From Treponema sp. (GTDB lineage: Bacteria; Spirochaetota; Spirochaetia; Treponematales; Treponemataceae): a DNA stretch of 64,000 nt. Positions 1 to 64,000 of the stretch are shown piece after piece (the stretch's first letter is position 1; every line of letters begins with the position of its first letter). The DNA lies in assembly GCA_024682655.1 (NCBI GenBank), contig JAIKYZ010000109.1:1-64000 (forward strand), in the 5' to 3' direction. A program made the translations under genes and the position numbers. The notes below the pieces were generated by a model. That model saw only the letters and a program-made list of their open reading frames with translations, had not been told where the DNA came from and did no database searches.

Positions 1-18
1 TATTCTCCTGTTTTATTC

Positions 19-43
19 GTCCCCTGAGGTTCTCGAAGGGGAC
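19..43. repeat. Palindromic repeat, left flank of GIY-YIG gene
   Basis: GTCCCCTGAGGTTCTCGAAGGGGAC: GTCCCC/GGGGAC outer stem with inner GAG/CTC. Its reverse complement shares the core CCCTTCGAGARCCTCAGGG with the right flank. Confidence 0.85.
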
Positions 44-55
44 AGTTTGTAAGAA

Positions 56-340
56 TCATGTATACCTTTTGGATAATTCTGGCAAGGTTTCATGTATATT
101 ATTTATCAAGGCCTCTTTTTTCTTTCTGCTCCATCCATGAATTTGTCTTTCTCTTAGATATGCAGTTTCAAGGCTTTGACATTCTTCGTAATAAACTAAC
201 TTAACGGGTAATCTGGTCTTTGTGTAATTAGCACCTTCTCCATGATTATGTTCTTCAATTCGTCGTGTCAGGTTATTTGTGCTTCCTGTGTAATACGAAT
301 TATCTGCACATTTTAATATGTAGACATATGCCATATACAT
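56..340 (-). CDS. GIY-YIG nuclease domain protein (UPF0213/YhbQ-like)
   Basis: Protein AYVYILKCADNSYYTGSTNNLTRRIEEH...RERQIHGWSRKKKEALI matches the GIY-YIG pattern. Start could also be the internal Met at 334. Confidence 0.9.
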   Translation of the reverse strand: MYMAYVYILKCADNSYYTGSTNNLTRRIEEHNHGEGANYTKTRLPVKLVYYEECQSLETAYLRERQIHGWSRKKKEALINNIHETLPELSKRYT

Positions 341-350
341 TCTTCCATAA

Positions 351-399
351 GGTCCCTGAGACGATCCCTTCGAGAGCCTCAGGGACCGTCTCAGGGACC
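351..399. repeat. Palindromic repeat, right flank of GIY-YIG gene
   Basis: GGTCCCTGAGACG (351-363) and CGTCTCAGGGACC (387-399) form a 13-bp perfect inverted repeat enclosing an inverted copy of the left-flank core. Confidence 0.9.
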
Positions 400-411
400 G
401 CCCTTTAATAA

Positions 412-1536
412 TTAGTTTTCACTAGCAAATTTCTTCATAAACTCTACAAGAGCCTTAACACCGTCTAAAGTCATGGCGTTGTAGATTGAAGCACGCATAC
501 CACCAACTAAACGGTGACCTTTGAGGTTTACAAGTCCGGCAGCGGCAGCTTCTTTTACGAATTTGTCGTTGATTTCTTTTTCTTTGGCTTTGGCAGCTTC
601 ATCTTCTGAGCCAGTTGAATATTTTGTAAGGAATGGAACGTTCATTAAAGAGCGGCTTCCTTTTTCTGTTGTGGCACGGAAGAAATCACTTGAATCTAAG
701 TAGTCGTAAAGGTAATTTGCCTTTTCTACATTTTTCTTATTGATTCCTGCAGCACCGCCATTCTTTTCAATCCAATGGAGAACTTTGTCCAAAACGTAGA
801 TTGTATAGCATGGTGGAGTGTTGTACATTGAACCATTTTCTGAGTGAGTTTTATAAGCCAGCATAGTTGGTGTACCTGGACGGCAATTTTCAACTTCTGG
901 AATCAAATCTTCGCGGATAATTACCAGAGTTACACCGGCTGGAGCAAGGTTTTTCTGAGCACCGGCAAACAACAGTCCAAATTTAGAAACGTCTAATTCT
1001 TCAGAAAGAACACAAGAAGAAATATCTGCTACTAAAGGAATATCTCCTGTGTCAGGAATATATTCATAGTGAGTTCCCATAATTGTGTTGTTAAAACAAA
1101 TGTAAGCATAATCATAGTCACCCTGGATTTTTTCTACTTTAGGAATATAGGAGTAACCTTTATCTTTTGAAGAAGCAATAATATCAACTTTTACGCCAAG
1201 ATGTTCAGCTTCTTTTGCGGCTTTCTTTGCCCAAACACCAGTCTCGATGTAAGCTGCTTTTCCAGTGTGTATTCCCAGGTTTTCGGCAACCATTGCAAAC
1301 TGAGTCGATCCACCACCCTGAAGGAAAAGAACCTTATAGTTTTCTGGAACTTTCATCAATTTGCGAACCATTGCTTCTGCATCTTCAATGATTGGTTCAA
1401 AAGCTTTTGAACGATGGCTCATTTCCATAACAGACTGACCTGTTCCATTGTAATCCAGCATTTCTGCTGCACATTCATTTAAAACTTCTTCAGGTAAACA
1501 AGATGGACCTGCACTAAAGTTGTAAACACGACTCAT
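412..1536 (-). CDS. serC: Phosphoserine aminotransferase
   Basis: Full-length SerC-like sequence (YNFSAGPSCLPEEVL..., GAQKNLAPAGVT PLP-lysine region). Confidence 0.95.
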   Translation of the reverse strand: MSRVYNFSAGPSCLPEEVLNECAAEMLDYNGTGQSVMEMSHRSKAFEPIIEDAEAMVRKLMKVPENYKVLFLQGGGSTQFAMVAENLGIHTGKAAYIETGVWAKKAAKEAEHLGVKVDIIASSKDKGYSYIPKVEKIQGDYDYAYICFNNTIMGTHYEYIPDTGDIPLVADISSCVLSEELDVSKFGLLFAGAQKNLAPAGVTLVIIREDLIPEVENCRPGTPTMLAYKTHSENGSMYNTPPCYTIYVLDKVLHWIEKNGGAAGINKKNVEKANYLYDYLDSSDFFRATTEKGSRSLMNVPFLTKYSTGSEDEAAKAKEKEINDKFVKEAAAAGLVNLKGHRLVGGMRASIYNAMTLDGVKALVEFMKKFASEN

Positions 1537-1555
1537 AAATATACTCCTTTTTAAC

Positions 1556-2284
1556 TTAAAGCTGGGCTTTAGAGTTAAGAACTAAAGTTAATGCATTTAT
1601 AATGGATATGTTTTGAACTTTTACTTCTTCTGGTGTTTTTAGAATGGTAGAAGTCATATTAACAATCCCTTTTATACCCGCCTGAACTAAACGGTCTGCC
1701 ATTTTTTGTGCTTCTTTATCTGCAAGAGTAAGAATGGCATATTCAATCTTTTCCTTTTTAATTACAAAGTTCATTTCTGAACAAGGGTAAAGTGGAAAAG
1801 TTGATCTAAGAATTTCAACTCGGTATAAGTTTGGGTCAAATCCTGCTTTTATTTCAAAAACAGAATCTTCCACAAGATTGTTATCAAGAAGTGCTGCACC
1901 TAATCTTCCAAGACCAACAATGCAGATTTTCTTTTTTGAATCTTCAGAAGATTTATTATCAGAACTTTCTTCATTTGTAAGTTCCCGGTCTTTATTATTT
2001 TGACTTTCTGAATCTTCTGATTCTTCAATACCCAGCACAATTTCAATTGCTTTTATAAGTTCCTGAACATTGTAGCCGTTTGAAATTCCTTTATTGAATT
2101 TTATCAACCACAAATCATGCCTTATAAGTGAACTTTTCCAGTTTGTTTTATCACTTATTTGAAGTGAAGTGATTTTTTTATCGGGCCAGGATTTTAAAAT
2201 TCCCAGCAATAAAACAAGTCTCTTCCTGCTTGATTTTGGTAATTCAATTGAGGTCATTATAAAAATCTCTCCTTCTGATTTCAA
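1556..2284 (-). CDS. rex: Redox-sensing transcriptional repressor Rex-like protein
   Basis: N-terminal winged-helix-like segment (ISDKTNWKSSLIRHDLWLI) and Rossmann domain (ICIVGLGRLGAALLDN), plus a Rex-type operator upstream. Confidence 0.85.
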   Translation of the reverse strand: MKSEGEIFIMTSIELPKSSRKRLVLLLGILKSWPDKKITSLQISDKTNWKSSLIRHDLWLIKFNKGISNGYNVQELIKAIEIVLGIEESEDSESQNNKDRELTNEESSDNKSSEDSKKKICIVGLGRLGAALLDNNLVEDSVFEIKAGFDPNLYRVEILRSTFPLYPCSEMNFVIKKEKIEYAILTLADKEAQKMADRLVQAGIKGIVNMTSTILKTPEEVKVQNISIINALTLVLNSKAQL

Positions 2285-2349
2285 TTAAGTTTAGTCAGTA
2301 TAAATAGTGAATTTACCAAGAATTTAGCAAATTTTGACTAAAAATTCAA

Positions 2350-2375
2350 TTTATTGTTAAAACTTTAACAATAAA
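2350..2375. promoter_or_regulatory. Putative Rex operator
   Basis: TTTATTGTTAAAACTTTAACAATAAA, containing TTGTTAA-N4-TTAACAA (2354-2371), in the rex upstream region. Confidence 0.75.
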
Positions 2376-2430
2376 TCGCCGCGGATATAGATCTGCCCAA
2401 AGAATAGAAATAAATAAGGGTAGAAAAGTT

Positions 2431-2473
2431 AAAAAAAAGTGGTGCCGGAAAAAACTAAAAAACCGGCACCACT
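2431..2473 (-). terminator. Rho-independent terminator of the lytic transglycosylase gene
   Basis: AGTGGTGCCGG/CCGGCACCACT 11-bp stem followed on the minus strand by a T-run, directly downstream of the 2497 stop. Confidence 0.85.
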
Positions 2474-2496
2474 CAAAAAATTAGGAGGCTATTTAA

Positions 2497-3288
2497 TTAA
2501 TGCTTGGAATTGTCGGCGTATGCAACCGAGATTCCAGGAACAAGCTGACTTTCAAAATAGGCTGTAACCTGTTCTGAAAAAAGCTGATCCAGCATTTTCT
2601 GGTATGACATTATTTTTCCTACATAATTTAATGTAGTCTGTGGAGTTTTATTTGAGCGAACTCTGTTAGTTCCGGCATTGTACATTGCCAGTGCAGAAAC
2701 TTCATTTCCTGCGTAGCTCAAGCAAAACTTCAGGTGTGACATACCATATTTAGCACTTACAAAAGGATCAAAAAAATCTTCTTCTGTAAGTTCTGGAAAA
2801 GAGTTACTGTTCAACTGGAACAGTCCTCTATCTATAGACAAATTAGCATTCTTGTTTGTAGCATTTGTCCTATATCCACTTTCTGTATAAGCCAAAGCAA
2901 ATGCAAGGGAAAGTGGAATGTTATTCTTTTCTGCTTCAGAAAGAATAGCCTGTGTTACTTCTTTATTTCCGGTAATCTGTAAATAAAACCATTCTACAGC
3001 TACTCTGGAAATTTGCTGACGATACAAAATTAATCCATCATCAGTATTGTTGTTATATCTAGTTAATGAAACTTCTGTGTAATAATCTTGGAAAGCTTGG
3101 GATAATTCTTCTTCGTTTTCCTCGTTTAAATCAGCTATAGTAATTTTTTCATTAACTTTTTTTTCGTTAACTTGACTTGGAAGTAAAAAGTAAACTAGGA
3201 GCGCACCTGCAGTCAATAAAACGCTGGTTATTGCTGTGAGGAAACAGATATTTGAAAAGCTTCTGCCTTTTGAATAATTCTGCATCAT
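2497..3288 (-). CDS. Lytic transglycosylase (SLT domain), membrane anchored
   Basis: N-terminal TM segment; SLT motifs ALAYTESGYRTNA...GLFQLNSNSFP...ALAMYNAG. Confidence 0.85.
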   Translation of the reverse strand: MMQNYSKGRSFSNICFLTAITSVLLTAGALLVYFLLPSQVNEKKVNEKITIADLNEENEEELSQAFQDYYTEVSLTRYNNNTDDGLILYRQQISRVAVEWFYLQITGNKEVTQAILSEAEKNNIPLSLAFALAYTESGYRTNATNKNANLSIDRGLFQLNSNSFPELTEEDFFDPFVSAKYGMSHLKFCLSYAGNEVSALAMYNAGTNRVRSNKTPQTTLNYVGKIMSYQKMLDQLFSEQVTAYFESQLVPGISVAYADNSKH

Positions 3289-3443
3289 CTGCCTCTAACT
3301 CTTATAATTACGCGTAGACTATCGCATAATATTCAGAATTATTCAAGAGAATTTTGAGAAAAGTTTGGCACAAAATAAGATATTTTGTTAAATATTAGAA
3401 AATCTTGCAGTATTTCGCAAATGATACACTTTATAACAATTAT

Positions 3444-3923
3444 TTATAAAATAACCAATTTTTCTTCTGTATTAGAGAAATCAACTCCGTCAATTTTGCT
3501 GACAAAATTTACATATTGGGCGTGTTTAATGGCTATTGTTTCCATAAAATCACAGGCGGCACTTCCCTGACTGAATCCTTTTTTTACTAATTCTTCTGGA
3601 AGTTTATAACCTGCAACGCTTACGCAATCTTTTATACGTCTTGCAGTGTGATTAAAGGCCTTTGTGAATAATTCAAAATCTTCTGGGCTTTCTAATTTTT
3701 TGTCCACGATTGGAATTAAAAGAGCAAAAAGATTACTTTCGTCCAGGGCTTTTAATTCTTCTCTAAGTTCTGCAAGGTATTCTTCATTGTAATTTTCTTC
3801 TGAAAGTTCAACTGTTGACCATGGTATTTCAATCATCTTGAGTGAAGAAATATCAACCAGACTATTATCCTGGATTTTGAATAATTTATTGTCTTTTACA
3901 TAAAATACTGGATCTAATTTCAT
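3444..3923 (-). CDS. Hypothetical protein
   Basis: 159-aa intact ORF with upstream spacing consistent with a gene; no family recognised. Confidence 0.7.
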   Translation of the reverse strand: MKLDPVFYVKDNKLFKIQDNSLVDISSLKMIEIPWSTVELSEENYNEEYLAELREELKALDESNLFALLIPIVDKKLESPEDFELFTKAFNHTARRIKDCVSVAGYKLPEELVKKGFSQGSAACDFMETIAIKHAQYVNFVSKIDGVDFSNTEEKLVIL

Positions 3924-3949
3924 AATTTCCTCTTTATGGATTTTTGATT

Positions 3950-3984
3950 TAAAAAAAATAACGGTGACCTCTTGAGATCACCGT
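3950..3984 (-). terminator. Rho-independent terminator of ptsN-like gene
   Basis: ACGGTGACCTC/GAGATCACCGT stem followed on the minus strand by TTATTTTTTTT. Confidence 0.8.
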
Positions 3985-4017
3985 ACTTCAGGATATCATA
4001 AAAATTTAAATTAATTT

Positions 4018-4464
4018 CTATTCTGTAAGGATACGAATAACCTCTGTTTTATCCTGAGTGTTAAGAATTTCCTGACGTTTTTCAGGGCTCTTAAAAAGAA
4101 GACTTACTTCAGCTAAGAACTGAAGATGAGGGCCAGTTTTATTAACTGGTGACAAAGTCATAATGAAAATTCTACATGGTTCCTGATCCAATGAGTCAAA
4201 ATCAACTGGGTTGTCAGAAATTCCAATACAAGCAACTAAATCTGTAACTGTATCTGTTTTTCCATGTGGAATAGCAATTCCATGTTTCATTCCTGTTGAC
4301 ATCTTACGTTCGCGGTCTAATACACATTCGCGAGCTGCATTCTTGTCTGTAACCTTTCCGGCTTTGTAGAGTACATCGAGCATTTCGTCAACGATTTCTT
4401 CTTTTGTTGTACCTTTTAAGTGAAGGTTAACTGTGTCTGTTGTTAAAACTGTTCTCAAATCCAT
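4018..4464 (-). CDS. ptsN: PTS EIIA (PtsN/fructose-type) regulatory protein
   Basis: REREMSTGMKHGIAIPHGKTD-type active-site region (RKMSTGMKHGIAIPHGKT). Confidence 0.9.
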   Translation of the reverse strand: MDLRTVLTTDTVNLHLKGTTKEEIVDEMLDVLYKAGKVTDKNAARECVLDRERKMSTGMKHGIAIPHGKTDTVTDLVACIGISDNPVDFDSLDQEPCRIFIMTLSPVNKTGPHLQFLAEVSLLFKSPEKRQEILNTQDKTEVIRILTE

Positions 4465-4776
4465 AGTAATTTTAATTTTATTCTACTTATAAAAATTGTC
4501 AAGGTGAAAAAACTTTAAAAAACGTAGAAATACTATTACAAAATTGTCTTTATTATTGAAGAAAACATTCTGAATTTATTCAAAAGACTCTAAGTATTCC
4601 TTTATTTTTTTTAAGAAATTAGGGGAAATGTCTTATGGCAATTCAAGAAGAAACTTAGAAAATTCTTAGCAAGTTTTCATACCTTGCTTACTTTTGGAAA
4701 TATCCCTATATTAATGGTAAGAATAACATTGCGTTATCTATGTAAAATTAACAACAAAAAGGAGTTGAAATTTTTT

Positions 4777-6438
4777 ATGAAAAAACAATTGTTAAAAGCA
4801 GTTCTTACAACTGCAGTTATGGTTTTTGGATTACATTCCACTTTATTTGCTTATACTGAGTATAATTCTCCAACCGCTGATTCATCAGCTGGTTTATTTT
4901 CATCTGACAGCGATAATATTCGTAACGTCAATGAATGGAATACTGTCGAATTCGATAAGTTATTCTTTAATGTAGATTATAATTATACTTTAGTAACTCT
5001 AGATTATATCCCTGTATTAAATCTTGTTGGTGCTTTTAATATAGGAAATCTTTTAATTGCCCCTGCTTTTACAGGTAATGTTTTTAGTAGTTATAGTTCT
5101 TCAACCTCAAATACAAGTAAAAGCTATACTGTAAATGAAAATGTTGTTTCAGATTATTCAATACAAGAGACTCATTCTTATTATGTTAATAATTCAATTA
5201 ATGCTTGGGGAAATGATTTCAGCGCTTTAATTGGCTTTGGTAATATGGCTTTTAAACCAAGTTTTTCTTTTTGTGATATGTCAAGATACGGTTCTTATTA
5301 TGATTCAACAACAAGTCAGACAGATAATACCCAAACTAACTATAACGAAGATGGTGAAGTAGTTAGTACAATAACAACAAAATATGATAATGGTAAAATT
5401 ATTTCTGATTGTTATATTCCTGGTCTTGCTTTTGGTATGAATTTGGGACTTGGATCAATGACCTTAAAACCTTATGTAGATTTTAGAACAGCTATTAAAA
5501 GAACAGGTTATAAAACAGGTAAAACAGTAACTGATTCAAGCACAGACGGTTCTTCTGAAGTATACAAATTAAATTATGTAAATGGTACTTATAGCTTGAT
5601 TCCTGTTTTAGGTGCAACTTTAGAAATTCCTGGAGAAAAATTTAATCAGGCTTTTGGAGTTAAATACTATGGTTCCTTTGATCTCTACGCTTCTAAATTT
5701 GACGATGCTTTTGGAAATACACAAAAGGTAAGAAATTACTCTGGTAATACATCTGTAATAACTGAAGTTTCAGACACTAATACAGTAAAAACCACTAAAC
5801 AAGATGGAACTGTTTATTCTGAAAAAAGTAACATTGAAAATCAACTTACATTAGATTATACCTTTGAAAAAGCTTTATCAAATCAGTTTACACTTATGGC
5901 AAAAGCAGTTTTGATTCCAAGTTATAATTTTACTAAAAATAAATCTTATAAATATAGCAGTCAATCTGAAGTAACTACTTATAATGATGGTCATACAGAA
6001 ACTGTAGAAACAATCACTACAGGTGCTTCTACATTGAATAAGACTCACGGAATTGCTGTATCTTCTAACATAGCTTTTGGATTTAAATATGATGTAAAAC
6101 CTGGAAAATTTGTTTTATTAGGTGGTACTTCTATTACTTTACCTAACTTTAGTTGCAATATTAATTTAGAAACAAATCCTGATTATAGTACAACCTCTGT
6201 AAAAGAATCTGATTCTTATGGAAATGTTAGTAGAGATTCTACAGATGTAACTTATAGCGCCCAAACAAGTAAAAAAACATTTTACAGCTATTGGTCTACT
6301 TTGCAGGCTATGAGTTCATTCTGTGGTTTTAACTGGTATATGACAGATTCTTTCATGTTAGAAGCTTCTTTAGAACTTTCTGTTGCTGCTGGTGTATTCT
6401 CAAAACCAGTTAATTTAGGATGTACTCTTAAATTCTAA
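4777..6438 (+). CDS. Predicted outer-membrane beta-barrel protein
   Basis: Signal peptide MKKQLLKAVLTTAVMVFGLHSTLFA, Ser/Thr/Tyr-rich beta-like repeats, terminal aromatic strand (LGCTLKF). SD ggag before 4777; the longer ORF start at 4684 is probably not used. Confidence 0.75.
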   Translation: MKKQLLKAVLTTAVMVFGLHSTLFAYTEYNSPTADSSAGLFSSDSDNIRNVNEWNTVEFDKLFFNVDYNYTLVTLDYIPVLNLVGAFNIGNLLIAPAFTGNVFSSYSSSTSNTSKSYTVNENVVSDYSIQETHSYYVNNSINAWGNDFSALIGFGNMAFKPSFSFCDMSRYGSYYDSTTSQTDNTQTNYNEDGEVVSTITTKYDNGKIISDCYIPGLAFGMNLGLGSMTLKPYVDFRTAIKRTGYKTGKTVTDSSTDGSSEVYKLNYVNGTYSLIPVLGATLEIPGEKFNQAFGVKYYGSFDLYASKFDDAFGNTQKVRNYSGNTSVITEVSDTNTVKTTKQDGTVYSEKSNIENQLTLDYTFEKALSNQFTLMAKAVLIPSYNFTKNKSYKYSSQSEVTTYNDGHTETVETITTGASTLNKTHGIAVSSNIAFGFKYDVKPGKFVLLGGTSITLPNFSCNINLETNPDYSTTSVKESDSYGNVSRDSTDVTYSAQTSKKTFYSYWSTLQAMSSFCGFNWYMTDSFMLEASLELSVAAGVFSKPVNLGCTLKF

Positions 6439-6458
6439 TTAGATGGAGAAATTTAGTT

Positions 6459-8270
6459 ATGAAAAAAATATTAGCTTATGTTCTTACGGGAATGGCCTTG
6501 TTTATGACTGCAAGTTGTTCAGGCATATTGGCAAATGATAAGGCAGAACTCGAAGAATTAGATGTTCAGGCAAAACTTTCAGAGACTTCAAGTAAAGCAG
6601 AAAACCTCTCAATTTTTACTTTAGTTAGTTCAGATTCTTATACAAGTTTTTCTAGTTCTTTATCTACTAATTCTGAGTATGATGAAACTTCTGATGATAA
6701 AGTAGAGTTTTATCTAAAATTTTCACAAGAAGTTGATTCTTCTACTGTTAGTGCAATTACAGTTAGTCCTGTTTTAGATACTAAAACAGCAGAAACAGAC
6801 GATGAGTATTTTTCTGTAGGTTCTCCTTTGTCTTGTGAATATGAGGTTGAAGATGATCTTGTTACTCTAAGTCTTTCACTAAAAGGTCAGCCTTATGTTG
6901 AACTTTATATTGATGCAACAAAATTAAAAGCAGTAAACGGCCAGTTACTTAATGCAGATTATGATTCCTGTCAGGGTGAAAGCCGTGATGATGATTACAG
7001 TTTCTATTTTGAATCATCTGATAAAAGTGGTTATACCTATGGATCTAAAAGAAGTTCAGGTTTAAGACAAACAGGTCTTACTTTATATTCTTATTCCACT
7101 TATTATGATTATTTTAAGAATAAAGATTCTACTTACACAAATTCTTTTTATATCAAGAAAAGTATTTATATAACTGAAGATTTATCTGACTTATTAAAAG
7201 CTCATATAGCTATTCAAAAACTGGATTTTTCTTCGAGAAAATGGGTTGACCTTGCTACAAGCCTGAGTAAAGAAGCAGATACTTATAACAATTACTATAT
7301 CTTTACTTTTGAAGAAGCAAGTCCTGGAGATCATCTGAGGGTTGTAGTAAAAGATGTTCAGAACTTTAAGACAAGTTCTTACATTCAAAATGGATATCCA
7401 CTTCGTTATACTTATAATAATGGAATTCAGTTTGATATTCCTTCTTCGTTTGCCGATTACATAGTTGAAGATAACAATGTATATGCTTCAGACACTGAAA
7501 TCCTTAACAAGGTTACTAATGTAGAAGTTGAAAATAGCCAGTTGCTTTCTTTTTCTGTTAAAATAAAAAACACAAATGGTTCTTACCAGGGTGATTACAC
7601 AGGAAAGGTTTGTGGAGTTTCAAGTGATTTGATTGATAAACTTTTATTCTTAGACGGTGAATATAATACTCTTGATGTAGGTAAAGAAGGTGATTCTTAT
7701 ATTGTTACTGCTTCAAATCCTGTAACTTATGGATATAACAGAGATAAGACTTATTATTCTACCTATACTTATACATTTATAAAACCAATAAAAACAGATT
7801 TTGTTCGTATTTATTATAAGCCTGATTTTACTATTTATTTCCATCAGCAATCTTTAACTGGAGATATAGATGATCTTGCTTCTTATAAAATTGGTTATGC
7901 GTCTGATATAGATGAAAGATTAAATACAAAGACAAATGGTTATGTGGCTTACGATACAATTAATTTAGTTTCTTTTAATAAAAAGAATATAGCTCAAAGC
8001 ACATCTCTAAATGATATAACTTCATTTATTCTTTACCCTAACGAGAGGTTTACAATTACAATGTCTACTTCATCTTCTACATCTTCAGATAAAATATGGC
8101 TAGGGCTTTATAAAAATACATCTTTAGCTTATTCATATACGGTAGGAAATAATATTAGGTCTGATACCATTGGAAATTATTCGGATACACCTGTGTTATA
8201 TGTTGTAAAATCTAAAATTTCGAGTGGTGAACAGCCATTATTAAACTTAGAGATTGCAGCAATTAATTAA
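6459..8270 (+). CDS. Lipoprotein, Ig-like/surface-type, paralogue of next gene
   Basis: Lipobox (FMTASC); ASCSGILANDKAELEELDV parallels SSCSHILENSTAKLDEVDV in the next gene. Confidence 0.75.
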   Translation: MKKILAYVLTGMALFMTASCSGILANDKAELEELDVQAKLSETSSKAENLSIFTLVSSDSYTSFSSSLSTNSEYDETSDDKVEFYLKFSQEVDSSTVSAITVSPVLDTKTAETDDEYFSVGSPLSCEYEVEDDLVTLSLSLKGQPYVELYIDATKLKAVNGQLLNADYDSCQGESRDDDYSFYFESSDKSGYTYGSKRSSGLRQTGLTLYSYSTYYDYFKNKDSTYTNSFYIKKSIYITEDLSDLLKAHIAIQKLDFSSRKWVDLATSLSKEADTYNNYYIFTFEEASPGDHLRVVVKDVQNFKTSSYIQNGYPLRYTYNNGIQFDIPSSFADYIVEDNNVYASDTEILNKVTNVEVENSQLLSFSVKIKNTNGSYQGDYTGKVCGVSSDLIDKLLFLDGEYNTLDVGKEGDSYIVTASNPVTYGYNRDKTYYSTYTYTFIKPIKTDFVRIYYKPDFTIYFHQQSLTGDIDDLASYKIGYASDIDERLNTKTNGYVAYDTINLVSFNKKNIAQSTSLNDITSFILYPNERFTITMSTSSSTSSDKIWLGLYKNTSLAYSYTVGNNIRSDTIGNYSDTPVLYVVKSKISSGEQPLLNLEIAAIN

Positions 8271-8281
8271 GGAGGTAAAAT

Positions 8282-9742
8282 ATGAAAAAAAGAATTTATT
8301 TATTATTGTCTTTACTTCTGGTATTTCTTATTTCATCTTGTTCTCATATTTTGGAAAATAGTACAGCAAAATTGGACGAAGTAGATGTAAATGAAGCTCT
8401 TAAAGAAAATGTAAGTAATGGAAAGTATGTTAACACTATTTTTGACTATGCAGGAAATACTGTTTTAAATACACAATCTAATTATTTTGATAATACTTTA
8501 GACTCAAATACAGTTATTAAATTGGACTTTACTCTAAATGTAGATGAGTCTTCTGTTTCTGATGCTATTGAGATTTATCAAATTGATACTTCTGCTTATG
8601 AAGCTGGAGACATTGCTCATGTGTATAAAAGAGGAGATAAATTAACTTATACTTCTTATGTACGTGATTCTTCAGTATATGTTTCAGTTAATCTTAAAGA
8701 TGTTTCTATGATTCAGCTTCTTATCAATCCAAGTTTAAAGGCTAAAAATGGTCAGCTTTTTGATTATGATAATGACTATGCCCAGGGTGAAACAAATGGG
8801 GATGATAGCTATTTTATCTATTATTCTGCCTCTACTTTTGATGAAAGTACAATTGGTGGTGTAGAAGCTAGAAGCATTTTTAATAAGGAATTAAATCTTA
8901 ATAATCTATCAATTTATGATGATTACATAACTTTTTCTTTTTCTGGTCTAGTTGAGGGTTTTTCAACTGATGAAATTGTTTCTGCTTTTAGTAGTAAATT
9001 AATTTTACAGAAATATACATCTTCAGGTTGGGCAGATGTTTCAACAGCAATTACTTATGAATCTTCTAAGATAAAAGTTACACCTGCTTCAATAGACCAT
9101 TCATGTGCGTATCGTGCAATAATTAATAATCCTAATGACCTTATTGTTACAGATTCTGTTTATGGTGATTATCGTTATTCCTATGATGCAAATGTAAAAA
9201 TGATAGTGGTATCATCTAGAATTGTTTTTCCTGCAGATGATGGCAGTGCATACGATCAGAGATTATTTGACAGTATTACACTTTCTATTGATAATCAGTA
9301 TAGAATAACTTCTTTTACTTATGAAATTTATGCCGCCAATCAAGCTTCAGCGTCAACAGATACAAATTATACTCATTTTGTAGGATTTGATGATCTTGCC
9401 TCTAATATTGTAATTTTAGATCAGAATAAAAAAGAAGTAAGTTTTGGAGAAATTAAGGAGACTGTTCTTTCCACTTCTTATATTGGTCCAAGTAGCGATC
9501 GGAAAACTTTTAATAGAAAAGTTACTTGTAAATTCGATAAACCTGTATTTGTAGGAAAATCTGCATATATTTACGCTAAACCTACTTTAGGTCTTCAATA
9601 TGTAAAACATGATGATGATGAGTGGATAAATGATTTTACATCTCCTCTGCGTGTAGCACTTGGTTATTCACAGGATCCAGATGATTTAATGGCAAATAAC
9701 AGTTGTAGATCTTTTCTTTTACTGGACCATTATGAAGATTAA
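8282..9742 (+). CDS. Lipoprotein, paralogue of previous gene
   Basis: Lipobox (LISSC), 11-nt gap from previous gene, shared N-terminal motif and YDxCQGE/YAQGET region. Confidence 0.75.
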   Translation: MKKRIYLLLSLLLVFLISSCSHILENSTAKLDEVDVNEALKENVSNGKYVNTIFDYAGNTVLNTQSNYFDNTLDSNTVIKLDFTLNVDESSVSDAIEIYQIDTSAYEAGDIAHVYKRGDKLTYTSYVRDSSVYVSVNLKDVSMIQLLINPSLKAKNGQLFDYDNDYAQGETNGDDSYFIYYSASTFDESTIGGVEARSIFNKELNLNNLSIYDDYITFSFSGLVEGFSTDEIVSAFSSKLILQKYTSSGWADVSTAITYESSKIKVTPASIDHSCAYRAIINNPNDLIVTDSVYGDYRYSYDANVKMIVVSSRIVFPADDGSAYDQRLFDSITLSIDNQYRITSFTYEIYAANQASASTDTNYTHFVGFDDLASNIVILDQNKKEVSFGEIKETVLSTSYIGPSSDRKTFNRKVTCKFDKPVFVGKSAYIYAKPTLGLQYVKHDDDEWINDFTSPLRVALGYSQDPDDLMANNSCRSFLLLDHYED

Positions 9743-9784
9743 TTAATACTAATACTTTTATTATTCTAATAATTAAGTAATTTT

Positions 9785-9827
9785 AGGACTGACTAATAAT
9801 TTTGGTTTTATTAGTCAGTCCTTTTTA
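9785..9827 (+). terminator. Rho-independent terminator
   Basis: AGGACTGACTAATAA (9785-9799)/TTATTAGTCAGTCCT (9808-9822) 15-bp perfect stem then TTTTT. Confidence 0.95.
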
Positions 9828-9925
9828 TTTACTAGACAGTCTAAAATCATTATAATTTTTTTCAAAATCAAATATTTAGCAATTTTTTTCTTTAGGATAA
9901 TTTTTGCGAATGGAGTGTAGATACA

Positions 9926-11509
9926 ATGATTACATGGTCAAATGCCGATAAACTTGAAGCTTGGAAAAAACTTTTATCTTTAAAGGGTATGGTTTCTGTT
10001 GCAGATGAACTTTCATCTTCCACTGCAGTTGATAGAATTTCAAAATATTCTATTCCTATGGGAGCAGGTCTTTCTTACAATTATGCAGCAAAAGAAGTAA
10101 ATGAACAGATTTTAAAAACTCTGTCAGACTTAGCAGAAGAAAGTCAGCTTGTAGAAAAGTATCAGGATTTACTTAATGGTTCTGTAATCAACACTGGCGA
10201 AAAAAGAATGGTTTTACATCAGCTTACTCGCGGTCAGTTGGGAAAGGATGTTATTGCTGACGGTGTAAATAAACGTGAATTTTACATTAATGAAGTAAAA
10301 AGAATTGCAGAATTTGCAGACCAGGTTCATTCTGGAAAAATTGTAAACGAAAAGGGCGAAAAATATACCAGCGTTTGTCAGATTGGTATTGGTGGTTCAG
10401 ATTTAGGTCCACGTGCTATGTACCTTGCTTTAGAAAACTGGGCTAAGAAAAATAATACTTTTAAGATGGAAGCACATTTTATTTCAAATGTTGATCCTGA
10501 TGATGCTGCCTCTGTATTAAAATCCCTTGATATTTCTAAAACAATTTTTATTCTTGTTTCAAAATCTGGAACAACTTTGGAAACTCTTACAAATGAATCT
10601 TTTGTAAAAAATTATATTAAAGCTGCCGGTTGTGATGCTTCTAAACACATGATTGCAGTTACTTCAGAAACTTCTCCATTGGCTCATAATCCAGCCTACA
10701 TGAAAGCATTCTATATGGACGATTTTATTGGTGGTCGTTATTCTTCAACTTCCGGGGTAGGTGGAGCAATTCTTTCCCTTGCCTTTGGTCCTAAGGTTTT
10801 CCAGGAATTCCTTGATGGCGCCAGCGAAGAAGATAAATTAGCTTTGAATAAAGATATCTTAAAGAACCCAGCCTTAATGGACGCTTTAATTGGTGTTTAC
10901 GAAAGAAATGTTCAGGAATATCCTGCAACTGCAATTCTTCCTTATTCTCAGGCACTTTCACGTTTCCCAGCACATTTACAGCAGCTTGATATGGAATCTA
11001 ACGGAAAATCTGTAAACCGCTTTGGAGAAAAAATTGATTATGTAACTGGTCCTGTAATTTTTGGTGAACCAGGAACAAATGGTCAGCATTCTTTCTACCA
11101 GTTATTACATCAGGGAACAGATATCCTTCCATTACAGTTTATTGCCTTCCAGGAAAATCAGACTGGCGAAGATGTTGTAATTGAAGATTCTACAAGTCAG
11201 AAAAAACTCTGTGCAAATGTTGTTGCTCAGATTGTTGCTTTTGCTTGTGGTAAAGAAGATGCAGATCCAAATAAATCTTTTGCAGGAAACAGACCTTCAA
11301 GCTTGATTTACGGTAAATCACTTTGTCCTAAATCTTTGGGAGCTTTACTTGCTCACTACGAAAATAAAGTTATGTTCCAGGGTTTTGTATGGAACATCAA
11401 CTCTTTTGACCAGGAAGGTGTACAGTTGGGTAAAAAATTGGCAAAGACCGTACTTTCTGGAAACATGGAAGGTGCCTTAAAAGCTTATGCTTCTTTGTTA
11501 ATTAAATAA
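9926..11509 (+). CDS. pgi: Glucose-6-phosphate isomerase
   Basis: PGI signatures (VSKSGTTLETLTN, GEPGTNGQHSFYQLLHQG). Confidence 0.97.
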   Translation: MITWSNADKLEAWKKLLSLKGMVSVADELSSSTAVDRISKYSIPMGAGLSYNYAAKEVNEQILKTLSDLAEESQLVEKYQDLLNGSVINTGEKRMVLHQLTRGQLGKDVIADGVNKREFYINEVKRIAEFADQVHSGKIVNEKGEKYTSVCQIGIGGSDLGPRAMYLALENWAKKNNTFKMEAHFISNVDPDDAASVLKSLDISKTIFILVSKSGTTLETLTNESFVKNYIKAAGCDASKHMIAVTSETSPLAHNPAYMKAFYMDDFIGGRYSSTSGVGGAILSLAFGPKVFQEFLDGASEEDKLALNKDILKNPALMDALIGVYERNVQEYPATAILPYSQALSRFPAHLQQLDMESNGKSVNRFGEKIDYVTGPVIFGEPGTNGQHSFYQLLHQGTDILPLQFIAFQENQTGEDVVIEDSTSQKKLCANVVAQIVAFACGKEDADPNKSFAGNRPSSLIYGKSLCPKSLGALLAHYENKVMFQGFVWNINSFDQEGVQLGKKLAKTVLSGNMEGALKAYASLLIK

Positions 11510-11534
11510 ATCTGCTGATTTTTAGGTAAAATAG

Positions 11535-11578
11535 AAAATCCACAGGGGACTTTTTTAGTTTTCTGTGGATTTTTTTTG
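11535..11578 (+). terminator. Rho-independent terminator of pgi
   Basis: AAAATCCACAG...CTGTGGATTTTTTTT. Confidence 0.9.
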
Positions 11579-11595
11579 TCTTTTGCCCAGGATAA

Positions 11596-11642
11596 TTGCA
11601 TTTTATGCAAAAAAACTGTATATTTCTTGTATAAATATGCAA
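11596..11642. promoter_or_regulatory. Putative tandem ArgR operator (two ARG-box-like palindromes)
   Basis: TTGCATTTTATGCAA (11596-11610, perfect palindrome) and TTGTATAAATATGCAA (11627-11642), about 31 bp centre to centre, just upstream of argR. Confidence 0.55.
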
Positions 11643-11663
11643 AAAAACTTGCGGAGTTTTAAA

Positions 11664-12134
11664 ATGAAAGAAAGACAATCACGCCTTAAGGCAATTAAAA
11701 ATTTAATCAAGAATAATACAATCGAAAGTCAGGATGAATTGCTTTCTCTTTTACAGAATGAAGGTTTTGATGTAACTCAGGCAACTTTAAGCCGTGATTT
11801 AAAACTTTTAAAAGTTGGAAAAGTTCCAGATGGAAAGTCAGGTTATATGTATGCCCTGCCTGGGGATGATGAAAATGGCGAAAACGAAGCAATTTATGTT
11901 ATGGATTTTTTGCGGGGTTATGTAAGCATTGATTTTAGTGGAAATATTGTTGTAATTAAAACTTTCTCGGGTCATGCTAATACTGTTTGTAATGCCCTTG
12001 ATAATCTTAATCTTGATGAAGTCTTGGGAACTGTTGCCGGCGATAACTGTATGTTTGCCTGCCTTAAAGAAGATGTTACTCACGAAGCTTTTATAGAAAC
12101 ACTCAAAAAACACTTACCTGGAATAGAAATCTAA
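11664..12134 (+). CDS. argR: Arginine repressor ArgR
   Basis: MKERQSRLKAIKNLIKNNTIESQDELLSLLQNEGFDVTQATLSRDLKLL is a typical ArgR HTH. The listed ORF start (11565) lies inside the pgi terminator, so ATG 11664 is preferred. Confidence 0.93.
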   Translation: MKERQSRLKAIKNLIKNNTIESQDELLSLLQNEGFDVTQATLSRDLKLLKVGKVPDGKSGYMYALPGDDENGENEAIYVMDFLRGYVSIDFSGNIVVIKTFSGHANTVCNALDNLNLDEVLGTVAGDNCMFACLKEDVTHEAFIETLKKHLPGIEI

Positions 12135-12194
12135 GTTTGTCTAATTTTTTGTTAACAGGTTTCATATTTTAATAAAATCCATTAAAGTAATGGT

Positions 12195-13508
12195 ATGCAA
12201 TTTACAAGTACTAGAAATTCTAAATTATCGGTGAAGTTTTCTCAGGCAGTTAAATCTTGTATTCCAGAAGACGGGGGAGTTTATGTACCATCTCCAGATG
12301 CAATTTATGATTTACGACGCTGGATTTATTATATAAACGAAGAAACCTCCTTTTCTTCAATTGCAGGAACTTTAACTTCTGCTTTTATGCAGGATGAAAT
12401 ATCTCCAATTCTCTGTGAAACTATTGCGACCACAGCCTTTCCTTTTAAACCAAATGTAAAGCAATTAGATAAAAACCTTTTCCAGATGGAATTATTTAAT
12501 GGCTACACAGGTTGTTATCGTGATTTTGGAGTTTCTTATCTTTGTTCATATTTGGAAACAACTCAGCAATTGTACGGTGGTTCTACACTTTTCCTTGATT
12601 ACACAAGTGGAGAATTAGGTTCTTTGCTGTGCAATGTTTTACGCAATAAAAAGCACATAAAAGCAGTAATTCTTTACAGAAAGGGTACAGTTCGTGGAAT
12701 TTCTAAAGAAGATTTAATTTTTAATGGTGGAAATATTCTTCCAATAGAAATTGACGCTTCGGAAAGTCAGATAAAAGAAATGCTCAGACAGGTATTCGCG
12801 GACAAAGAATTTGTAAAAGAAAATAATATTTCTGTTGCAAATACTACAAATGTCTGCAGATTGATGTCTCAGGTTTTTTACTATCCTTATTCTTTTGCTC
12901 AGATTAAAAATAAAATTGACGGCGAAATTTATTACGCTTCGGACGCTGGAAATTATTCTACTTTGATGTCTGGACTTTACAGCTGGCGTTTTGCTTTACC
13001 AGTAAATGGTTTTTACATGCCTGCTACTTCTGCCTTGAGTTGTGATCTTCAGGGAAATCCTAAAGTTCTTGATTCTTTTGTAGATCTTTCAAAAAGAGAT
13101 GAATCTAATCCTGTTGATCCTGCTAATCTTGAAAGACTGGAAAATTTCTTTAGCTTGAATGGAATTATGATGCGTAATTTTGTTTTCCCTGTAGAAGTTG
13201 ATGAAAAAGCAAGGGAAAAGGCTGCTAAAGAACTTTACATGAAATATGGCGTTTTTGCTGACCGGGCAACTGCCAGTGCTTATGCTTCTGTTATAAATGA
13301 TGCCGAAGAAATTTATGATGAAAATGGAGCTGTAGTTTTAATTTCTCAAAATCATCCCTCTTTAGATGCTGATTATTGCCGACATGTTTTGGGACAGGTT
13401 CCTTCAATGCCAGACAATGTAAAAGAAAGTTTAATTCCTCTTGAATTAAATAAGGCTCCATTAACGAGCGCAGAAGAAATTAAGAACTTAATCAAAAATA
13501 CCTTTTAA
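12195..13508 (+). CDS. thrC: Threonine synthase
   Basis: ThrC-like fold sequence (MQFTSTRNSKLSVKFSQAVKSCIPEDGGVYVP...). Confidence 0.9.
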   Translation: MQFTSTRNSKLSVKFSQAVKSCIPEDGGVYVPSPDAIYDLRRWIYYINEETSFSSIAGTLTSAFMQDEISPILCETIATTAFPFKPNVKQLDKNLFQMELFNGYTGCYRDFGVSYLCSYLETTQQLYGGSTLFLDYTSGELGSLLCNVLRNKKHIKAVILYRKGTVRGISKEDLIFNGGNILPIEIDASESQIKEMLRQVFADKEFVKENNISVANTTNVCRLMSQVFYYPYSFAQIKNKIDGEIYYASDAGNYSTLMSGLYSWRFALPVNGFYMPATSALSCDLQGNPKVLDSFVDLSKRDESNPVDPANLERLENFFSLNGIMMRNFVFPVEVDEKAREKAAKELYMKYGVFADRATASAYASVINDAEEIYDENGAVVLISQNHPSLDADYCRHVLGQVPSMPDNVKESLIPLELNKAPLTSAEEIKNLIKNTF

Positions 13509-13513
13509 AATAA

Positions 13514-13558
13514 AAAAAACTTAGCCAGCTTTTTAATTAAGTCAGCTAAGTTTTATTT
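13514..13558. terminator. Bidirectional terminator between convergent thrC and GH13 gene
   Basis: AAAACTTAGC (13516-13525)/GCTAAGTTTT (13545-13554), A-run on one side and T-rich on the other. Confidence 0.85.
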
Positions 13559-13594
13559 TAAGCTTTAGAATTACTAAGATAGTTCAGAAATTTT

Positions 13595-16500
13595 TTATTT
13601 TATTTCCTTACTCTTTTTATTTGCCTTTGCTTTTTTACTGTCGCTTTTTACAGATTTTTTAGCAGTCGAAGTTTTTTTGCTTGTTTTTGCAAAGACTTTC
13701 TTTTCTGATTTTTTAACAGTCTTTTTGACAGTTTTTTTACTTTCTTTAGGGGCAAACTCTTTAAGGAATAAATCGCATTTATAGGCTGCCTTTAATTTTG
13801 CTGCAAATAAATCTTTATGGAGTTTAGAAATTGCTTCTGCCTTTGAATCTTTTGCATTTAATTTCATAAAGAGAATTATAGTATTCAAATTTTCTTCTAT
13901 GATTTCTTTATTAAACCAGCGGACATTATCAAAGTTGTTGGCCCCGGAAAGTTTGTAAGCGTAAGGGCTTTGAACTAATAATTCAACAATTTTGTAAGCA
14001 AGGGCTTTTTCTTCTTTTGGTAATTTTTCGCTGCAAGAATAAGAAGCCAAAAGGAGATTCTTTCTTAAAAATCCCTTTAGATCTGCTTTTAGATATTGAT
14101 TAATTTTACGGCCTAAATTCCACTTACTTGCCAAACCATTTTCAGCATATTCTGCAGAAATTGCCCAGGCTTGCAGGGACAGTCCTAATTTTGGATTTGC
14201 TCCAAGCATCAAAAGTGCAAATTCTTCTGTATCAGCCTTCATTAATGCTTTTTGTAAATCTTTTGGGGCCTTTGGCATTTTTGAATTGTGAATTTTTACA
14301 AGTTTCTTTACACGATTTTTATAAAGGGCGAATTGTTTTTCTGGACTTGAAAGTTTTGTGATAGAAGAATCCAAGTTGCTGAATCTCTGGGCTGTTTTAT
14401 AAAAGGCCAGACCACTTTTTTCTGCCTGTGCAAAGATTTTATTGATTTTTGCCATATCAACAGTGACAACTTCTTTTTTAGACTTACCCTTAGCCTCTTT
14501 CTTTTCCTTATTTTGATTTTTATCTTCTTTACTTATGCCAGTAAATTCTTCAACGATTGGAATTAAAGCTTCTTTTGCAAAAACTTCGAAATCTTTGTAG
14601 AGATCTTTATAAATTAATTCCTGCCAGGCTGTTTCAATATCATCACAACCGGCCCCGTTCAAAAATTCGCACAAGATTTTATAGCGATGGTCTGCCTCGT
14701 CGCTTACCTGCTGAACATTTAAGAATACCTGATATTCAAAGCCGTTCAACATAATGTAAAGTCCATTCTGGCAGATTTCTGAAGATTTTCTGATAAACCA
14801 CTGTCTGCTTCTGTGTTCCTGGAAAATACAATATTTATCGTCCTCGGCGCTTAAATTTAAGCCCTGGGCAATAGATTTATTTTCCATTACAACTTCGTCG
14901 CCATTTCCTGTGTGAACTGCATAAGGATCAGAGAATTTAATCCATCCGTGAGCCTGATCATATTTATTGTTATAAAAAACAATTGCTCTTTCTTTTCCAC
15001 AACCATTTGAATAGGCAAAAACATTTTCGTTTACATGTCCGTCCTGCCATAAATCATAGAAGAGGAAGTTATCTACCCCGGAGAAGAGGTAACGTTTTTT
15101 CATAAGTGGGAATATATCGTGCCAGTGTCGGTCTACAAGATACTGACTTGGTTTTTCGTCTTTATAGGCTTTTGTATATTCCATTCCATATTTTTCTGTA
15201 AAGCCTTCAATCTGTCCGTGACCAAACATTGGAAGTCCTGGCATTGTAATCATCAAAGTACAAACACCAAAATATTTATCTCCATCTCCAAATTGAGCAA
15301 TGGCGGTTTCTTCGTCAGGATTGTTCATAAAGTTTACATAGCGTTTTAATACCTGAGGATCAAAAGTAATGGTGTTCTTTACTGTTTCCCTGTACTTTTG
15401 GTTTTGTTCCTTTTTCAACATATTCATAAAGGCTGAATTGTAAACTCTGTGCATTCCTAAAGTTCTAACAAAGTAGCCTTCCATCATCCAAAAGGCTTCG
15501 GCTAATAAAAGGGTGTCAGGGCATTCCTGGGCAACTCTGTCTACAACTTCTCTCCAGAATTCTTCTGGGATTGCGTCGTTAAATTCCTGAGTTGAAAGTC
15601 CTGTTTCGGATCTTGTTGCAATATCTCCACCATGTCCTGGTTCTGGATACCAAAGTCTTCTGATTGATTTTTTTGCCAGAACCATTGCGGCATCAAAGCG
15701 GATAATTGGGAAATTCTGGGCAACATGTAAGATTTCCTGAATTACTGCTTCCCGGGCCTGAGGATTTAAAAAATCAATCTGGGCTGTATCATTCCAAGGA
15801 AGGCCTGTACCGTCATTTCCATGGTAGATATAACGGGTATCTCCACTTTGATTATCAACTCTCTTAAAGACAACGGCACAGTCATCTTTTGAGTAATAAT
15901 GGTCTTCCAGGTAAATTGAAACTCTTGAATCTTGAGAAAGGTTTTCGCCATTAAAAGAATACTGAGGGAATGGATTATCTCTTCTTTGAATAAAAAGATC
16001 TGGTCTGTTGATTACCCAGTCTCCGTCCATTCCAGTATGATTTGGAACCATATCTGAAGCAAGTCTAATTCCCCTTTGCCAGAGTCTGTTTCTAAGATTA
16101 GCAAGGGCATCCCAGCCACCAATATTTTGAGCAATATTATAATCGTAGAGGGAATAAGCTGAGGCTGCTGCTTCTGGATTTCCACACTTTTGTTTAATTC
16201 TTTTTGAAGCCTTAGAACGTTCCCAAAGTCCAATAAGCCAAAGTCCGGTAAAACCTTGGTCCCTTAATTTATCAAGTTCTGGGTCTGGAATCTGGTCCAG
16301 TCTGGTGATTGAATAACCGTATTCTTTTGTCAGCTGATCAAGCCATACAAGTACAGTTTTTGCCATCAAAATAACATTTGGCATCCATTCACTGTCCGAA
16401 CTAAAACGTTCATATTCATTCATCAGATTTTCAAAACTGTAAGGAGATAAATCCGGGCCGTCAAATGCAGGATTTCCCCCAGAAAGAGATGCCCAGGCTG

Positions 16501-17284
16501 CTTTATTTTCTTCTGCAATTGCATCCATTCCCGCTAAGATTCTTTTTAGCCATTCTCCAAGGAATTCTGCCCAGTGTTTCTGGATATATTCCAGCTGGCC
16601 TTTTAAATCTTCTGGGGAAAATAAAACCGGTTCCCTTAAAAGATTAATCAGGTCGTGGTCAAAAGGTCCAAAGGTTGGCTGACTCTTTGAATATTTTTGG
16701 ATTTGAGCCCAGCTTTTATTGTAAAGTGGATTTTTAGCCAATTCCTTATCATCAAACAAAAGGGAAAAAGGTTTAAAAGCAGGGTTTTCGTTAGCAAGAT
16801 GTAAAAGGATTAATTCTTCAAGAGTCTGTTCCCTGTTAGAACGCTGGGTATTTGTTCCAGGATCTAAAGAAACTCTTTCTAAATATTCAATTGCGGTAGT
16901 TTTTTCCTTGTAAACTTCAACCGGTGGAAATTCTTTTATAAAGTCTAAAAGAAGGGAATCAACTTTTTCTTTTGTATTTTCTTTGTCCAATTGGGAGAGC
17001 AAATCAGTCATAAAAGTCTGAACTTTATTGCGACGGTAAAGCATACAAACGTAATGTAAAATCTCATCAATCAAACCCATTGCATTTAATTGGCCGGCAG
17101 ATACTTTTTTATTTTTATCACCAGTTTGAGTTTCTATGTAGTTGTTAAATAAAAGCTGAAAATCGCGGACGTTTTTCATGTTGGCAAAAACTACATTTCC
17201 ACTTGATGCAAACAAGCCCTGATTAAAGTCACATAAGTCTCTAACTTTTTTTGAGATATGAAATTCGTTGTATGATAGCTTCAT
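13595..17284 (-). CDS. Large GH13 alpha-amylase-family protein with Lys-rich C-terminal tail
   Basis: GH13 motifs (DMVPNHTG, PIIRFDAAMVL, LLAEAFWMMEGYF, MFGHGQ); 1229 aa. Confidence 0.88.
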   Translation of the reverse strand: MKLSYNEFHISKKVRDLCDFNQGLFASSGNVVFANMKNVRDFQLLFNNYIETQTGDKNKKVSAGQLNAMGLIDEILHYVCMLYRRNKVQTFMTDLLSQLDKENTKEKVDSLLLDFIKEFPPVEVYKEKTTAIEYLERVSLDPGTNTQRSNREQTLEELILLHLANENPAFKPFSLLFDDKELAKNPLYNKSWAQIQKYSKSQPTFGPFDHDLINLLREPVLFSPEDLKGQLEYIQKHWAEFLGEWLKRILAGMDAIAEENKAAWASLSGGNPAFDGPDLSPYSFENLMNEYERFSSDSEWMPNVILMAKTVLVWLDQLTKEYGYSITRLDQIPDPELDKLRDQGFTGLWLIGLWERSKASKRIKQKCGNPEAAASAYSLYDYNIAQNIGGWDALANLRNRLWQRGIRLASDMVPNHTGMDGDWVINRPDLFIQRRDNPFPQYSFNGENLSQDSRVSIYLEDHYYSKDDCAVVFKRVDNQSGDTRYIYHGNDGTGLPWNDTAQIDFLNPQAREAVIQEILHVAQNFPIIRFDAAMVLAKKSIRRLWYPEPGHGGDIATRSETGLSTQEFNDAIPEEFWREVVDRVAQECPDTLLLAEAFWMMEGYFVRTLGMHRVYNSAFMNMLKKEQNQKYRETVKNTITFDPQVLKRYVNFMNNPDEETAIAQFGDGDKYFGVCTLMITMPGLPMFGHGQIEGFTEKYGMEYTKAYKDEKPSQYLVDRHWHDIFPLMKKRYLFSGVDNFLFYDLWQDGHVNENVFAYSNGCGKERAIVFYNNKYDQAHGWIKFSDPYAVHTGNGDEVVMENKSIAQGLNLSAEDDKYCIFQEHRSRQWFIRKSSEICQNGLYIMLNGFEYQVFLNVQQVSDEADHRYKILCEFLNGAGCDDIETAWQELIYKDLYKDFEVFAKEALIPIVEEFTGISKEDKNQNKEKKEAKGKSKKEVVTVDMAKINKIFAQAEKSGLAFYKTAQRFSNLDSSITKLSSPEKQFALYKNRVKKLVKIHNSKMPKAPKDLQKALMKADTEEFALLMLGANPKLGLSLQAWAISAEYAENGLASKWNLGRKINQYLKADLKGFLRKNLLLASYSCSEKLPKEEKALAYKIVELLVQSPYAYKLSGANNFDNVRWFNKEIIEENLNTIILFMKLNAKDSKAEAISKLHKDLFAAKLKAAYKCDLFLKEFAPKESKKTVKKTVKKSEKKVFAKTSKKTSTAKKSVKSDSKKAKANKKSKEIK

Positions 17285-17311
17285 TATTTTAGTAATTAAT
17301 CAAAAAGATGA

Positions 17312-19351
17312 TTAACTTCTCCCATTACATATATTTTGAATTTTGTTTATTAAATCTTTATCGTCTAAAAGTTCTTCCAGGCTTACAGGCAGTCTATAAG
17401 TCCAGTTGAATTTATTTACAGTGCCCGGAACATTTATTCTTTCCTCCTGGGCACTTTCAAGCCAGTATTTTTTATTCATATAAAGATAATCTTGCAGAGG
17501 ATTTATATACCAGAGGCTGGCACTTTTTCCACATTCTTTTAAGATTGATTCTGCAATTTCCGGTGAAAATTCCTGATTTTCCTCCAAATCGATTAAATCG
17601 CCCACATTGCATTTTTCTTCTTTTTCAGTTTGATTTTTCTCCAATTTGCGATTTTTAATTTCCTCATCAAACCACTGACGAATTGTAGAAGAATCGTGAA
17701 CAGAAGTAGTTGTAATAGAAAGGGGAGTGTAATCTTCAAAAGGAAGATAAGGCTGTCCTTCTTGAGACCACTTTCTGCACCAGCGAACAACTCTAAGTCC
17801 CAGAATTTTATGTTCAAGCATAGTTTGAGGAACGCAGTCAATGCTAACTCCTAAGTCTTCGCCGCAAGGAATCATTTTTAAGCCTTCTGTAATTGCGGTA
17901 AAGATTTCGTCGGCCTGCTTTTTCCAGAGTTTTTCGTTTTTCTTGTTCAGCTGGCTGAATAATTCTTCCAGTTTTGATTTTTCAGCTTCGTTTAAGGAAG
18001 CCCAGGAAGTAGATTTTCCATAAGTCCAGAGAGGAATGAATTTATTCTTTGAAATCTCAATTAAAGTTCTGTTTGACCAGTATTCAACCAGTTTTTCTTT
18101 TATTCTATGGGCCGCATCCTGATTACAGAGATTTTTAAAATCACAATCCCAAATTTCCTGACTTCCCTTAAGATTTTTATTAAAAAGCCAGAGTTCTTCG
18201 TTTCCTATCTGCTGGCAAAGAAGTTCAAGTATCTGGTGGGAAACTTCATGATTCCAGGTTATATCTTCTACAATATTTGTAGGAATATGTGGCTGACTCA
18301 ACCAGCGGATTCTGTCGTCGTCAAAGCCTAATTCATATAAATCTTCCCGTTTAAAAGAGGCGTAGGGCTCTGTATGACCGTTTAGGGCATTGCAGTCGGC
18401 ACTTGGAATTGCCCAGATTCTAAAAAATCCCAGAATGTGGTCTAATCTGTAGGCATCATAATATTTTGCGGCAACTTTAAGTCTGTTTTTCCACCAGCTG
18501 TAATTGTCTGCTTTTAAGGCCTTCCAGTTATAAGTTGGAAATCCCCAGTTTTGGCCATTTGGATTATCTCCATCGGCTGGAGAACCTGCCCTTAAATCCT
18601 GATTAAAGAAATTTGGATAGGCCCAGGCGTCGCAGGAATCTTCGTTCATAAGAATTGGCATATCCCCTTTGATAAGAAGGCCCATTTCTTTTACTTTTTT
18701 TACTGCTTCTTCAAACTGTTGATTTGCAATTACCTGACACCAGATGTAAAAGTAATGTTCTTTTTGAAAGGCCTTGGTCTTCCACAAACTTTCTATTTCT
18801 TCAGGACTTTTTTTCTGGTCGTTTTGATGCCAGCTTTTCCAACTTGCCTGCATGTAGTTTCTTTTAAGATTTTTGTAAACGGCATAGGTTTTGGCCCAGG
18901 GATTAGCTTTTATCCATTTTGTCATTTCTTCGGACAGTTTTCCGCTTTGTCCCAACTGGGTCTTAAAATAAAGCTGTTTTAGAATATTGATTTTAGCTTC
19001 AAGAATGTCATCGTAATCGTATCTAAGTTTGTAAGCATTTTTACTTACAAAAGTATCATAAGCCCTGGCAAAAATTTCATCAGATTTATAAACTTCAGAG
19101 AATTCGGGAATATCTTTGATTCTTATATAAATCGGGTGAAGGGCAAAGGCAGAAAGCCCAGAATAGGGGGAACTTTGAGTTCCTGTATCATTAACCGGCA
19201 GAAGCTGAATAATCTCAAAACCTGCTTCTTTACAAAACTTTCCTAATTGAACCAAATCGGGGAATTCCCCAATTACAGGATTTTCTTTTGTATAAAGTGC
19301 TCCCAAAGGAAGTACAATTCCTGTAAGTTTTTTATTTTTCCAAGTAGCCAT
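17312..19351 (-). CDS. malQ: 4-alpha-glucanotransferase
   Basis: GH77 features (SPYSGLSAFALHPIYI, RLDHILGFFRIWAIP, EDLGVSIDCVPQTM, TTSVHDSSTIRQW). Confidence 0.93.
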   Translation of the reverse strand: MATWKNKKLTGIVLPLGALYTKENPVIGEFPDLVQLGKFCKEAGFEIIQLLPVNDTGTQSSPYSGLSAFALHPIYIRIKDIPEFSEVYKSDEIFARAYDTFVSKNAYKLRYDYDDILEAKINILKQLYFKTQLGQSGKLSEEMTKWIKANPWAKTYAVYKNLKRNYMQASWKSWHQNDQKKSPEEIESLWKTKAFQKEHYFYIWCQVIANQQFEEAVKKVKEMGLLIKGDMPILMNEDSCDAWAYPNFFNQDLRAGSPADGDNPNGQNWGFPTYNWKALKADNYSWWKNRLKVAAKYYDAYRLDHILGFFRIWAIPSADCNALNGHTEPYASFKREDLYELGFDDDRIRWLSQPHIPTNIVEDITWNHEVSHQILELLCQQIGNEELWLFNKNLKGSQEIWDCDFKNLCNQDAAHRIKEKLVEYWSNRTLIEISKNKFIPLWTYGKSTSWASLNEAEKSKLEELFSQLNKKNEKLWKKQADEIFTAITEGLKMIPCGEDLGVSIDCVPQTMLEHKILGLRVVRWCRKWSQEGQPYLPFEDYTPLSITTTSVHDSSTIRQWFDEEIKNRKLEKNQTEKEEKCNVGDLIDLEENQEFSPEIAESILKECGKSASLWYINPLQDYLYMNKKYWLESAQEERINVPGTVNKFNWTYRLPVSLEELLDDKDLINKIQNICNGRS

Positions 19352-19431
19352 ATAAAGAAAATTATAACACAGAATGACAAATATCGTTGAAAATACTGAG
19401 TATAAATTTAAGGAAAATAAAGAAAGAATTG

Positions 19432-20478
19432 TTAGTCAATCTGATGATTACAATGCCAGAGGGGTTTCGCAAGTTTATTTGAAAAAGGCTGCTTTCTTGT
19501 AAAATCTGGTAACCAGCTCGTATCGTCACTTAATTCCTGGTAAAAGAGAAAATCAAAGTCATAGGCTTCTATTAAATCCTGTATATCAGCATCTTCTTCT
19601 TTAGAAATAAGACGATTTTCGATAACAGAAAGGGCATTTTTACGTTTTTCCAGAAGATTTTTATCTTCTTCAAAAGGGACTGGTGTGTATTGATTCATGA
19701 GAGAAATACAGGCTTTTGAGTCGGCCTTTTCTTTTAACCAGCCTAAAACATTGGCGGTATCTTCAAAACGTCCTGGAAGGGCCAGATGTCTTACGATTAC
19801 CCCGGAAGTCATTTTTTCATATTTGATTTTATCAGGATCCTCACAAAGTTTTTCATTTTCGTCTAATTCCTGAATTTCCAGGGGATTATTTTGAATCATC
19901 CATTCTATTGCGGCTTTTGCCACCTGAGGATAGTCCTGGGCTGCAAATAAACTTTTGGAAAGTTGATTATCAAGAGTCTTAAAGTCTGGGAGCCAAACCT
20001 TTACCAGGCCTTTTAATAATTCAAGACTTTCAACTGATTCGTAGGCCGAAGAATTCCAGCAAAAAGGAATAGTTACTCCTTCAGCTCTTGCGGCTTTTAA
20101 GCCCTGTGCAATTAGAGGAATGTGGTGACTTCCTGTTACAAGATTTATATTTTCGGCCCCGGCTGCCTGTAATTTCTGGCAGATTTTTACAAATTCTTCA
20201 ATCGATACACTTTTTCCAAGGCCATCCTGACTAATCTGATAATTTTGGCAAAAGGCACAGCGGAGGGTACAGCCCGTAAAGAAAATTGTACCGCTTCCCC
20301 TGCCTACTGTGATTAAAGGCTCTTCTCCAAAATGAAGACCTGCAAAGGCAATTCTTAAATCGGCAGGCTCTTTACAAAAGCCCAGTTGATTAGAATATCT
20401 GTCTGCTCCACATTTGCGGGGGCACTGAAGACAATGAGAATAATCTGAGATTTCTTTTAAATTTAATTTTTCTGACAT
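19432..20478 (-). CDS. Radical SAM protein (PflA-like, COG1313 type)
   Basis: CTLRCAFCQNYQ (CxxxCxxC) plus N-terminal CLQCPRKCG...GFC cluster. Confidence 0.88.
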   Translation of the reverse strand: MSEKLNLKEISDYSHCLQCPRKCGADRYSNQLGFCKEPADLRIAFAGLHFGEEPLITVGRGSGTIFFTGCTLRCAFCQNYQISQDGLGKSVSIEEFVKICQKLQAAGAENINLVTGSHHIPLIAQGLKAARAEGVTIPFCWNSSAYESVESLELLKGLVKVWLPDFKTLDNQLSKSLFAAQDYPQVAKAAIEWMIQNNPLEIQELDENEKLCEDPDKIKYEKMTSGVIVRHLALPGRFEDTANVLGWLKEKADSKACISLMNQYTPVPFEEDKNLLEKRKNALSVIENRLISKEEDADIQDLIEAYDFDFLFYQELSDDTSWLPDFTRKQPFSNKLAKPLWHCNHQID

Positions 20479-20496
20479 GGATTTTTGAGACCTGGA

Positions 20497-20901
20497 TTAG
20501 TAAGCACCTTTTTCTACAAGGATTTTCATTAAATCTTGAAGAATGTCGATAGGTAAATCTTCGGCCTCGTCATTAACCAATTCTCCAATTTCCTGCCAGT
20601 CGTCCTGACTAAGCTGATCTTGAAATTCGTCACTGTTGTCTAAAAAGGCAAGGATTGCGGCAAGTTTGTTGAGGTTTTCCTGACTAGGTTCCTCTGTGAT
20701 ATTTGCGCTTGTAAGAATGTAGGTGTCCTGCCAGTAACCAAAAAGGGTGTCTGGTAATTCTGTTGGACAGGAAGTTGCATTATTAAAAAGGCGGCGGAGA
20801 TTATCGGCTATGCGATTGTAGTCGTAGGAGCCGCTGTTTTTCTGGCGGTCCATTTTTTTGGATTTTTCTACGTTGGAAAGGAATTTACTAATATCAGTCA
20901 T
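20497..20901 (-). CDS. Hypothetical protein
   Basis: Intact 134-aa ORF adjacent and co-directional with the radical SAM gene. Confidence 0.65.
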   Translation of the reverse strand: MTDISKFLSNVEKSKKMDRQKNSGSYDYNRIADNLRRLFNNATSCPTELPDTLFGYWQDTYILTSANITEEPSQENLNKLAAILAFLDNSDEFQDQLSQDDWQEIGELVNDEAEDLPIDILQDLMKILVEKGAY

Positions 20902-20915
20902 ATTAATAATATAAC

Positions 20916-21665
20916 AAAAACTCCAACAGAATTAAACTCCTTCTTCACAAAATAGTCCCCCCCCCTGCTAAAATGCTCCCGCTTCAGTATCCCGAAAGTG
21001 CAGTTTGCCTTTTAGGGTAGAATTTCTAGGGAGGAACGGCAATGAGCACTTTCGGTCTCCTTACGCTCACGCATTTTAGCAGGGGGGATTTACTGGGGTG
21101 GTTTTAATTCTTTTGTAGATTTGTTAATTGGGGCGCATACGGGGCGGGGAAAAATGCTTCCGCTGCGATTTCCCACAAGTGCAGTTTGCCTTTTAGGGTA
21201 GAATTTTTAGGGTTGAACGGCAATGAGTGCTTGTGGTCTCTCTCCGCTCGCGCATTTTAGCAGGAGGGGGGATTTATTGTGGTGGTTTTAATTCTGTTGG
21301 AGATTTGTTAATGGGCGCATAGGGGGCGGGAAAAATGCTTCCGCTTCAGTATCCCGAAAGTGCAGTTTGCCTTTTAGGGTAGAATTTCTAGGGACGAACG
21401 GCAAGGAGCACTTGTGGTCTCTCTCCGCTCGCGCATTTTAGCAGGGGGGATTTATTGGGGTGGTTTTAATTCTGTTGGAGATTTGTTAATGGGGCGCATA
21501 CGGGGCGGGAAAAAATGCTTCCGCTGCGATTTCCCACAAGTGCAGTTTGCCTTTTAGGGTAGAATTTCTAGGGTAAAACGGCAAGGAGCACTTGTGGTCT
21601 CTCTCCGCTCGCGCATTTTAGCAGGGGGGATTTACTGGGGTGGTTTTAATTCTGTTGGAGATTTT
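20916..21665. repeat. Array of four ~180-bp palindromic units bounded by inverted repeat
   Basis: GTGCAGTTTGCC core at 20998, 21179, 21360 and 21540 (period 181/181/180). Outer inverted repeat CTCCAACAGAATTAAA (20921-20936)/TTTAATTCTGTTGGAG (21645-21660). Confidence 0.95.
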
Positions 21666-21733
21666 TATAAAATTCTTTTAATAATTTAATTTACAATTTA
21701 ATTATGGTTTTCAATATGGTAAAATGCTAAATC

Positions 21734-23056
21734 GTGAAAAAGAGTTTGTCTATTAGTGCATTAATTGTAGTTTTTCTTGCGGAATTGGCAGGTCTTCTGG
21801 GGATTATTTATTTATCCTTTTGTTTAAATTCCCAGTCGCGTTTGTTTAATTCTATGGTGGAAGATGTATTTGCAATCGAAAATGATGTAGATCATCTTAA
21901 AGGTCTTTTATACAAATATGAATACAACATGGTTGCGGCTATGATTTCTTTTGAAGAGGATTTGGATGATACTCAAAGGGAATTGCGTAATACTGAACTT
22001 GAAATTAGAAATCAATTAAAAATCCACGGCCAGTTGCTTAAAAAGATGAAAAAGGGAACTCATCAGGAAATTTTATTCAGAAGTGTAAATGATGATATCC
22101 TGAGATACTTGAATTATAATGCAGTTATGCTTTCTATGAGGGAAAGTGAAAGTCCTCAGTCTATTGGTCAATTTGCAAATAGAAATATTTTTCCTTTGAT
22201 GAGGGGTGTTAATTCAAGTATAGATACCCTTTCTAAAATCTCAGATTCTTATATTGACAATTCCAGAGCCGAGATGGCTTCTTACCAGAAATCTACAAGG
22301 TTTTTTGCTATTATAGCTTTTATTTTCATTAGTATTTCAATCGTAATTAGTATTATTTACAGTTACCGGGTTTTACATGGACTGGAAGAAACAAATGATT
22401 TCTTTAAGTCAAAGTCAGAATCAAATGAAATGCGTATTTATGAAATCCAGAATAATACAATTATGGGTATTGCAGACCTTGTTGAAAGCCGAAGTGGAGA
22501 AACTGGCCAGCACGTAAAAAGAACCAGTCATCTTGTAAATATGATTTTGCTTCAGGCTAAAAAAAGAGGAAAGTGGCCGGAAGTTCTTACAGATCAGTTT
22601 ATTGATTACGTTACCAGAGCGGCTCCTATGCACGACCTGGGTAAAATTGTAATTTCAGATACCATTTTAAATAAGCCTGGAAAACTCACTGATGAAGAGT
22701 ATGAGATTATGAAAACTCATGCTTCTATAGGTGGAAAAATCGTTTATGACCTTTTGGGTGGAATTGCAGATAAAGAATATGTTGATATTGCTTCAGATAT
22801 TGCTAATTACCACCATGAAAAATGGAATGGTAGAGGTTATCCAAGTGGTAGAAGAGGAACTCAGATTCCTCTTCCTGCAAGAATTATGGCTGTTGCCGAT
22901 GTTTTTGATGCTTTAATTTCTGAACGTTGTTATAAAAAGCCTATGCCTTATGAAGATGCTTTTGCTTTGATAGAAAGAGAAGCCGGGGAGCATTTTGATC
23001 CTGAAGTTGTAGAATTATTTTTGGAGTTGAAAGATGAAATTTATGCAGAACGTTAA
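21734..23056 (+). CDS. HD-GYP domain protein (putative c-di-GMP phosphodiesterase) with periplasmic sensor region
   Basis: Two TM segments; HDLGKI...HHEKWNGRGYPSGRRGTQIPLPARIMAVADVFDAL. GTG start. Confidence 0.9.
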   Translation: MKKSLSISALIVVFLAELAGLLGIIYLSFCLNSQSRLFNSMVEDVFAIENDVDHLKGLLYKYEYNMVAAMISFEEDLDDTQRELRNTELEIRNQLKIHGQLLKKMKKGTHQEILFRSVNDDILRYLNYNAVMLSMRESESPQSIGQFANRNIFPLMRGVNSSIDTLSKISDSYIDNSRAEMASYQKSTRFFAIIAFIFISISIVISIIYSYRVLHGLEETNDFFKSKSESNEMRIYEIQNNTIMGIADLVESRSGETGQHVKRTSHLVNMILLQAKKRGKWPEVLTDQFIDYVTRAAPMHDLGKIVISDTILNKPGKLTDEEYEIMKTHASIGGKIVYDLLGGIADKEYVDIASDIANYHHEKWNGRGYPSGRRGTQIPLPARIMAVADVFDALISERCYKKPMPYEDAFALIEREAGEHFDPEVVELFLELKDEIYAER

Positions 23057-24281
23057 ATTTATTCTCCCTCTTTTGATGGTATTATCTCTTCTATTAGTTT
23101 CTTGTCCAGGTAACAGAAATAAGGTGGAAGAAATTTCATTTTCCTGGTGGGGTAAGGATGCCAGAAATAAATACACTCTGGAAGGTATTGCTCAGTTTGA
23201 ATCTAAAAATCCTACTATTAATGTAGTTCCTGAATATTCTTCCTGGGAGGAATATGAAGCTTCTTTTGGAGAAAAATTAAAATCTGGCCAGTGCGCAGAT
23301 GTAATGCAGATAAATTTTGACTGGCTTTATAAATATTCTGAAAATGGAAATGATTTTTATGATCTTAATACTCTTTCAGAATATATTGATTTTTATAATT
23401 TCACTCTTGTAGATTTATCTTTTGGTACAATAGATGAAAAATTAGTGGCAATTCCAATCGCCTTTAATACAGCAATCCCTGTTTATGATAAAAGAATCTT
23501 AAGCGAAAATAATCTTTCGGTTCCTTCTAACTGGGATCAACTTTTTGAAATGGCCAAAGTTCTAAAGAAAAAAGGTATGTATGTTTTTACAATCAGTAAA
23601 CGTCATCTTTTCTTTCTTACAATGGCCTGGTTTGAACAGACTCATTCTAAAAAAATATTTAATGAAGATGGTAGCCTAAATATAAATCTGGAAGAAATCG
23701 CCGTGATTTATGATTTTGTAGAAAAAATGGTTAATGAAGGCGTTGTCTATGCTTTTAATGACGGTTTTCAGCTTAATGCCCTGAGTGCTGGAAAAGTTGC
23801 CGGTGCCGTTTTATGGTGTAATGAAACTTCGATATTTCTTTCGGAAGTTAAAAATCTTGGCGGAAAGGCAATTCTTGGTAATTTTATTACAATTCCAGGG
23901 GCTGTTGAATCGGGCTGGTACTTAAAACCTGCTTCTATGCTGGCAATTAAAAAAGATTGTAAAAACCCAGAAGCCGCTGCAAAATTTGTTAATTATTTAC
24001 TTAATGACAGGGAATTTGCCCTTTTACAGAAAAATGATAAAGGCGTTCCAATCAGTAATTCAAGTTTGACTGCCCTGATGGAAGAAAATCAACTGGAATC
24101 TATGCAATACAATGCCCTTATGAAGATTCGTTTTAATAGTGATGCAATCAATAAGATGTTTCCAATCATGGAAGATAATAATTTAATTCTGGCCTTTGCA
24201 GACAATGTTTATGATTATATAATTGGAGTCAAAAGCAAAGACGAGGCTTGTAAGGCCTTCTTTGAATTTTTAAAATCTTAA
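23034..24281 (+). CDS. Extracellular solute-binding lipoprotein (sugar-type)
   Basis: Lipobox LLLVSC, SBP family-1-like sequence (ISFSWWGKDARNKYTLEGIAQFESKNPTINVVPEYSSWEEYEASF). Overlaps the upstream stop (alternative ATG 23043). Confidence 0.88.
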   Translation: MKFMQNVKFILPLLMVLSLLLVSCPGNRNKVEEISFSWWGKDARNKYTLEGIAQFESKNPTINVVPEYSSWEEYEASFGEKLKSGQCADVMQINFDWLYKYSENGNDFYDLNTLSEYIDFYNFTLVDLSFGTIDEKLVAIPIAFNTAIPVYDKRILSENNLSVPSNWDQLFEMAKVLKKKGMYVFTISKRHLFFLTMAWFEQTHSKKIFNEDGSLNINLEEIAVIYDFVEKMVNEGVVYAFNDGFQLNALSAGKVAGAVLWCNETSIFLSEVKNLGGKAILGNFITIPGAVESGWYLKPASMLAIKKDCKNPEAAAKFVNYLLNDREFALLQKNDKGVPISNSSLTALMEENQLESMQYNALMKIRFNSDAINKMFPIMEDNNLILAFADNVYDYIIGVKSKDEACKAFFEFLKS

Positions 24282-24299
24282 ACCCCTTTTTATTGGGAA

Positions 24300-24424
24300 G
24301 GTTTAAATTGAATGGCTAAAATATCGCCATTCAATTTAACTTAGAGTTTCTTGCGAAACTCTTGTATTGCGAATCAAATATCCTCGGTTGTTGAAACAAC
24401 CTGCGGTATTTGATTTTAAGGAAG
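24300..24424 (+). repeat. Three-hairpin dispersed repeat, copy A
   Basis: TTAAATTGAATGGC-9nt-GCCATTCAATTTAA; AGAGTTTC-TTGC-GAAACTCT; AATCAAATA...GGTTGTTGAAACAACC...TATTTGATT; flanked by GGAAG/GGAAG. Confidence 0.95.
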
Positions 24425-24435
24425 TAAATTTTTAT

Positions 24436-25338
24436 ATGTTTAGCGATACTCATTTTCATTTTAAATTAATGAACGACGAATGGGGTCTTGATGGAAAAGA
24501 AGTTCTTTCATTAATGGCCCAGAGAAATTGTGCTTTTGGCATGGATATTGGAACTAAGGCTGATGATTTGGAAAAGAGGCAGTCTTCTATTGCCACTGCT
24601 ATTTCGTCAATTGAAGATAAAAGTCTTGCCCGTAAAGTGGAATCTTTTATTTATTTTTCTGCCGGAATCTGGCCCGATTTAGATTCTATTCATAATAGGG
24701 TAGAAAAAATGAAAACCCTGGAAGATTTTATAAAAAAGGCTGAAAATATTGGAGCTGACAGTCCGCTTTCTAATTTGCATACAAAAATAATTGCTATTGG
24801 AGAAGGCGGTTTAGATCATCACTGGAATCCTTCTGGAGCAGACGGCCGTTGTCAAAGTGATTTTGATCAGCTAACTTTTGATGGGGAAAAAGAACTTTTT
24901 GAAATGCAGCTTGCCCTTGCAAAAAAAATGGATCTTCCAATTGTAATTCACAGTCGTGATGCTTTTGAAGATACTTTGGATTGTATAAAAAATTCAGGTC
25001 ATAATAAGGGAATTCTTCACTGTTTTAGTTATGGTCTGGATGAGGCCCGCCAATTTTTGGATTTAGGTTATTATATCAGTCTTAGCGGCAGTGTAACTTA
25101 TACTAAAAAATCCAAGATGGAAGATATGAAGGCTCTTTTAAACTTTATTCCAAAAGATAGAATCCTCTGCGAAACCGATTCACCTTATCTGGCCCCTGTT
25201 CCTTTTAGGGGACAGAAAAACTCTCCTTATCTGGTTGAACATGTTTATGATTATATTGGAAATAATATTGGAATGAGTAAAGAAGATTTAAGCCAGCTGG
25301 TAGATTCAAATATCCAAGCTTTATTCTTTAAAAAATAA
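24436..25338 (+). CDS. TatD-family metal-dependent hydrolase
   Basis: FSDTHFHF, GEGGLDHHW, IVIHSRDAFEDTL, LHCFSYG, ETDSPYLAP. The ORF start at 24367 lies in the repeat, so ATG 24436 is preferred. Confidence 0.9.
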   Translation: MFSDTHFHFKLMNDEWGLDGKEVLSLMAQRNCAFGMDIGTKADDLEKRQSSIATAISSIEDKSLARKVESFIYFSAGIWPDLDSIHNRVEKMKTLEDFIKKAENIGADSPLSNLHTKIIAIGEGGLDHHWNPSGADGRCQSDFDQLTFDGEKELFEMQLALAKKMDLPIVIHSRDAFEDTLDCIKNSGHNKGILHCFSYGLDEARQFLDLGYYISLSGSVTYTKKSKMEDMKALLNFIPKDRILCETDSPYLAPVPFRGQKNSPYLVEHVYDYIGNNIGMSKEDLSQLVDSNIQALFFKK

Positions 25339-25437
25339 TTACTAATAACCTAATTAAATATTCATAATATTTCCTATTTTTTTTTCTGATTTTTAAGTGG
25401 ACAATATAAGGACATTTTTATAATCAGGAGATATCTA

Positions 25438-27300
25438 ATGAAAAAACTATCTAAGGCTTTTTTATTGGCCTTTTTAACCGCTCCACTTTTCTTGGGGTCT
25501 TGTGCGTCAAATTCAAATTCAGGAAAATCTAATGCAAAATCAAGTGATCCTCACGTAAAGATTTCTATTAATGCAGAAATTCCTGACACTTCAAGTACAA
25601 TTGTTACTCAGGCTCAGGATATGAATCTTGAACTTACAGCTATTGAATTTTCAAGAATAATGGGAAACGGTATTAACCTTGGAAATACAATGGAAGCCTA
25701 TCGTTCAGGTTCTGCAAGTTATAGTACAGATGCAAGTACTTACGAAAAACTCTGGGGTCAGCCAGTAACCTCTGAAAGTATGATTAAAGGTTATAAGGCT
25801 GCTGGTTTTGACACAATTCGTATTCCTGTTGCCTGGACAAATGTTGTAGATTACGAAAATGGAAATTATGTAATTTCTAAAACTTATTTAGACAGAATCG
25901 AAACTCTTGTAAATTATGCTTTAGACGCAGGTCTTTATGTAATTATCAATGACCACTGGGATGGTGGATGGTGGGGAATGTTTGGTTCTCGCACTCCAGA
26001 AATCCGCGATTGTGCTATGGAATTATACAAGGCACTGTGGACTCAGATTGGTACTCGTTTTAAGAACTACTCTTACAAATTGATTTTTGAAGGTGGAAAC
26101 GAAGAAATTGGTGACCGTCTTAATGATAATAATGTTTGCTGGAACAGTGGATTCCTTAAAGACGACGCCGCAAAATATGCTGCCGCAAATACAATCAATC
26201 AGGCTTTTGTTGATACAATTCGCGCCCAGGGTGGAAATAATGCTTCCCGCTTCCTTTTGATTCCAGGTTATAACACTGATGTTAGAAAAACTTGCGATAA
26301 CCGCTATAAAATGCCAAAAGATACAATTGAAGGAAGACTCTTTGTTTCTGTTCACTATTATGATCCTTCTCCACTTTGTATTGGTGATGGTGATGAATGG
26401 GGTTCAAAACAGGATATCAAAGATATGGGTGATACCCTTAAAATGATGTCTAAATTTGTAGATGCAGGTTATGGTGTAATCATTGGTGAATATGGAACTC
26501 TTCCAAAAAATGGAAAATATAAATCTGCTACAATGCTTTACCACTCAACTTTCCTTGATTATTGTGATTCTTATTCTTTCTGTCCTGTTCTTTGGGATAC
26601 AGGTAACGGTTGTTTCTACAATAAGAGTGAATGTAAATTAAATAATGATGAATTTGCTCAGCTCTACAAGGCTCATTCCTGGGATATCGAAAAAGAATAT
26701 TCAGTAGAAAAGGTTAAATCAGCTGCACAGGAAAGACTTAAGAAAACTTATTCAGAAGCTCTTGCAAGTTTAAGTGGCAGTGATCTTGAAGGTAGAAAAG
26801 ATATTGCAATTGCTTACATCATGTATGCAGATCAGGCTTGGAGTACAAACTATTCTGTAGGTGACCAGTACAAGCCAAGTTCAAAATCTAAAGGAATTGA
26901 AGCTAAAGATATTGGAATTACAGAGGCTGGAAATTATACAGTTTCTTTGGATTTTTCTAACATGAATGGAAAGGGAACTTCAAAGGCTCTTGGATTTTCT
27001 TTCTGTGCACTTGGAATTGCAAACGGTGAAGATTTACATCCTGATTGGGTAATTGATATTAAATCAATTGTTGTAAACGGAAAAGAAGCAAAATTGACTA
27101 AGAAAAATTATACTTCTTCAGATGATGGACACTGTACTCGTTCAAATATTGTAAATGACTGGGTATCTGGAAATTTAAAGGGTCGTACAATTGACGGAAG
27201 CATGGATGGCTGTGGTGCTACAATCGTAGATAAAACTGCCATGATTTTCCAGGGAATGAAAACTTTTGAAATCAACTTCTACTACGGACCTGCTAACTAA
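25438..27300 (+). CDS. GH5 endoglucanase (cellulase) lipoprotein with C-terminal accessory domain
   Basis: Lipobox FLGSC; MGNGINLGNTMEAY, GFDTIRIPVAW, FEGGNEEIGD, VIIGEYGTLP. Confidence 0.92.
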   Translation: MKKLSKAFLLAFLTAPLFLGSCASNSNSGKSNAKSSDPHVKISINAEIPDTSSTIVTQAQDMNLELTAIEFSRIMGNGINLGNTMEAYRSGSASYSTDASTYEKLWGQPVTSESMIKGYKAAGFDTIRIPVAWTNVVDYENGNYVISKTYLDRIETLVNYALDAGLYVIINDHWDGGWWGMFGSRTPEIRDCAMELYKALWTQIGTRFKNYSYKLIFEGGNEEIGDRLNDNNVCWNSGFLKDDAAKYAAANTINQAFVDTIRAQGGNNASRFLLIPGYNTDVRKTCDNRYKMPKDTIEGRLFVSVHYYDPSPLCIGDGDEWGSKQDIKDMGDTLKMMSKFVDAGYGVIIGEYGTLPKNGKYKSATMLYHSTFLDYCDSYSFCPVLWDTGNGCFYNKSECKLNNDEFAQLYKAHSWDIEKEYSVEKVKSAAQERLKKTYSEALASLSGSDLEGRKDIAIAYIMYADQAWSTNYSVGDQYKPSSKSKGIEAKDIGITEAGNYTVSLDFSNMNGKGTSKALGFSFCALGIANGEDLHPDWVIDIKSIVVNGKEAKLTKKNYTSSDDGHCTRSNIVNDWVSGNLKGRTIDGSMDGCGATIVDKTAMIFQGMKTFEINFYYGPAN

Positions 27301-27336
27301 TAATTTCCGGGGCTATTATAATTAGTCCACTTTTTG

Positions 27337-27373
27337 AAAAGGGCCTTTTCCATTGGAGAAGGTCCTTTTTTTT
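27337..27373 (+). terminator. Rho-independent terminator of cellulase gene
   Basis: AAAGGGCCTTTTCC-att-GGAGAAGGTCCTTTTTTTT. Confidence 0.9.
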
Positions 27374-27400
27374 GTCCATTTCTTTTGATACAATGTAGAT

Positions 27401-28333
27401 ATGATTACAAAATCCAGGGCGCCAAGAAATAGAACTTTGACTATTTCTTTAGAAGAAGCAGAAGAGTTAAAAAAAGATATTACAAGTCTTGAAGATCTTA
27501 AAAGTAATAAAAATTACGAAAATAAAACAATAAATGCAGATATTTTACAGGCCCTGCCCTTATTACCAGATGCCTTTGCAGATCTTATAATTATAGATCC
27601 CCCATATAATCTTTCTAAAAATTTCAACGGTTTGAATTTTAATGCCAGATCCCAAGCCGCTTACCAAGAATATCTGGAAAGCTGGCTGCCTCAAGTCTGT
27701 AAAAAATTAAAAGACAATGGTTCACTTTATATTTGCGGAGACTGGAAATGTACTTCGGCCCTGCAAAGAGCCTTGGAAAAAGAATTAGTAATTTTGAACA
27801 GAATTACCTGGCAAAGGGAAAAAGGCCGGGGAGCCTCTGCTAACTGGAAAAACGGAATGGAAGATATCTGGTTTGCAGTAAAAAATCCAGATGATTACTA
27901 TTTTAATTTAGAGGCTGTTAAACAAAAGAGAAGGGTAATTGCCCCCTACAAAGAAAATGGAAAGCCTAAAGATTGGAATCAGGAAGAAGATGGAAATTTC
28001 CGCCTTACCTGTCCTTCAAATTTCTGGGATGATATAAGTATTCCTTTCTGGTCAATGCCGGAAAACACAGATCATCCTACTCAAAAACCCGAAAAACTTT
28101 ACGCAAAACTGGTTCTTGCTTCTTCAAAAGAAGGGGCTATGGTTTTTGATCCTTTTTTAGGAAGTGGAACTGCCAGTGTTGTTGCTAAAAAACTTGGGCG
28201 AAATTATTGTGGAATTGAATTAAACCAAGACTATTGTTTATTTGCTCAAAAACGTTTAAGACTTGCCGACCAGGATAAATCAATTCAAGGATATTCAGAT
28301 GGAGTTTTCTGGGAAAGAAATTCAGGAAAATAA
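27401..28333 (+). CDS. Orphan beta-class DNA methyltransferase (N6-A/N4-C)
   Basis: DPPYNL catalytic motif preceding the DPFLGSGTASV SAM motif, plus an HPTQKPEKL segment. Confidence 0.9.
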   Translation: MITKSRAPRNRTLTISLEEAEELKKDITSLEDLKSNKNYENKTINADILQALPLLPDAFADLIIIDPPYNLSKNFNGLNFNARSQAAYQEYLESWLPQVCKKLKDNGSLYICGDWKCTSALQRALEKELVILNRITWQREKGRGASANWKNGMEDIWFAVKNPDDYYFNLEAVKQKRRVIAPYKENGKPKDWNQEEDGNFRLTCPSNFWDDISIPFWSMPENTDHPTQKPEKLYAKLVLASSKEGAMVFDPFLGSGTASVVAKKLGRNYCGIELNQDYCLFAQKRLRLADQDKSIQGYSDGVFWERNSGK

Positions 28334-28949
28334 AATCTATTTAATTATGAATAAACCCCGGGGTTATGTTTGTGCCGCGGCTTCGGATTCTCACAAAACC
28401 GTATATCAACTCTTACCCCAAAATCTCCAGGACCTTGTAAAAAATGCAAAGAGGGGTTCAAGACTTCACACAGTTGGTCGCCTGGATTGCGATACAAGCG
28501 GACTTTTATTAATCACCACAGACGGTCATTTTTCTAATTACCTGACCCGGGCAGAAAATCAAATCAGTAAATCTTATAAGGTTCTTTTGGAAAAGTCAGT
28601 AAGCCCGGAAGAAAAAAAATCCTATAAAGAAAAGGCTCTTTTGGGACTAACTTTGCCGGAAGATAAAAAAGCCCCCCAGGAAATAGCAGCTCCCGCTTTG
28701 ATAGAATGGATGTCTGATAATCTTGCTAAAATTACAATTACCGAGGGAAAGTTCCACGAGGTAAAAAGAATATTTGCGGCCCTGGGAAATAAGGTTCTTG
28801 AACTTGAACGCCTGTCAATTGAGGAACTTGAGCTTGATTTGGATTTGGGGCCTGGGGATTTTAGGCCTCTGAAAGATTTTGAAATAGAAGGGCTTTTAAA
28901 TAAAAAAAAAGGAAAACTAAATAGAAGTGGTTTGGTTTCTTCTATCTAG
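28299..28949 (+). CDS. Pseudouridine synthase, RsuA/RluE type without S4 domain
   Basis: MNKPRGYVCA, GRLDCDTSGLLLITTDG, KSYKVLL, EGKFHEVKRIFAALG. Overlaps the methyltransferase 3' end. Confidence 0.88.
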   Translation: MEFSGKEIQENKIYLIMNKPRGYVCAAASDSHKTVYQLLPQNLQDLVKNAKRGSRLHTVGRLDCDTSGLLLITTDGHFSNYLTRAENQISKSYKVLLEKSVSPEEKKSYKEKALLGLTLPEDKKAPQEIAAPALIEWMSDNLAKITITEGKFHEVKRIFAALGNKVLELERLSIEELELDLDLGPGDFRPLKDFEIEGLLNKKKGKLNRSGLVSSI

Positions 28950-28955
28950 TTTTCC
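28902..28955 (-). terminator. Rho-independent terminator for minus-strand ABC operon, inside the convergent CDS
   Basis: GGAAAACTAAATAGAAG (28911-28927)/CTTCTATCTAGTTTTCC (28939-28955), one mismatch, followed on the minus strand by TTTTTTTTTATTT. Confidence 0.85.
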
Positions 28956-28979
28956 TAACCACTAGGGGATATTTTTAAA

Positions 28980-29927
28980 TTATTCTTTTACTCCTCCGAT
29001 TGTCATTCCAACAACGAAATGTTTTTGTACGAATGGGTAAACTATAAGAATAGGAAGCGTAGCAATAACAGTGATTGATGCTCTTATACTTACAGGTGTT
29101 ACCATTGCAGAGCTAGAACCTGCAGAAGCGGCAACTGCCATAGAGTTAGCATCTGCGGCAGAAGCACTTTGGTTCTGACTGGATTGTAAGAACTGCATCA
29201 AAACATACTGTAATGAATGTAATCTTACTTTTGGTGAAGCATAAAGGTAAGTATCAAACCAACTGTTCCAGGCTCCAACGGCAACGAAAAGACAAATCAT
29301 GGCAATTGAAGGCCCGATAAGTGGGAAAATAATCTGCATAAAAATTCTGAATTCACTGGCACCATCAATTCTTGCTGATTCAACAAAACTGTCAGGCAGT
29401 CCATTAATATAAGTTCTAACAAGAATAAAATTAAATACATCAATAAGATTTGGGATGATGTAAACCATATAATTATTCAAAAGTCCAAGTTTTCTAATCA
29501 GCATGTAATTAGGAATAATTCCGGCACTAACATACATAGAAATTACAAGAATAGTTGTTAATGGCTTTTTTAATAAAAATTCTTTACGGCTTAAGGCATA
29601 GGCCAGCATACTTGTACAGAAAACACCCAATACAGTCTGCAAAATTGTTCTTGAAACAGAAATTATTGCGGCGTGAGGAATCTGATTTGTTGTAAAAAGG
29701 GCCTTATAGTTCTGCCAGGTGAATTTTCTAGGCCAGAGTTTAATTCCTCCTTTTACAGAATCAAGTCCGTCATTAAAGGAAATTGCAATTGTATTCCAGA
29801 ATGGATAAACAGTTACAATTACCAGTAAAGTTAAAATAATTGCTATTACTATATTAATAATTGTATTTTCAATCTTAGTTTTGCGTTTTGCTGCCAAATA
29901 AGATTCTGTTGATTTGATATTTGTCAT
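28980..29927 (-). CDS. ABC sugar transporter permease (LplC/CUT1 type)
   Basis: Six-TM pattern and EAA loop (SFVESARIDGASEFRIFMQIIFPL). Confidence 0.92.
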   Translation of the reverse strand: MTNIKSTESYLAAKRKTKIENTIINIVIAIILTLLVIVTVYPFWNTIAISFNDGLDSVKGGIKLWPRKFTWQNYKALFTTNQIPHAAIISVSRTILQTVLGVFCTSMLAYALSRKEFLLKKPLTTILVISMYVSAGIIPNYMLIRKLGLLNNYMVYIIPNLIDVFNFILVRTYINGLPDSFVESARIDGASEFRIFMQIIFPLIGPSIAMICLFVAVGAWNSWFDTYLYASPKVRLHSLQYVLMQFLQSSQNQSASAADANSMAVAASAGSSSAMVTPVSIRASITVIATLPILIVYPFVQKHFVVGMTIGGVKE

Positions 29928-30886
29928 ATTAATCTTTCCTCCCCACTCTTCTTTGCAATATGGTTAGCAAGTAACAGTAAAATAATGTTTACAGCGTTCT
30001 TAAAGATTCCGGCAGCGGTAGCCAGAGAGAAATTGAAGAGTTTAAAACCATATTTCAATACATAAATATCAATAGTTGAAGCAACATTTTCTATCATTCC
30101 ATTTTTAAGGAAGAAAGGCATTTCGAAGTTTGCATCAAGAATATGTCCCGCACTCATAATCAACATAATTATGATTGTAGGTTTTATGCCAGGAAGGGTA
30201 ATGTGCCATATTTTTCTTAATCTTCCACAACCGTCAATTTCTGCAGCTTCGTAAAGACAAGGATCTATGGCTGTCATTGCACCAAGATAAACAATTGTAT
30301 TCCAACCTACCTCTTTCCAAACATAAGACCATCCTATGATGTGCCAGAAATATTTAGGAACGGCAAGCCAGGAAATTGGTTTGTCTATTACGTGGAAGAA
30401 TAAAAGTATATTATTTAAAATTCCGTCTTCTACGGAAAGAACATTCGCAACTAAACCGGTAACAATAACCCAGGATAAAAAGTGTGGCAGATATGATACT
30501 GTCTGAACAAATCTTTTTATTCCGATTACTCTTACTTCGTTTAAAAGTACAGCAATTAAAATTGCAGTGATGTAACCTAAGGCCGTACTAATCAGGCTCA
30601 TACAAACTGTATTTCTTAAGGAATTTAAAAATTCAACATCCTTAAAAAGAAATATAAACCATTTAAATCCAGCCCAAGTCTGCTGACTAAAGGATTTTGC
30701 AGGTTTGTAATTTTGGAAAGCCATTGTCCATCCCCAAAGAGGAACGAACTTAAATAAGATTATGTATAAAACAAAGGGCAAAGACATAAAAATAAGGGCT
30801 TTTTGTTTACCCAATCTTTGCCAAAAGGATTTTTTTGCTGTAAGGGCTGTTTCCTCTCTCTCAAGAGTTTTTTTTCTGGATTTCAT
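29924..30886 (-). CDS. ABC sugar transporter permease (LplB/CUT1 type)
   Basis: EAA loop (CLYEAAEIDGCGRLRKIWHITLPGI); 4-nt overlap with the downstream permease. Confidence 0.92.
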   Translation of the reverse strand: MKSRKKTLEREETALTAKKSFWQRLGKQKALIFMSLPFVLYIILFKFVPLWGWTMAFQNYKPAKSFSQQTWAGFKWFIFLFKDVEFLNSLRNTVCMSLISTALGYITAILIAVLLNEVRVIGIKRFVQTVSYLPHFLSWVIVTGLVANVLSVEDGILNNILLFFHVIDKPISWLAVPKYFWHIIGWSYVWKEVGWNTIVYLGAMTAIDPCLYEAAEIDGCGRLRKIWHITLPGIKPTIIIMLIMSAGHILDANFEMPFFLKNGMIENVASTIDIYVLKYGFKLFNFSLATAAGIFKNAVNIILLLLANHIAKKSGEERLI

Positions 30887-30903
30887 AATTTAGCCTCAAA
30901 TTA

Positions 30904-30979
30904 AAATCCCGTAGTTTTGAAAAGTGTAAAGCTACGGGATTTGTTGTGATTAGTGATTAGTAATTATTTACTAATCACT
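30904..30979 (-). promoter_or_regulatory. Two consecutive hairpins between SBP and permease genes
   Basis: AAATCCCGTAG/CTACGGGATTT (30904-30942) and AGTGATTAGTAA/TTACTAATCACT (30952-30979), both perfect. Confidence 0.8.
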
Positions 30980-30989
30980 TTTAGTAAAA

Positions 30990-32636
30990 TTAGTCTTCTG
31001 GGAAGCCACCAAATTTCTGAACACGAATATCAAGTTTTTCCTGCATGAATTTAACGTATTCATCAATTCCAGTTTTGTTCATTTCTGTGATATAAGTTGT
31101 CCAAACAGATTCAAAATTGTCTGGAGAAGTCATAATCATTTCTGGAAGATATTTTCTCTGAACACCTTCAACTTTAGAAAGACCAAGCTGAGCATCAGAT
31201 CCATCTTCTGGAGTTTCCTGCCACATTGGGTACCATCCTGCATTTGCTGGTGGATTTTCGTCTACTAAAGCGGCATAAGAAGCAACTCCGTAAGCATTCC
31301 ATAATTCAATATCTTCTGGTTTAGCTCCTGCCTGGAATTCCCATGGCTGGTTGTTCATTACAGTTGCATATCCGTCAGAGAAAGAACCTTCCATTTTTGG
31401 AGCTGTTTCGAACCATAACTGAGCTTTGTTGTGTAAAATCCAGTTGTTATCTGACTGCTGATCACGCTGTTCCTGAGTTCTGTAAGGTTTTCCGGCATCA
31501 TCAATATAGTAGTCTTCGCCTTCAAATCCCCACTGAAGAACTTTCTGATTCTTTTCTTCAAGCTGGTCATTCATGAATTTAATAATCTGAATTGCTTTCT
31601 TTTCGCTACATTTTGTTGTAATACCAAATCCACGGCGGATATTTGGAATTGTAATGTCGCGGTAGTGAGGTTTAATGCTCTTGTCAAATACTACAGGAAG
31701 TGGAGCATAAGTTCTTTCGTATAAACCTGCTGCTTTAAGAGTATTTTCTGCTGAACCCTGGAACTGCCATCCCTGAATAAACATACCAAGAACACGTCCC
31801 TGAGCAATTTTTGCATAATACTGGTCACGGTTATCTGTGAAAGATGCTGGATCAATAAGTCCACGGTTGTAGTAACCATTAGCTAATTTGAACCATCTCT
31901 TACAGTTTTCATCACGGAAGTTGTCTGTATAAACATATTTTCCGCCTTCTTTTGTTACATGTCCGTTACCATCGTTTGGATATCCTGCAAGGAAGTTAGG
32001 TGGATTCCAAAGGTCAAAGGCTTCCCAGTCAGCTGTGATGATTGAGAAAGGAATTGTCTTTGCACCGTCGATTGTAGGATATTTTTTTGCATATTTTTCA
32101 AGAAGATCAAAGTATTCGTCTACAGTTGTGATTTTTGGATAGCCGAATTCTTTTAATACACACTTCTGAATCCAGAACCCATTCTGGTTGTAGAAAGTTC
32201 CCTGATCAGGACCATCGTATACACCCCAGTTTGGAAGACAGTAAACGTGTCCATCTGCTTCTACAATTTTAGCCCAATCTTTTTCATAGTGTTTTTTAAT
32301 GTTTGGACCATATTTATCAATAAGTTTTTCCAGTGGACGAAGATATCCTGCATCCTGGAATTTAGTTGAATCAACTTCAACTAAGTCTGGTAAATCACCA
32401 GAAGCAATTAATACACCAATTTTCTGGTCTTTATCTCCAACAAGGATATCCCAAGAGAAGGTAACTCCGAATTCTTTTTCAATCCATTGGTAGATTTTGT
32501 TGTCAGCAGGTGGCTGTTGCTGCTGCTGAATAGTAAAAATAGAAATGTTGAGTGGTTTTGCCTTTTTTTTAGCAGCATAAATGCTGGTAGAGCTTAACAA
32601 AGCCAGTCCAATAGCTATTGCTAATAGTTTTTTCAT
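30990..32636 (-). CDS. Extracellular solute-binding protein (LplA-like)
   Basis: Signal peptide and SBP-1-like sequence upstream of the two permeases. Confidence 0.9.
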   Translation of the reverse strand: MKKLLAIAIGLALLSSTSIYAAKKKAKPLNISIFTIQQQQQPPADNKIYQWIEKEFGVTFSWDILVGDKDQKIGVLIASGDLPDLVEVDSTKFQDAGYLRPLEKLIDKYGPNIKKHYEKDWAKIVEADGHVYCLPNWGVYDGPDQGTFYNQNGFWIQKCVLKEFGYPKITTVDEYFDLLEKYAKKYPTIDGAKTIPFSIITADWEAFDLWNPPNFLAGYPNDGNGHVTKEGGKYVYTDNFRDENCKRWFKLANGYYNRGLIDPASFTDNRDQYYAKIAQGRVLGMFIQGWQFQGSAENTLKAAGLYERTYAPLPVVFDKSIKPHYRDITIPNIRRGFGITTKCSEKKAIQIIKFMNDQLEEKNQKVLQWGFEGEDYYIDDAGKPYRTQEQRDQQSDNNWILHNKAQLWFETAPKMEGSFSDGYATVMNNQPWEFQAGAKPEDIELWNAYGVASYAALVDENPPANAGWYPMWQETPEDGSDAQLGLSKVEGVQRKYLPEMIMTSPDNFESVWTTYITEMNKTGIDEYVKFMQEKLDIRVQKFGGFPED

Positions 32637-32818
32637 AAAAGTCCTCCTTTTTTGACTTTTCTAATAATTTAAGGATAAGTCCGCTTTTACCCAAAAAATA
32701 CAAGAAAAAAGCCTTTAAAATTATAAAAAGGTCCTATACCTTAGGGGAAAACCACTAAAATTCAAAGTAAATATGTAAAATATCTCGACTAAAATTATCT
32801 AAGTGTTATTCTATAATC

Positions 32819-33685
32819 ATGACAAAAAGGGAAGAGGATTTAATAAATAAAAGTTCTATACAATATCCAATAAGAATAAGAGACGGAAATTATTATCCGG
32901 ATGAAAGTTTACAGAATATAGAGTATGAAATTTTTTATCTTGATAAGGGGTCTGTCCTTTTTGTTATTGAAGATTACGAAGTAAAACTTACTTCTGGAGA
33001 TGTAATTTTCCTGCAGCCGGAAACTAAGCACTATATGAAAAAAATGCCGGACCAGGTTCCTTATCATTATTACCAGCTTTTTTTTGATTCTATGGTTTTA
33101 GGTTCAGAAGATGATCCCTGCCGTAGATTTTTTGAAGGAATAAGGGTTTCTCGATATTTAAACCTGATTCCTGAACTTTTGTTTAAAATAAGAAATAATT
33201 CCGAGCATAAAAATGATTTTGGCCATGAATTAACACTAAAAGCTCTTTTATACGATATTGTTAATTACATTGTTCAGACTAAACAGTATGTTGAAATCTC
33301 TTATCCAAGGCAGATTTATTCTTCTCATTCTATAAATGCTATAAATTCCGCAATAAAATATATTCATCAGCATTACAAAGACCAGATAATGTTGAAAGAT
33401 CTTTTGGAATTAACTTCTTACAGTAAAAGTCATTTTATCCGCCTATTTAAAAAGTATGTCGGATTAAATTTTACTGATTACATAAATAAATACAGAATAG
33501 AAAAGGCCTGTCTTGACCTTATTTACACCCAGAAAAATATTACAGAAATTGGAATGGAAAATGGTTTTAATACGGTTCAATATTTTTCTACCACCTTTAA
33601 GTATTATATGAAGTGTACCCCTAAACAATATCAAAAAAACAGCAGAAAAATCATGAGTCCAACTTATGATATGACTGCAAATTAA
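32819..33685 (+). CDS. AraC-family transcriptional regulator
   Basis: N-terminal cupin-like segment; C-terminal double HTH (LKDLLELTSYSKSHFIRLFKKYVGLNFTDYINKYRIEKA...GFNTVQYFSTTFKYYMKCTPKQYQK). Divergent from the SBP operon. Confidence 0.93.
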   Translation: MTKREEDLINKSSIQYPIRIRDGNYYPDESLQNIEYEIFYLDKGSVLFVIEDYEVKLTSGDVIFLQPETKHYMKKMPDQVPYHYYQLFFDSMVLGSEDDPCRRFFEGIRVSRYLNLIPELLFKIRNNSEHKNDFGHELTLKALLYDIVNYIVQTKQYVEISYPRQIYSSHSINAINSAIKYIHQHYKDQIMLKDLLELTSYSKSHFIRLFKKYVGLNFTDYINKYRIEKACLDLIYTQKNITEIGMENGFNTVQYFSTTFKYYMKCTPKQYQKNSRKIMSPTYDMTAN

Positions 33686-33731
33686 TGGACATACTTCCTA
33701 ATAATTTTATTTTTCATTATAATCTTACTCT

Positions 33732-35357
33732 ATGAGTAACAACAACGAAAGAAATAACAAAGATCCATTACTCTGTCACTGGGCAGATCAAATGGCAGAC
33801 AAAATCATTCGCGAAAAAGGTGATTTAGATTCATATACTTGTGCTTCTGGAATTACTCCTTCTGGAACAGTTCACCTTGGAAATTTTCGTGAAATTATTA
33901 CTGTAGACCTGGTAGTTCGTGCTTTGCGTGACCGTGGCAAGAAGGTACGCTTTATTTATTCTTGGGATGACTATGATGTATTCCGTAAAGTACCTGCAAA
34001 TATGCCAGATCCTGAAATCCTCGAAAAATATTTGCGTTATCCAATCACAATGGTACCTGATACAACAAAACGTAACGAAAATTATGCCCGCCACCATGAA
34101 GTTGATATTGAAGTTCAGCTTCCACGTGTTGGTATTAATCCTGAATTCCTTTATCAGGCAAGCCGCTACAGAGATAACCGTTATTCAGAAGGTATGAAAA
34201 AGGCACTTCAGGGTCGTGAAGAAATTAAAAAGTGCTTGAATGAATACCGTGATGATGATCACAAAATGAAAGATTCAGACGTATACTGGCCAGTATCAAT
34301 TTTCTGTGGTAAGTGTAACAAAGATACAACACAAATCCTTGATTATGACGGCCAATATGGAATTACCTACAAGTGTGAATGTGGAAATACAGAAACCGTA
34401 GATATTCGTGAATTTAAAGGTGCTAAATTAGGCTGGCGTGTTGACTGGCCAATGAGATGGAATGAAGAAAAAGTTGTATTTGAACCAGGTGGAAAAGATC
34501 ATATTTCTCCAGGTGGTTCTTACGATACTGCTAAATTAGTTTCAAAACGTATTTATGATTGGGATGCTCCAGTTACCATGCGTTATGACTTTGTAAATCT
34601 TAAGGGTGTTCCTGGAAAAATGTCTTCATCAAAGGGAAAGGTTATTGCTTTACCTGATGCTTTGGATGTTTACCAGGCTGAAGTTCTCCGTTATTTATTT
34701 GCAGGAACTCGTCCAAATACTGAATTTGCAATTTCTTTTGATATGGATGTTCTTAAAGTTTACGAAGATTATGATAAGACAGAAAGAATTGTTTTTGGCG
34801 TGGATAAAGCTAAAAATGATGATCACTTTAACAAAGAAAAGAGAATCTACATGCTTTCTCAGATTGATGGAAAGATTCCAGAAACTATGCCTTATCAGAT
34901 TACTTTCCGTATGCTTACAACTTTGTTACAGACTTATGATTTTGATTATGACAGAGTAATTGCTTCTTTGGGTGATGTTAAAGCTGAACAGGAAGAAAGA
35001 CTTCGCCGCAGAATGGCTTGTGCTGAATTCTGGATTAAACATTCTGCTCCAGACTGTGCCCCTGAATTCTGCTTTACAATTCGTCATGACGGTTCAAAAG
35101 CTGATTTATCTGGTGATATTCTTAAGGCTCTTATCCGAGTTAGAGAGGAAGTTGTACCAAAAGTTGGTTCTTACGCAATGGATAAAGAATGTCAGCAGGC
35201 TATGTATGATATTGCTACAGAATTAGGACTTGATGCAAAAGCCTTATTTACAGCCCTTTATCAGGCTTTGATTGGAAAAGATCAGGGACCACGTCTTGCT
35301 AACTTTATGAAAATCATTGGTAAAGATGAATTAGCTAAGATTTTAAGCGTATACTAA
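33732..35357 (+). CDS. lysS: Class I lysyl-tRNA synthetase
   Basis: HLGN (HIGH-like), Zn-finger Cys clusters, GKMSSSKG; class I LysRS as expected in spirochaetes. Confidence 0.95.
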   Translation: MSNNNERNNKDPLLCHWADQMADKIIREKGDLDSYTCASGITPSGTVHLGNFREIITVDLVVRALRDRGKKVRFIYSWDDYDVFRKVPANMPDPEILEKYLRYPITMVPDTTKRNENYARHHEVDIEVQLPRVGINPEFLYQASRYRDNRYSEGMKKALQGREEIKKCLNEYRDDDHKMKDSDVYWPVSIFCGKCNKDTTQILDYDGQYGITYKCECGNTETVDIREFKGAKLGWRVDWPMRWNEEKVVFEPGGKDHISPGGSYDTAKLVSKRIYDWDAPVTMRYDFVNLKGVPGKMSSSKGKVIALPDALDVYQAEVLRYLFAGTRPNTEFAISFDMDVLKVYEDYDKTERIVFGVDKAKNDDHFNKEKRIYMLSQIDGKIPETMPYQITFRMLTTLLQTYDFDYDRVIASLGDVKAEQEERLRRRMACAEFWIKHSAPDCAPEFCFTIRHDGSKADLSGDILKALIRVREEVVPKVGSYAMDKECQQAMYDIATELGLDAKALFTALYQALIGKDQGPRLANFMKIIGKDELAKILSVY

Positions 35358-35409
35358 TTTTTATTAAGATTTGCTTTTATTGAAAAACTTCTTCTGTTTT
35401 GCGGAAGAA

Positions 35410-35534
35410 GGTTTAAATTGAATGGCTAAAATATCGCCATTCAATTTAACTTAGAGTTTCTTGCGAAACTCTTGTATTGCGAATCAAATATCCTCGGTTG
35501 TTGAAACAACCTGCGGTATTTGATTTTAAAGAAG
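35410..35534 (+). repeat. Three-hairpin dispersed repeat, copy B
   Basis: Internally identical to copy A; flanked by AGAAG/AGAAG; lies between convergent genes. Confidence 0.95.
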
Positions 35535-35540
35535 TTTTTT

Positions 35541-36359
35541 TTATTTATTTTTCCTGTCAAAAACAATCAAGAGTAACATTATAAAATAGGGTAGAGAAAG
35601 TAAAATTGCTGATGGAATCTGGGGAATATAATTTTGCAGGTAGGTTGCAAGAATATCTGCCAGACAGAAAATAAAAATCGAAAGAGATATTTTCCAGGCT
35701 TTCTTTTTACCAAGGTATACTGCTGCCAAAGCCATCCAACCTCTGCCGCTTGAAATATTAGGCACAAAAGAAGAAATTCTAAATACTAAAAAAGATCCCG
35801 CAAGACTTGAAAATAAGGCTGCCATAGTCCAGGAAAGAATTCTGTAATTAAGAGTTTTTACTCCTTTTGCCCTTAAAACTTCAGGATCACTGCCACTTAT
35901 TCTTAGGTAAAGGCCGGCTTTTGTATAGCGCAGAAAAATTAATCCAAGTCCAATTGTTATAAAACTTATAATTACACAAGTTACTCTTACGCTGTTAACA
36001 GAAAATTGAAATTCTTCAGAAGTAAGAACGCCCCGGTTTCCCCATAATTTACTGGAAAGTAATGTTGTTAAAGCCCCCAAAAGAAGATTTAAAGCCAGAG
36101 CAGAAATAAAAGGGTTGGCCTTAAATTTTTCTACCAGAAGGGAAGCCGTAAAAATCACCAGCATAGAAAGCAAAAGGGAAAGCAAAGTAGCAATTATTGG
36201 AGAGCCGGTGTAAATAGTAAAGGTGTAAGTTAAAAATCCACTGAAAGTGATTAAGGCCTCCATAAAAAGTGCCAGTCTTCCGGCGTATTCAGAATATAGG
36301 GCTCCAATTGAACAAAGCAGAAGGGGACAGATCCAGGCAAGTATTGTCAGAAAATTCAT
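35541..36359 (-). CDS. ABC transporter permease (nucleoside/BMP type)
   Basis: Branched-chain-type permease (GSDPEVLRAKGVKTLNYRI), adjacent BMP-family lipoprotein. Confidence 0.85.
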   Translation of the reverse strand: MNFLTILAWICPLLLCSIGALYSEYAGRLALFMEALITFSGFLTYTFTIYTGSPIIATLLSLLLSMLVIFTASLLVEKFKANPFISALALNLLLGALTTLLSSKLWGNRGVLTSEEFQFSVNSVRVTCVIISFITIGLGLIFLRYTKAGLYLRISGSDPEVLRAKGVKTLNYRILSWTMAALFSSLAGSFLVFRISSFVPNISSGRGWMALAAVYLGKKKAWKISLSIFIFCLADILATYLQNYIPQIPSAILLSLPYFIMLLLIVFDRKNK

Positions 36360-37255
36360 AAGCCCCTCCTTTTATTTGAATTAAGCCTGATTTTAAAAAT
36401 CGGAAAAGAAATAATAAATAAAATCAAACCTTGAAGAAGACTTGATAAATCAAAGCCCAGATTTGTAAGCAGGGCATATTTATTTGAGTAAGTAATTAAA
36501 AATCCCATAAATAAACTTGCGGGTATAAGTAAAATTGGATTAAGGCAGGCAATTAGGGCCACAGACAAGCCATTCCATCCAAGTCCAGAATAAAAACCAG
36601 AATGGCAGGTATAATAAGTTCCACAAACTGCAATTCCTCCACAAAGGGAATAAAGCCCTGCGGATATGGTAAAAGAAAAATCCAGAATTTTAGAGTTGTT
36701 AAAAGCGGCATATTGGGAAAATTTTGGGGCAATACCACTGATTGTAATTTTTCTTCCCAGGGAAGATGCCTCAAAGAAAAAATAAGTCAAAAGGCATAAA
36801 AGCAGAATCGGGAAGATTAGCCAATTAAAATTTGAAGGGGGCATTATACTTGCAAAACGAAATTTATTTGCAATAAAATCTGTTGCAAGCAGATTTCCTC
36901 TGGAAGTTCTAAAAGGACCTGCAATTGCCCCATCTATTAAAGGAATTATTGCGCAGGAGAGAATAAAAGAGGTAAATAAGGGGTCTGTCCCCTTTAAATT
37001 TTTAAGTCCCGAAGAAATTAAGCCCAGACAGGCTCCTGACAGAAAAGTTATAAGAAAGGCCAGGGGAATAGCCAGAAGGGGAGGAAGTTTTGTAAATTGA
37101 TTTAATAATAGGGCTGTTACAAAACCACCCAAATAAACCTGACCTTCTCCGCCAAGATTAAAAAATCCACTTTTAATTGCAAAAATTGCAGCAAGGCTCC
37201 CGACCATATACAAAGTAGAAAGATTTAAGGCCTGGCCCAGGTAATAAAGATTCAT
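36356..37255 (-). CDS. ABC transporter permease (nucleoside/BMP type)
   Basis: FFNLGGEGQVYLGG motif; overlaps its neighbours. Confidence 0.87.
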   Translation of the reverse strand: MNLYYLGQALNLSTLYMVGSLAAIFAIKSGFFNLGGEGQVYLGGFVTALLLNQFTKLPPLLAIPLAFLITFLSGACLGLISSGLKNLKGTDPLFTSFILSCAIIPLIDGAIAGPFRTSRGNLLATDFIANKFRFASIMPPSNFNWLIFPILLLCLLTYFFFEASSLGRKITISGIAPKFSQYAAFNNSKILDFSFTISAGLYSLCGGIAVCGTYYTCHSGFYSGLGWNGLSVALIACLNPILLIPASLFMGFLITYSNKYALLTNLGFDLSSLLQGLILFIISFPIFKIRLNSNKRRGL

Positions 37256-38514
37256 CAGAGGGCCTCCAATTTTATCTGGCCAAAGATATCATAGGTATTT
37301 GTAAAGATATAATTCTGGCAGAGTTCTTTAGGAAAATCAGGACTACCAAGAATTATTATTCTGCAGCCTTTTTTTCCTTCATTCCTGAGTAAATCATAAA
37401 GTTTTTCCGAAGATTGGGAATCTAAACCCTGAAGAGGCTGGCACAAAATTAAAGTCTTTGGTCTGCATTCTAGTTCCCGGCTTAAGATTAATCTTTGCAG
37501 CATTCCCCCAGAAAGGGCCGAAACTTTTTCATTGTATTTTATATTTACCTCAGCTTTTTTACATAAATTCTGGCAAAATTCTATAAGTGATTTTTTTGAA
37601 AGTTTTGTATGATAAACCCCAGTCATCTGTAAAATGCTTAAGTTTGGATTTGAAGCCCTAAAATTTCTGTCAGAAGCAACAAGGGCAAATCCTTTATTTC
37701 TATTTTTTGAGACAAATTTAATTATCTGTCTTTCGTAGTTTTCTAAGTGTAAAAGGCTGGAACTTTGAATAAGGCTGGAATTTGGAATTTTTTCCGGCTT
37801 TTTTATTTCTTCTTGATTTTTATTATTTTCAAAGAGGGATTTTTTAATTTTTTCAATAGAAAATTCTTTTACTGGGCCTTCTTTTAAAATATTTCCATCT
37901 TTTAATAAAATAAGGTAGTCGCCCAAATGTAAGGCTTCTTCAAAATTATGAGTGATTAATATAAAAGTTTTATCAGTTTTTTTTAATTCCATCAGATTTT
38001 TATAAAAGAGGGCTTTTTCATCATTATTTAAGAGGGCACTTGCTTCATCTAAAATTATTGTTTCCGGCTCTTTAAGTAAAATACCTGTCAGGGAAAGAAA
38101 GAATTTTTGAGAAAGACTTAGATTTTTTACTTTTTCTTTTGGATTAATTCCCGGAAGCCATTTTTCCAGGAGCAGGGGGATTTTTTTATTTAAAGATTTT
38201 ATTGAATCTTTTGTTCCAAGGTATAAGTTTTCTTTTACAGAAATTGAATCTGAAAGAAAGGGCCTTTGGTGCAGACAGGCAATTTTATAGTTCAGAGAAT
38301 CTTTAGGATCCTTAAAATCAACTATTTTATCATTAATTAAGATTTTGCCGTCTGTAGCTTTTTTGTCACCGCAGATTATATGTGCCAGAGTTGATTTACC
38401 AGCTCCATTTTCGCCTAAAAGAACATAAGTCTTGCCTTTTGAAAATTTTAAATTAATATTTTTTAATACTTCTTTATAGCCAAATTTAGCACATATATTC
38501 TGCAGCTCAATCAT
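37255..38514 (-). CDS. Dual-NBD ABC transporter ATPase
   Basis: GENGAGKSTLAHIICG Walker A, VIILDEASALL Walker B; second half LSGGMLQRLILSREL with no obvious Walker A. Confidence 0.88.
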   Translation of the reverse strand: MIELQNICAKFGYKEVLKNINLKFSKGKTYVLLGENGAGKSTLAHIICGDKKATDGKILINDKIVDFKDPKDSLNYKIACLHQRPFLSDSISVKENLYLGTKDSIKSLNKKIPLLLEKWLPGINPKEKVKNLSLSQKFFLSLTGILLKEPETIILDEASALLNNDEKALFYKNLMELKKTDKTFILITHNFEEALHLGDYLILLKDGNILKEGPVKEFSIEKIKKSLFENNKNQEEIKKPEKIPNSSLIQSSSLLHLENYERQIIKFVSKNRNKGFALVASDRNFRASNPNLSILQMTGVYHTKLSKKSLIEFCQNLCKKAEVNIKYNEKVSALSGGMLQRLILSRELECRPKTLILCQPLQGLDSQSSEKLYDLLRNEGKKGCRIIILGSPDFPKELCQNYIFTNTYDIFGQIKLEAL

Positions 38515-38521
38515 AAAGGTC

Positions 38522-39529
38522 TTAGAGCTCCTGAATGATTATATTTCTATTCTTGATATCAGAAATTAAAGAGGACATTGCATTTCTAATTTTTTCAGGA
38601 ACAGTTTGAATGTAATTCAAATCATCCTGAACAAAGTCGATGTAGCCTTTTTCAAGACCAACCATATCTGCCTTTCCCCATTCAGTTTCTTCTTTTATAT
38701 ATTCAACGGTAACTTCGTAGGCCATTTTCTTTTGTTCCATGACTGTACTGGAAATTATTCTACCAGGGGCTTTTGCAAATCCGTTGTTATCAAACCAGGT
38801 GATATAAATATTATGCTCTACAGCCGATTTAATTACTCCCTGTGAAGCACCTCCGCAAATTGGAAGAATTACATCAACTCCCTTAGAAATTAAACTATCG
38901 GCAATTTCTGCACCTTTTGTGGCATCATACCAGTTTCCTACAAGTCTAAAATCAGCGCTTGTAAGGGGATTAGCTGCCTTGGCTCCTTTTTCAAAGTAAG
39001 GATAAAGAATATTGTTCATTACAGGGTATTCCTGAGCCGCTATCAAAGCTACCTTGTGAGTTTTTGACATAAGGCCGGCGATATAACCTGTTAGATAAGA
39101 CTGTTCATACTGATTGTAACAAACGGTGTAGATATTATTATTTCCCTGGTAATTTGCGTCTAAAAGAATGAACTTTTGATTAGGGAAAGATTCAATTATT
39201 GGCAGGGTGAGTTCTGGTAAAGAGGGATTTGAAGAAATAATTAGATCGTATTTTTGACTTGCAGCAAGGCCTAAAAGTTTAGCCCCCCATTCAGCCTGAT
39301 TTGTTCCTGCTTCCATAACGAAAAGTTTAACATTTTTGGCTTCTTCAACTTCTTCGTTATAGCCATCAACGGCTTCTTTTACGCCTTCAACCAGCATTTC
39401 GTATACCGGACTGTTGTCTATAATTCCCGGAACGAAGATAGCAATGGATTTTGCCTTTACAACTTCTTTAGTTTTACAAGACAAAAACAAAAGTGAAATT
39501 AAACATAAAAATAGAGAGATCTTTTTCAT
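38522..39529 (-). CDS. BMP-family substrate-binding lipoprotein
   Basis: Lipobox LFLSC; BMP features (GYIAGLMSKTHKVALIAA, DVILPICGGASQGV). Confidence 0.9.
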   Translation of the reverse strand: MKKISLFLCLISLLFLSCKTKEVVKAKSIAIFVPGIIDNSPVYEMLVEGVKEAVDGYNEEVEEAKNVKLFVMEAGTNQAEWGAKLLGLAASQKYDLIISSNPSLPELTLPIIESFPNQKFILLDANYQGNNNIYTVCYNQYEQSYLTGYIAGLMSKTHKVALIAAQEYPVMNNILYPYFEKGAKAANPLTSADFRLVGNWYDATKGAEIADSLISKGVDVILPICGGASQGVIKSAVEHNIYITWFDNNGFAKAPGRIISSTVMEQKKMAYEVTVEYIKEETEWGKADMVGLEKGYIDFVQDDLNYIQTVPEKIRNAMSSLISDIKNRNIIIQEL

Positions 39530-39569
39530 ATAAATAAATTAGTTTGATATAAAACTATTGTCAAGTAAA

Positions 39570-40001
39570 TTAAGAAAAATTATTACTGATTCTCTGCAAA
39601 AATTCTACAAATTTTTCTTTTTCTTCCTGATTAAAATCTTTGTAAAAGGTTGCAATTAAATCTTTTGAGATTTCTGAAGTTTTACAATTATATTCTTTTC
39701 CCTTTTTGGTAAGGCGAATCAATTTACTTCTTTTATCGTTTGTGTCGCTTACGGTTTCTATTAAACCTTCCTGTTCAAGTTTACGAACCAAAACTGTTGT
39801 TGTTGATTTATCTCTGTTTATTTTTTCTGATAAATCTTTCATGGTCATATTTTGGTTTTCTTTTAATTGAAAAAGAATGTTTCCATGAGAAGTTGCAAAA
39901 TCTGGCCAGCCATTTTCTTTTAATTTATCTCTCAAAAAATCTGAAGTTACAGAGTGGATATGAGAGAGAAGAGAAATACTTTGATTAATACTTTTTTCCA
40001 T
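39570..40001 (-). CDS. MarR-family transcriptional regulator
   Basis: MTMKDLSEKINRDKSTTTVLVRKLEQEGLIETVSDTNDKRSKLIRLTKKG. Confidence 0.92.
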   Translation of the reverse strand: MEKSINQSISLLSHIHSVTSDFLRDKLKENGWPDFATSHGNILFQLKENQNMTMKDLSEKINRDKSTTTVLVRKLEQEGLIETVSDTNDKRSKLIRLTKKGKEYNCKTSEISKDLIATFYKDFNQEEKEKFVEFLQRISNNFS

Positions 40002-40025
40002 AGTTAAATATTATAAATCCAAATT

Positions 40026-42023
40026 TTAATATTGTCCCTGTGGCATTCCAGGATAATTTTGTCCAGGAACCATGTTGTAGGCATTATTTGCAGGATTTGT
40101 ATTATTTTGTGCAGGGTTTGTATTAGTCTGGCTGCTTTGACTGTTTGCACTTGAATTACCTGCAGTCTCAGAAGAAGTTACACTTGTGTCTGCATTAGAA
40201 ACTTCACTACTTTCGCTAGACTGGCTGTCAGAGTTTTCTGCTGGTTTTTCAATAGTTGTACTTTCATTTGTACTTGGGCTTGTATTTGAATTTTCGTTAT
40301 AAAGGTCAATTCGAATTTCTTCAAGTCTTGATTTATGTCTTGATTTAAGGAGAAGTGTTTGATTTTCTCGTTTATAAACATAACCAGATGAATTATAAGT
40401 TTCAAATCTTGGGTCTGTACGGAAGGCCATGTTGTAAATATAAATTGTGCGGAATCTAGGAACACCCTTCAAAATTACATAGTGGGTAAGGCTTTCTGGG
40501 AAGTCGATTATATACTGAATTTCTTCACTAGATCTGTTAACTTTGATGTCTCTTGCACAAGTCCAGGCCCAAACTTTATTAGAATCACTAATCTTAGCAA
40601 AGTGTGGGTAGTACCAGTTATCGTAAGCAATAATAGGATAAATATTTGAAAGTGTTCTTAAATCAAAGGAAGAACTTTCTGCAATATAAGAATTTACAAT
40701 GGCATAACCTGCTTTTTGAGTTTCTACATTACCAGAGATAATTCCATAACGTAAAAGAGCAACACCAATTTCAACAGCCTGAACAACCGAGATAAAGGTA
40801 TCATTTTCGGAAATTGTAATAATGCTTCCATTAAAATTACACATTGAAGCTATCTTATCTACACAAGGTTCAAGTAATGGCAGAAGAATTGAAGCATATT
40901 TTTCGTTCAATGGTAAAAGTTCATTGTACAATTGTAAAATTCCAACAATCTGTACTAAAGTTGCATTTTCAATATTGAGTTTTGCAGCCCTATTAAGAAT
41001 TGTTGTTACTTCATTCTGATTTGGATGAATGAAAAGGAAGTTAGCAATATTTCTGACTCCCAAAATATTTAATGAACCATTTTGAGCACTTGTAGAAATA
41101 AGGTTTTGATTAGTTTTCATAACGGCTTCAAGTTTTAAATCCATAGAAGAAAGGGTATTTAAATATGGAGCCGAAAGATAAGTTCTTTCCGGATTGTTTT
41201 TAAGGCTCTGAGGTATGTTTTCAATAGCCTGATTATAGTGGCCGGTTTCTGACATAGCGGCAATATAAGAAACAGCAGTCTGTTCTGTAATATTTGCTTC
41301 GACAGTATTTGAATTAAAGGCAGAAATAAGATTGTGTTTGATTGAAGAAATTGTCTGTCTGTAATTTTCTGGACTGGCAATTGCAAGTTCTGTAATCAAA
41401 TCAAAGGTAAATTCCTGTGTATCCTGGTATGGAGCATAAGATAAAGAATTTCCCAGGTGGGAGAAAGTAACATACTTTTCAGCAAGGGAATAAGCTTCCA
41501 GTTCCCAGGAATTTTTTCTTTCTTCAAAAATAATTCTGTTTGAATCCTCTTTTTTAACTTTTAAATTTGAGGAATAATTGTAAGGAATCTCGATTGATTT
41601 TATATTTGCAGGTAAAACTGCGTTAATCGATAAATTAGAATCTATGTCCAGAGAGGATAATAAAATGTGAAGTTTTACATTATTTGTAAAATCAAATTCA
41701 TAAGATAAATCTGATATTTTTTTGTAACTTGTTAAGTTTACTTCTGTTATTTCTTGTGAATCACCTGCATTATTAACTTTTATTGGATTTTGGTTATCAA
41801 AGAATAAATTAAGACCCTTATAAGATAATCTAAGTTTATTAGTTAAAGGCGTTCCGCTGTCATTTGCTGTGCTTTCTTCTGCTTTTTCAAGAGTAATTTG
41901 AAGATTACCAATTTTTTCAATAATGCTTGAATCTGTTCTAAATTGAAGGACAAAAATGCCGATGATTATAAGAGTATCGACAATCAGCAGTCCTAAGGCT
42001 TTTCTAAAATTTTGAATGCTCAT
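40026..42023 (-). CDS. Hypothetical membrane-anchored protein with Ser/Asn/Gln-rich C-terminus
   Basis: N-terminal TM, intact 665-aa ORF. Confidence 0.75.
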   Translation of the reverse strand: MSIQNFRKALGLLIVDTLIIIGIFVLQFRTDSSIIEKIGNLQITLEKAEESTANDSGTPLTNKLRLSYKGLNLFFDNQNPIKVNNAGDSQEITEVNLTSYKKISDLSYEFDFTNNVKLHILLSSLDIDSNLSINAVLPANIKSIEIPYNYSSNLKVKKEDSNRIIFEERKNSWELEAYSLAEKYVTFSHLGNSLSYAPYQDTQEFTFDLITELAIASPENYRQTISSIKHNLISAFNSNTVEANITEQTAVSYIAAMSETGHYNQAIENIPQSLKNNPERTYLSAPYLNTLSSMDLKLEAVMKTNQNLISTSAQNGSLNILGVRNIANFLFIHPNQNEVTTILNRAAKLNIENATLVQIVGILQLYNELLPLNEKYASILLPLLEPCVDKIASMCNFNGSIITISENDTFISVVQAVEIGVALLRYGIISGNVETQKAGYAIVNSYIAESSSFDLRTLSNIYPIIAYDNWYYPHFAKISDSNKVWAWTCARDIKVNRSSEEIQYIIDFPESLTHYVILKGVPRFRTIYIYNMAFRTDPRFETYNSSGYVYKRENQTLLLKSRHKSRLEEIRIDLYNENSNTSPSTNESTTIEKPAENSDSQSSESSEVSNADTSVTSSETAGNSSANSQSSQTNTNPAQNNTNPANNAYNMVPGQNYPGMPQGQY

Positions 42024-42095
42024 TGTCTTTTCAGTTTAACTAATGATTAATGGAATTTCAACTATACTTTGTTCTATTAAATATATGTAATTAAG

Positions 42096-43694
42096 GTGGG
42101 GAAAATGAAAAAGTTAATCCTTTTATTGTTAGCAAATTTGGCTATTTTATTTATCACTTCTTGTGTGTCTAAAACAGCTATTCCAGATTCTGGCGAAAAG
42201 GAAATCCGTCAGCCGGTTATTGAAGTTGAGGAAAAAAAAGTTGAAGAAGCTCCTAATATTGTATTTGCAAAAGAGTTAAGAAAGGAACTTGAAAATAGAA
42301 ATACAGAAGGAGCAATTGCTTTATTTGAAAAATTACCTGAAGAACTTGCCCAGGATAAAGAGCTTAAAATGCTTCTGGCTTCTCTTTACTATTCAAACAT
42401 GGAATTTGACAATGCTTCAAAAGTTGCGGTTTCAATTCTTGATGTAAAAAAAGAATTAAAAGGGGATGGTAAAAAAGAAAGTCTTGAGGGTGAAGAAATT
42501 CAGCCTGAAACTTATTCTAAAGTAGTTAATCTTCCAATTTCTGTATTGGGTTATAAAAAAACAGATTTTATCCTTCCTTTTGAAATTTCAGAAGATGATA
42601 AGTTAGTTTTTGAAATTAAAGAAGATAATCTTGAAATTTGGGAATTACTTGCCTTGTGTCAGCATGCTTCGGGAAATAAAAAAGCTTATAAAAAAATCTG
42701 CGATTCAATTCTGGAACTTGATCCTTACAATATAACTGTAAATATTCAGAATGCAGAAGATTATACTGTGGCAAAAAAATATAAACTTGCCAGAAGTTGT
42801 TATAGACTTGCTCTAAAAAGAGATCCAAACAATGCAGATGCCCTTTTTGGTTTAGGTCAGACTTCATATTTTCTTGATGATGTAAAAACAGCCGCTCAGG
42901 TTTTTGAAGATGTTCTTGATATAGACCCTGAAAATCCTTCTGCACTTTCTTACATGGGAAAAATTCAGGCAGAAAGTGAAAATTATTTAAGGGCTGCAAA
43001 ATATGCAAAACTCGCAATTGATTCAGATCCTTATAATTATGATTACTGGATGGATTACGGAACTTATTTAAGATATCAGGGAAAATTTGATGAAGCCGAA
43101 GCCGCCTGGAAACATGCAGTTTCTTTAGATCCAACTTATTTCCTGGCCTATGCTTATCTTGCCGGTTCTTATGATGAAAGAGATATGTTCCCTGAAGCTT
43201 TGGAAAATTACCGCAAAGTAATAGAAACAAATCCAAAATATTATTTTGCCTACGAAGAAGCCGCTTTATTGGAATATCACGAAGGTAATTACGAAAATGC
43301 CATAAGAGATTTTTCAAAAGCCTATGAATATAGTCAGAGCTGGGCCTATAAACTTATGATTCATGCCTGCTATAAAAAACTTGGAAAAGATTTTGACGCA
43401 ATAGAATGTTTAAGAACTGCTTTGAAAGATATAAAAGAAAGAGATTCTGCTGAATATCATTTAGTAAAATTCTATTATGATTCTTACACAAGAAATGGAA
43501 TGAATCTGGTAATAGGTAAAATTAATAAAGAAACAAATAGCAATAAGCGGGGAAAAATGCTATTCTACTTGGGCTTGTATTGTGAATTATCTGGAGATGA
43601 TTCAAATGCTAAAGATTATTACACACAAGTAAATGCAATGCAGGCACCAATGTTCTTTGAATATAGATTAGCAGAATGGAGCCTCGGTTTATGA
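42096..43694 (+). CDS. TPR-repeat lipoprotein
   Basis: Lipobox FITSC; repeated TPR motifs (ALFGLGQTSYFLDDVKTAAQVFEDVLDIDPENPSAL...). Confidence 0.88.
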   Translation: MGKMKKLILLLLANLAILFITSCVSKTAIPDSGEKEIRQPVIEVEEKKVEEAPNIVFAKELRKELENRNTEGAIALFEKLPEELAQDKELKMLLASLYYSNMEFDNASKVAVSILDVKKELKGDGKKESLEGEEIQPETYSKVVNLPISVLGYKKTDFILPFEISEDDKLVFEIKEDNLEIWELLALCQHASGNKKAYKKICDSILELDPYNITVNIQNAEDYTVAKKYKLARSCYRLALKRDPNNADALFGLGQTSYFLDDVKTAAQVFEDVLDIDPENPSALSYMGKIQAESENYLRAAKYAKLAIDSDPYNYDYWMDYGTYLRYQGKFDEAEAAWKHAVSLDPTYFLAYAYLAGSYDERDMFPEALENYRKVIETNPKYYFAYEEAALLEYHEGNYENAIRDFSKAYEYSQSWAYKLMIHACYKKLGKDFDAIECLRTALKDIKERDSAEYHLVKFYYDSYTRNGMNLVIGKINKETNSNKRGKMLFYLGLYCELSGDDSNAKDYYTQVNAMQAPMFFEYRLAEWSLGL

Positions 43695-44875
43695 GTCAGA
43701 CAAGAAAAGAATTAGAACTTAATGGAAGAAAAATAACTTTAATCGGCACAGCTCATGTTAGTGCAGAAAGTTGTAAAGAAGTAGAAGAATCTATAAAAGA
43801 AATCATGCCAGATTGTATTGGAATTGAACTGGACGAAAGACGTGCAGATTCAATCCAGAACCCTGACAAATATAGAAATCTTGACGTTATAAAAGTTTTA
43901 CGAAATCACGAAGGTTTTATGCTTCTTGCCAATTTAGTTTTATCTTCTTTTCAAAGACGTATGGGCATGAACACCGGTGTAAAGCCTGGTCAGGAAATGC
44001 TTACAGCCATGCAGGTTGCCTCTGAATTAAATATTCCTACTGTAATGGTAGACAGACCAATTCAGGTAACCTTAAAAAGAGCTTGGGCAAAAAATAAACT
44101 CTGGGGAAAATGTAAACTTTTAGCCTCTTTACTTTCAAGTGCATTCAGCAAAGAAGAAGTTTCAGAAGATGAAATTGAAAACCTTAAAAAAGGCAACGAA
44201 ATGGATTCTATGATGAATGAATTATCGGAATACATGCCGGTTGTAAAAGAAGTTTTAATTGACGAAAGAGACCGTTATCTTGCAAGTAAAATCTGGACAG
44301 CTAATGGAAATAATGTAGTTGCCGTTTTAGGTGCAGGACACTTACCTGGAGTTCAAGCCTACCTGGAAAAATTAGCAAAAAACGAAGCTTCGGCAGATGT
44401 AGAGGAGATTGCTTCTCTTCCTAAAAAAACATTTGGCGGAAAATTATTAAGCTGGTTTATCCCAATTCTTATTGTTGGCCTTATTGTTGCCGGTTTTGTT
44501 TATGGAGGCCTTCAGGCTGGAACAAAAATGCTTTCTTCCTGGTTCTTATGGAATTCAATTCCAGCCGCAATCATGACTTTAGCTGCCCTGGGACATCCAG
44601 TAACAATTATTGTTTCTTTTCTTAGTGCTCCTTTTACTTCCCTTTGTCCTTTTATTGGAGTTGGAATAGTTGCCGGTATAATTCAGGCCCTGGTATGTAA
44701 GCCAAAAGTTTCTGATATGGAAAATTTACAGGATGACCTTTCAAAGTTTAAAGGCTGGTATAAAAATAGACTTTTAAGAGTTCTTCTTGTATTTATACTG
44801 TCATCTTTAGGTTCATCTTTTGGTACTTTTGCCGCCGGTGCTGATATCATAAAACTTTTTACCCAAGTAGTTTAA
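43691..44875 (+). CDS. TraB-family membrane protein
   Basis: LIGTAHVSAESCKEVEESIKEIMPDCIGIELDERR; C-terminal TM segments. ATGA overlap with TPR gene stop. Confidence 0.87.
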   Translation: MSQTRKELELNGRKITLIGTAHVSAESCKEVEESIKEIMPDCIGIELDERRADSIQNPDKYRNLDVIKVLRNHEGFMLLANLVLSSFQRRMGMNTGVKPGQEMLTAMQVASELNIPTVMVDRPIQVTLKRAWAKNKLWGKCKLLASLLSSAFSKEEVSEDEIENLKKGNEMDSMMNELSEYMPVVKEVLIDERDRYLASKIWTANGNNVVAVLGAGHLPGVQAYLEKLAKNEASADVEEIASLPKKTFGGKLLSWFIPILIVGLIVAGFVYGGLQAGTKMLSSWFLWNSIPAAIMTLAALGHPVTIIVSFLSAPFTSLCPFIGVGIVAGIIQALVCKPKVSDMENLQDDLSKFKGWYKNRLLRVLLVFILSSLGSSFGTFAAGADIIKLFTQVV

Positions 44876-44996
44876 TATTTTTCTTGTCCTTTGATTTATT
44901 AGAGATTTCTAATCTTCTGCTAATATAGACCTAAGGAATAAGCTTCCCAGAATAATTATATTTTTAATAAGAATAATTAAAATAGGGGAGCTTAGA

Positions 44997-46415
44997 ATGA
45001 AAAAACTACTATTTATTACTGCACTCAGCTTTATTTCAAGTGCAGCCATAAATTTATTTGCCTTCGAAAAGATATCAACTCAAGACCTTTTTTATTCCTA
45101 TCTTAAAAATGATTCAGATCTTAAAAATCTTACAATCGAAGCAGAACAAGCCCAGCTTTCTTTAAAATCCACTCAGATAGAAAATGGATTTCTTGTAAAC
45201 CTTACAAGTGGAAGCCTAATATTAAAATCAAATGGGGAAGATTCTTCCTTAACCGTAAAATCGGCCGGCCTTAGTGCAAGTCTTCCACAGGCTTCAAATC
45301 TTACTCTTACAGCCAGCAGTGATTACAGTGTGGAAAATTCTGATTCTGAAAAAGTATCTGAATTTTCGGATACAAAATTAAATCTTTCCATTGATATATT
45401 TTCTTCAAACTCAATTACAAGGAAAGTAAATCTTATGAAGGCCCAGCGTAGCTTTACCCAGGCAAAGAGGGCCCTTGAAAATCAGGCTATTGAATGTGAA
45501 ATTGAATTTTATACAAGTCTTAAGGAATTACTTACTGCCACAGGTGATATAATCAGCGCCCAGAGTGATTTGTACGATGATACAATGGATTTTGAAAGCA
45601 TCAAGGCAAAGGGATATTCAAGTCTTTCCTCTACTTATCAACTGGCCAATATGAAAGTCCTTTCTGACCAGCACGAAATTCAAAGTTTAATTCATGATTA
45701 CATTCTTTTTTACAAAGATTGTGGTTACGAAATCCAGCTAGATTCCTCCACAGATTTTTATCAATTGTTACCTTCCGATCTGCCTCAGGTTCAGGGTCTT
45801 GATATAAATTCTTTTGACAGTGAAAAATACACAGAAATTGAAGAAGCCCTCTGGACTTATCAAATCAACAGCCTTTCTAGAAGTGCCAATAACTATTTTT
45901 CACTTTCTGCCAATGGTGGCTATACCTTTAATAATTCAGATACTTCTACTGATACTTTGGATGCAGGACTTTCTACAAGTATTGCTGGCCTTTCTTTAAG
46001 TGGCGGTGTGAATATGCCTCTTAATGGTCAGAATCCAGTCTACACCTTTGGAGCAAGCCTTTCTCCTTCTGATTTTTTTCTAAAATCTATAAGTGATAAA
46101 AGTAATAAACTTACAGATGAAGCTGAATTACTGGCAATAGAAGATGCCAGAAAAAATTATGAAAAGGTTAAGACTCAGAAAGAAGGGGAATTAGAAGAGA
46201 TTTTGTGGAATAAGGAAAGTTATCAGGAGTCTTACCAGATGTATGAAAGTCTTTCTAATCAGTTGAAGGAAGCTTTTGATGCTGGACTTATTGCAGAAAG
46301 CCAGTACCTTTCGGCTTTATCGCAGGTAAAAAGTTATAAAGTAAATCTTTTGACAAATAAAATCGATCTTATCATCTACAATAATGAGCTTTTGACTCTT
46401 TTTGTTAATGAATAA
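44997..46415 (+). CDS. TolC-like outer-membrane efflux protein
   Basis: Signal peptide, TolC-like coiled-coil organisation, upstream of MacAB-like genes. Confidence 0.78.
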   Translation: MKKLLFITALSFISSAAINLFAFEKISTQDLFYSYLKNDSDLKNLTIEAEQAQLSLKSTQIENGFLVNLTSGSLILKSNGEDSSLTVKSAGLSASLPQASNLTLTASSDYSVENSDSEKVSEFSDTKLNLSIDIFSSNSITRKVNLMKAQRSFTQAKRALENQAIECEIEFYTSLKELLTATGDIISAQSDLYDDTMDFESIKAKGYSSLSSTYQLANMKVLSDQHEIQSLIHDYILFYKDCGYEIQLDSSTDFYQLLPSDLPQVQGLDINSFDSEKYTEIEEALWTYQINSLSRSANNYFSLSANGGYTFNNSDTSTDTLDAGLSTSIAGLSLSGGVNMPLNGQNPVYTFGASLSPSDFFLKSISDKSNKLTDEAELLAIEDARKNYEKVKTQKEGELEEILWNKESYQESYQMYESLSNQLKEAFDAGLIAESQYLSALSQVKSYKVNLLTNKIDLIIYNNELLTLFVNE

Positions 46416-46443
46416 CTTAAAAAATTAAATTTGGGAGAATAAA

Positions 46444-47499
46444 ATGAAGAAAAAGACCACCATCAAAATTGTCCTTTTTTCGGGACTGGGAATTATTTTA
46501 ATAGCGACAACTTTATTTCTTATAAGAAAACTTATAGCCAGTAAAAACAATGAAAATGTAATCTACACCGTGAATAAGGAAAGTTACGAAAATGTAATTG
46601 AAATTTCTGGAACCGTTTCGGCCGCTCAGGAACAGACTCTTCAGGCTTTAAGTGATGGAACTGTAATTGCCCTTTATGTTCAGGAAGGTGATGTCGTAAA
46701 AAAAGGCGATGTAATTCTTCAATTAGATGACACAAGCGAACAGTACAATCTTGCAAAACACGATTATGATATGGCAACAACAAAAATTTCAGGGTCGGAA
46801 AAAGAATTGAAATTAATGGAAACCCAAAGACTTTCTCTTCTTCAGAAAATTGCAGATAGACAGGTAGTGGCAACTTTTGACGGGGTAATTGCAGAACTTG
46901 ATGTGGCTGTTGGTGATTCTCTGGAAGCAAAGGATACTGTAGGAACTCTTGTAAATCTTGATTATCTGACAGCAGATGTAGAAATTGCAGAAACAGATGT
47001 TGGTAAACTTAAGATAGGCCAAAAGGTCAACTTTACTTTTTCTGCCCTGGAAGAGGAAATTGTAGAAGGTTATTTAGTTGGCTGGCCTGCAATTGGAGAA
47101 GTAACTTCAAGAGGGGCTACAGTTGTAAATGCCCAGGTTAGAATTGATGATTACCCTGAAGAAATTTTACCAAACTTTTCTTTTACAGGAAAAATTGAAC
47201 TTAGTCCTACCGTCGAAAATCTTGTTTTATCCCGTTATGCCATAGCCTATGATGAAGATGGTCAGGCTTATGTTGAACTTGCCCGTTCTGGAAAAGTTAT
47301 AAATGTTACAGTTGAACGTTATGGCAGTGAATATGTAAAAGTAATAGAAGGACTTAAGGGTGGTGAGGAAGTAAAACAACTGACCAAGCCAAAAACTTCT
47401 GGCTGGAATAGAAATAGAATGGCTGGCCCTGGTGGTCAAGACAGGGATAATAGATCAGGCCCTGGAATGGGAGCTGGTGGACCTCCTCCAGGAATGTAA
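46444..47499 (+). CDS. Efflux periplasmic adaptor (MacA-like)
   Basis: Lipoyl-like hairpin domain (VIALYVQEGDVVKKGDVILQLDD), N-terminal TM. Confidence 0.88.
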   Translation: MKKKTTIKIVLFSGLGIILIATTLFLIRKLIASKNNENVIYTVNKESYENVIEISGTVSAAQEQTLQALSDGTVIALYVQEGDVVKKGDVILQLDDTSEQYNLAKHDYDMATTKISGSEKELKLMETQRLSLLQKIADRQVVATFDGVIAELDVAVGDSLEAKDTVGTLVNLDYLTADVEIAETDVGKLKIGQKVNFTFSALEEEIVEGYLVGWPAIGEVTSRGATVVNAQVRIDDYPEEILPNFSFTGKIELSPTVENLVLSRYAIAYDEDGQAYVELARSGKVINVTVERYGSEYVKVIEGLKGGEEVKQLTKPKTSGWNRNRMAGPGGQDRDNRSGPGMGAGGPPPGM

Positions 47500-47521
47500 A
47501 TTAATTTTAAATTTTAGGAAT

Positions 47522-47645
47522 GTTTAAATTGAATGGCTGAAATATCGCCATTCAATTTAACTTAGAGTTTCTTGCGAAACTCTTATATTGTGAATCAAAT
47601 ATCCTCGGTTGTTGAAACAACCTGCGGTATTTGATTTTAAGGAAG
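47522..47645 (+). repeat. Three-hairpin dispersed repeat, copy C
   Basis: Same three hairpins; loop and spacer substitutions; lies between the MacA-like and ATPase genes. Confidence 0.95.
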
Positions 47646-47655
47646 GTGAGAAAAT

Positions 47656-48333
47656 ATGAGCCAGGCAGTTGTAAAACTTGATAAGGTAGTAAAGACCTAT
47701 TTTATGGGAGAAAACCAGGTTCAGGCCCTTAAAGGAATTTCTTTTGAGATTAAAGAAGGTGAATTTACGGCAATTATGGGGCCTTCAGGTTCTGGTAAAT
47801 CTACCTGCATGAATATGATTGGATGTCTTGATAAACCCAGCAGTGGAATTGTTGCAATAAACGGAAAAGAAACCTCCCTTATGAGCGAAAAGGAACTTGC
47901 ACAGCTTAGAAATAAAACAGTTGGTTTTGTTTTTCAGCAATATCATTTAATTCCTGCTATTACAGTCTTAGAAAATGTTATGCTACCCTTGAAATACCAG
48001 AAGGTTGAAAAAAAAGAAAGAGTGGAAAAGGCTCTTATGGCCCTGGAGTCTGTTGGCCTGAATGATAGAATAAGTCACAGGCCTCATGAACTATCTGGTG
48101 GACAAAAACAAAGAGTTGCCATAGCCCGTGCTATGATTACAAAACCTAAAATCCTTTTAGCAGATGAACCAACAGGAGCTTTGGATAGCCAGACTGGACA
48201 GCAGGTAATGGAACTTTTTAGGGAAATTAATAAAAAAAATGGTACCAGCGTAATTATTGTAACCCATGATCCAAGAATTGGGGCAAGTGTAGAACGTTGT
48301 ATCAAAATATTTGATGGTTTAATCCAGGATTAG
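47656..48333 (+). CDS. ABC transporter ATP-binding protein (MacB/LolD type)
   Basis: GPSGSGKSTCMNMIGCLDKPSSG, LSGGQKQRVAIARAM, LLADEPTGALDS. Confidence 0.95.
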   Translation: MSQAVVKLDKVVKTYFMGENQVQALKGISFEIKEGEFTAIMGPSGSGKSTCMNMIGCLDKPSSGIVAINGKETSLMSEKELAQLRNKTVGFVFQQYHLIPAITVLENVMLPLKYQKVEKKERVEKALMALESVGLNDRISHRPHELSGGQKQRVAIARAMITKPKILLADEPTGALDSQTGQQVMELFREINKKNGTSVIIVTHDPRIGASVERCIKIFDGLIQD

Positions 48334-48342
48334 GGGAGTCTT

Positions 48343-49530
48343 ATGTTTGAAGATTTTTTATATGCAATAAATAGTTTTAAGAGAAGTAAAACAAGAACTT
48401 TTCTTTCCCTTTTGGGAATTATCATCGGGGTTGCTTCTGTAATTGTTATTACCAGTATGGGGGCTTCTTCGACAAAAAAAGTTGAAAGTACCTTTGGAAC
48501 TGCGGGCCTTGATGTAGTTAGTATCAGTTCAGGTTTTATGCGCAGAAGAAGGGATGCTGTAACCCTTTCTTTTGATGAAAGTTTTCGCCAGAATATGTTT
48601 GAAAAGATTTCTGGAATAGAAAAAATCTGGTATAAAAACACTCTTTCATCAACCCTAACTTACGGAGATACTTCTTCGTCTATTTCTACAAGTGCCATTG
48701 AATATGGTTATCTGGAAATGTATGGAATGGAGTTGGAATCTGGTTCATTTTTTACCTATACAGATGATAAAGAAGGAAGTCAAAAAATTATTTTAAGTCA
48801 CGACCTGGCTGAATCCTTTTTCCCCGCCGGCGATGCAGTTGGAAAAAAAATAATTCTAGTAGTCAGTAAAGTGTCTTTTGGTTTTGAAATTGTGGGAGTT
48901 CTTGCAGATCAAACTACAGGAATGGAAAATGGTTCTGCCTATATTCCCCGGGGTTTTTATTCCAAGAAGATTGAACCAAATCCCCTGGCTTCTACTATAA
49001 TGGTTCAGGCAATTTCTAATCAGAAGGCAACAGAATTAGTTGATATTCTGGAAGAATATTGTAATGAAGAATCAGGAACAGAAGGTTCAGTTGATGTTAC
49101 AAGTATGCAGTCAATGCTGGATCAGATGAGTGAAATTACAAATACCATGAGTATAATGCTTTCTGCTATTGCGGCTATTTCTCTTCTTGTAGGTGGAATT
49201 GGAATCATGAATATTATGATTGTAACTGTTACCGAAAGAAAAAGTGAAATTGGTATAAGAAAGGCCTTGGGGGCAAGCCCTGCAGATATAAGACAGCAGT
49301 TTTTGGTTGAATCAGCCAGTATTACCTTAATCGGCGGTTTATTGGGAATTTTTCTGGGAATTTTAATTAGTCTGGCAGTTGAATACGTACAATCCAACGA
49401 ATTTATTATCAACTGGGGAGCCTGCTTATTTTCCTTTGTATTCAGTGTATTTGTAGGAATCTTTTTTGGATTGAATCCTGCCAGTAGAGCCGCAAAACTT
49501 GATCCTGTAATAGCCCTAAGTGGAGAATAG
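48343..49530 (+). CDS. MacB/FtsX-type ABC transporter permease
   Basis: N-terminal SKTRTFLSLLGIIIGVASVIVI and C-terminal MIVTVTERKSEIGIRKALGAS. Confidence 0.94.
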   Translation: MFEDFLYAINSFKRSKTRTFLSLLGIIIGVASVIVITSMGASSTKKVESTFGTAGLDVVSISSGFMRRRRDAVTLSFDESFRQNMFEKISGIEKIWYKNTLSSTLTYGDTSSSISTSAIEYGYLEMYGMELESGSFFTYTDDKEGSQKIILSHDLAESFFPAGDAVGKKIILVVSKVSFGFEIVGVLADQTTGMENGSAYIPRGFYSKKIEPNPLASTIMVQAISNQKATELVDILEEYCNEESGTEGSVDVTSMQSMLDQMSEITNTMSIMLSAIAAISLLVGGIGIMNIMIVTVTERKSEIGIRKALGASPADIRQQFLVESASITLIGGLLGIFLGILISLAVEYVQSNEFIINWGACLFSFVFSVFVGIFFGLNPASRAAKLDPVIALSGE

Positions 49531-49554
49531 GAAATCAAACTAATATAGGGATGC

Positions 49555-49584
49555 GTCAAGGCACGCTTCGCTTAAAGCCTTGAC
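49555..49584. repeat. Palindromic element between convergent genes
   Basis: GTCAAGGC (49555-49562)/GCCTTGAC (49577-49584). Confidence 0.8.
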
Positions 49585-49595
49585 ACGTCCGTTTT

Positions 49596-49622
49596 GATAC
49601 CTGAAAAATATTTTCAAGTATC
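49596..49622. terminator. Terminator-like hairpin abutting the stop codon of the minus-strand gene
   Basis: GATACCTGAAAA/TTTTCAAGTATC, 11 of 12 paired. Confidence 0.5.
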
Positions 49623-51351
49623 AATAACCATCGCTCATTTCGCGGTTGGCATCTTTCTTACATAATTCATCATAAACAAGGGAGCGCTTTCTTAATTCTT
49701 CTTTTAATTCTTTTGGGAATGGCATATTACGCCAGAAGATACCACGAACATCTTTTTCAAGTCTTTGAACTCCGGTAGATTCTTTTGTCATCCACAAAAT
49801 GTAATCTTCAATAAAGAATTCCTTGAGGTCTCCCTTAAGTTTCATCTGTTCAATATGCTGGTAGTACTGTCCTGTAAGACCTTCTTCCATCCAATAGTAA
49901 GAAGCTTTTTCCTTTGCAACCTGCCATCTTAAGTCGGCTACGGCTGTTAAAACTGCAATCTTCAAATCTTTTGGGTACATTGGAATTACAATACGACCTC
50001 TACTTGTTACACGATTATAACGGTCAAATGGTTCCCAACAGAAACCTCTGTCCCCATAAGTTGGTACAAGACAAACGTAAGGAACAATTCTGTTTGGAAT
50101 ATTTTTATGAATACGACAGAAAACACCCGGATCAATTGATTCAATCCAGCGCATAATTTCAATTACGTTTTCGCGGCTACCAGTTCCTTTTTCGGTACAG
50201 TGATAGAATTCTCTTGTAAAGATAGGGAATTGATTTCCACGGCGACCAATTGTCATTTTTGCCATCTGACGAACGGTTTCAAATTCAATCTTAACGGCTT
50301 CTGTATCATTTGTTGTCATGATTTCAGCACCATCATGATTTGCCATTTTGTCCTGAACAGCATCATAAGTGTGTTTTGCTTCTGTATATTCGCTAAGACA
50401 TTTAGAAAGTTCTTTGTCGTTTTTAGAAAGTCTGTGCATAATATCAGAAATTTCACTAAAGATTTTTTTCTGAAAATCTGTATAAGACTGACAATGTGGT
50501 TCCATTCCCAAAAGTGGCTGGTGTTCTGTAAGTGCTGTAACTTTTTCTTTTAAGTTACCTTCCAGCATTGTTCTTTCGTTTTCTTTAATTCCCAGTAAAT
50601 TTTCTGCACTCTGTAATTTACCAGAGTTTTTTGATTGCAGCTGCATAAGTCTTGATTGTTCAGCCATATTAGCTTCGTCTGCAGTCATATTTGCAGTCTT
50701 TTTAGGAATTTTCTTTTCATCGGTTGCGGAGTTTGTCATTCTTCCAGTTGCAATTTCTTTAAACCATTCATCAACATAAAGAATTGGTTCTTTTGTTCTA
50801 TTTTCAACAACTATCTTAGAAAAGAAGTCTTTTTGTTCTGCTTTAAAAAGAGAAGGTAAAAGTACACCAAAACGAACAAGCATTCTTTTAGGCATTGGAA
50901 CATTTGGATCTACCATTTTTCCAACCATACCGCGAATAAGTTCCCAATAGGCAGTTACAATCTGCTGTCGGTAAACGGCTCGGTCTTTTGGATCCTGGCA
51001 GGTAAGATATTTTGACAAAACCTGATGTACACGCTGGGCCGAAGCATTTTCTCCGGTTAAGGCTGTTTTGTAATATTTTGTATCATTAAAGACTTGAGAA
51101 GGAGTTTCATTTAAAGGATTTTCAATTTTATCAAATTCCTTTTTACTCAAATCAACATCATGAATTGATTTATTTCCACCACCGTGAACAACTTCATCAA
51201 TAGATTTTGTAAAGAGAGATTTGTGATTTGTCGGAATATCTATTTCTTCTACTGTGATAGGAACTGAATCCTCTGAAGAATCTCCGTTATCTGCTCCGTT
51301 TATAAGGGCTGCAATCTCAGGATCTAACTCTTCTTCCATCTTTAACTCCAA
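49621..51351 (-). CDS. Conserved hypothetical cytoplasmic protein
   Basis: Intact 576-aa ORF, no recognised domain. Confidence 0.8.
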   Translation of the reverse strand: MELKMEEELDPEIAALINGADNGDSSEDSVPITVEEIDIPTNHKSLFTKSIDEVVHGGGNKSIHDVDLSKKEFDKIENPLNETPSQVFNDTKYYKTALTGENASAQRVHQVLSKYLTCQDPKDRAVYRQQIVTAYWELIRGMVGKMVDPNVPMPKRMLVRFGVLLPSLFKAEQKDFFSKIVVENRTKEPILYVDEWFKEIATGRMTNSATDEKKIPKKTANMTADEANMAEQSRLMQLQSKNSGKLQSAENLLGIKENERTMLEGNLKEKVTALTEHQPLLGMEPHCQSYTDFQKKIFSEISDIMHRLSKNDKELSKCLSEYTEAKHTYDAVQDKMANHDGAEIMTTNDTEAVKIEFETVRQMAKMTIGRRGNQFPIFTREFYHCTEKGTGSRENVIEIMRWIESIDPGVFCRIHKNIPNRIVPYVCLVPTYGDRGFCWEPFDRYNRVTSRGRIVIPMYPKDLKIAVLTAVADLRWQVAKEKASYYWMEEGLTGQYYQHIEQMKLKGDLKEFFIEDYILWMTKESTGVQRLEKDVRGIFWRNMPFPKELKEELRKRSLVYDELCKKDANREMSDGY

Positions 51352-51417
51352 TTTACTTTATTAAAAAAATTATAACATAAAATAACATCTTTGTATTTGT
51401 TTTTAGCAAAAATTATA

Positions 51418-52167
51418 TTATTGTCCTATCCTGATTATATAATCATTAAAACCATCTTTTTTTAGTTTTTCTTCCATTTTTCTTATTTGCGATTTTGGAA
51501 TTTTTTTAAGGACCAGCCTAAAGATTTCTCCATTAGAACGAATAAAAATATTTCTGTAGCCAAGTTTATAAAGTTTTTTAGCCATAGCCTGGGCGTTTTC
51601 TTTTTTACTAAAACTTGCTAGCTGAATTTCAAGAATTGCATTTTCGGGGGCTTCTTGCAAAGTTTTTTTATTTTTACTTTGATTATTAGAGGAACTTTTA
51701 CTTTTTGCAGAACTTTTAGATGATTTATTCCAATCGGCACCAAACCTCTGAGTCATAAGCTGATTTGCTTTACGGGCTGTATCACTGCTGAGTTTTGTAT
51801 CAGGTCCTCTTTCTATAATTTCAATTTTTACCCTTGCAGTTCCATCTTTTATCATATCAAGTTTGATTGCGGCGGCTTTTGATAAATCTAAAACCCTGTC
51901 AGGTACAAAAGGCCCACGGTCATTTACTCTTACAATTACACTTTTAGAATTTTTATTATTTGTGATTTTTAATTTTGTATTGAAGGGGAGACTTTTACTT
52001 GCACAGGTATAATCATACATATTAAAAATTTCACCATTTGAAGTTCTTTTTCCATGAAAATCTTCTGCATAGTAAGAAACTAAAGCATTTGACATATAAA
52101 GCTGGGCAAAAATATTTGAAAGTGGTAAAAATAATAAAATCAAAGAGATCAAAGTAATTTTTTTCAT
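51418..52167 (-). CDS. RlpA-like septal ring protein with SPOR domain
   Basis: YYAEDFHGKRTSNGEIFNMYDYTCASKSLPFNTKL...VRVNDRGPFVPDRVLDLS; C-terminal SPOR-like repeat. Start at MKKITL (52167). Confidence 0.9.
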   Translation of the reverse strand: MKKITLISLILLFLPLSNIFAQLYMSNALVSYYAEDFHGKRTSNGEIFNMYDYTCASKSLPFNTKLKITNNKNSKSVIVRVNDRGPFVPDRVLDLSKAAAIKLDMIKDGTARVKIEIIERGPDTKLSSDTARKANQLMTQRFGADWNKSSKSSAKSKSSSNNQSKNKKTLQEAPENAILEIQLASFSKKENAQAMAKKLYKLGYRNIFIRSNGEIFRLVLKKIPKSQIRKMEEKLKKDGFNDYIIRIGQ

Positions 52168-52186
52168 GCTATAATTATCGGAAATT

Positions 52187-52651
52187 ATGACAAACACTAC
52201 ACTTTGCTATATAGAAAAAGACGGAAAATATTTAATGCTCCACCGGGTTAAAAAAATCAATGACCTGAATAAAGATAAGTGGATTGGAATTGGCGGTAAA
52301 CTGGAAAATTGCGAAAGTCCCCAGGATTGTATTCGCCGGGAAGTAAAAGAAGAAAGTGGCCTTGAACTTGGTAAAATTGAATACCGGGGGTTTGTTACCT
52401 TTGTTGATATGAGCCAGGAAGATAATCCCTATACAGAATATATGCATTTATTCTGGACCGATGATTTTAAGGGCCAGCTTAAAGTTTGTGATGAAGGGGA
52501 TTTGGAATGGGTTTTAAAATCTAAAATGAATGATTTACCCCACTGGAAAGGCGATGAAATCTTTTTAGACCTTATAGACAAAAAGGCCCCATTTTTTAGC
52601 CTTAAATTAGTCTATAAAAACGGGGTCTTATTAGAATCTATCTTAAATTAG
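52187..52651 (+). CDS. NUDIX hydrolase (8-oxo-dGTP diphosphatase type)
   Basis: GGKLENCESPQDCIRREVKEESGL NUDIX box. Confidence 0.92.
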   Translation: MTNTTLCYIEKDGKYLMLHRVKKINDLNKDKWIGIGGKLENCESPQDCIRREVKEESGLELGKIEYRGFVTFVDMSQEDNPYTEYMHLFWTDDFKGQLKVCDEGDLEWVLKSKMNDLPHWKGDEIFLDLIDKKAPFFSLKLVYKNGVLLESILN

Positions 52652-52652
52652 A

Positions 52653-54740
52653 TTAAAATCTTTCGGCCTTTTTAATAAAAGCTTTTGCGTTACTTTTATT
52701 TGCGCTACGGCTGGAAGTTCTTTCGCTCTGGGTATGAACATTTGGACGGTTGCCTTTTGAACGGCCTTCCATACGTTTTTCTCTTCTTCCATTATTTGTC
52801 CGGCTGTCACGGTCTTTACGGCTTCTTTCTCCGCGTTTTTCTGAAGAATCCCTGTCCCGGCCCGAAGATCTTGAGCCTTTTCTTGAACCTCTGCCTTCTT
52901 CTTTCATGTCAAAGTGCATATGAGGCAGTCTCTTATCATTTTTAGACATTTCAACCGCTTTTTTTGCCGAAGCCACAGGCAGGTTTACCAGAGAAAATTG
53001 CTGGGCTACATCAATCTGATCTACAAGTCGGCCAGGAATATGGAGCATATTACTAAAATAGTCTGCAATTTCGCGGGCCCTGTAACCATCTTTTTTACCA
53101 AGAGAAATAAAGACTCTCATCTGGTCACCCTTTGGAGCAAAATCTTTAGTCTGGCTGATTTTTCCGTAGTGTTTTGAACTTAATTTATCGCCATAAAGAA
53201 TTGAAAGTACGCCTGCCAAAACTTCTTCGGCCTTTTGATTTTGAATAAGGTCCTGGGCAAGTTCTACAAATTTCTTGTTGAGTAATTTTGGATTTACCTT
53301 AGGTCCCTTTTCTTCCTGAAGGTTTTCTTCACTTGTATTTTCCGATGTATTTTCTGAGCTTTCGATTACTTCTGCTTCTAATTCATTTTCTGCCAGCTCT
53401 TCTGAAATTTCTTCTGCTTTATTTTCGCTGCCTTCAAAAAGTTTTGCTTTTAATTCTTCAATAAGTCTTTTTTCTTTGATTGCAAGAACTTCATTTACAG
53501 ATGGAATTTTTTCTTCTTTCATCTGACCCTTGCTGGCTTTTGAAACGGCTCTTTGTAAGAAAGTTAATTTTCTTCTTTCTTCAGGTCTTACAAAAGTAAC
53601 GGCAATTCCTTCTGCTCCTGCTCTACCGGTACGTCCAATTCGGTGAACGTAAGTGGCGGCATCAAATGGAAGAGAGTAGTTTACAACATGGCTTATTCCA
53701 GAAATATCAATTCCACGGGCTGCTACATCGGTTGCTACAAGTATTCTTGTTTTTTTAGATCTAAAGCGTTCCAGAACTTTTTCACGTTGATTTTGCATAA
53801 TATCTCCGTGAAGGGCTGCGGCTTCATAGCCTTTTAAATCAAGAAGTCTAGTAACATTATCTGCATCCATTTTTGTCATTGTAAAAACAAGTCCGTAAAA
53901 ATCTGGAGACATATCAATTAAGCGTACAAGGGCTTCAATTTTTTCGTTTTCTCTAACAACCCAGAATTTCTGGTCAATTGCAAGAGCCTGGTCTACAACT
54001 TTTTCTTCTTCAATAATGTCATATTCACCCATAAAATCAGCGGCGATTTTTAAAATTGGGGCTGGCATTGTTGCAGAAAATAAAAGAATTCTTGCCTCTG
54101 GATTGGCCTGGGCAAATATTTCCCGGATATCGTCAATAAAGCCCATATCCAGCATTTCATCGCCTTCATCAAGAATAAAATATTTAATTTTACTTAAGTC
54201 TAAAGTTTTCTTTTCCAGGTGATCTTTTATACGGCCAGGGGTTCCAACTACAATTTCGCAACCCCTCTTAAGCTCTTTAATTTGAGTTGAGTAAGAAGCT
54301 CCACCGTAGAGCACGCAGGTTCTTGGAATGCCATTACTTGAAAAAGACTGCATTTCTGTACAAGTCTGCATTGCAAGTTCTCGGGTTGGCTCAAGAATAA
54401 GGGCCTGAACATTACTTGCTTTTTCTTTGATTGATTGAATAATTGGAAGTCCAAAGGCTGCAGTTTTACCTGTACCGGTTCTTGCTCTGGCAATAAGATT
54501 TGTATCGCCATCTAATAATCTTGGAATTGCTAATACCTGGATTGGAGAAGGAAGTTTAAATCCCTTTCTTTCTACGGCTGCTAAAGTGTATTCATCAAGG
54601 CCTAAATCTTCAAAAGAAACTTCAGCATCTTCATTTTCTGTGTTTTCATCTTGAATTGCTTCGTTTTCGTTTAATTCGCTTGGGAGGACAGAATTATCCT
54701 CTGCAGGGACACTTACCCCTGTTAATTCTTCGTGTTTCAT
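52653..54740 (-). CDS. DEAD-box RNA helicase (CsdA/DeaD-like)
   Basis: ARTGTGKTAAF, PTRELAMQ, DEGD (Walker B variant), SAT, HRIGRTGRAG; basic RS-rich tail. Confidence 0.93.
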   Translation of the reverse strand: MKHEELTGVSVPAEDNSVLPSELNENEAIQDENTENEDAEVSFEDLGLDEYTLAAVERKGFKLPSPIQVLAIPRLLDGDTNLIARARTGTGKTAAFGLPIIQSIKEKASNVQALILEPTRELAMQTCTEMQSFSSNGIPRTCVLYGGASYSTQIKELKRGCEIVVGTPGRIKDHLEKKTLDLSKIKYFILDEGDEMLDMGFIDDIREIFAQANPEARILLFSATMPAPILKIAADFMGEYDIIEEEKVVDQALAIDQKFWVVRENEKIEALVRLIDMSPDFYGLVFTMTKMDADNVTRLLDLKGYEAAALHGDIMQNQREKVLERFRSKKTRILVATDVAARGIDISGISHVVNYSLPFDAATYVHRIGRTGRAGAEGIAVTFVRPEERRKLTFLQRAVSKASKGQMKEEKIPSVNEVLAIKEKRLIEELKAKLFEGSENKAEEISEELAENELEAEVIESSENTSENTSEENLQEEKGPKVNPKLLNKKFVELAQDLIQNQKAEEVLAGVLSILYGDKLSSKHYGKISQTKDFAPKGDQMRVFISLGKKDGYRAREIADYFSNMLHIPGRLVDQIDVAQQFSLVNLPVASAKKAVEMSKNDKRLPHMHFDMKEEGRGSRKGSRSSGRDRDSSEKRGERSRKDRDSRTNNGRREKRMEGRSKGNRPNVHTQSERTSSRSANKSNAKAFIKKAERF

Positions 54741-54988
54741 AAATAACCTCTGTTTTCTTTAATCCACCGAAAGCAAAGTTTATTTATAAATCCAAAAAAT
54801 TAATCCTTAAACCTTAGCCTTCGCATCACACTCTTGTGATGGCCTTTAATATAGTTGAAATTGTTTATATTTGCAAGCAAACATTTGAAAATATCGCAAA
54901 TATTACTATTTATTCTGGTAATTTATAATAGATAATTAAATCTTCAAAATTGAATAAAGCTGATTTTTGTGCTATAATATTCAAATCT

Positions 54989-55660
54989 ATGGATACAAAG
55001 TTTAAAGTTGACCAGAAGGTCGTTTACCCAAGTCAGGGTGTTGGAAAAATTGTTGAAGTTTTTGAGAGATCTTTCAAAGATACTGTGACTCCATATTATA
55101 AGATTTACATTGAAGCTTCAGATATGATGGTTATGGTACCAGTTGATAATGCTGAATCTTTAGGCATTCGTCAGACTGTTGATGCAGAAGAAGCTCAACA
55201 GGCTTTAAATTTACTTTCTGAAGAATGTGAACCTATTACTTCTGACTGGAAATTGCGTTATCAGATGAATCTTGATTTACTTAAAAAAGGTACCATTAAA
55301 GATATCGCTACAATCGTTAGATGTTTGTATAACAGAAGTAAAGTAAAAGAGTTGCCTATTCAGGAAAGAAAACTTTATGATTCGGCTAAAAAACTTCTTA
55401 TTGATGAAATCTCAATCGCTCTTGAAAAATCAGAAAAAGAAATAGAAAGTGAAATTCATACAAAACTTGAGCCACCTGGATTAGCACCAAAAATCAAACA
55501 CCTTCAGAATCTTGACGAAGATGAAGATGATGATTTAATGGATGATATGAAAAAATCAGATGATTCAGACGACTCGGATGATTCGGACGATCAGGATGAT
55601 TCAAATTCATCAGACGATATGGATTCTGATGATGATTTTGGTGATGACGAAGAATTCTAA
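54989..55660 (+). CDS. CarD-family transcriptional regulator with acidic tail
   Basis: FKVDQKVVYPSQGVGKIVEVFERSF...YYKIYIEASDMMVMVPVDNAESLGIRQ. ATG 54989 preferred over ORF start 54950. Confidence 0.92.
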   Translation: MDTKFKVDQKVVYPSQGVGKIVEVFERSFKDTVTPYYKIYIEASDMMVMVPVDNAESLGIRQTVDAEEAQQALNLLSEECEPITSDWKLRYQMNLDLLKKGTIKDIATIVRCLYNRSKVKELPIQERKLYDSAKKLLIDEISIALEKSEKEIESEIHTKLEPPGLAPKIKHLQNLDEDEDDDLMDDMKKSDDSDDSDDSDDQDDSNSSDDMDSDDDFGDDEEF

Positions 55661-55684
55661 TTTATCTGATCCTTATTAAGTAAG

Positions 55685-56407
55685 ATGACAAATATTACTG
55701 TAATAATTACCGCTGCCGGTTCTTCAAGTAGGATCGGTAATGGTATAAAAAAAGAATATTTACCTTTCAAAAATGGCACAGTTCTAAGTAGCTGTGCTAA
55801 AACTTTTTTTAAAGCCCTGGAAGAAGGTCCTCAAAATTACAATTTTTTAAATCTTATAATAACTTGTCCACCGGGCCAGCTTATTAAATGTCAGGAACTT
55901 TTATTTTCGGACGGGGAATTTCTAGAATTATTACAAGCCGACATAAGAAGCCCTGATTTTTTTAAAATTGTAGAAGGCGGGGCTTCCAGACAGGAATCAG
56001 TTTATAAGGCTTTGAAAGCAGTAAAAGATTCTACCCAAATAGTTTTAATTCATGACGGAGCCAGACCCTTTGTAAGTCAGGAAATCATTCAAAAGGGAAT
56101 AGAAACTGCCCTTACTTATGGCGCCAGCGTTCCTGCAATTACCCCAATAGATACCCAAAAAGAAATTGACCAAAAAGGTTTTATAAGCCGTCATCTTTGC
56201 CGAAATCAACTTGCTTCTGTACAAACTCCTCAAAATTTTACTTTTGAATCTTTGTTACAGGCTTATACCAAGGCAATGAAGAGTAAGCAAACTTATACAG
56301 ATGATACAGAAATATGGGGACAATATTGTGGCCCTGTAAAAACCTATCAGGGTAGTCCGGAAAATATAAAAATAACTTATCCTCAGGATTTGGAAAAATT
56401 AAATTAA
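55685..56407 (+). CDS. ispD: 2-C-methyl-D-erythritol 4-phosphate cytidylyltransferase
   Basis: ITAAGSSSRIGNGIKKEYLPF, VLIHDGARPFVS, DDTEIWG. Confidence 0.93.
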   Translation: MTNITVIITAAGSSSRIGNGIKKEYLPFKNGTVLSSCAKTFFKALEEGPQNYNFLNLIITCPPGQLIKCQELLFSDGEFLELLQADIRSPDFFKIVEGGASRQESVYKALKAVKDSTQIVLIHDGARPFVSQEIIQKGIETALTYGASVPAITPIDTQKEIDQKGFISRHLCRNQLASVQTPQNFTFESLLQAYTKAMKSKQTYTDDTEIWGQYCGPVKTYQGSPENIKITYPQDLEKLN

Positions 56408-56532
56408 GGTTTAAATTGAATGTCTAAAATATCGCCATTCAATTTAACTTAGAGTTTCTTGCGAAACTCTTATATTGCCAATCAAATATCCTCGGTTGTT
56501 GAAACAACCTCCGGTATTTGATTTTAAGGAAG
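56408..56532 (+). repeat. Three-hairpin dispersed repeat, copy D
   Basis: Begins directly after the ispD stop and ends with AAGGAAGG before ispF; one stem mismatch (GTC versus GCC). Confidence 0.95.
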
Positions 56533-56540
56533 GAAAAATT

Positions 56541-57017
56541 ATGATAAGAGTTGGTCTTGGATATGATTTACACAGATTAGTAGATGGTAGAAAGCTGCTT
56601 TTAGGTGGAGTGGAGATTCCTTTTGAAAAGGGCGAAGACGGTCATTCCGATGGAGACTTACTTTTACACGCTATAACCGATGCTCTTTTGGGGGCCAGTG
56701 GCCTTGGCGATATTGGCTCTTATTTTCCCCCAGAAGAAGCAAAATGGAAGGATGCCGATTCTGCTTTTTTATTAAAAACAGTACTAAAAGATATTTACAA
56801 GGCTGGCTGGAAGATTGAAAACCTGGACTGCGTTGTAAAACTTGAAAAACCAAAATTTATTCCTTTCCGTCAGCAGGTTATTAATTCTATTGCTTCTATA
56901 CTTGAAATTAATCCTGACCAGGTCTTTGTTAAAGCAAAAACGGGAGAGAAAATCCCTCCCGTTGGTACAAGTCAGGCTTTAGAAGCCTATGTTGTTTGCC
57001 TTCTATCTAAAGACTAA
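56541..57017 (+). CDS. ispF: 2-C-methyl-D-erythritol 2,4-cyclodiphosphate synthase
   Basis: MIRVGLGYDLHRLVDGRKLLLGGVEIPFEKGEDGHSDGDLLLHAITDALLGA. The ORF start at 56475 is inside the repeat. Confidence 0.95.
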   Translation: MIRVGLGYDLHRLVDGRKLLLGGVEIPFEKGEDGHSDGDLLLHAITDALLGASGLGDIGSYFPPEEAKWKDADSAFLLKTVLKDIYKAGWKIENLDCVVKLEKPKFIPFRQQVINSIASILEINPDQVFVKAKTGEKIPPVGTSQALEAYVVCLLSKD

Positions 57018-57033
57018 AGACCTTTACTTTTGA

Positions 57034-60000
57034 TTAATCTGGGAAGGTATCCAGTAATAATTCAATTTCATTTTCTGTTCTGTGGAATCTTTCAGAAAGT
57101 TCTTTAATTGTCCAGCCGTCTCTTTTAAGACCTCTTATAGATTCTTTTTCGCTTGGAGAAATTGAAGAATTATCGTATGGCCCAATCTTATCTTTTTCAT
57201 CAATCATCTTAAGGGTATTGAACTTTACGTTAACTCTCTTTTCTAATTCCTGAAGACTAATTGAAGCCTTTGTAATTCCGTTTTTAGCAGAATTCATTTC
57301 ATCAATTTTGTGCTGGGTTTCTGTTACTAAAGAAGATAAATCTTTAAGTCTGCCGATTGCTTCTGTAATTTTTGGTCCGTCATTAATAATCTTGTCGATG
57401 TTATTCTGGGTTTCTTTAATTTCCTGAGGTAAAGAAACAATCTGACGGTTACAATCTTTAATCATCTGTTCCAGTTCCTGAATCTTGGCAAAAGAAGTAT
57501 CTACATCTTTAGAAACTCTGTCTATAACTTCGCTTTTCTTGTCCAATCTTTCAAACTGGCCCGAAACCTGTACAAGTCTGTCGGTATAATCTTTTACAGT
57601 AACCTGCATTGAAGTAAGGTCATCATTAGTTGTAGTTAAAGTCTGCATTCTGCTGTCGATTGTGTTTGAAAGGGCAAAAAGTTTACCAAACTGCTGTTCA
57701 AGGTTTGTAACACGATTCTTTTGATTTTCGATTACGCTGATTTGTTCTTCAACCTGATCGTTAATCTTTTTCATAGAAAGGTACTGGTTGTTAATTCTGT
57801 TTGCAGTTGTGTCAAATTCTTCCAGTTTTGCAAAAGTTTCGTTCAAAGACTGGAAATTATTTTCCAACTGTTTACGCATCTGTTCTGCTTTTTCGTAAAC
57901 CTGCATATTAGTTTTTACAGCCTGAATTTCTTTTGTAATATCGTTTATTGAATGCTGAAGGTCATTTGTTTCGTTCTGCATTTTCATAATCATATTAGAC
58001 TGGCTAATTCTGTTATTTTCTGCGGCTTCGGTAATTTCCTTCTTTATAGTTTCAATAGACTGATTTGCATTTTCATTTTGTTCATCTATGCGTTCTTTTG
58101 TAGCTTCAAGCATTTGGTTGTACATAGACTGAAGTTTTGCAATGATTGACTGAGAATGATTTTTGTAATCTTCAAGGGAGCCCTGAGTTTTTTCTTCCAA
58201 CTCTGCAATTTTGTCATTAAGAAGATTATGCTGTTCCTGAACTGATTTTTCATATTCATTCATATTTTTCAAAAGACTCTGGCCAACTTCATTGATTTTG
58301 TTTTCGGAATTGGCCTTAATAGAATCCATCTGTTCATTGTAAATTGAACTTGTGTCATCAAATTGATTTTTAAGCTGCTGTTTCCAGATATTAAATTCTG
58401 AAAGGGCTGCATCAATTGCCGAAGCGGAAGTGTCCTGGCGGGTTTTTACTGCTTCTTCGAATTTATTAACATCTTCGAGTAATTGATTTTCTACCTTAGA
58501 AAGACTTTCCTGAACCTGTCTTGAATTTGCTTCTAACTGCTTTTTAAGTTCACTTTCCGAAATAGAAGAAATCTTATCGATTGAGTTATTAGTTTCTGTT
58601 CTAAATCTTGTAAGACTTTCTTTAATATCTGCCAGAGAATCTTCTAATTCATTTTTAGAATCTTCCAAAGACTTAGAAACTCTTGCGTATTGTTCGTTAG
58701 ATTTTTCGGTCATTGTAGAAATATTTGTCTTGAGTTCAGAAAGGTAAGATTCTTCCAGTTCTTTTCTTGAATTTTCGTAATTCTGGGCAAGGCTTGAAAT
58801 CTTCTGGTCAAAATTACGTTTCCATTCATCAAGTTGACTTTCCACCTGATTATTTTTTGTAGAAAGGTTCTTTTCGAAGTTTGATTCGAATTCCTGGAGT
58901 TTAGCGCTCATATTTCCTGTTGCAGAATCTTTGAGGGCATCCAGAGAAGAATTAATTTCGTTGATTTTATTTTCAACTGCATTTGCATCTTCTTTAATTC
59001 TGTTAGAGAAATCTTCGTGTTTTTCTTTCTGAAGGTTGGTGAAGTTATCAAAAGAAGTTAAAACTCTGTTCTGAACTTCGGCCATTGCACTCTTTAAAGA
59101 TTTTTCCAAAGTATCAATGTCTGACTGAGAAATTGAAAGTTTAGACAGTTTATATTCAATGTCTTTTTTGTACTGATTCAACTGTTCATCAACTTCTTCA
59201 AGAATATTCAAATGTTTAACTTCGCTTTCGTTTACAGCCTTACGAACTGAATCTGTAATGATTTTTGAAAGTCCGTTGAGTTTGATATTTGTTTCGTTCT
59301 GGAAATTTTCAATATTTGAATTAACTTCTGTAATTTTTCTTTCCAGATCAGGTTTTAATTCTTCTGTTCTCTTTACAGCTGCATCGCATTGGTTTTGAAT
59401 CTTTTCAAGAGATTCTTCTGCTGACTGAACAGATTTATTTGTCTGGTTGATAACATTTGTAAGGGTAGAAGAAAGAGAATCCTGCATATCTGTGATATTG
59501 CTTCTTAATTCCTGGTTTCTTTCGTTGTAATCTTTCATGTTGTTATCAATTTCATCGCGCAGACTTTCGATTTTGTTATTAAAATCTTTTTCCAAAACTC
59601 CAACTTCTTCCAGTTTGTTTGAGAAAGTATTTGTAAAGGCAGAAAGTCTTGTCTGGTAATCCTGGGAGATTTCTTTATAATCATCCTCTGATTTAGCCTT
59701 AATTGCTGAGATTTTGTTTTCGATATCGGCGGCAATTTTACTCAGGGTACTTTCGCGGTCACTTACCATCTTAGAAAGTTCTTCTGAATTTTCTTTTACG
59801 ATCTTATCGAATTCAGCTCTTATTGAAGCTTCAATTTCATCGTAATTTTCTTTGTTCTTAGAAATAATTTCCTGAAGTCTTTCTGAATAATTGTTCTGGA
59901 ATTCTCTTAATCTCTGGTCATTGTTGTTAGAGATTTCATCGAATCTTGAGTTTGTAATCTGATCCAGCTGATCAAGTTTTTCGCTTGTAGAGGCTGTAAG

Positions 60001-62073
60001 ATTTTCGAGTTTTTCTTTTGCATTTTCAAGAAGGCTGGAAGATTTTTCTTCAAGGAGAGAAAGTTTATTTTCTGTTTCACTTGCGATTTTTTCAAGTCTT
60101 TGATTACTTGAATTTTCAAAAGTTGAAAGTCTTTCTTCGGTAGAAGCGGTAATTCTATCAACTATATCTTTTGTGTTGCTTTCAAGATTAAGGAGTTTAT
60201 CTTCTGTTTCTTGTGAGAATTTAGCAATTCTTGAATTTGTATTTCCTTCGATTTCTGCAAAACGAGAATTTGTGCTTTCTTCAATTTTGCTGAATCTTGA
60301 ATCAGAAGAGCCTTCAAGTTGAGTTAATCTTGAGTTTGTTGAATTTTCAATTTCTGCAAATCTCTGATTAGTAGAGCTTGTAAGTTCTTCAAATCTTCTG
60401 TCGCTTTCTTCCTGGAAGGCTGTAAATCTTTCTGTACTTCCGGAAGTCAACTGGTCAATCTTAGCCTGACTCTGGTCAATAATATCGTTGATTTGTTTTT
60501 CGTTAAGGCCGGAAATCTGGTCAAGTTTCATCTGATTTTCAGATTCAATTGCAGAGATTCTTGAAGAATTTTCTTCTTCAATTTCCTGAATTCTTCTTTC
60601 ATTTTCCTGAGTAAGAGAATTAAGTTTTTCCTGACTGCTTGTAATAATTGAATTGATTTTGTTTTCGTTATCGGCTGTAAAGGCCTGAATCTTGCTTTCG
60701 TTTTCGTTTGTGTACTGGGTAATTAAAGAATCTACTTTTTCTACAAACTTTTTGTGTTCTTCTACAAAGCGGTTGTTAAAGTCATTAACTTTTTTGTTGT
60801 TTGTAGCGGTTGCGTGTTCAAAGGCATTATTATATTTTTCAGAGAATTTCTTAAAGTCATCATCAAATTTGCTGGTAAGAGTCTGGTATCTTTCGTCATT
60901 CTTATTCTGCATATTTGAAATCTGTAAAGAATATTTGTCTTCCATTTTTTTGTTATCGTCTTCAAAGCGGGCAGTAACTTTTGCAATAATGCTGTCGTTT
61001 TTACCGCCGATAGAATCAAGCTGGGCCTGATATTTGTTCTGCATAGTCTCAACTTTTTCTGCAAAAACATTTGAAAGGTCGGTAACTTTTTTGTTGAACT
61101 TGTCGTTTATTGTTAAAAGATTTTGTTTTACATCTGCAATAAGTTTTGCTTCTGCTTCTTTGTAATTTTTTACTGTAATTTCGTTCTTCTGGTCAAAATT
61201 AGACTGTAATTCCTTTGACTGGTCATCCAGAGATTTAGACAAATCCTTAAAGCGGTTTGTAATTTCGCTTGAAGCCTGATTGAACTGATTTGTAAGTTCT
61301 TTCTGGAGATTTTCTGTCTGAGCCTTTAATTCTCCCAGATATTGATCAGAACGGGCCTGAGCCTGCTGACTAAGATGAGCAAAGGCTGTGTTTTCAAGTT
61401 TTTCTGCCTTATCTGCTGCCTGATTGTAAACATCCTGGATATTTTGTTTTATATAAACAAGAGAATTTTCTGCTTCTGTCTTTGATTTCTGGATTTCTTT
61501 TGCAAGTTCCTGGGCATAGTTTTCGTATTGCTCTAAAAGTTTAGTGCCAACTGCCTTGAGCTGTTCTTCGTTATAATCAGAAAAGCCTTTTGAAACTTCT
61601 GGAATGTGTTTTTCAAGAGCATCAACAACATTCTGCTGTTTGTTTAATCTTGCAGACAGGGAATTTACAATTCCACTTTCCTTGTGCAGTCTTTCAAGGT
61701 TTTCTTCAACATTTACAGTCATCTCGCTCAGTTCGTTCAATAATTTTGAGTAGTGGGAAATTTGATTTTCAATAGTATTAACGGTTGAGATGCTGTTATC
61801 TAAAGATTTTACCTTCTGGTCGAATTCTTCATTCTGCTGTTTAAACAGTTTAATGGCTGCATTTGCCTGAGTCTGCTGAGCCTTGAATTCACTGATTAGT
61901 CCGTTAAAATCTGATTTGTAAGTTTGAATCATTCCTTCAAAATCAGACTGCCTTTTATCGGCATAACGTCTTACACTATCCATAGAGTTGTTGCTTTTGT
62001 TTAATTTCTGGAAATACAAGGAAATTCCAATTGAAGCAACAATTGAAACGAGAATTGCAATCGCTAAAGTCAT
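57034..62073 (-). CDS. Giant membrane-anchored coiled-coil protein (spirochaete SpiroCoCo-like)
   Basis: N-terminal TM then ~1600 aa of coiled coil; C-terminal HTH-like ESIRGLKRDGWTIKELSERFHRTENEIELLL. Confidence 0.85.
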   Translation of the reverse strand: MTLAIAILVSIVASIGISLYFQKLNKSNNSMDSVRRYADKRQSDFEGMIQTYKSDFNGLISEFKAQQTQANAAIKLFKQQNEEFDQKVKSLDNSISTVNTIENQISHYSKLLNELSEMTVNVEENLERLHKESGIVNSLSARLNKQQNVVDALEKHIPEVSKGFSDYNEEQLKAVGTKLLEQYENYAQELAKEIQKSKTEAENSLVYIKQNIQDVYNQAADKAEKLENTAFAHLSQQAQARSDQYLGELKAQTENLQKELTNQFNQASSEITNRFKDLSKSLDDQSKELQSNFDQKNEITVKNYKEAEAKLIADVKQNLLTINDKFNKKVTDLSNVFAEKVETMQNKYQAQLDSIGGKNDSIIAKVTARFEDDNKKMEDKYSLQISNMQNKNDERYQTLTSKFDDDFKKFSEKYNNAFEHATATNNKKVNDFNNRFVEEHKKFVEKVDSLITQYTNENESKIQAFTADNENKINSIITSSQEKLNSLTQENERRIQEIEEENSSRISAIESENQMKLDQISGLNEKQINDIIDQSQAKIDQLTSGSTERFTAFQEESDRRFEELTSSTNQRFAEIENSTNSRLTQLEGSSDSRFSKIEESTNSRFAEIEGNTNSRIAKFSQETEDKLLNLESNTKDIVDRITASTEERLSTFENSSNQRLEKIASETENKLSLLEEKSSSLLENAKEKLENLTASTSEKLDQLDQITNSRFDEISNNNDQRLREFQNNYSERLQEIISKNKENYDEIEASIRAEFDKIVKENSEELSKMVSDRESTLSKIAADIENKISAIKAKSEDDYKEISQDYQTRLSAFTNTFSNKLEEVGVLEKDFNNKIESLRDEIDNNMKDYNERNQELRSNITDMQDSLSSTLTNVINQTNKSVQSAEESLEKIQNQCDAAVKRTEELKPDLERKITEVNSNIENFQNETNIKLNGLSKIITDSVRKAVNESEVKHLNILEEVDEQLNQYKKDIEYKLSKLSISQSDIDTLEKSLKSAMAEVQNRVLTSFDNFTNLQKEKHEDFSNRIKEDANAVENKINEINSSLDALKDSATGNMSAKLQEFESNFEKNLSTKNNQVESQLDEWKRNFDQKISSLAQNYENSRKELEESYLSELKTNISTMTEKSNEQYARVSKSLEDSKNELEDSLADIKESLTRFRTETNNSIDKISSISESELKKQLEANSRQVQESLSKVENQLLEDVNKFEEAVKTRQDTSASAIDAALSEFNIWKQQLKNQFDDTSSIYNEQMDSIKANSENKINEVGQSLLKNMNEYEKSVQEQHNLLNDKIAELEEKTQGSLEDYKNHSQSIIAKLQSMYNQMLEATKERIDEQNENANQSIETIKKEITEAAENNRISQSNMIMKMQNETNDLQHSINDITKEIQAVKTNMQVYEKAEQMRKQLENNFQSLNETFAKLEEFDTTANRINNQYLSMKKINDQVEEQISVIENQKNRVTNLEQQFGKLFALSNTIDSRMQTLTTTNDDLTSMQVTVKDYTDRLVQVSGQFERLDKKSEVIDRVSKDVDTSFAKIQELEQMIKDCNRQIVSLPQEIKETQNNIDKIINDGPKITEAIGRLKDLSSLVTETQHKIDEMNSAKNGITKASISLQELEKRVNVKFNTLKMIDEKDKIGPYDNSSISPSEKESIRGLKRDGWTIKELSERFHRTENEIELLLDTFPD

Positions 62074-62115
62074 TTTTTAATCCCACCCAATTAAAAATTT
62101 GATTTATTTATTAAA

Positions 62116-62826
62116 TTATTTTTTTTCTTTTAATAGCTGACGCTTCAACTGATTGTAACTGTTAAACGTAATGTCAGCATCTTTTGATTTTTTTCCAAAT
62201 CTTTGAATTACCGGATAAACAATCCATGCAGTCTTCATACCGGCATTTTTTGCTCCCAGAATGTCATACTTGTGATTGTTTCCTACGTAAAGGATTTCAT
62301 TTGCAGGTAATTTTAGTTCTTCCGCTAATTTATCAAATGGCAGCTTTGAAGGTTTAATGGCACCGCTGTCTTCAGACCACAAAGTAACATCGCACAAATC
62401 TTTAATACCCCAGATATCCCCTTTTTGTTCTGGAGGTAAATCAGACATGAGTGCAATTTTCATACCATTTGCTTTTAATTCAGAAATTAAATCTACAACG
62501 CCGTGGCAGGGTTTAATTTTCTTGAAGTACTTTTTAAGACCATCATGAATGGTTTCTTTTAAGGTTTTTTCAGCCTGCTCTGGAGCTTGTTTTAAACTTT
62601 TTGAGAATATGTTTAATTGTTCTTCTTTGAAATTATGCAGAGGCTTTTTCTGCTCATGCATTGCATTTCTTGCCTTTCTGTAACTTAGAAATATTTTTGA
62701 ATGTCTTAATACATAAGGCAAAACCCTAATTGTAAGTCTGTGACTTCTGTAAAGAGTTCCGTCTACATCAAAAGCGACTGCCTTAATTTCACCTAAATCT
62801 TCAATAAACACGAAAATATTATACAA
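62116..62826 (-). CDS. HAD-family hydrolase
   Basis: FDVDGTLYRSH, ALMSDLPPEQKG, ILYVGNNHKYDILGAKNAGM. Confidence 0.9.
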   Translation of the reverse strand: MYNIFVFIEDLGEIKAVAFDVDGTLYRSHRLTIRVLPYVLRHSKIFLSYRKARNAMHEQKKPLHNFKEEQLNIFSKSLKQAPEQAEKTLKETIHDGLKKYFKKIKPCHGVVDLISELKANGMKIALMSDLPPEQKGDIWGIKDLCDVTLWSEDSGAIKPSKLPFDKLAEELKLPANEILYVGNNHKYDILGAKNAGMKTAWIVYPVIQRFGKKSKDADITFNSYNQLKRQLLKEKK

Positions 62827-62863
62827 TAAATATAGGAATTGGTCATTATTAAATTAATTCAAT

Positions 62864-62899
62864 CTTAAATTTGAGCTTCTTCTTAAATTTGGGCTTCTT
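62864..62899. repeat. 18-bp tandem duplication over the NFACT gene stop
   Basis: CTTAAATTTGAGCTTCTT then CTTAAATTTGGGCTTCTT, one mismatch. Confidence 0.9.
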
Positions 62900-64000
62900 C
62901 GTGAAGGCTATCCAAACGGCTTAATCTTTCTTTATCTGGAGTGATACAAAGGTTCTTTTCCTGGGTTGGAATAACAAGACCTTTTGGACCATTTTTTGCC
63001 CTTCTAAGATATTTTACCTGAGTATAATATAAATCAACTTTAGTATTTTTACGGGCTTTTGAATAATAAACCGCCAGATTTGCTGCATCCAGAAGAATAT
63101 TCAGAGGTACAGTTTTTCCCTTTTGATTTTTTACAAAGACATAACCGCCTGGAAAATCCCTTACGTGGAGCCATAAATCCTGACCTTTTACATAATGTCT
63201 TAAAAGCTCGTCATTTTCCTTTGCGTCCCGGCCAACAAGTATATACCAGCCGTCCACAGTGTAATCTAAACCCGGATGCCCCTTATCTTTTTTCTGGTTT
63301 GGAGTAGAATCCCGCCTTAACATTTGTTCAATTTTTACGGGATTTTTTTCATTCAAAATGTCCTGATAAAGTTTATCCAGTTTTTCTATCTGTTTTTCTG
63401 CAATTTCAATGTCGTGTTTTAATTCTTCAGAGCCAGAAAGGGCTTTTTTGTAATTTTTATAATATTCAGAAGCGTTTCCCTGAGGTGATTTTTGAGGATC
63501 AATTAAAATCTTAACTGTTTTTCCGCTATCGTAATCCTGACATTCAAGGTATTTTGAGGAAGGGCTAATTAAATAAGAGTAGGATAAAATTAAATCCCCC
63601 TGGTGTTTTAATTGCTCTGCATTTTTAAAAGAATCAATTTTTTTCTTAAGATTATCCAGGGCGGCCATTCTTTTTGAATGATTTACGTTATACCATTTTT
63701 CTGCTTTTTCAAGTAAAGACTGACGGCTCAGGTTTGAAGCGTGTTCTGAATACCAGTAATCAATAAACTCATTAAAAGTTTTTATGTAGGACACTTGATT
63801 TAGGCCTGCTTTTTCATTTTCTTCCGGATTTATTTCTTGTAGAATTTCTTTCCAATTTCGGACAGGGAATTTTTCCTGGGCCTGACTTAATTTTTCTTCA
63901 ATCACTGCTGGAGGAATAAAAGTTTCCCCCTTCATCTCGTATTTATCGGGACGGCGGAACATTGAATCTAAAACAAAATCATTTTGATCACAAAGGATTA
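62883..64000 (-). CDS. NFACT/Rqc2-like protein, 5' truncated by window end
   Basis: Frame stays open past the listed Met to the window edge (ILCDQNDFVLDSMFRRPDKYE). NFACT-R-like DLWLHVRDFPGGYVFVKN...SKARKNTKVDLYYTQVKYLRRAKNGPKGLV. Confidence 0.88.
   Translation of the reverse strand, partial: ILCDQNDFVLDSMFRRPDKYEMKGETFIPPAVIEEKLSQAQEKFPVRNWKEILQEINPEENEKAGLNQVSYIKTFNEFIDYWYSEHASNLSRQSLLEKAEKWYNVNHSKRMAALDNLKKKIDSFKNAEQLKHQGDLILSYSYLISPSSKYLECQDYDSGKTVKILIDPQKSPQGNASEYYKNYKKALSGSEELKHDIEIAEKQIEKLDKLYQDILNEKNPVKIEQMLRRDSTPNQKKDKGHPGLDYTVDGWYILVGRDAKENDELLRHYVKGQDLWLHVRDFPGGYVFVKNQKGKTVPLNILLDAANLAVYYSKARKNTKVDLYYTQVKYLRRAKNGPKGLVIPTQEKNLCITPDKERLSRLDSLHEEAQI

Follow-up and report, generated by a model that had tools for sequence, protein, structure and literature searches.

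The four near-identical repeats in the window, the 64,000-nucleotide stretch of Treponema DNA analyzed here, belong to a real, family-wide, mobile hairpin element that is known in part as the Rfam motifs TD-1 and TD-2. The element is probably a small non-autonomous mobile DNA of the Treponemataceae with single-stranded-DNA-type movement, a GGRA end of its own and a GRA target. As far as the literature was searched, its description as mobile DNA appears new.

Four copies in the window

The first-pass annotation, made from the letters alone, had reported four copies on the + strand, and these are present at the positions given, with copies A and B identical within the element and a pairwise identity of 95-100% among the four. 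The exact ends, and hence the length of 124 bp, were fixed by the spacing of tandem copies and by empty sites. All four copies are intergenic, as reported, copy D starting right after the ispD stop codon, and the element has no protein-coding content, again as reported. Start codons lie directly downstream of copies A, C and D (TatD, ABC ATPase and ispF genes), and the GGAAGG upstream of ispF is supplied by copy D. The three hairpins described earlier are also found: hp1 (a 13-14-bp stem closed by a 9-nt loop), hp2 (a stem of 8 bp and a TTGC loop) and a third, composite hairpin of 11 outer and 6 inner pairs, labeled hp4 here because relatives have an extra hp3 between hp2 and hp4. The features are as follows.

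24297..24299, + strand: target trinucleotide GAA, directly 5' of copy A (target consensus GRA)
24300..24423, + strand: copy A, full 124-bp element (G GTTTAAAT ... TTTTAA GGAA), ends from tandem period and empty sites; at the Shine-Dalgarno site of a TatD-family gene (ATG at 24436)
24304..24338, + strand: hp1 of copy A, arms 24304-24316 and 24326-24338, 9-nt loop
24343..24362, + strand: hp2 of copy A, 8-bp stem, TTGC loop
24372..24415, + strand: hp4 of copy A, outer arms 24372-24382 and 24405-24415, inner arms 24386-24391 and 24396-24401, TGAA loop
24420..24423, + strand: right-terminal GGAA carried by copy A, which with the next G forms a Shine-Dalgarno-like site for the downstream gene
35410..35533, + strand: copy B, between the convergent lysS and ABC permease genes, in the same sense as lysS
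47521..47644, + strand: copy C, at the Shine-Dalgarno position of an ABC-transporter ATPase gene (ATG at 47656)
56408..56531, + strand: copy D, between ispD (stop codon ending at 56407) and ispF (ATG at 56541)

Elsewhere in the window, positions 57034-62073 on the - strand encode a protein of 1,679 aa that is matched repeatedly by Apolipoprotein A1/A4/E (PF01442) and is probably a long coiled-coil surface or structural protein.

Copy number and distribution

The draft genome that contains the window (G000; 2.74 Mb) carries ~65 copies of the element, bearing out the prediction of many genome copies. BLAST against this genome returned at least 44 near-full copies of 95-100% identity, just part of the candidates having been scored. 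Pattern searches of the whole genome, allowing up to 3 mismatches, found 66 hp1, ~63 hp2 and 61 hp4 places, versus 0, 3 and 0 in reversed controls. Because many places are at contig ends, the true copy number is probably higher. The hp1 places divide 33:33 between the strands, and nearly all have hp4 at the usual distance, the exceptions being truncated or nested copies; the spacing of hp1 and hp4 sites revealed no long element in this genome with an open reading frame between them. Tandem pairs with a 124-bp period occur on contigs C22, C46, C117, C122 and C136. At one locus (L192, C145:99918-100128), hp2 is replaced by a longer hairpin with GGGGATGTCCAATAAG arms, which holds a CATTGAGCTTGTCGAAATG-type palindrome, a case of repeats nested in repeats.

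The covariance search of genome and genus proposed by the first-pass annotation showed that, of 200 genomes in the genus, 72 carry the element; across the order, 76 of 394 genomes and 9 of 92 genera are positive, every one of them in a single family. Model hits are most numerous in T. parvum ATCC 700773 (82), Treponema sp. Marseille-Q4130 (81) and T. socranskii subsp. paredis (80), followed by T. porcinum (29), T. socranskii subsp. socranskii (27) and T. berlinense (9). The relatives of the window's genome are rumen and gut Treponema near T. bryantii, and one related species of the same subtype has 6 model hits versus the ~65 copies in G000. Divergent versions, first found in genomes G006, G010, G017 and G020, share the architecture of the G000 element. 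Each element has three hairpins in the window's genome and four in most relatives, which contain the extra hairpin hp3 (TGTTCGC...GCGAACG) that the G000 subtype lacks.

Conservation of the hairpins

Folded as RNA, the element has an energy of -45 kcal/mol versus -23.3 +/- 3.4 for shuffles (z = -6.4), while the other strand folded as DNA reaches z = -8.9. In an alignment of 15 versions, 96% of cells are paired in the named structure versus at most 48% in slid controls, compensatory change is seen at 24 of 44 pairs, and compensatory cells number 90 versus 30.8 in shuffled alignments (0/500). Subterminal hairpins are conserved at both ends, probably as a structure of DNA. In a set of 62 distinct copies (median identity 63%), 2,555 arm cells are Watson-Crick; the others, leaving out one position where a bulge could be drawn instead, include 17 G.U and 22 A.C of ~2,600 cells.

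RNA selected on one strand is expected to show G.U well above A.C, and this strand-specific tolerance of G.U pairs is not observed here. Since the arms covary almost only by Watson-Crick pairs, their covariation favors DNA hairpins; a transcript may fold too. A decayed copy in genome G217 has an inverted hp1 loop, as expected of cruciform or hairpin handling of DNA. It is thus quite unlikely that the family is a structured RNA, either a cis-regulatory 5' leader or an sRNA, whose copies spread because the RNA is useful. The strong conserved fold would suit such an RNA, as would the 22 of 56 G000 copies located directly upstream of start codons in gene sense and the filing of TD-1 as cis-reg and TD-2 as sRNA in Rfam. 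However, besides the equal rarity of G.U and A.C, TD-1 and TD-2 occupy opposite strands in related elements, the genes downstream of the window copies are unrelated, most copies are not at start codons, and insertion sites are polymorphic between related species.

Insertion sites

In 51 full G000 copies, the base at -2 is A in 50, that at -3 is a purine in all 51 and that at -4 is G in 37. The hairpin foot reads GRA-(K/C)-GTT, and at the right end TTTTAA is followed by GGRA (or AGRA) and then by a free base. The inserted unit is [K]GTTTAAAT...TTTTAAGGRA, its 124 bp in G000 being the exact tandem period. No clear guide tetranucleotide was found 5' of the hairpin foot; associations between internal sites and target bases track subfamilies.

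The mobility proposed for the element is supported by T. socranskii-group genomes in which sites with and without the element could be compared. Aligning 200 kb of two such genomes yielded a single empty site, by luck in a host repeat: CAGACCGATGGCAAGC, that is CAGACCGA^TGGCAAGC, is empty in G078 and also in G221 itself, and is filled in four copies as CAGACCGA[element...GGRA]TGGCAAGC. The four filled copies are probably one event copied along with the host repeat. The host repeat, GGCGGAACGCGAGGCAGCGG...CAGACCGATGGCAAGC, is distinct from the element and itself dispersed in the T. socranskii group (L428, L430, L398 and L407; empty at L385 and L377). At another site, G217 has the empty GACGGATGATTTTTTC and G221 the filled GACGGA[three elements...GGAA]TGATTTTTTC, a triple array inserted at GACGGA^TGATTTTTTC. 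Two further empty sites, TAATGA^GGGAGG and ATACCGAA^, agree within a few bases. By these comparisons, the insertions are clean, consist of nothing but the element, lie 3' of GA/GRA and duplicate at most 2 bp. At the site filled in L423, three other T. socranskii-group genomes (L450, L447 and L448) carry the same insertion at differing stages of decay, among them the G217 copy with the inverted hp1 loop.

A 2-bp target duplication was hinted at by a per-column comparison of the G000 flanks, and the left and right purines agree in 45 of 51 G000 copies (p = 1.5e-8), but it was not borne out by diverse lineages, where the agreement is barely above chance, or by the empty sites. The right GGRA is read as the element's own part because the left and right RA disagree at the GACGGA site and in three of the four filled copies of the host repeat, although insertion may still duplicate 2 bp (RA).

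The insertion sites also bear on the earlier suggestion of a non-autonomous MITE or mobile structured RNA. The family is dispersed, non-coding, non-autonomous and mobile, as that suggestion implied, but it is not a classical MITE, and RNA is disfavored by the lack of a G.U excess over A.C. That a DDE transposase moves it as a classical MITE, bounded by terminal inverted repeats and duplicating its target, is highly improbable. Size, copy number and non-coding nature would be compatible with it; however, the ends described as weakly inverted are not a genuine terminal inverted repeat, their outermost bases being only weakly similar, the empty sites lack a duplication longer than 2 bp, and the GRA target and the orientation are fixed. 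The absence of both hallmarks largely refutes this candidate.

Shine-Dalgarno sites and orientation

Of the 56 G000 copies, 22 lie 8-17 nt before a same-sense start codon, whereas a comparable position is held by just 22 of 240 intergenic GRA sites in the window (9%; p = 1e-9). This enrichment may come from target preference, from tolerance by selection, or from both. At one G221/G078 pair, the element entered TGA^GGGAGG itself, and the filled gene reads AAGGTAGGAAATTATG. Orientation relative to genes and to the replichore had been proposed as a check. Relative to genes, the same-sense placement holds for the copies at start codons, and the majority of copies lie elsewhere. Relative to replication, the strong hits of T. 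parvum, G078 and G063, all complete genomes, favor the lagging-template sense by 26 to 7, counted by eye with an origin near position 1 that is supported by GC skew in T. parvum and assumed for G078 and G063; this bias vanishes when weaker hits are included, those of T. parvum being unbiased.

Proposed mechanism and candidate movers

With hairpins at both ends (hp1 on the left, hp4 on the right) and one or two between, the element would move as a single strand recognized through its end hairpins, in the manner of IS200/IS605 ends and REPs. It inserts in one orientation directly 3' of GA/GRA and ends in its own GGRA. This right end is thus a new target, hence the head-to-tail arrays with an exact 124-bp unit. 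Likewise, as Shine-Dalgarno sequences contain GRA, the element would frequently land there in gene sense, and as the ribosome-binding site would be re-created, the insertion would be tolerated. The left cleavage point would be ~3 nt from the foot of hp1; in IS608 it reportedly lies farther from the hairpin foot. IS200/IS605 enzymes bind the end hairpins and cut at two tetranucleotides, that of the target and the last one of the right end, for the most part on the template of the lagging strand (PMC6006769). The element's own anatomy follows this pattern.

A full-length element or a transposase sharing the element's ends, which the first-pass annotation had suggested looking for, was not found at the inspected Y1 loci of the genus and of the window's genome; the inspected IS200-type and RAYT loci have other ends. 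The sole Y1_Tnp gene of the window's genome (RAYT-like, 249 aa; L143, C145:52790-53119) is flanked by GGGGACAGACCCC/GGGGACTGTCCCC repeats and is an ordinary REP-RAYT arrangement, unrelated to the element. In genome G010, a RAYT gene is preceded immediately by a distant version of the element (L144, 1867-2024, - strand; 71.5 bits), whose end lies in the Shine-Dalgarno site.

Mobilization of a REP-type element by the resident RAYT (Y1 transposase) of the same genome is unlikely. Y1_Tnp and the element co-occur above chance in the genus (29/53 versus 43/147, p = 0.0014), and the G010 RAYT gene has the element directly at its start. However, the RAYT of G000 is flanked by a different REP, the element bears no GTAG/GTGG tag, and no Y1_Tnp is present in complete genomes whose model hits number 14 to 82 (G063, G058, G081 and G082 (T. 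parvum)). Genus-wide co-occurrence and flank inspection thus do not support a resident RAYT as the obligatory mover, and a PF01797 Y1 transposase in the same genome would not be required for movement as a single strand. Membership in IS200/IS605 is not claimed, because several many-copy genomes lack PF01797 and the Y1 loci have other ends or a REP. Tentatively, the mover may be something other than a recognized Y1 transposase, such as a HuH protein of a new class, some other recombinase or an enzyme of the host, with a target rule that amounts to insertion into and rebuilding of ribosome-binding sites, and with the TD-1/TD-2 'RNAs' being misread mobile DNA.

Implications

If the proposed reading is true, two Rfam RNA motifs would be reclassified as parts of one mobile DNA family, and the element would serve as a marker of recent genome change for treponemes, oral species included. 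It would also offer a clear example of mobile DNA that inserts preferentially at Shine-Dalgarno sites and restores them. The question of the mover is directly testable, through the T. parvum protein that binds hp1 and hp4.

Comparison with known systems

The Rfam scan of the window gave no family above its threshold. In a permissive scan, window copy A matched TD-1 over hp2-hp4 with 39.4 bits (E = 2e-5), short of the gathering threshold of 64.5, and gave a weak TD-2 match covering hp2-hp1 of the other strand. Copies from T. parvum, the T. socranskii group and elsewhere reach the TD-1 threshold or come close to it, homologous copies scoring 68.3 in T. parvum and up to 79.3 in the T. socranskii group; in Marseille-Q4130, almost every locus is matched by TD-1 or by TD-2, the latter on the opposite strand. 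Lacking hp3 and scoring below the cut-off, the window copies are related to TD-1 but do not qualify as members under its threshold. Within clan CL00124, TD-1 (RF03155) aligns over its full length to hp2-hp4 of the element, and TD-2 (RF03162) to hp3-hp2-hp1 on the strand opposite to TD-1. Each model omits part of the element, and the Rfam output treats both as RNA and bears no mobile-DNA mark. The family announced as new is therefore not wholly so, being covered in part by TD-1/TD-2. A canonical TD-2 of T. parvum (L464:15593-15686, - strand; 74.9 bits) has the hp1-hp3 order of the element and a different 3' part; it is a related but separate subtype, a sister element type. The two motifs are usually attributed to Weinberg and colleagues. 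They are absent from the list of Weinberg 2010 (PMC2864571), and the literature search found no paper on TD-1/TD-2 or on dispersed Treponema repeats.

The ends of IS200/IS605 elements and their non-autonomous derivatives resemble the present element in having a hairpin close to each end, in inserting in a fixed orientation 3' of a short target, in lacking a target duplication (except perhaps one of 2 bp here) and in a right-end tetranucleotide similar to the target. Insertion 3' of a specific short target without duplication is seen at the empty sites and in the 51 flanks, with the same reservation about 2 bp. By contrast, the element has no TnpA/TnpB, has three or four hairpins and is cleaved on the left ~3 nt from the hairpin; its ends bear no relation to those of Treponema IS200-type copies, and no ends shared with a Y1 TnpA-encoding element were found at the inspected Y1 loci, several many-copy complete genomes being without Y1. 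A class 3 HuH group with CnGA-footed structures (PMC6006769) is a lead only.

Compared with REP/REPIN-RAYT systems, the element is larger (124-155 bp), is arranged head-to-tail instead of alternating and has no obligatory RAYT. Its hairpin foot lacks a REP-type GTAG/GTGG (or CGTC) tag, and the RAYT gene of G000 is flanked by GGGGACAGACCCC instead of the element, G010 being the one exception. The element shares with these systems intergenic palindromic repeats in tens of copies, tandem clusters and lineage-specific arm sequences.
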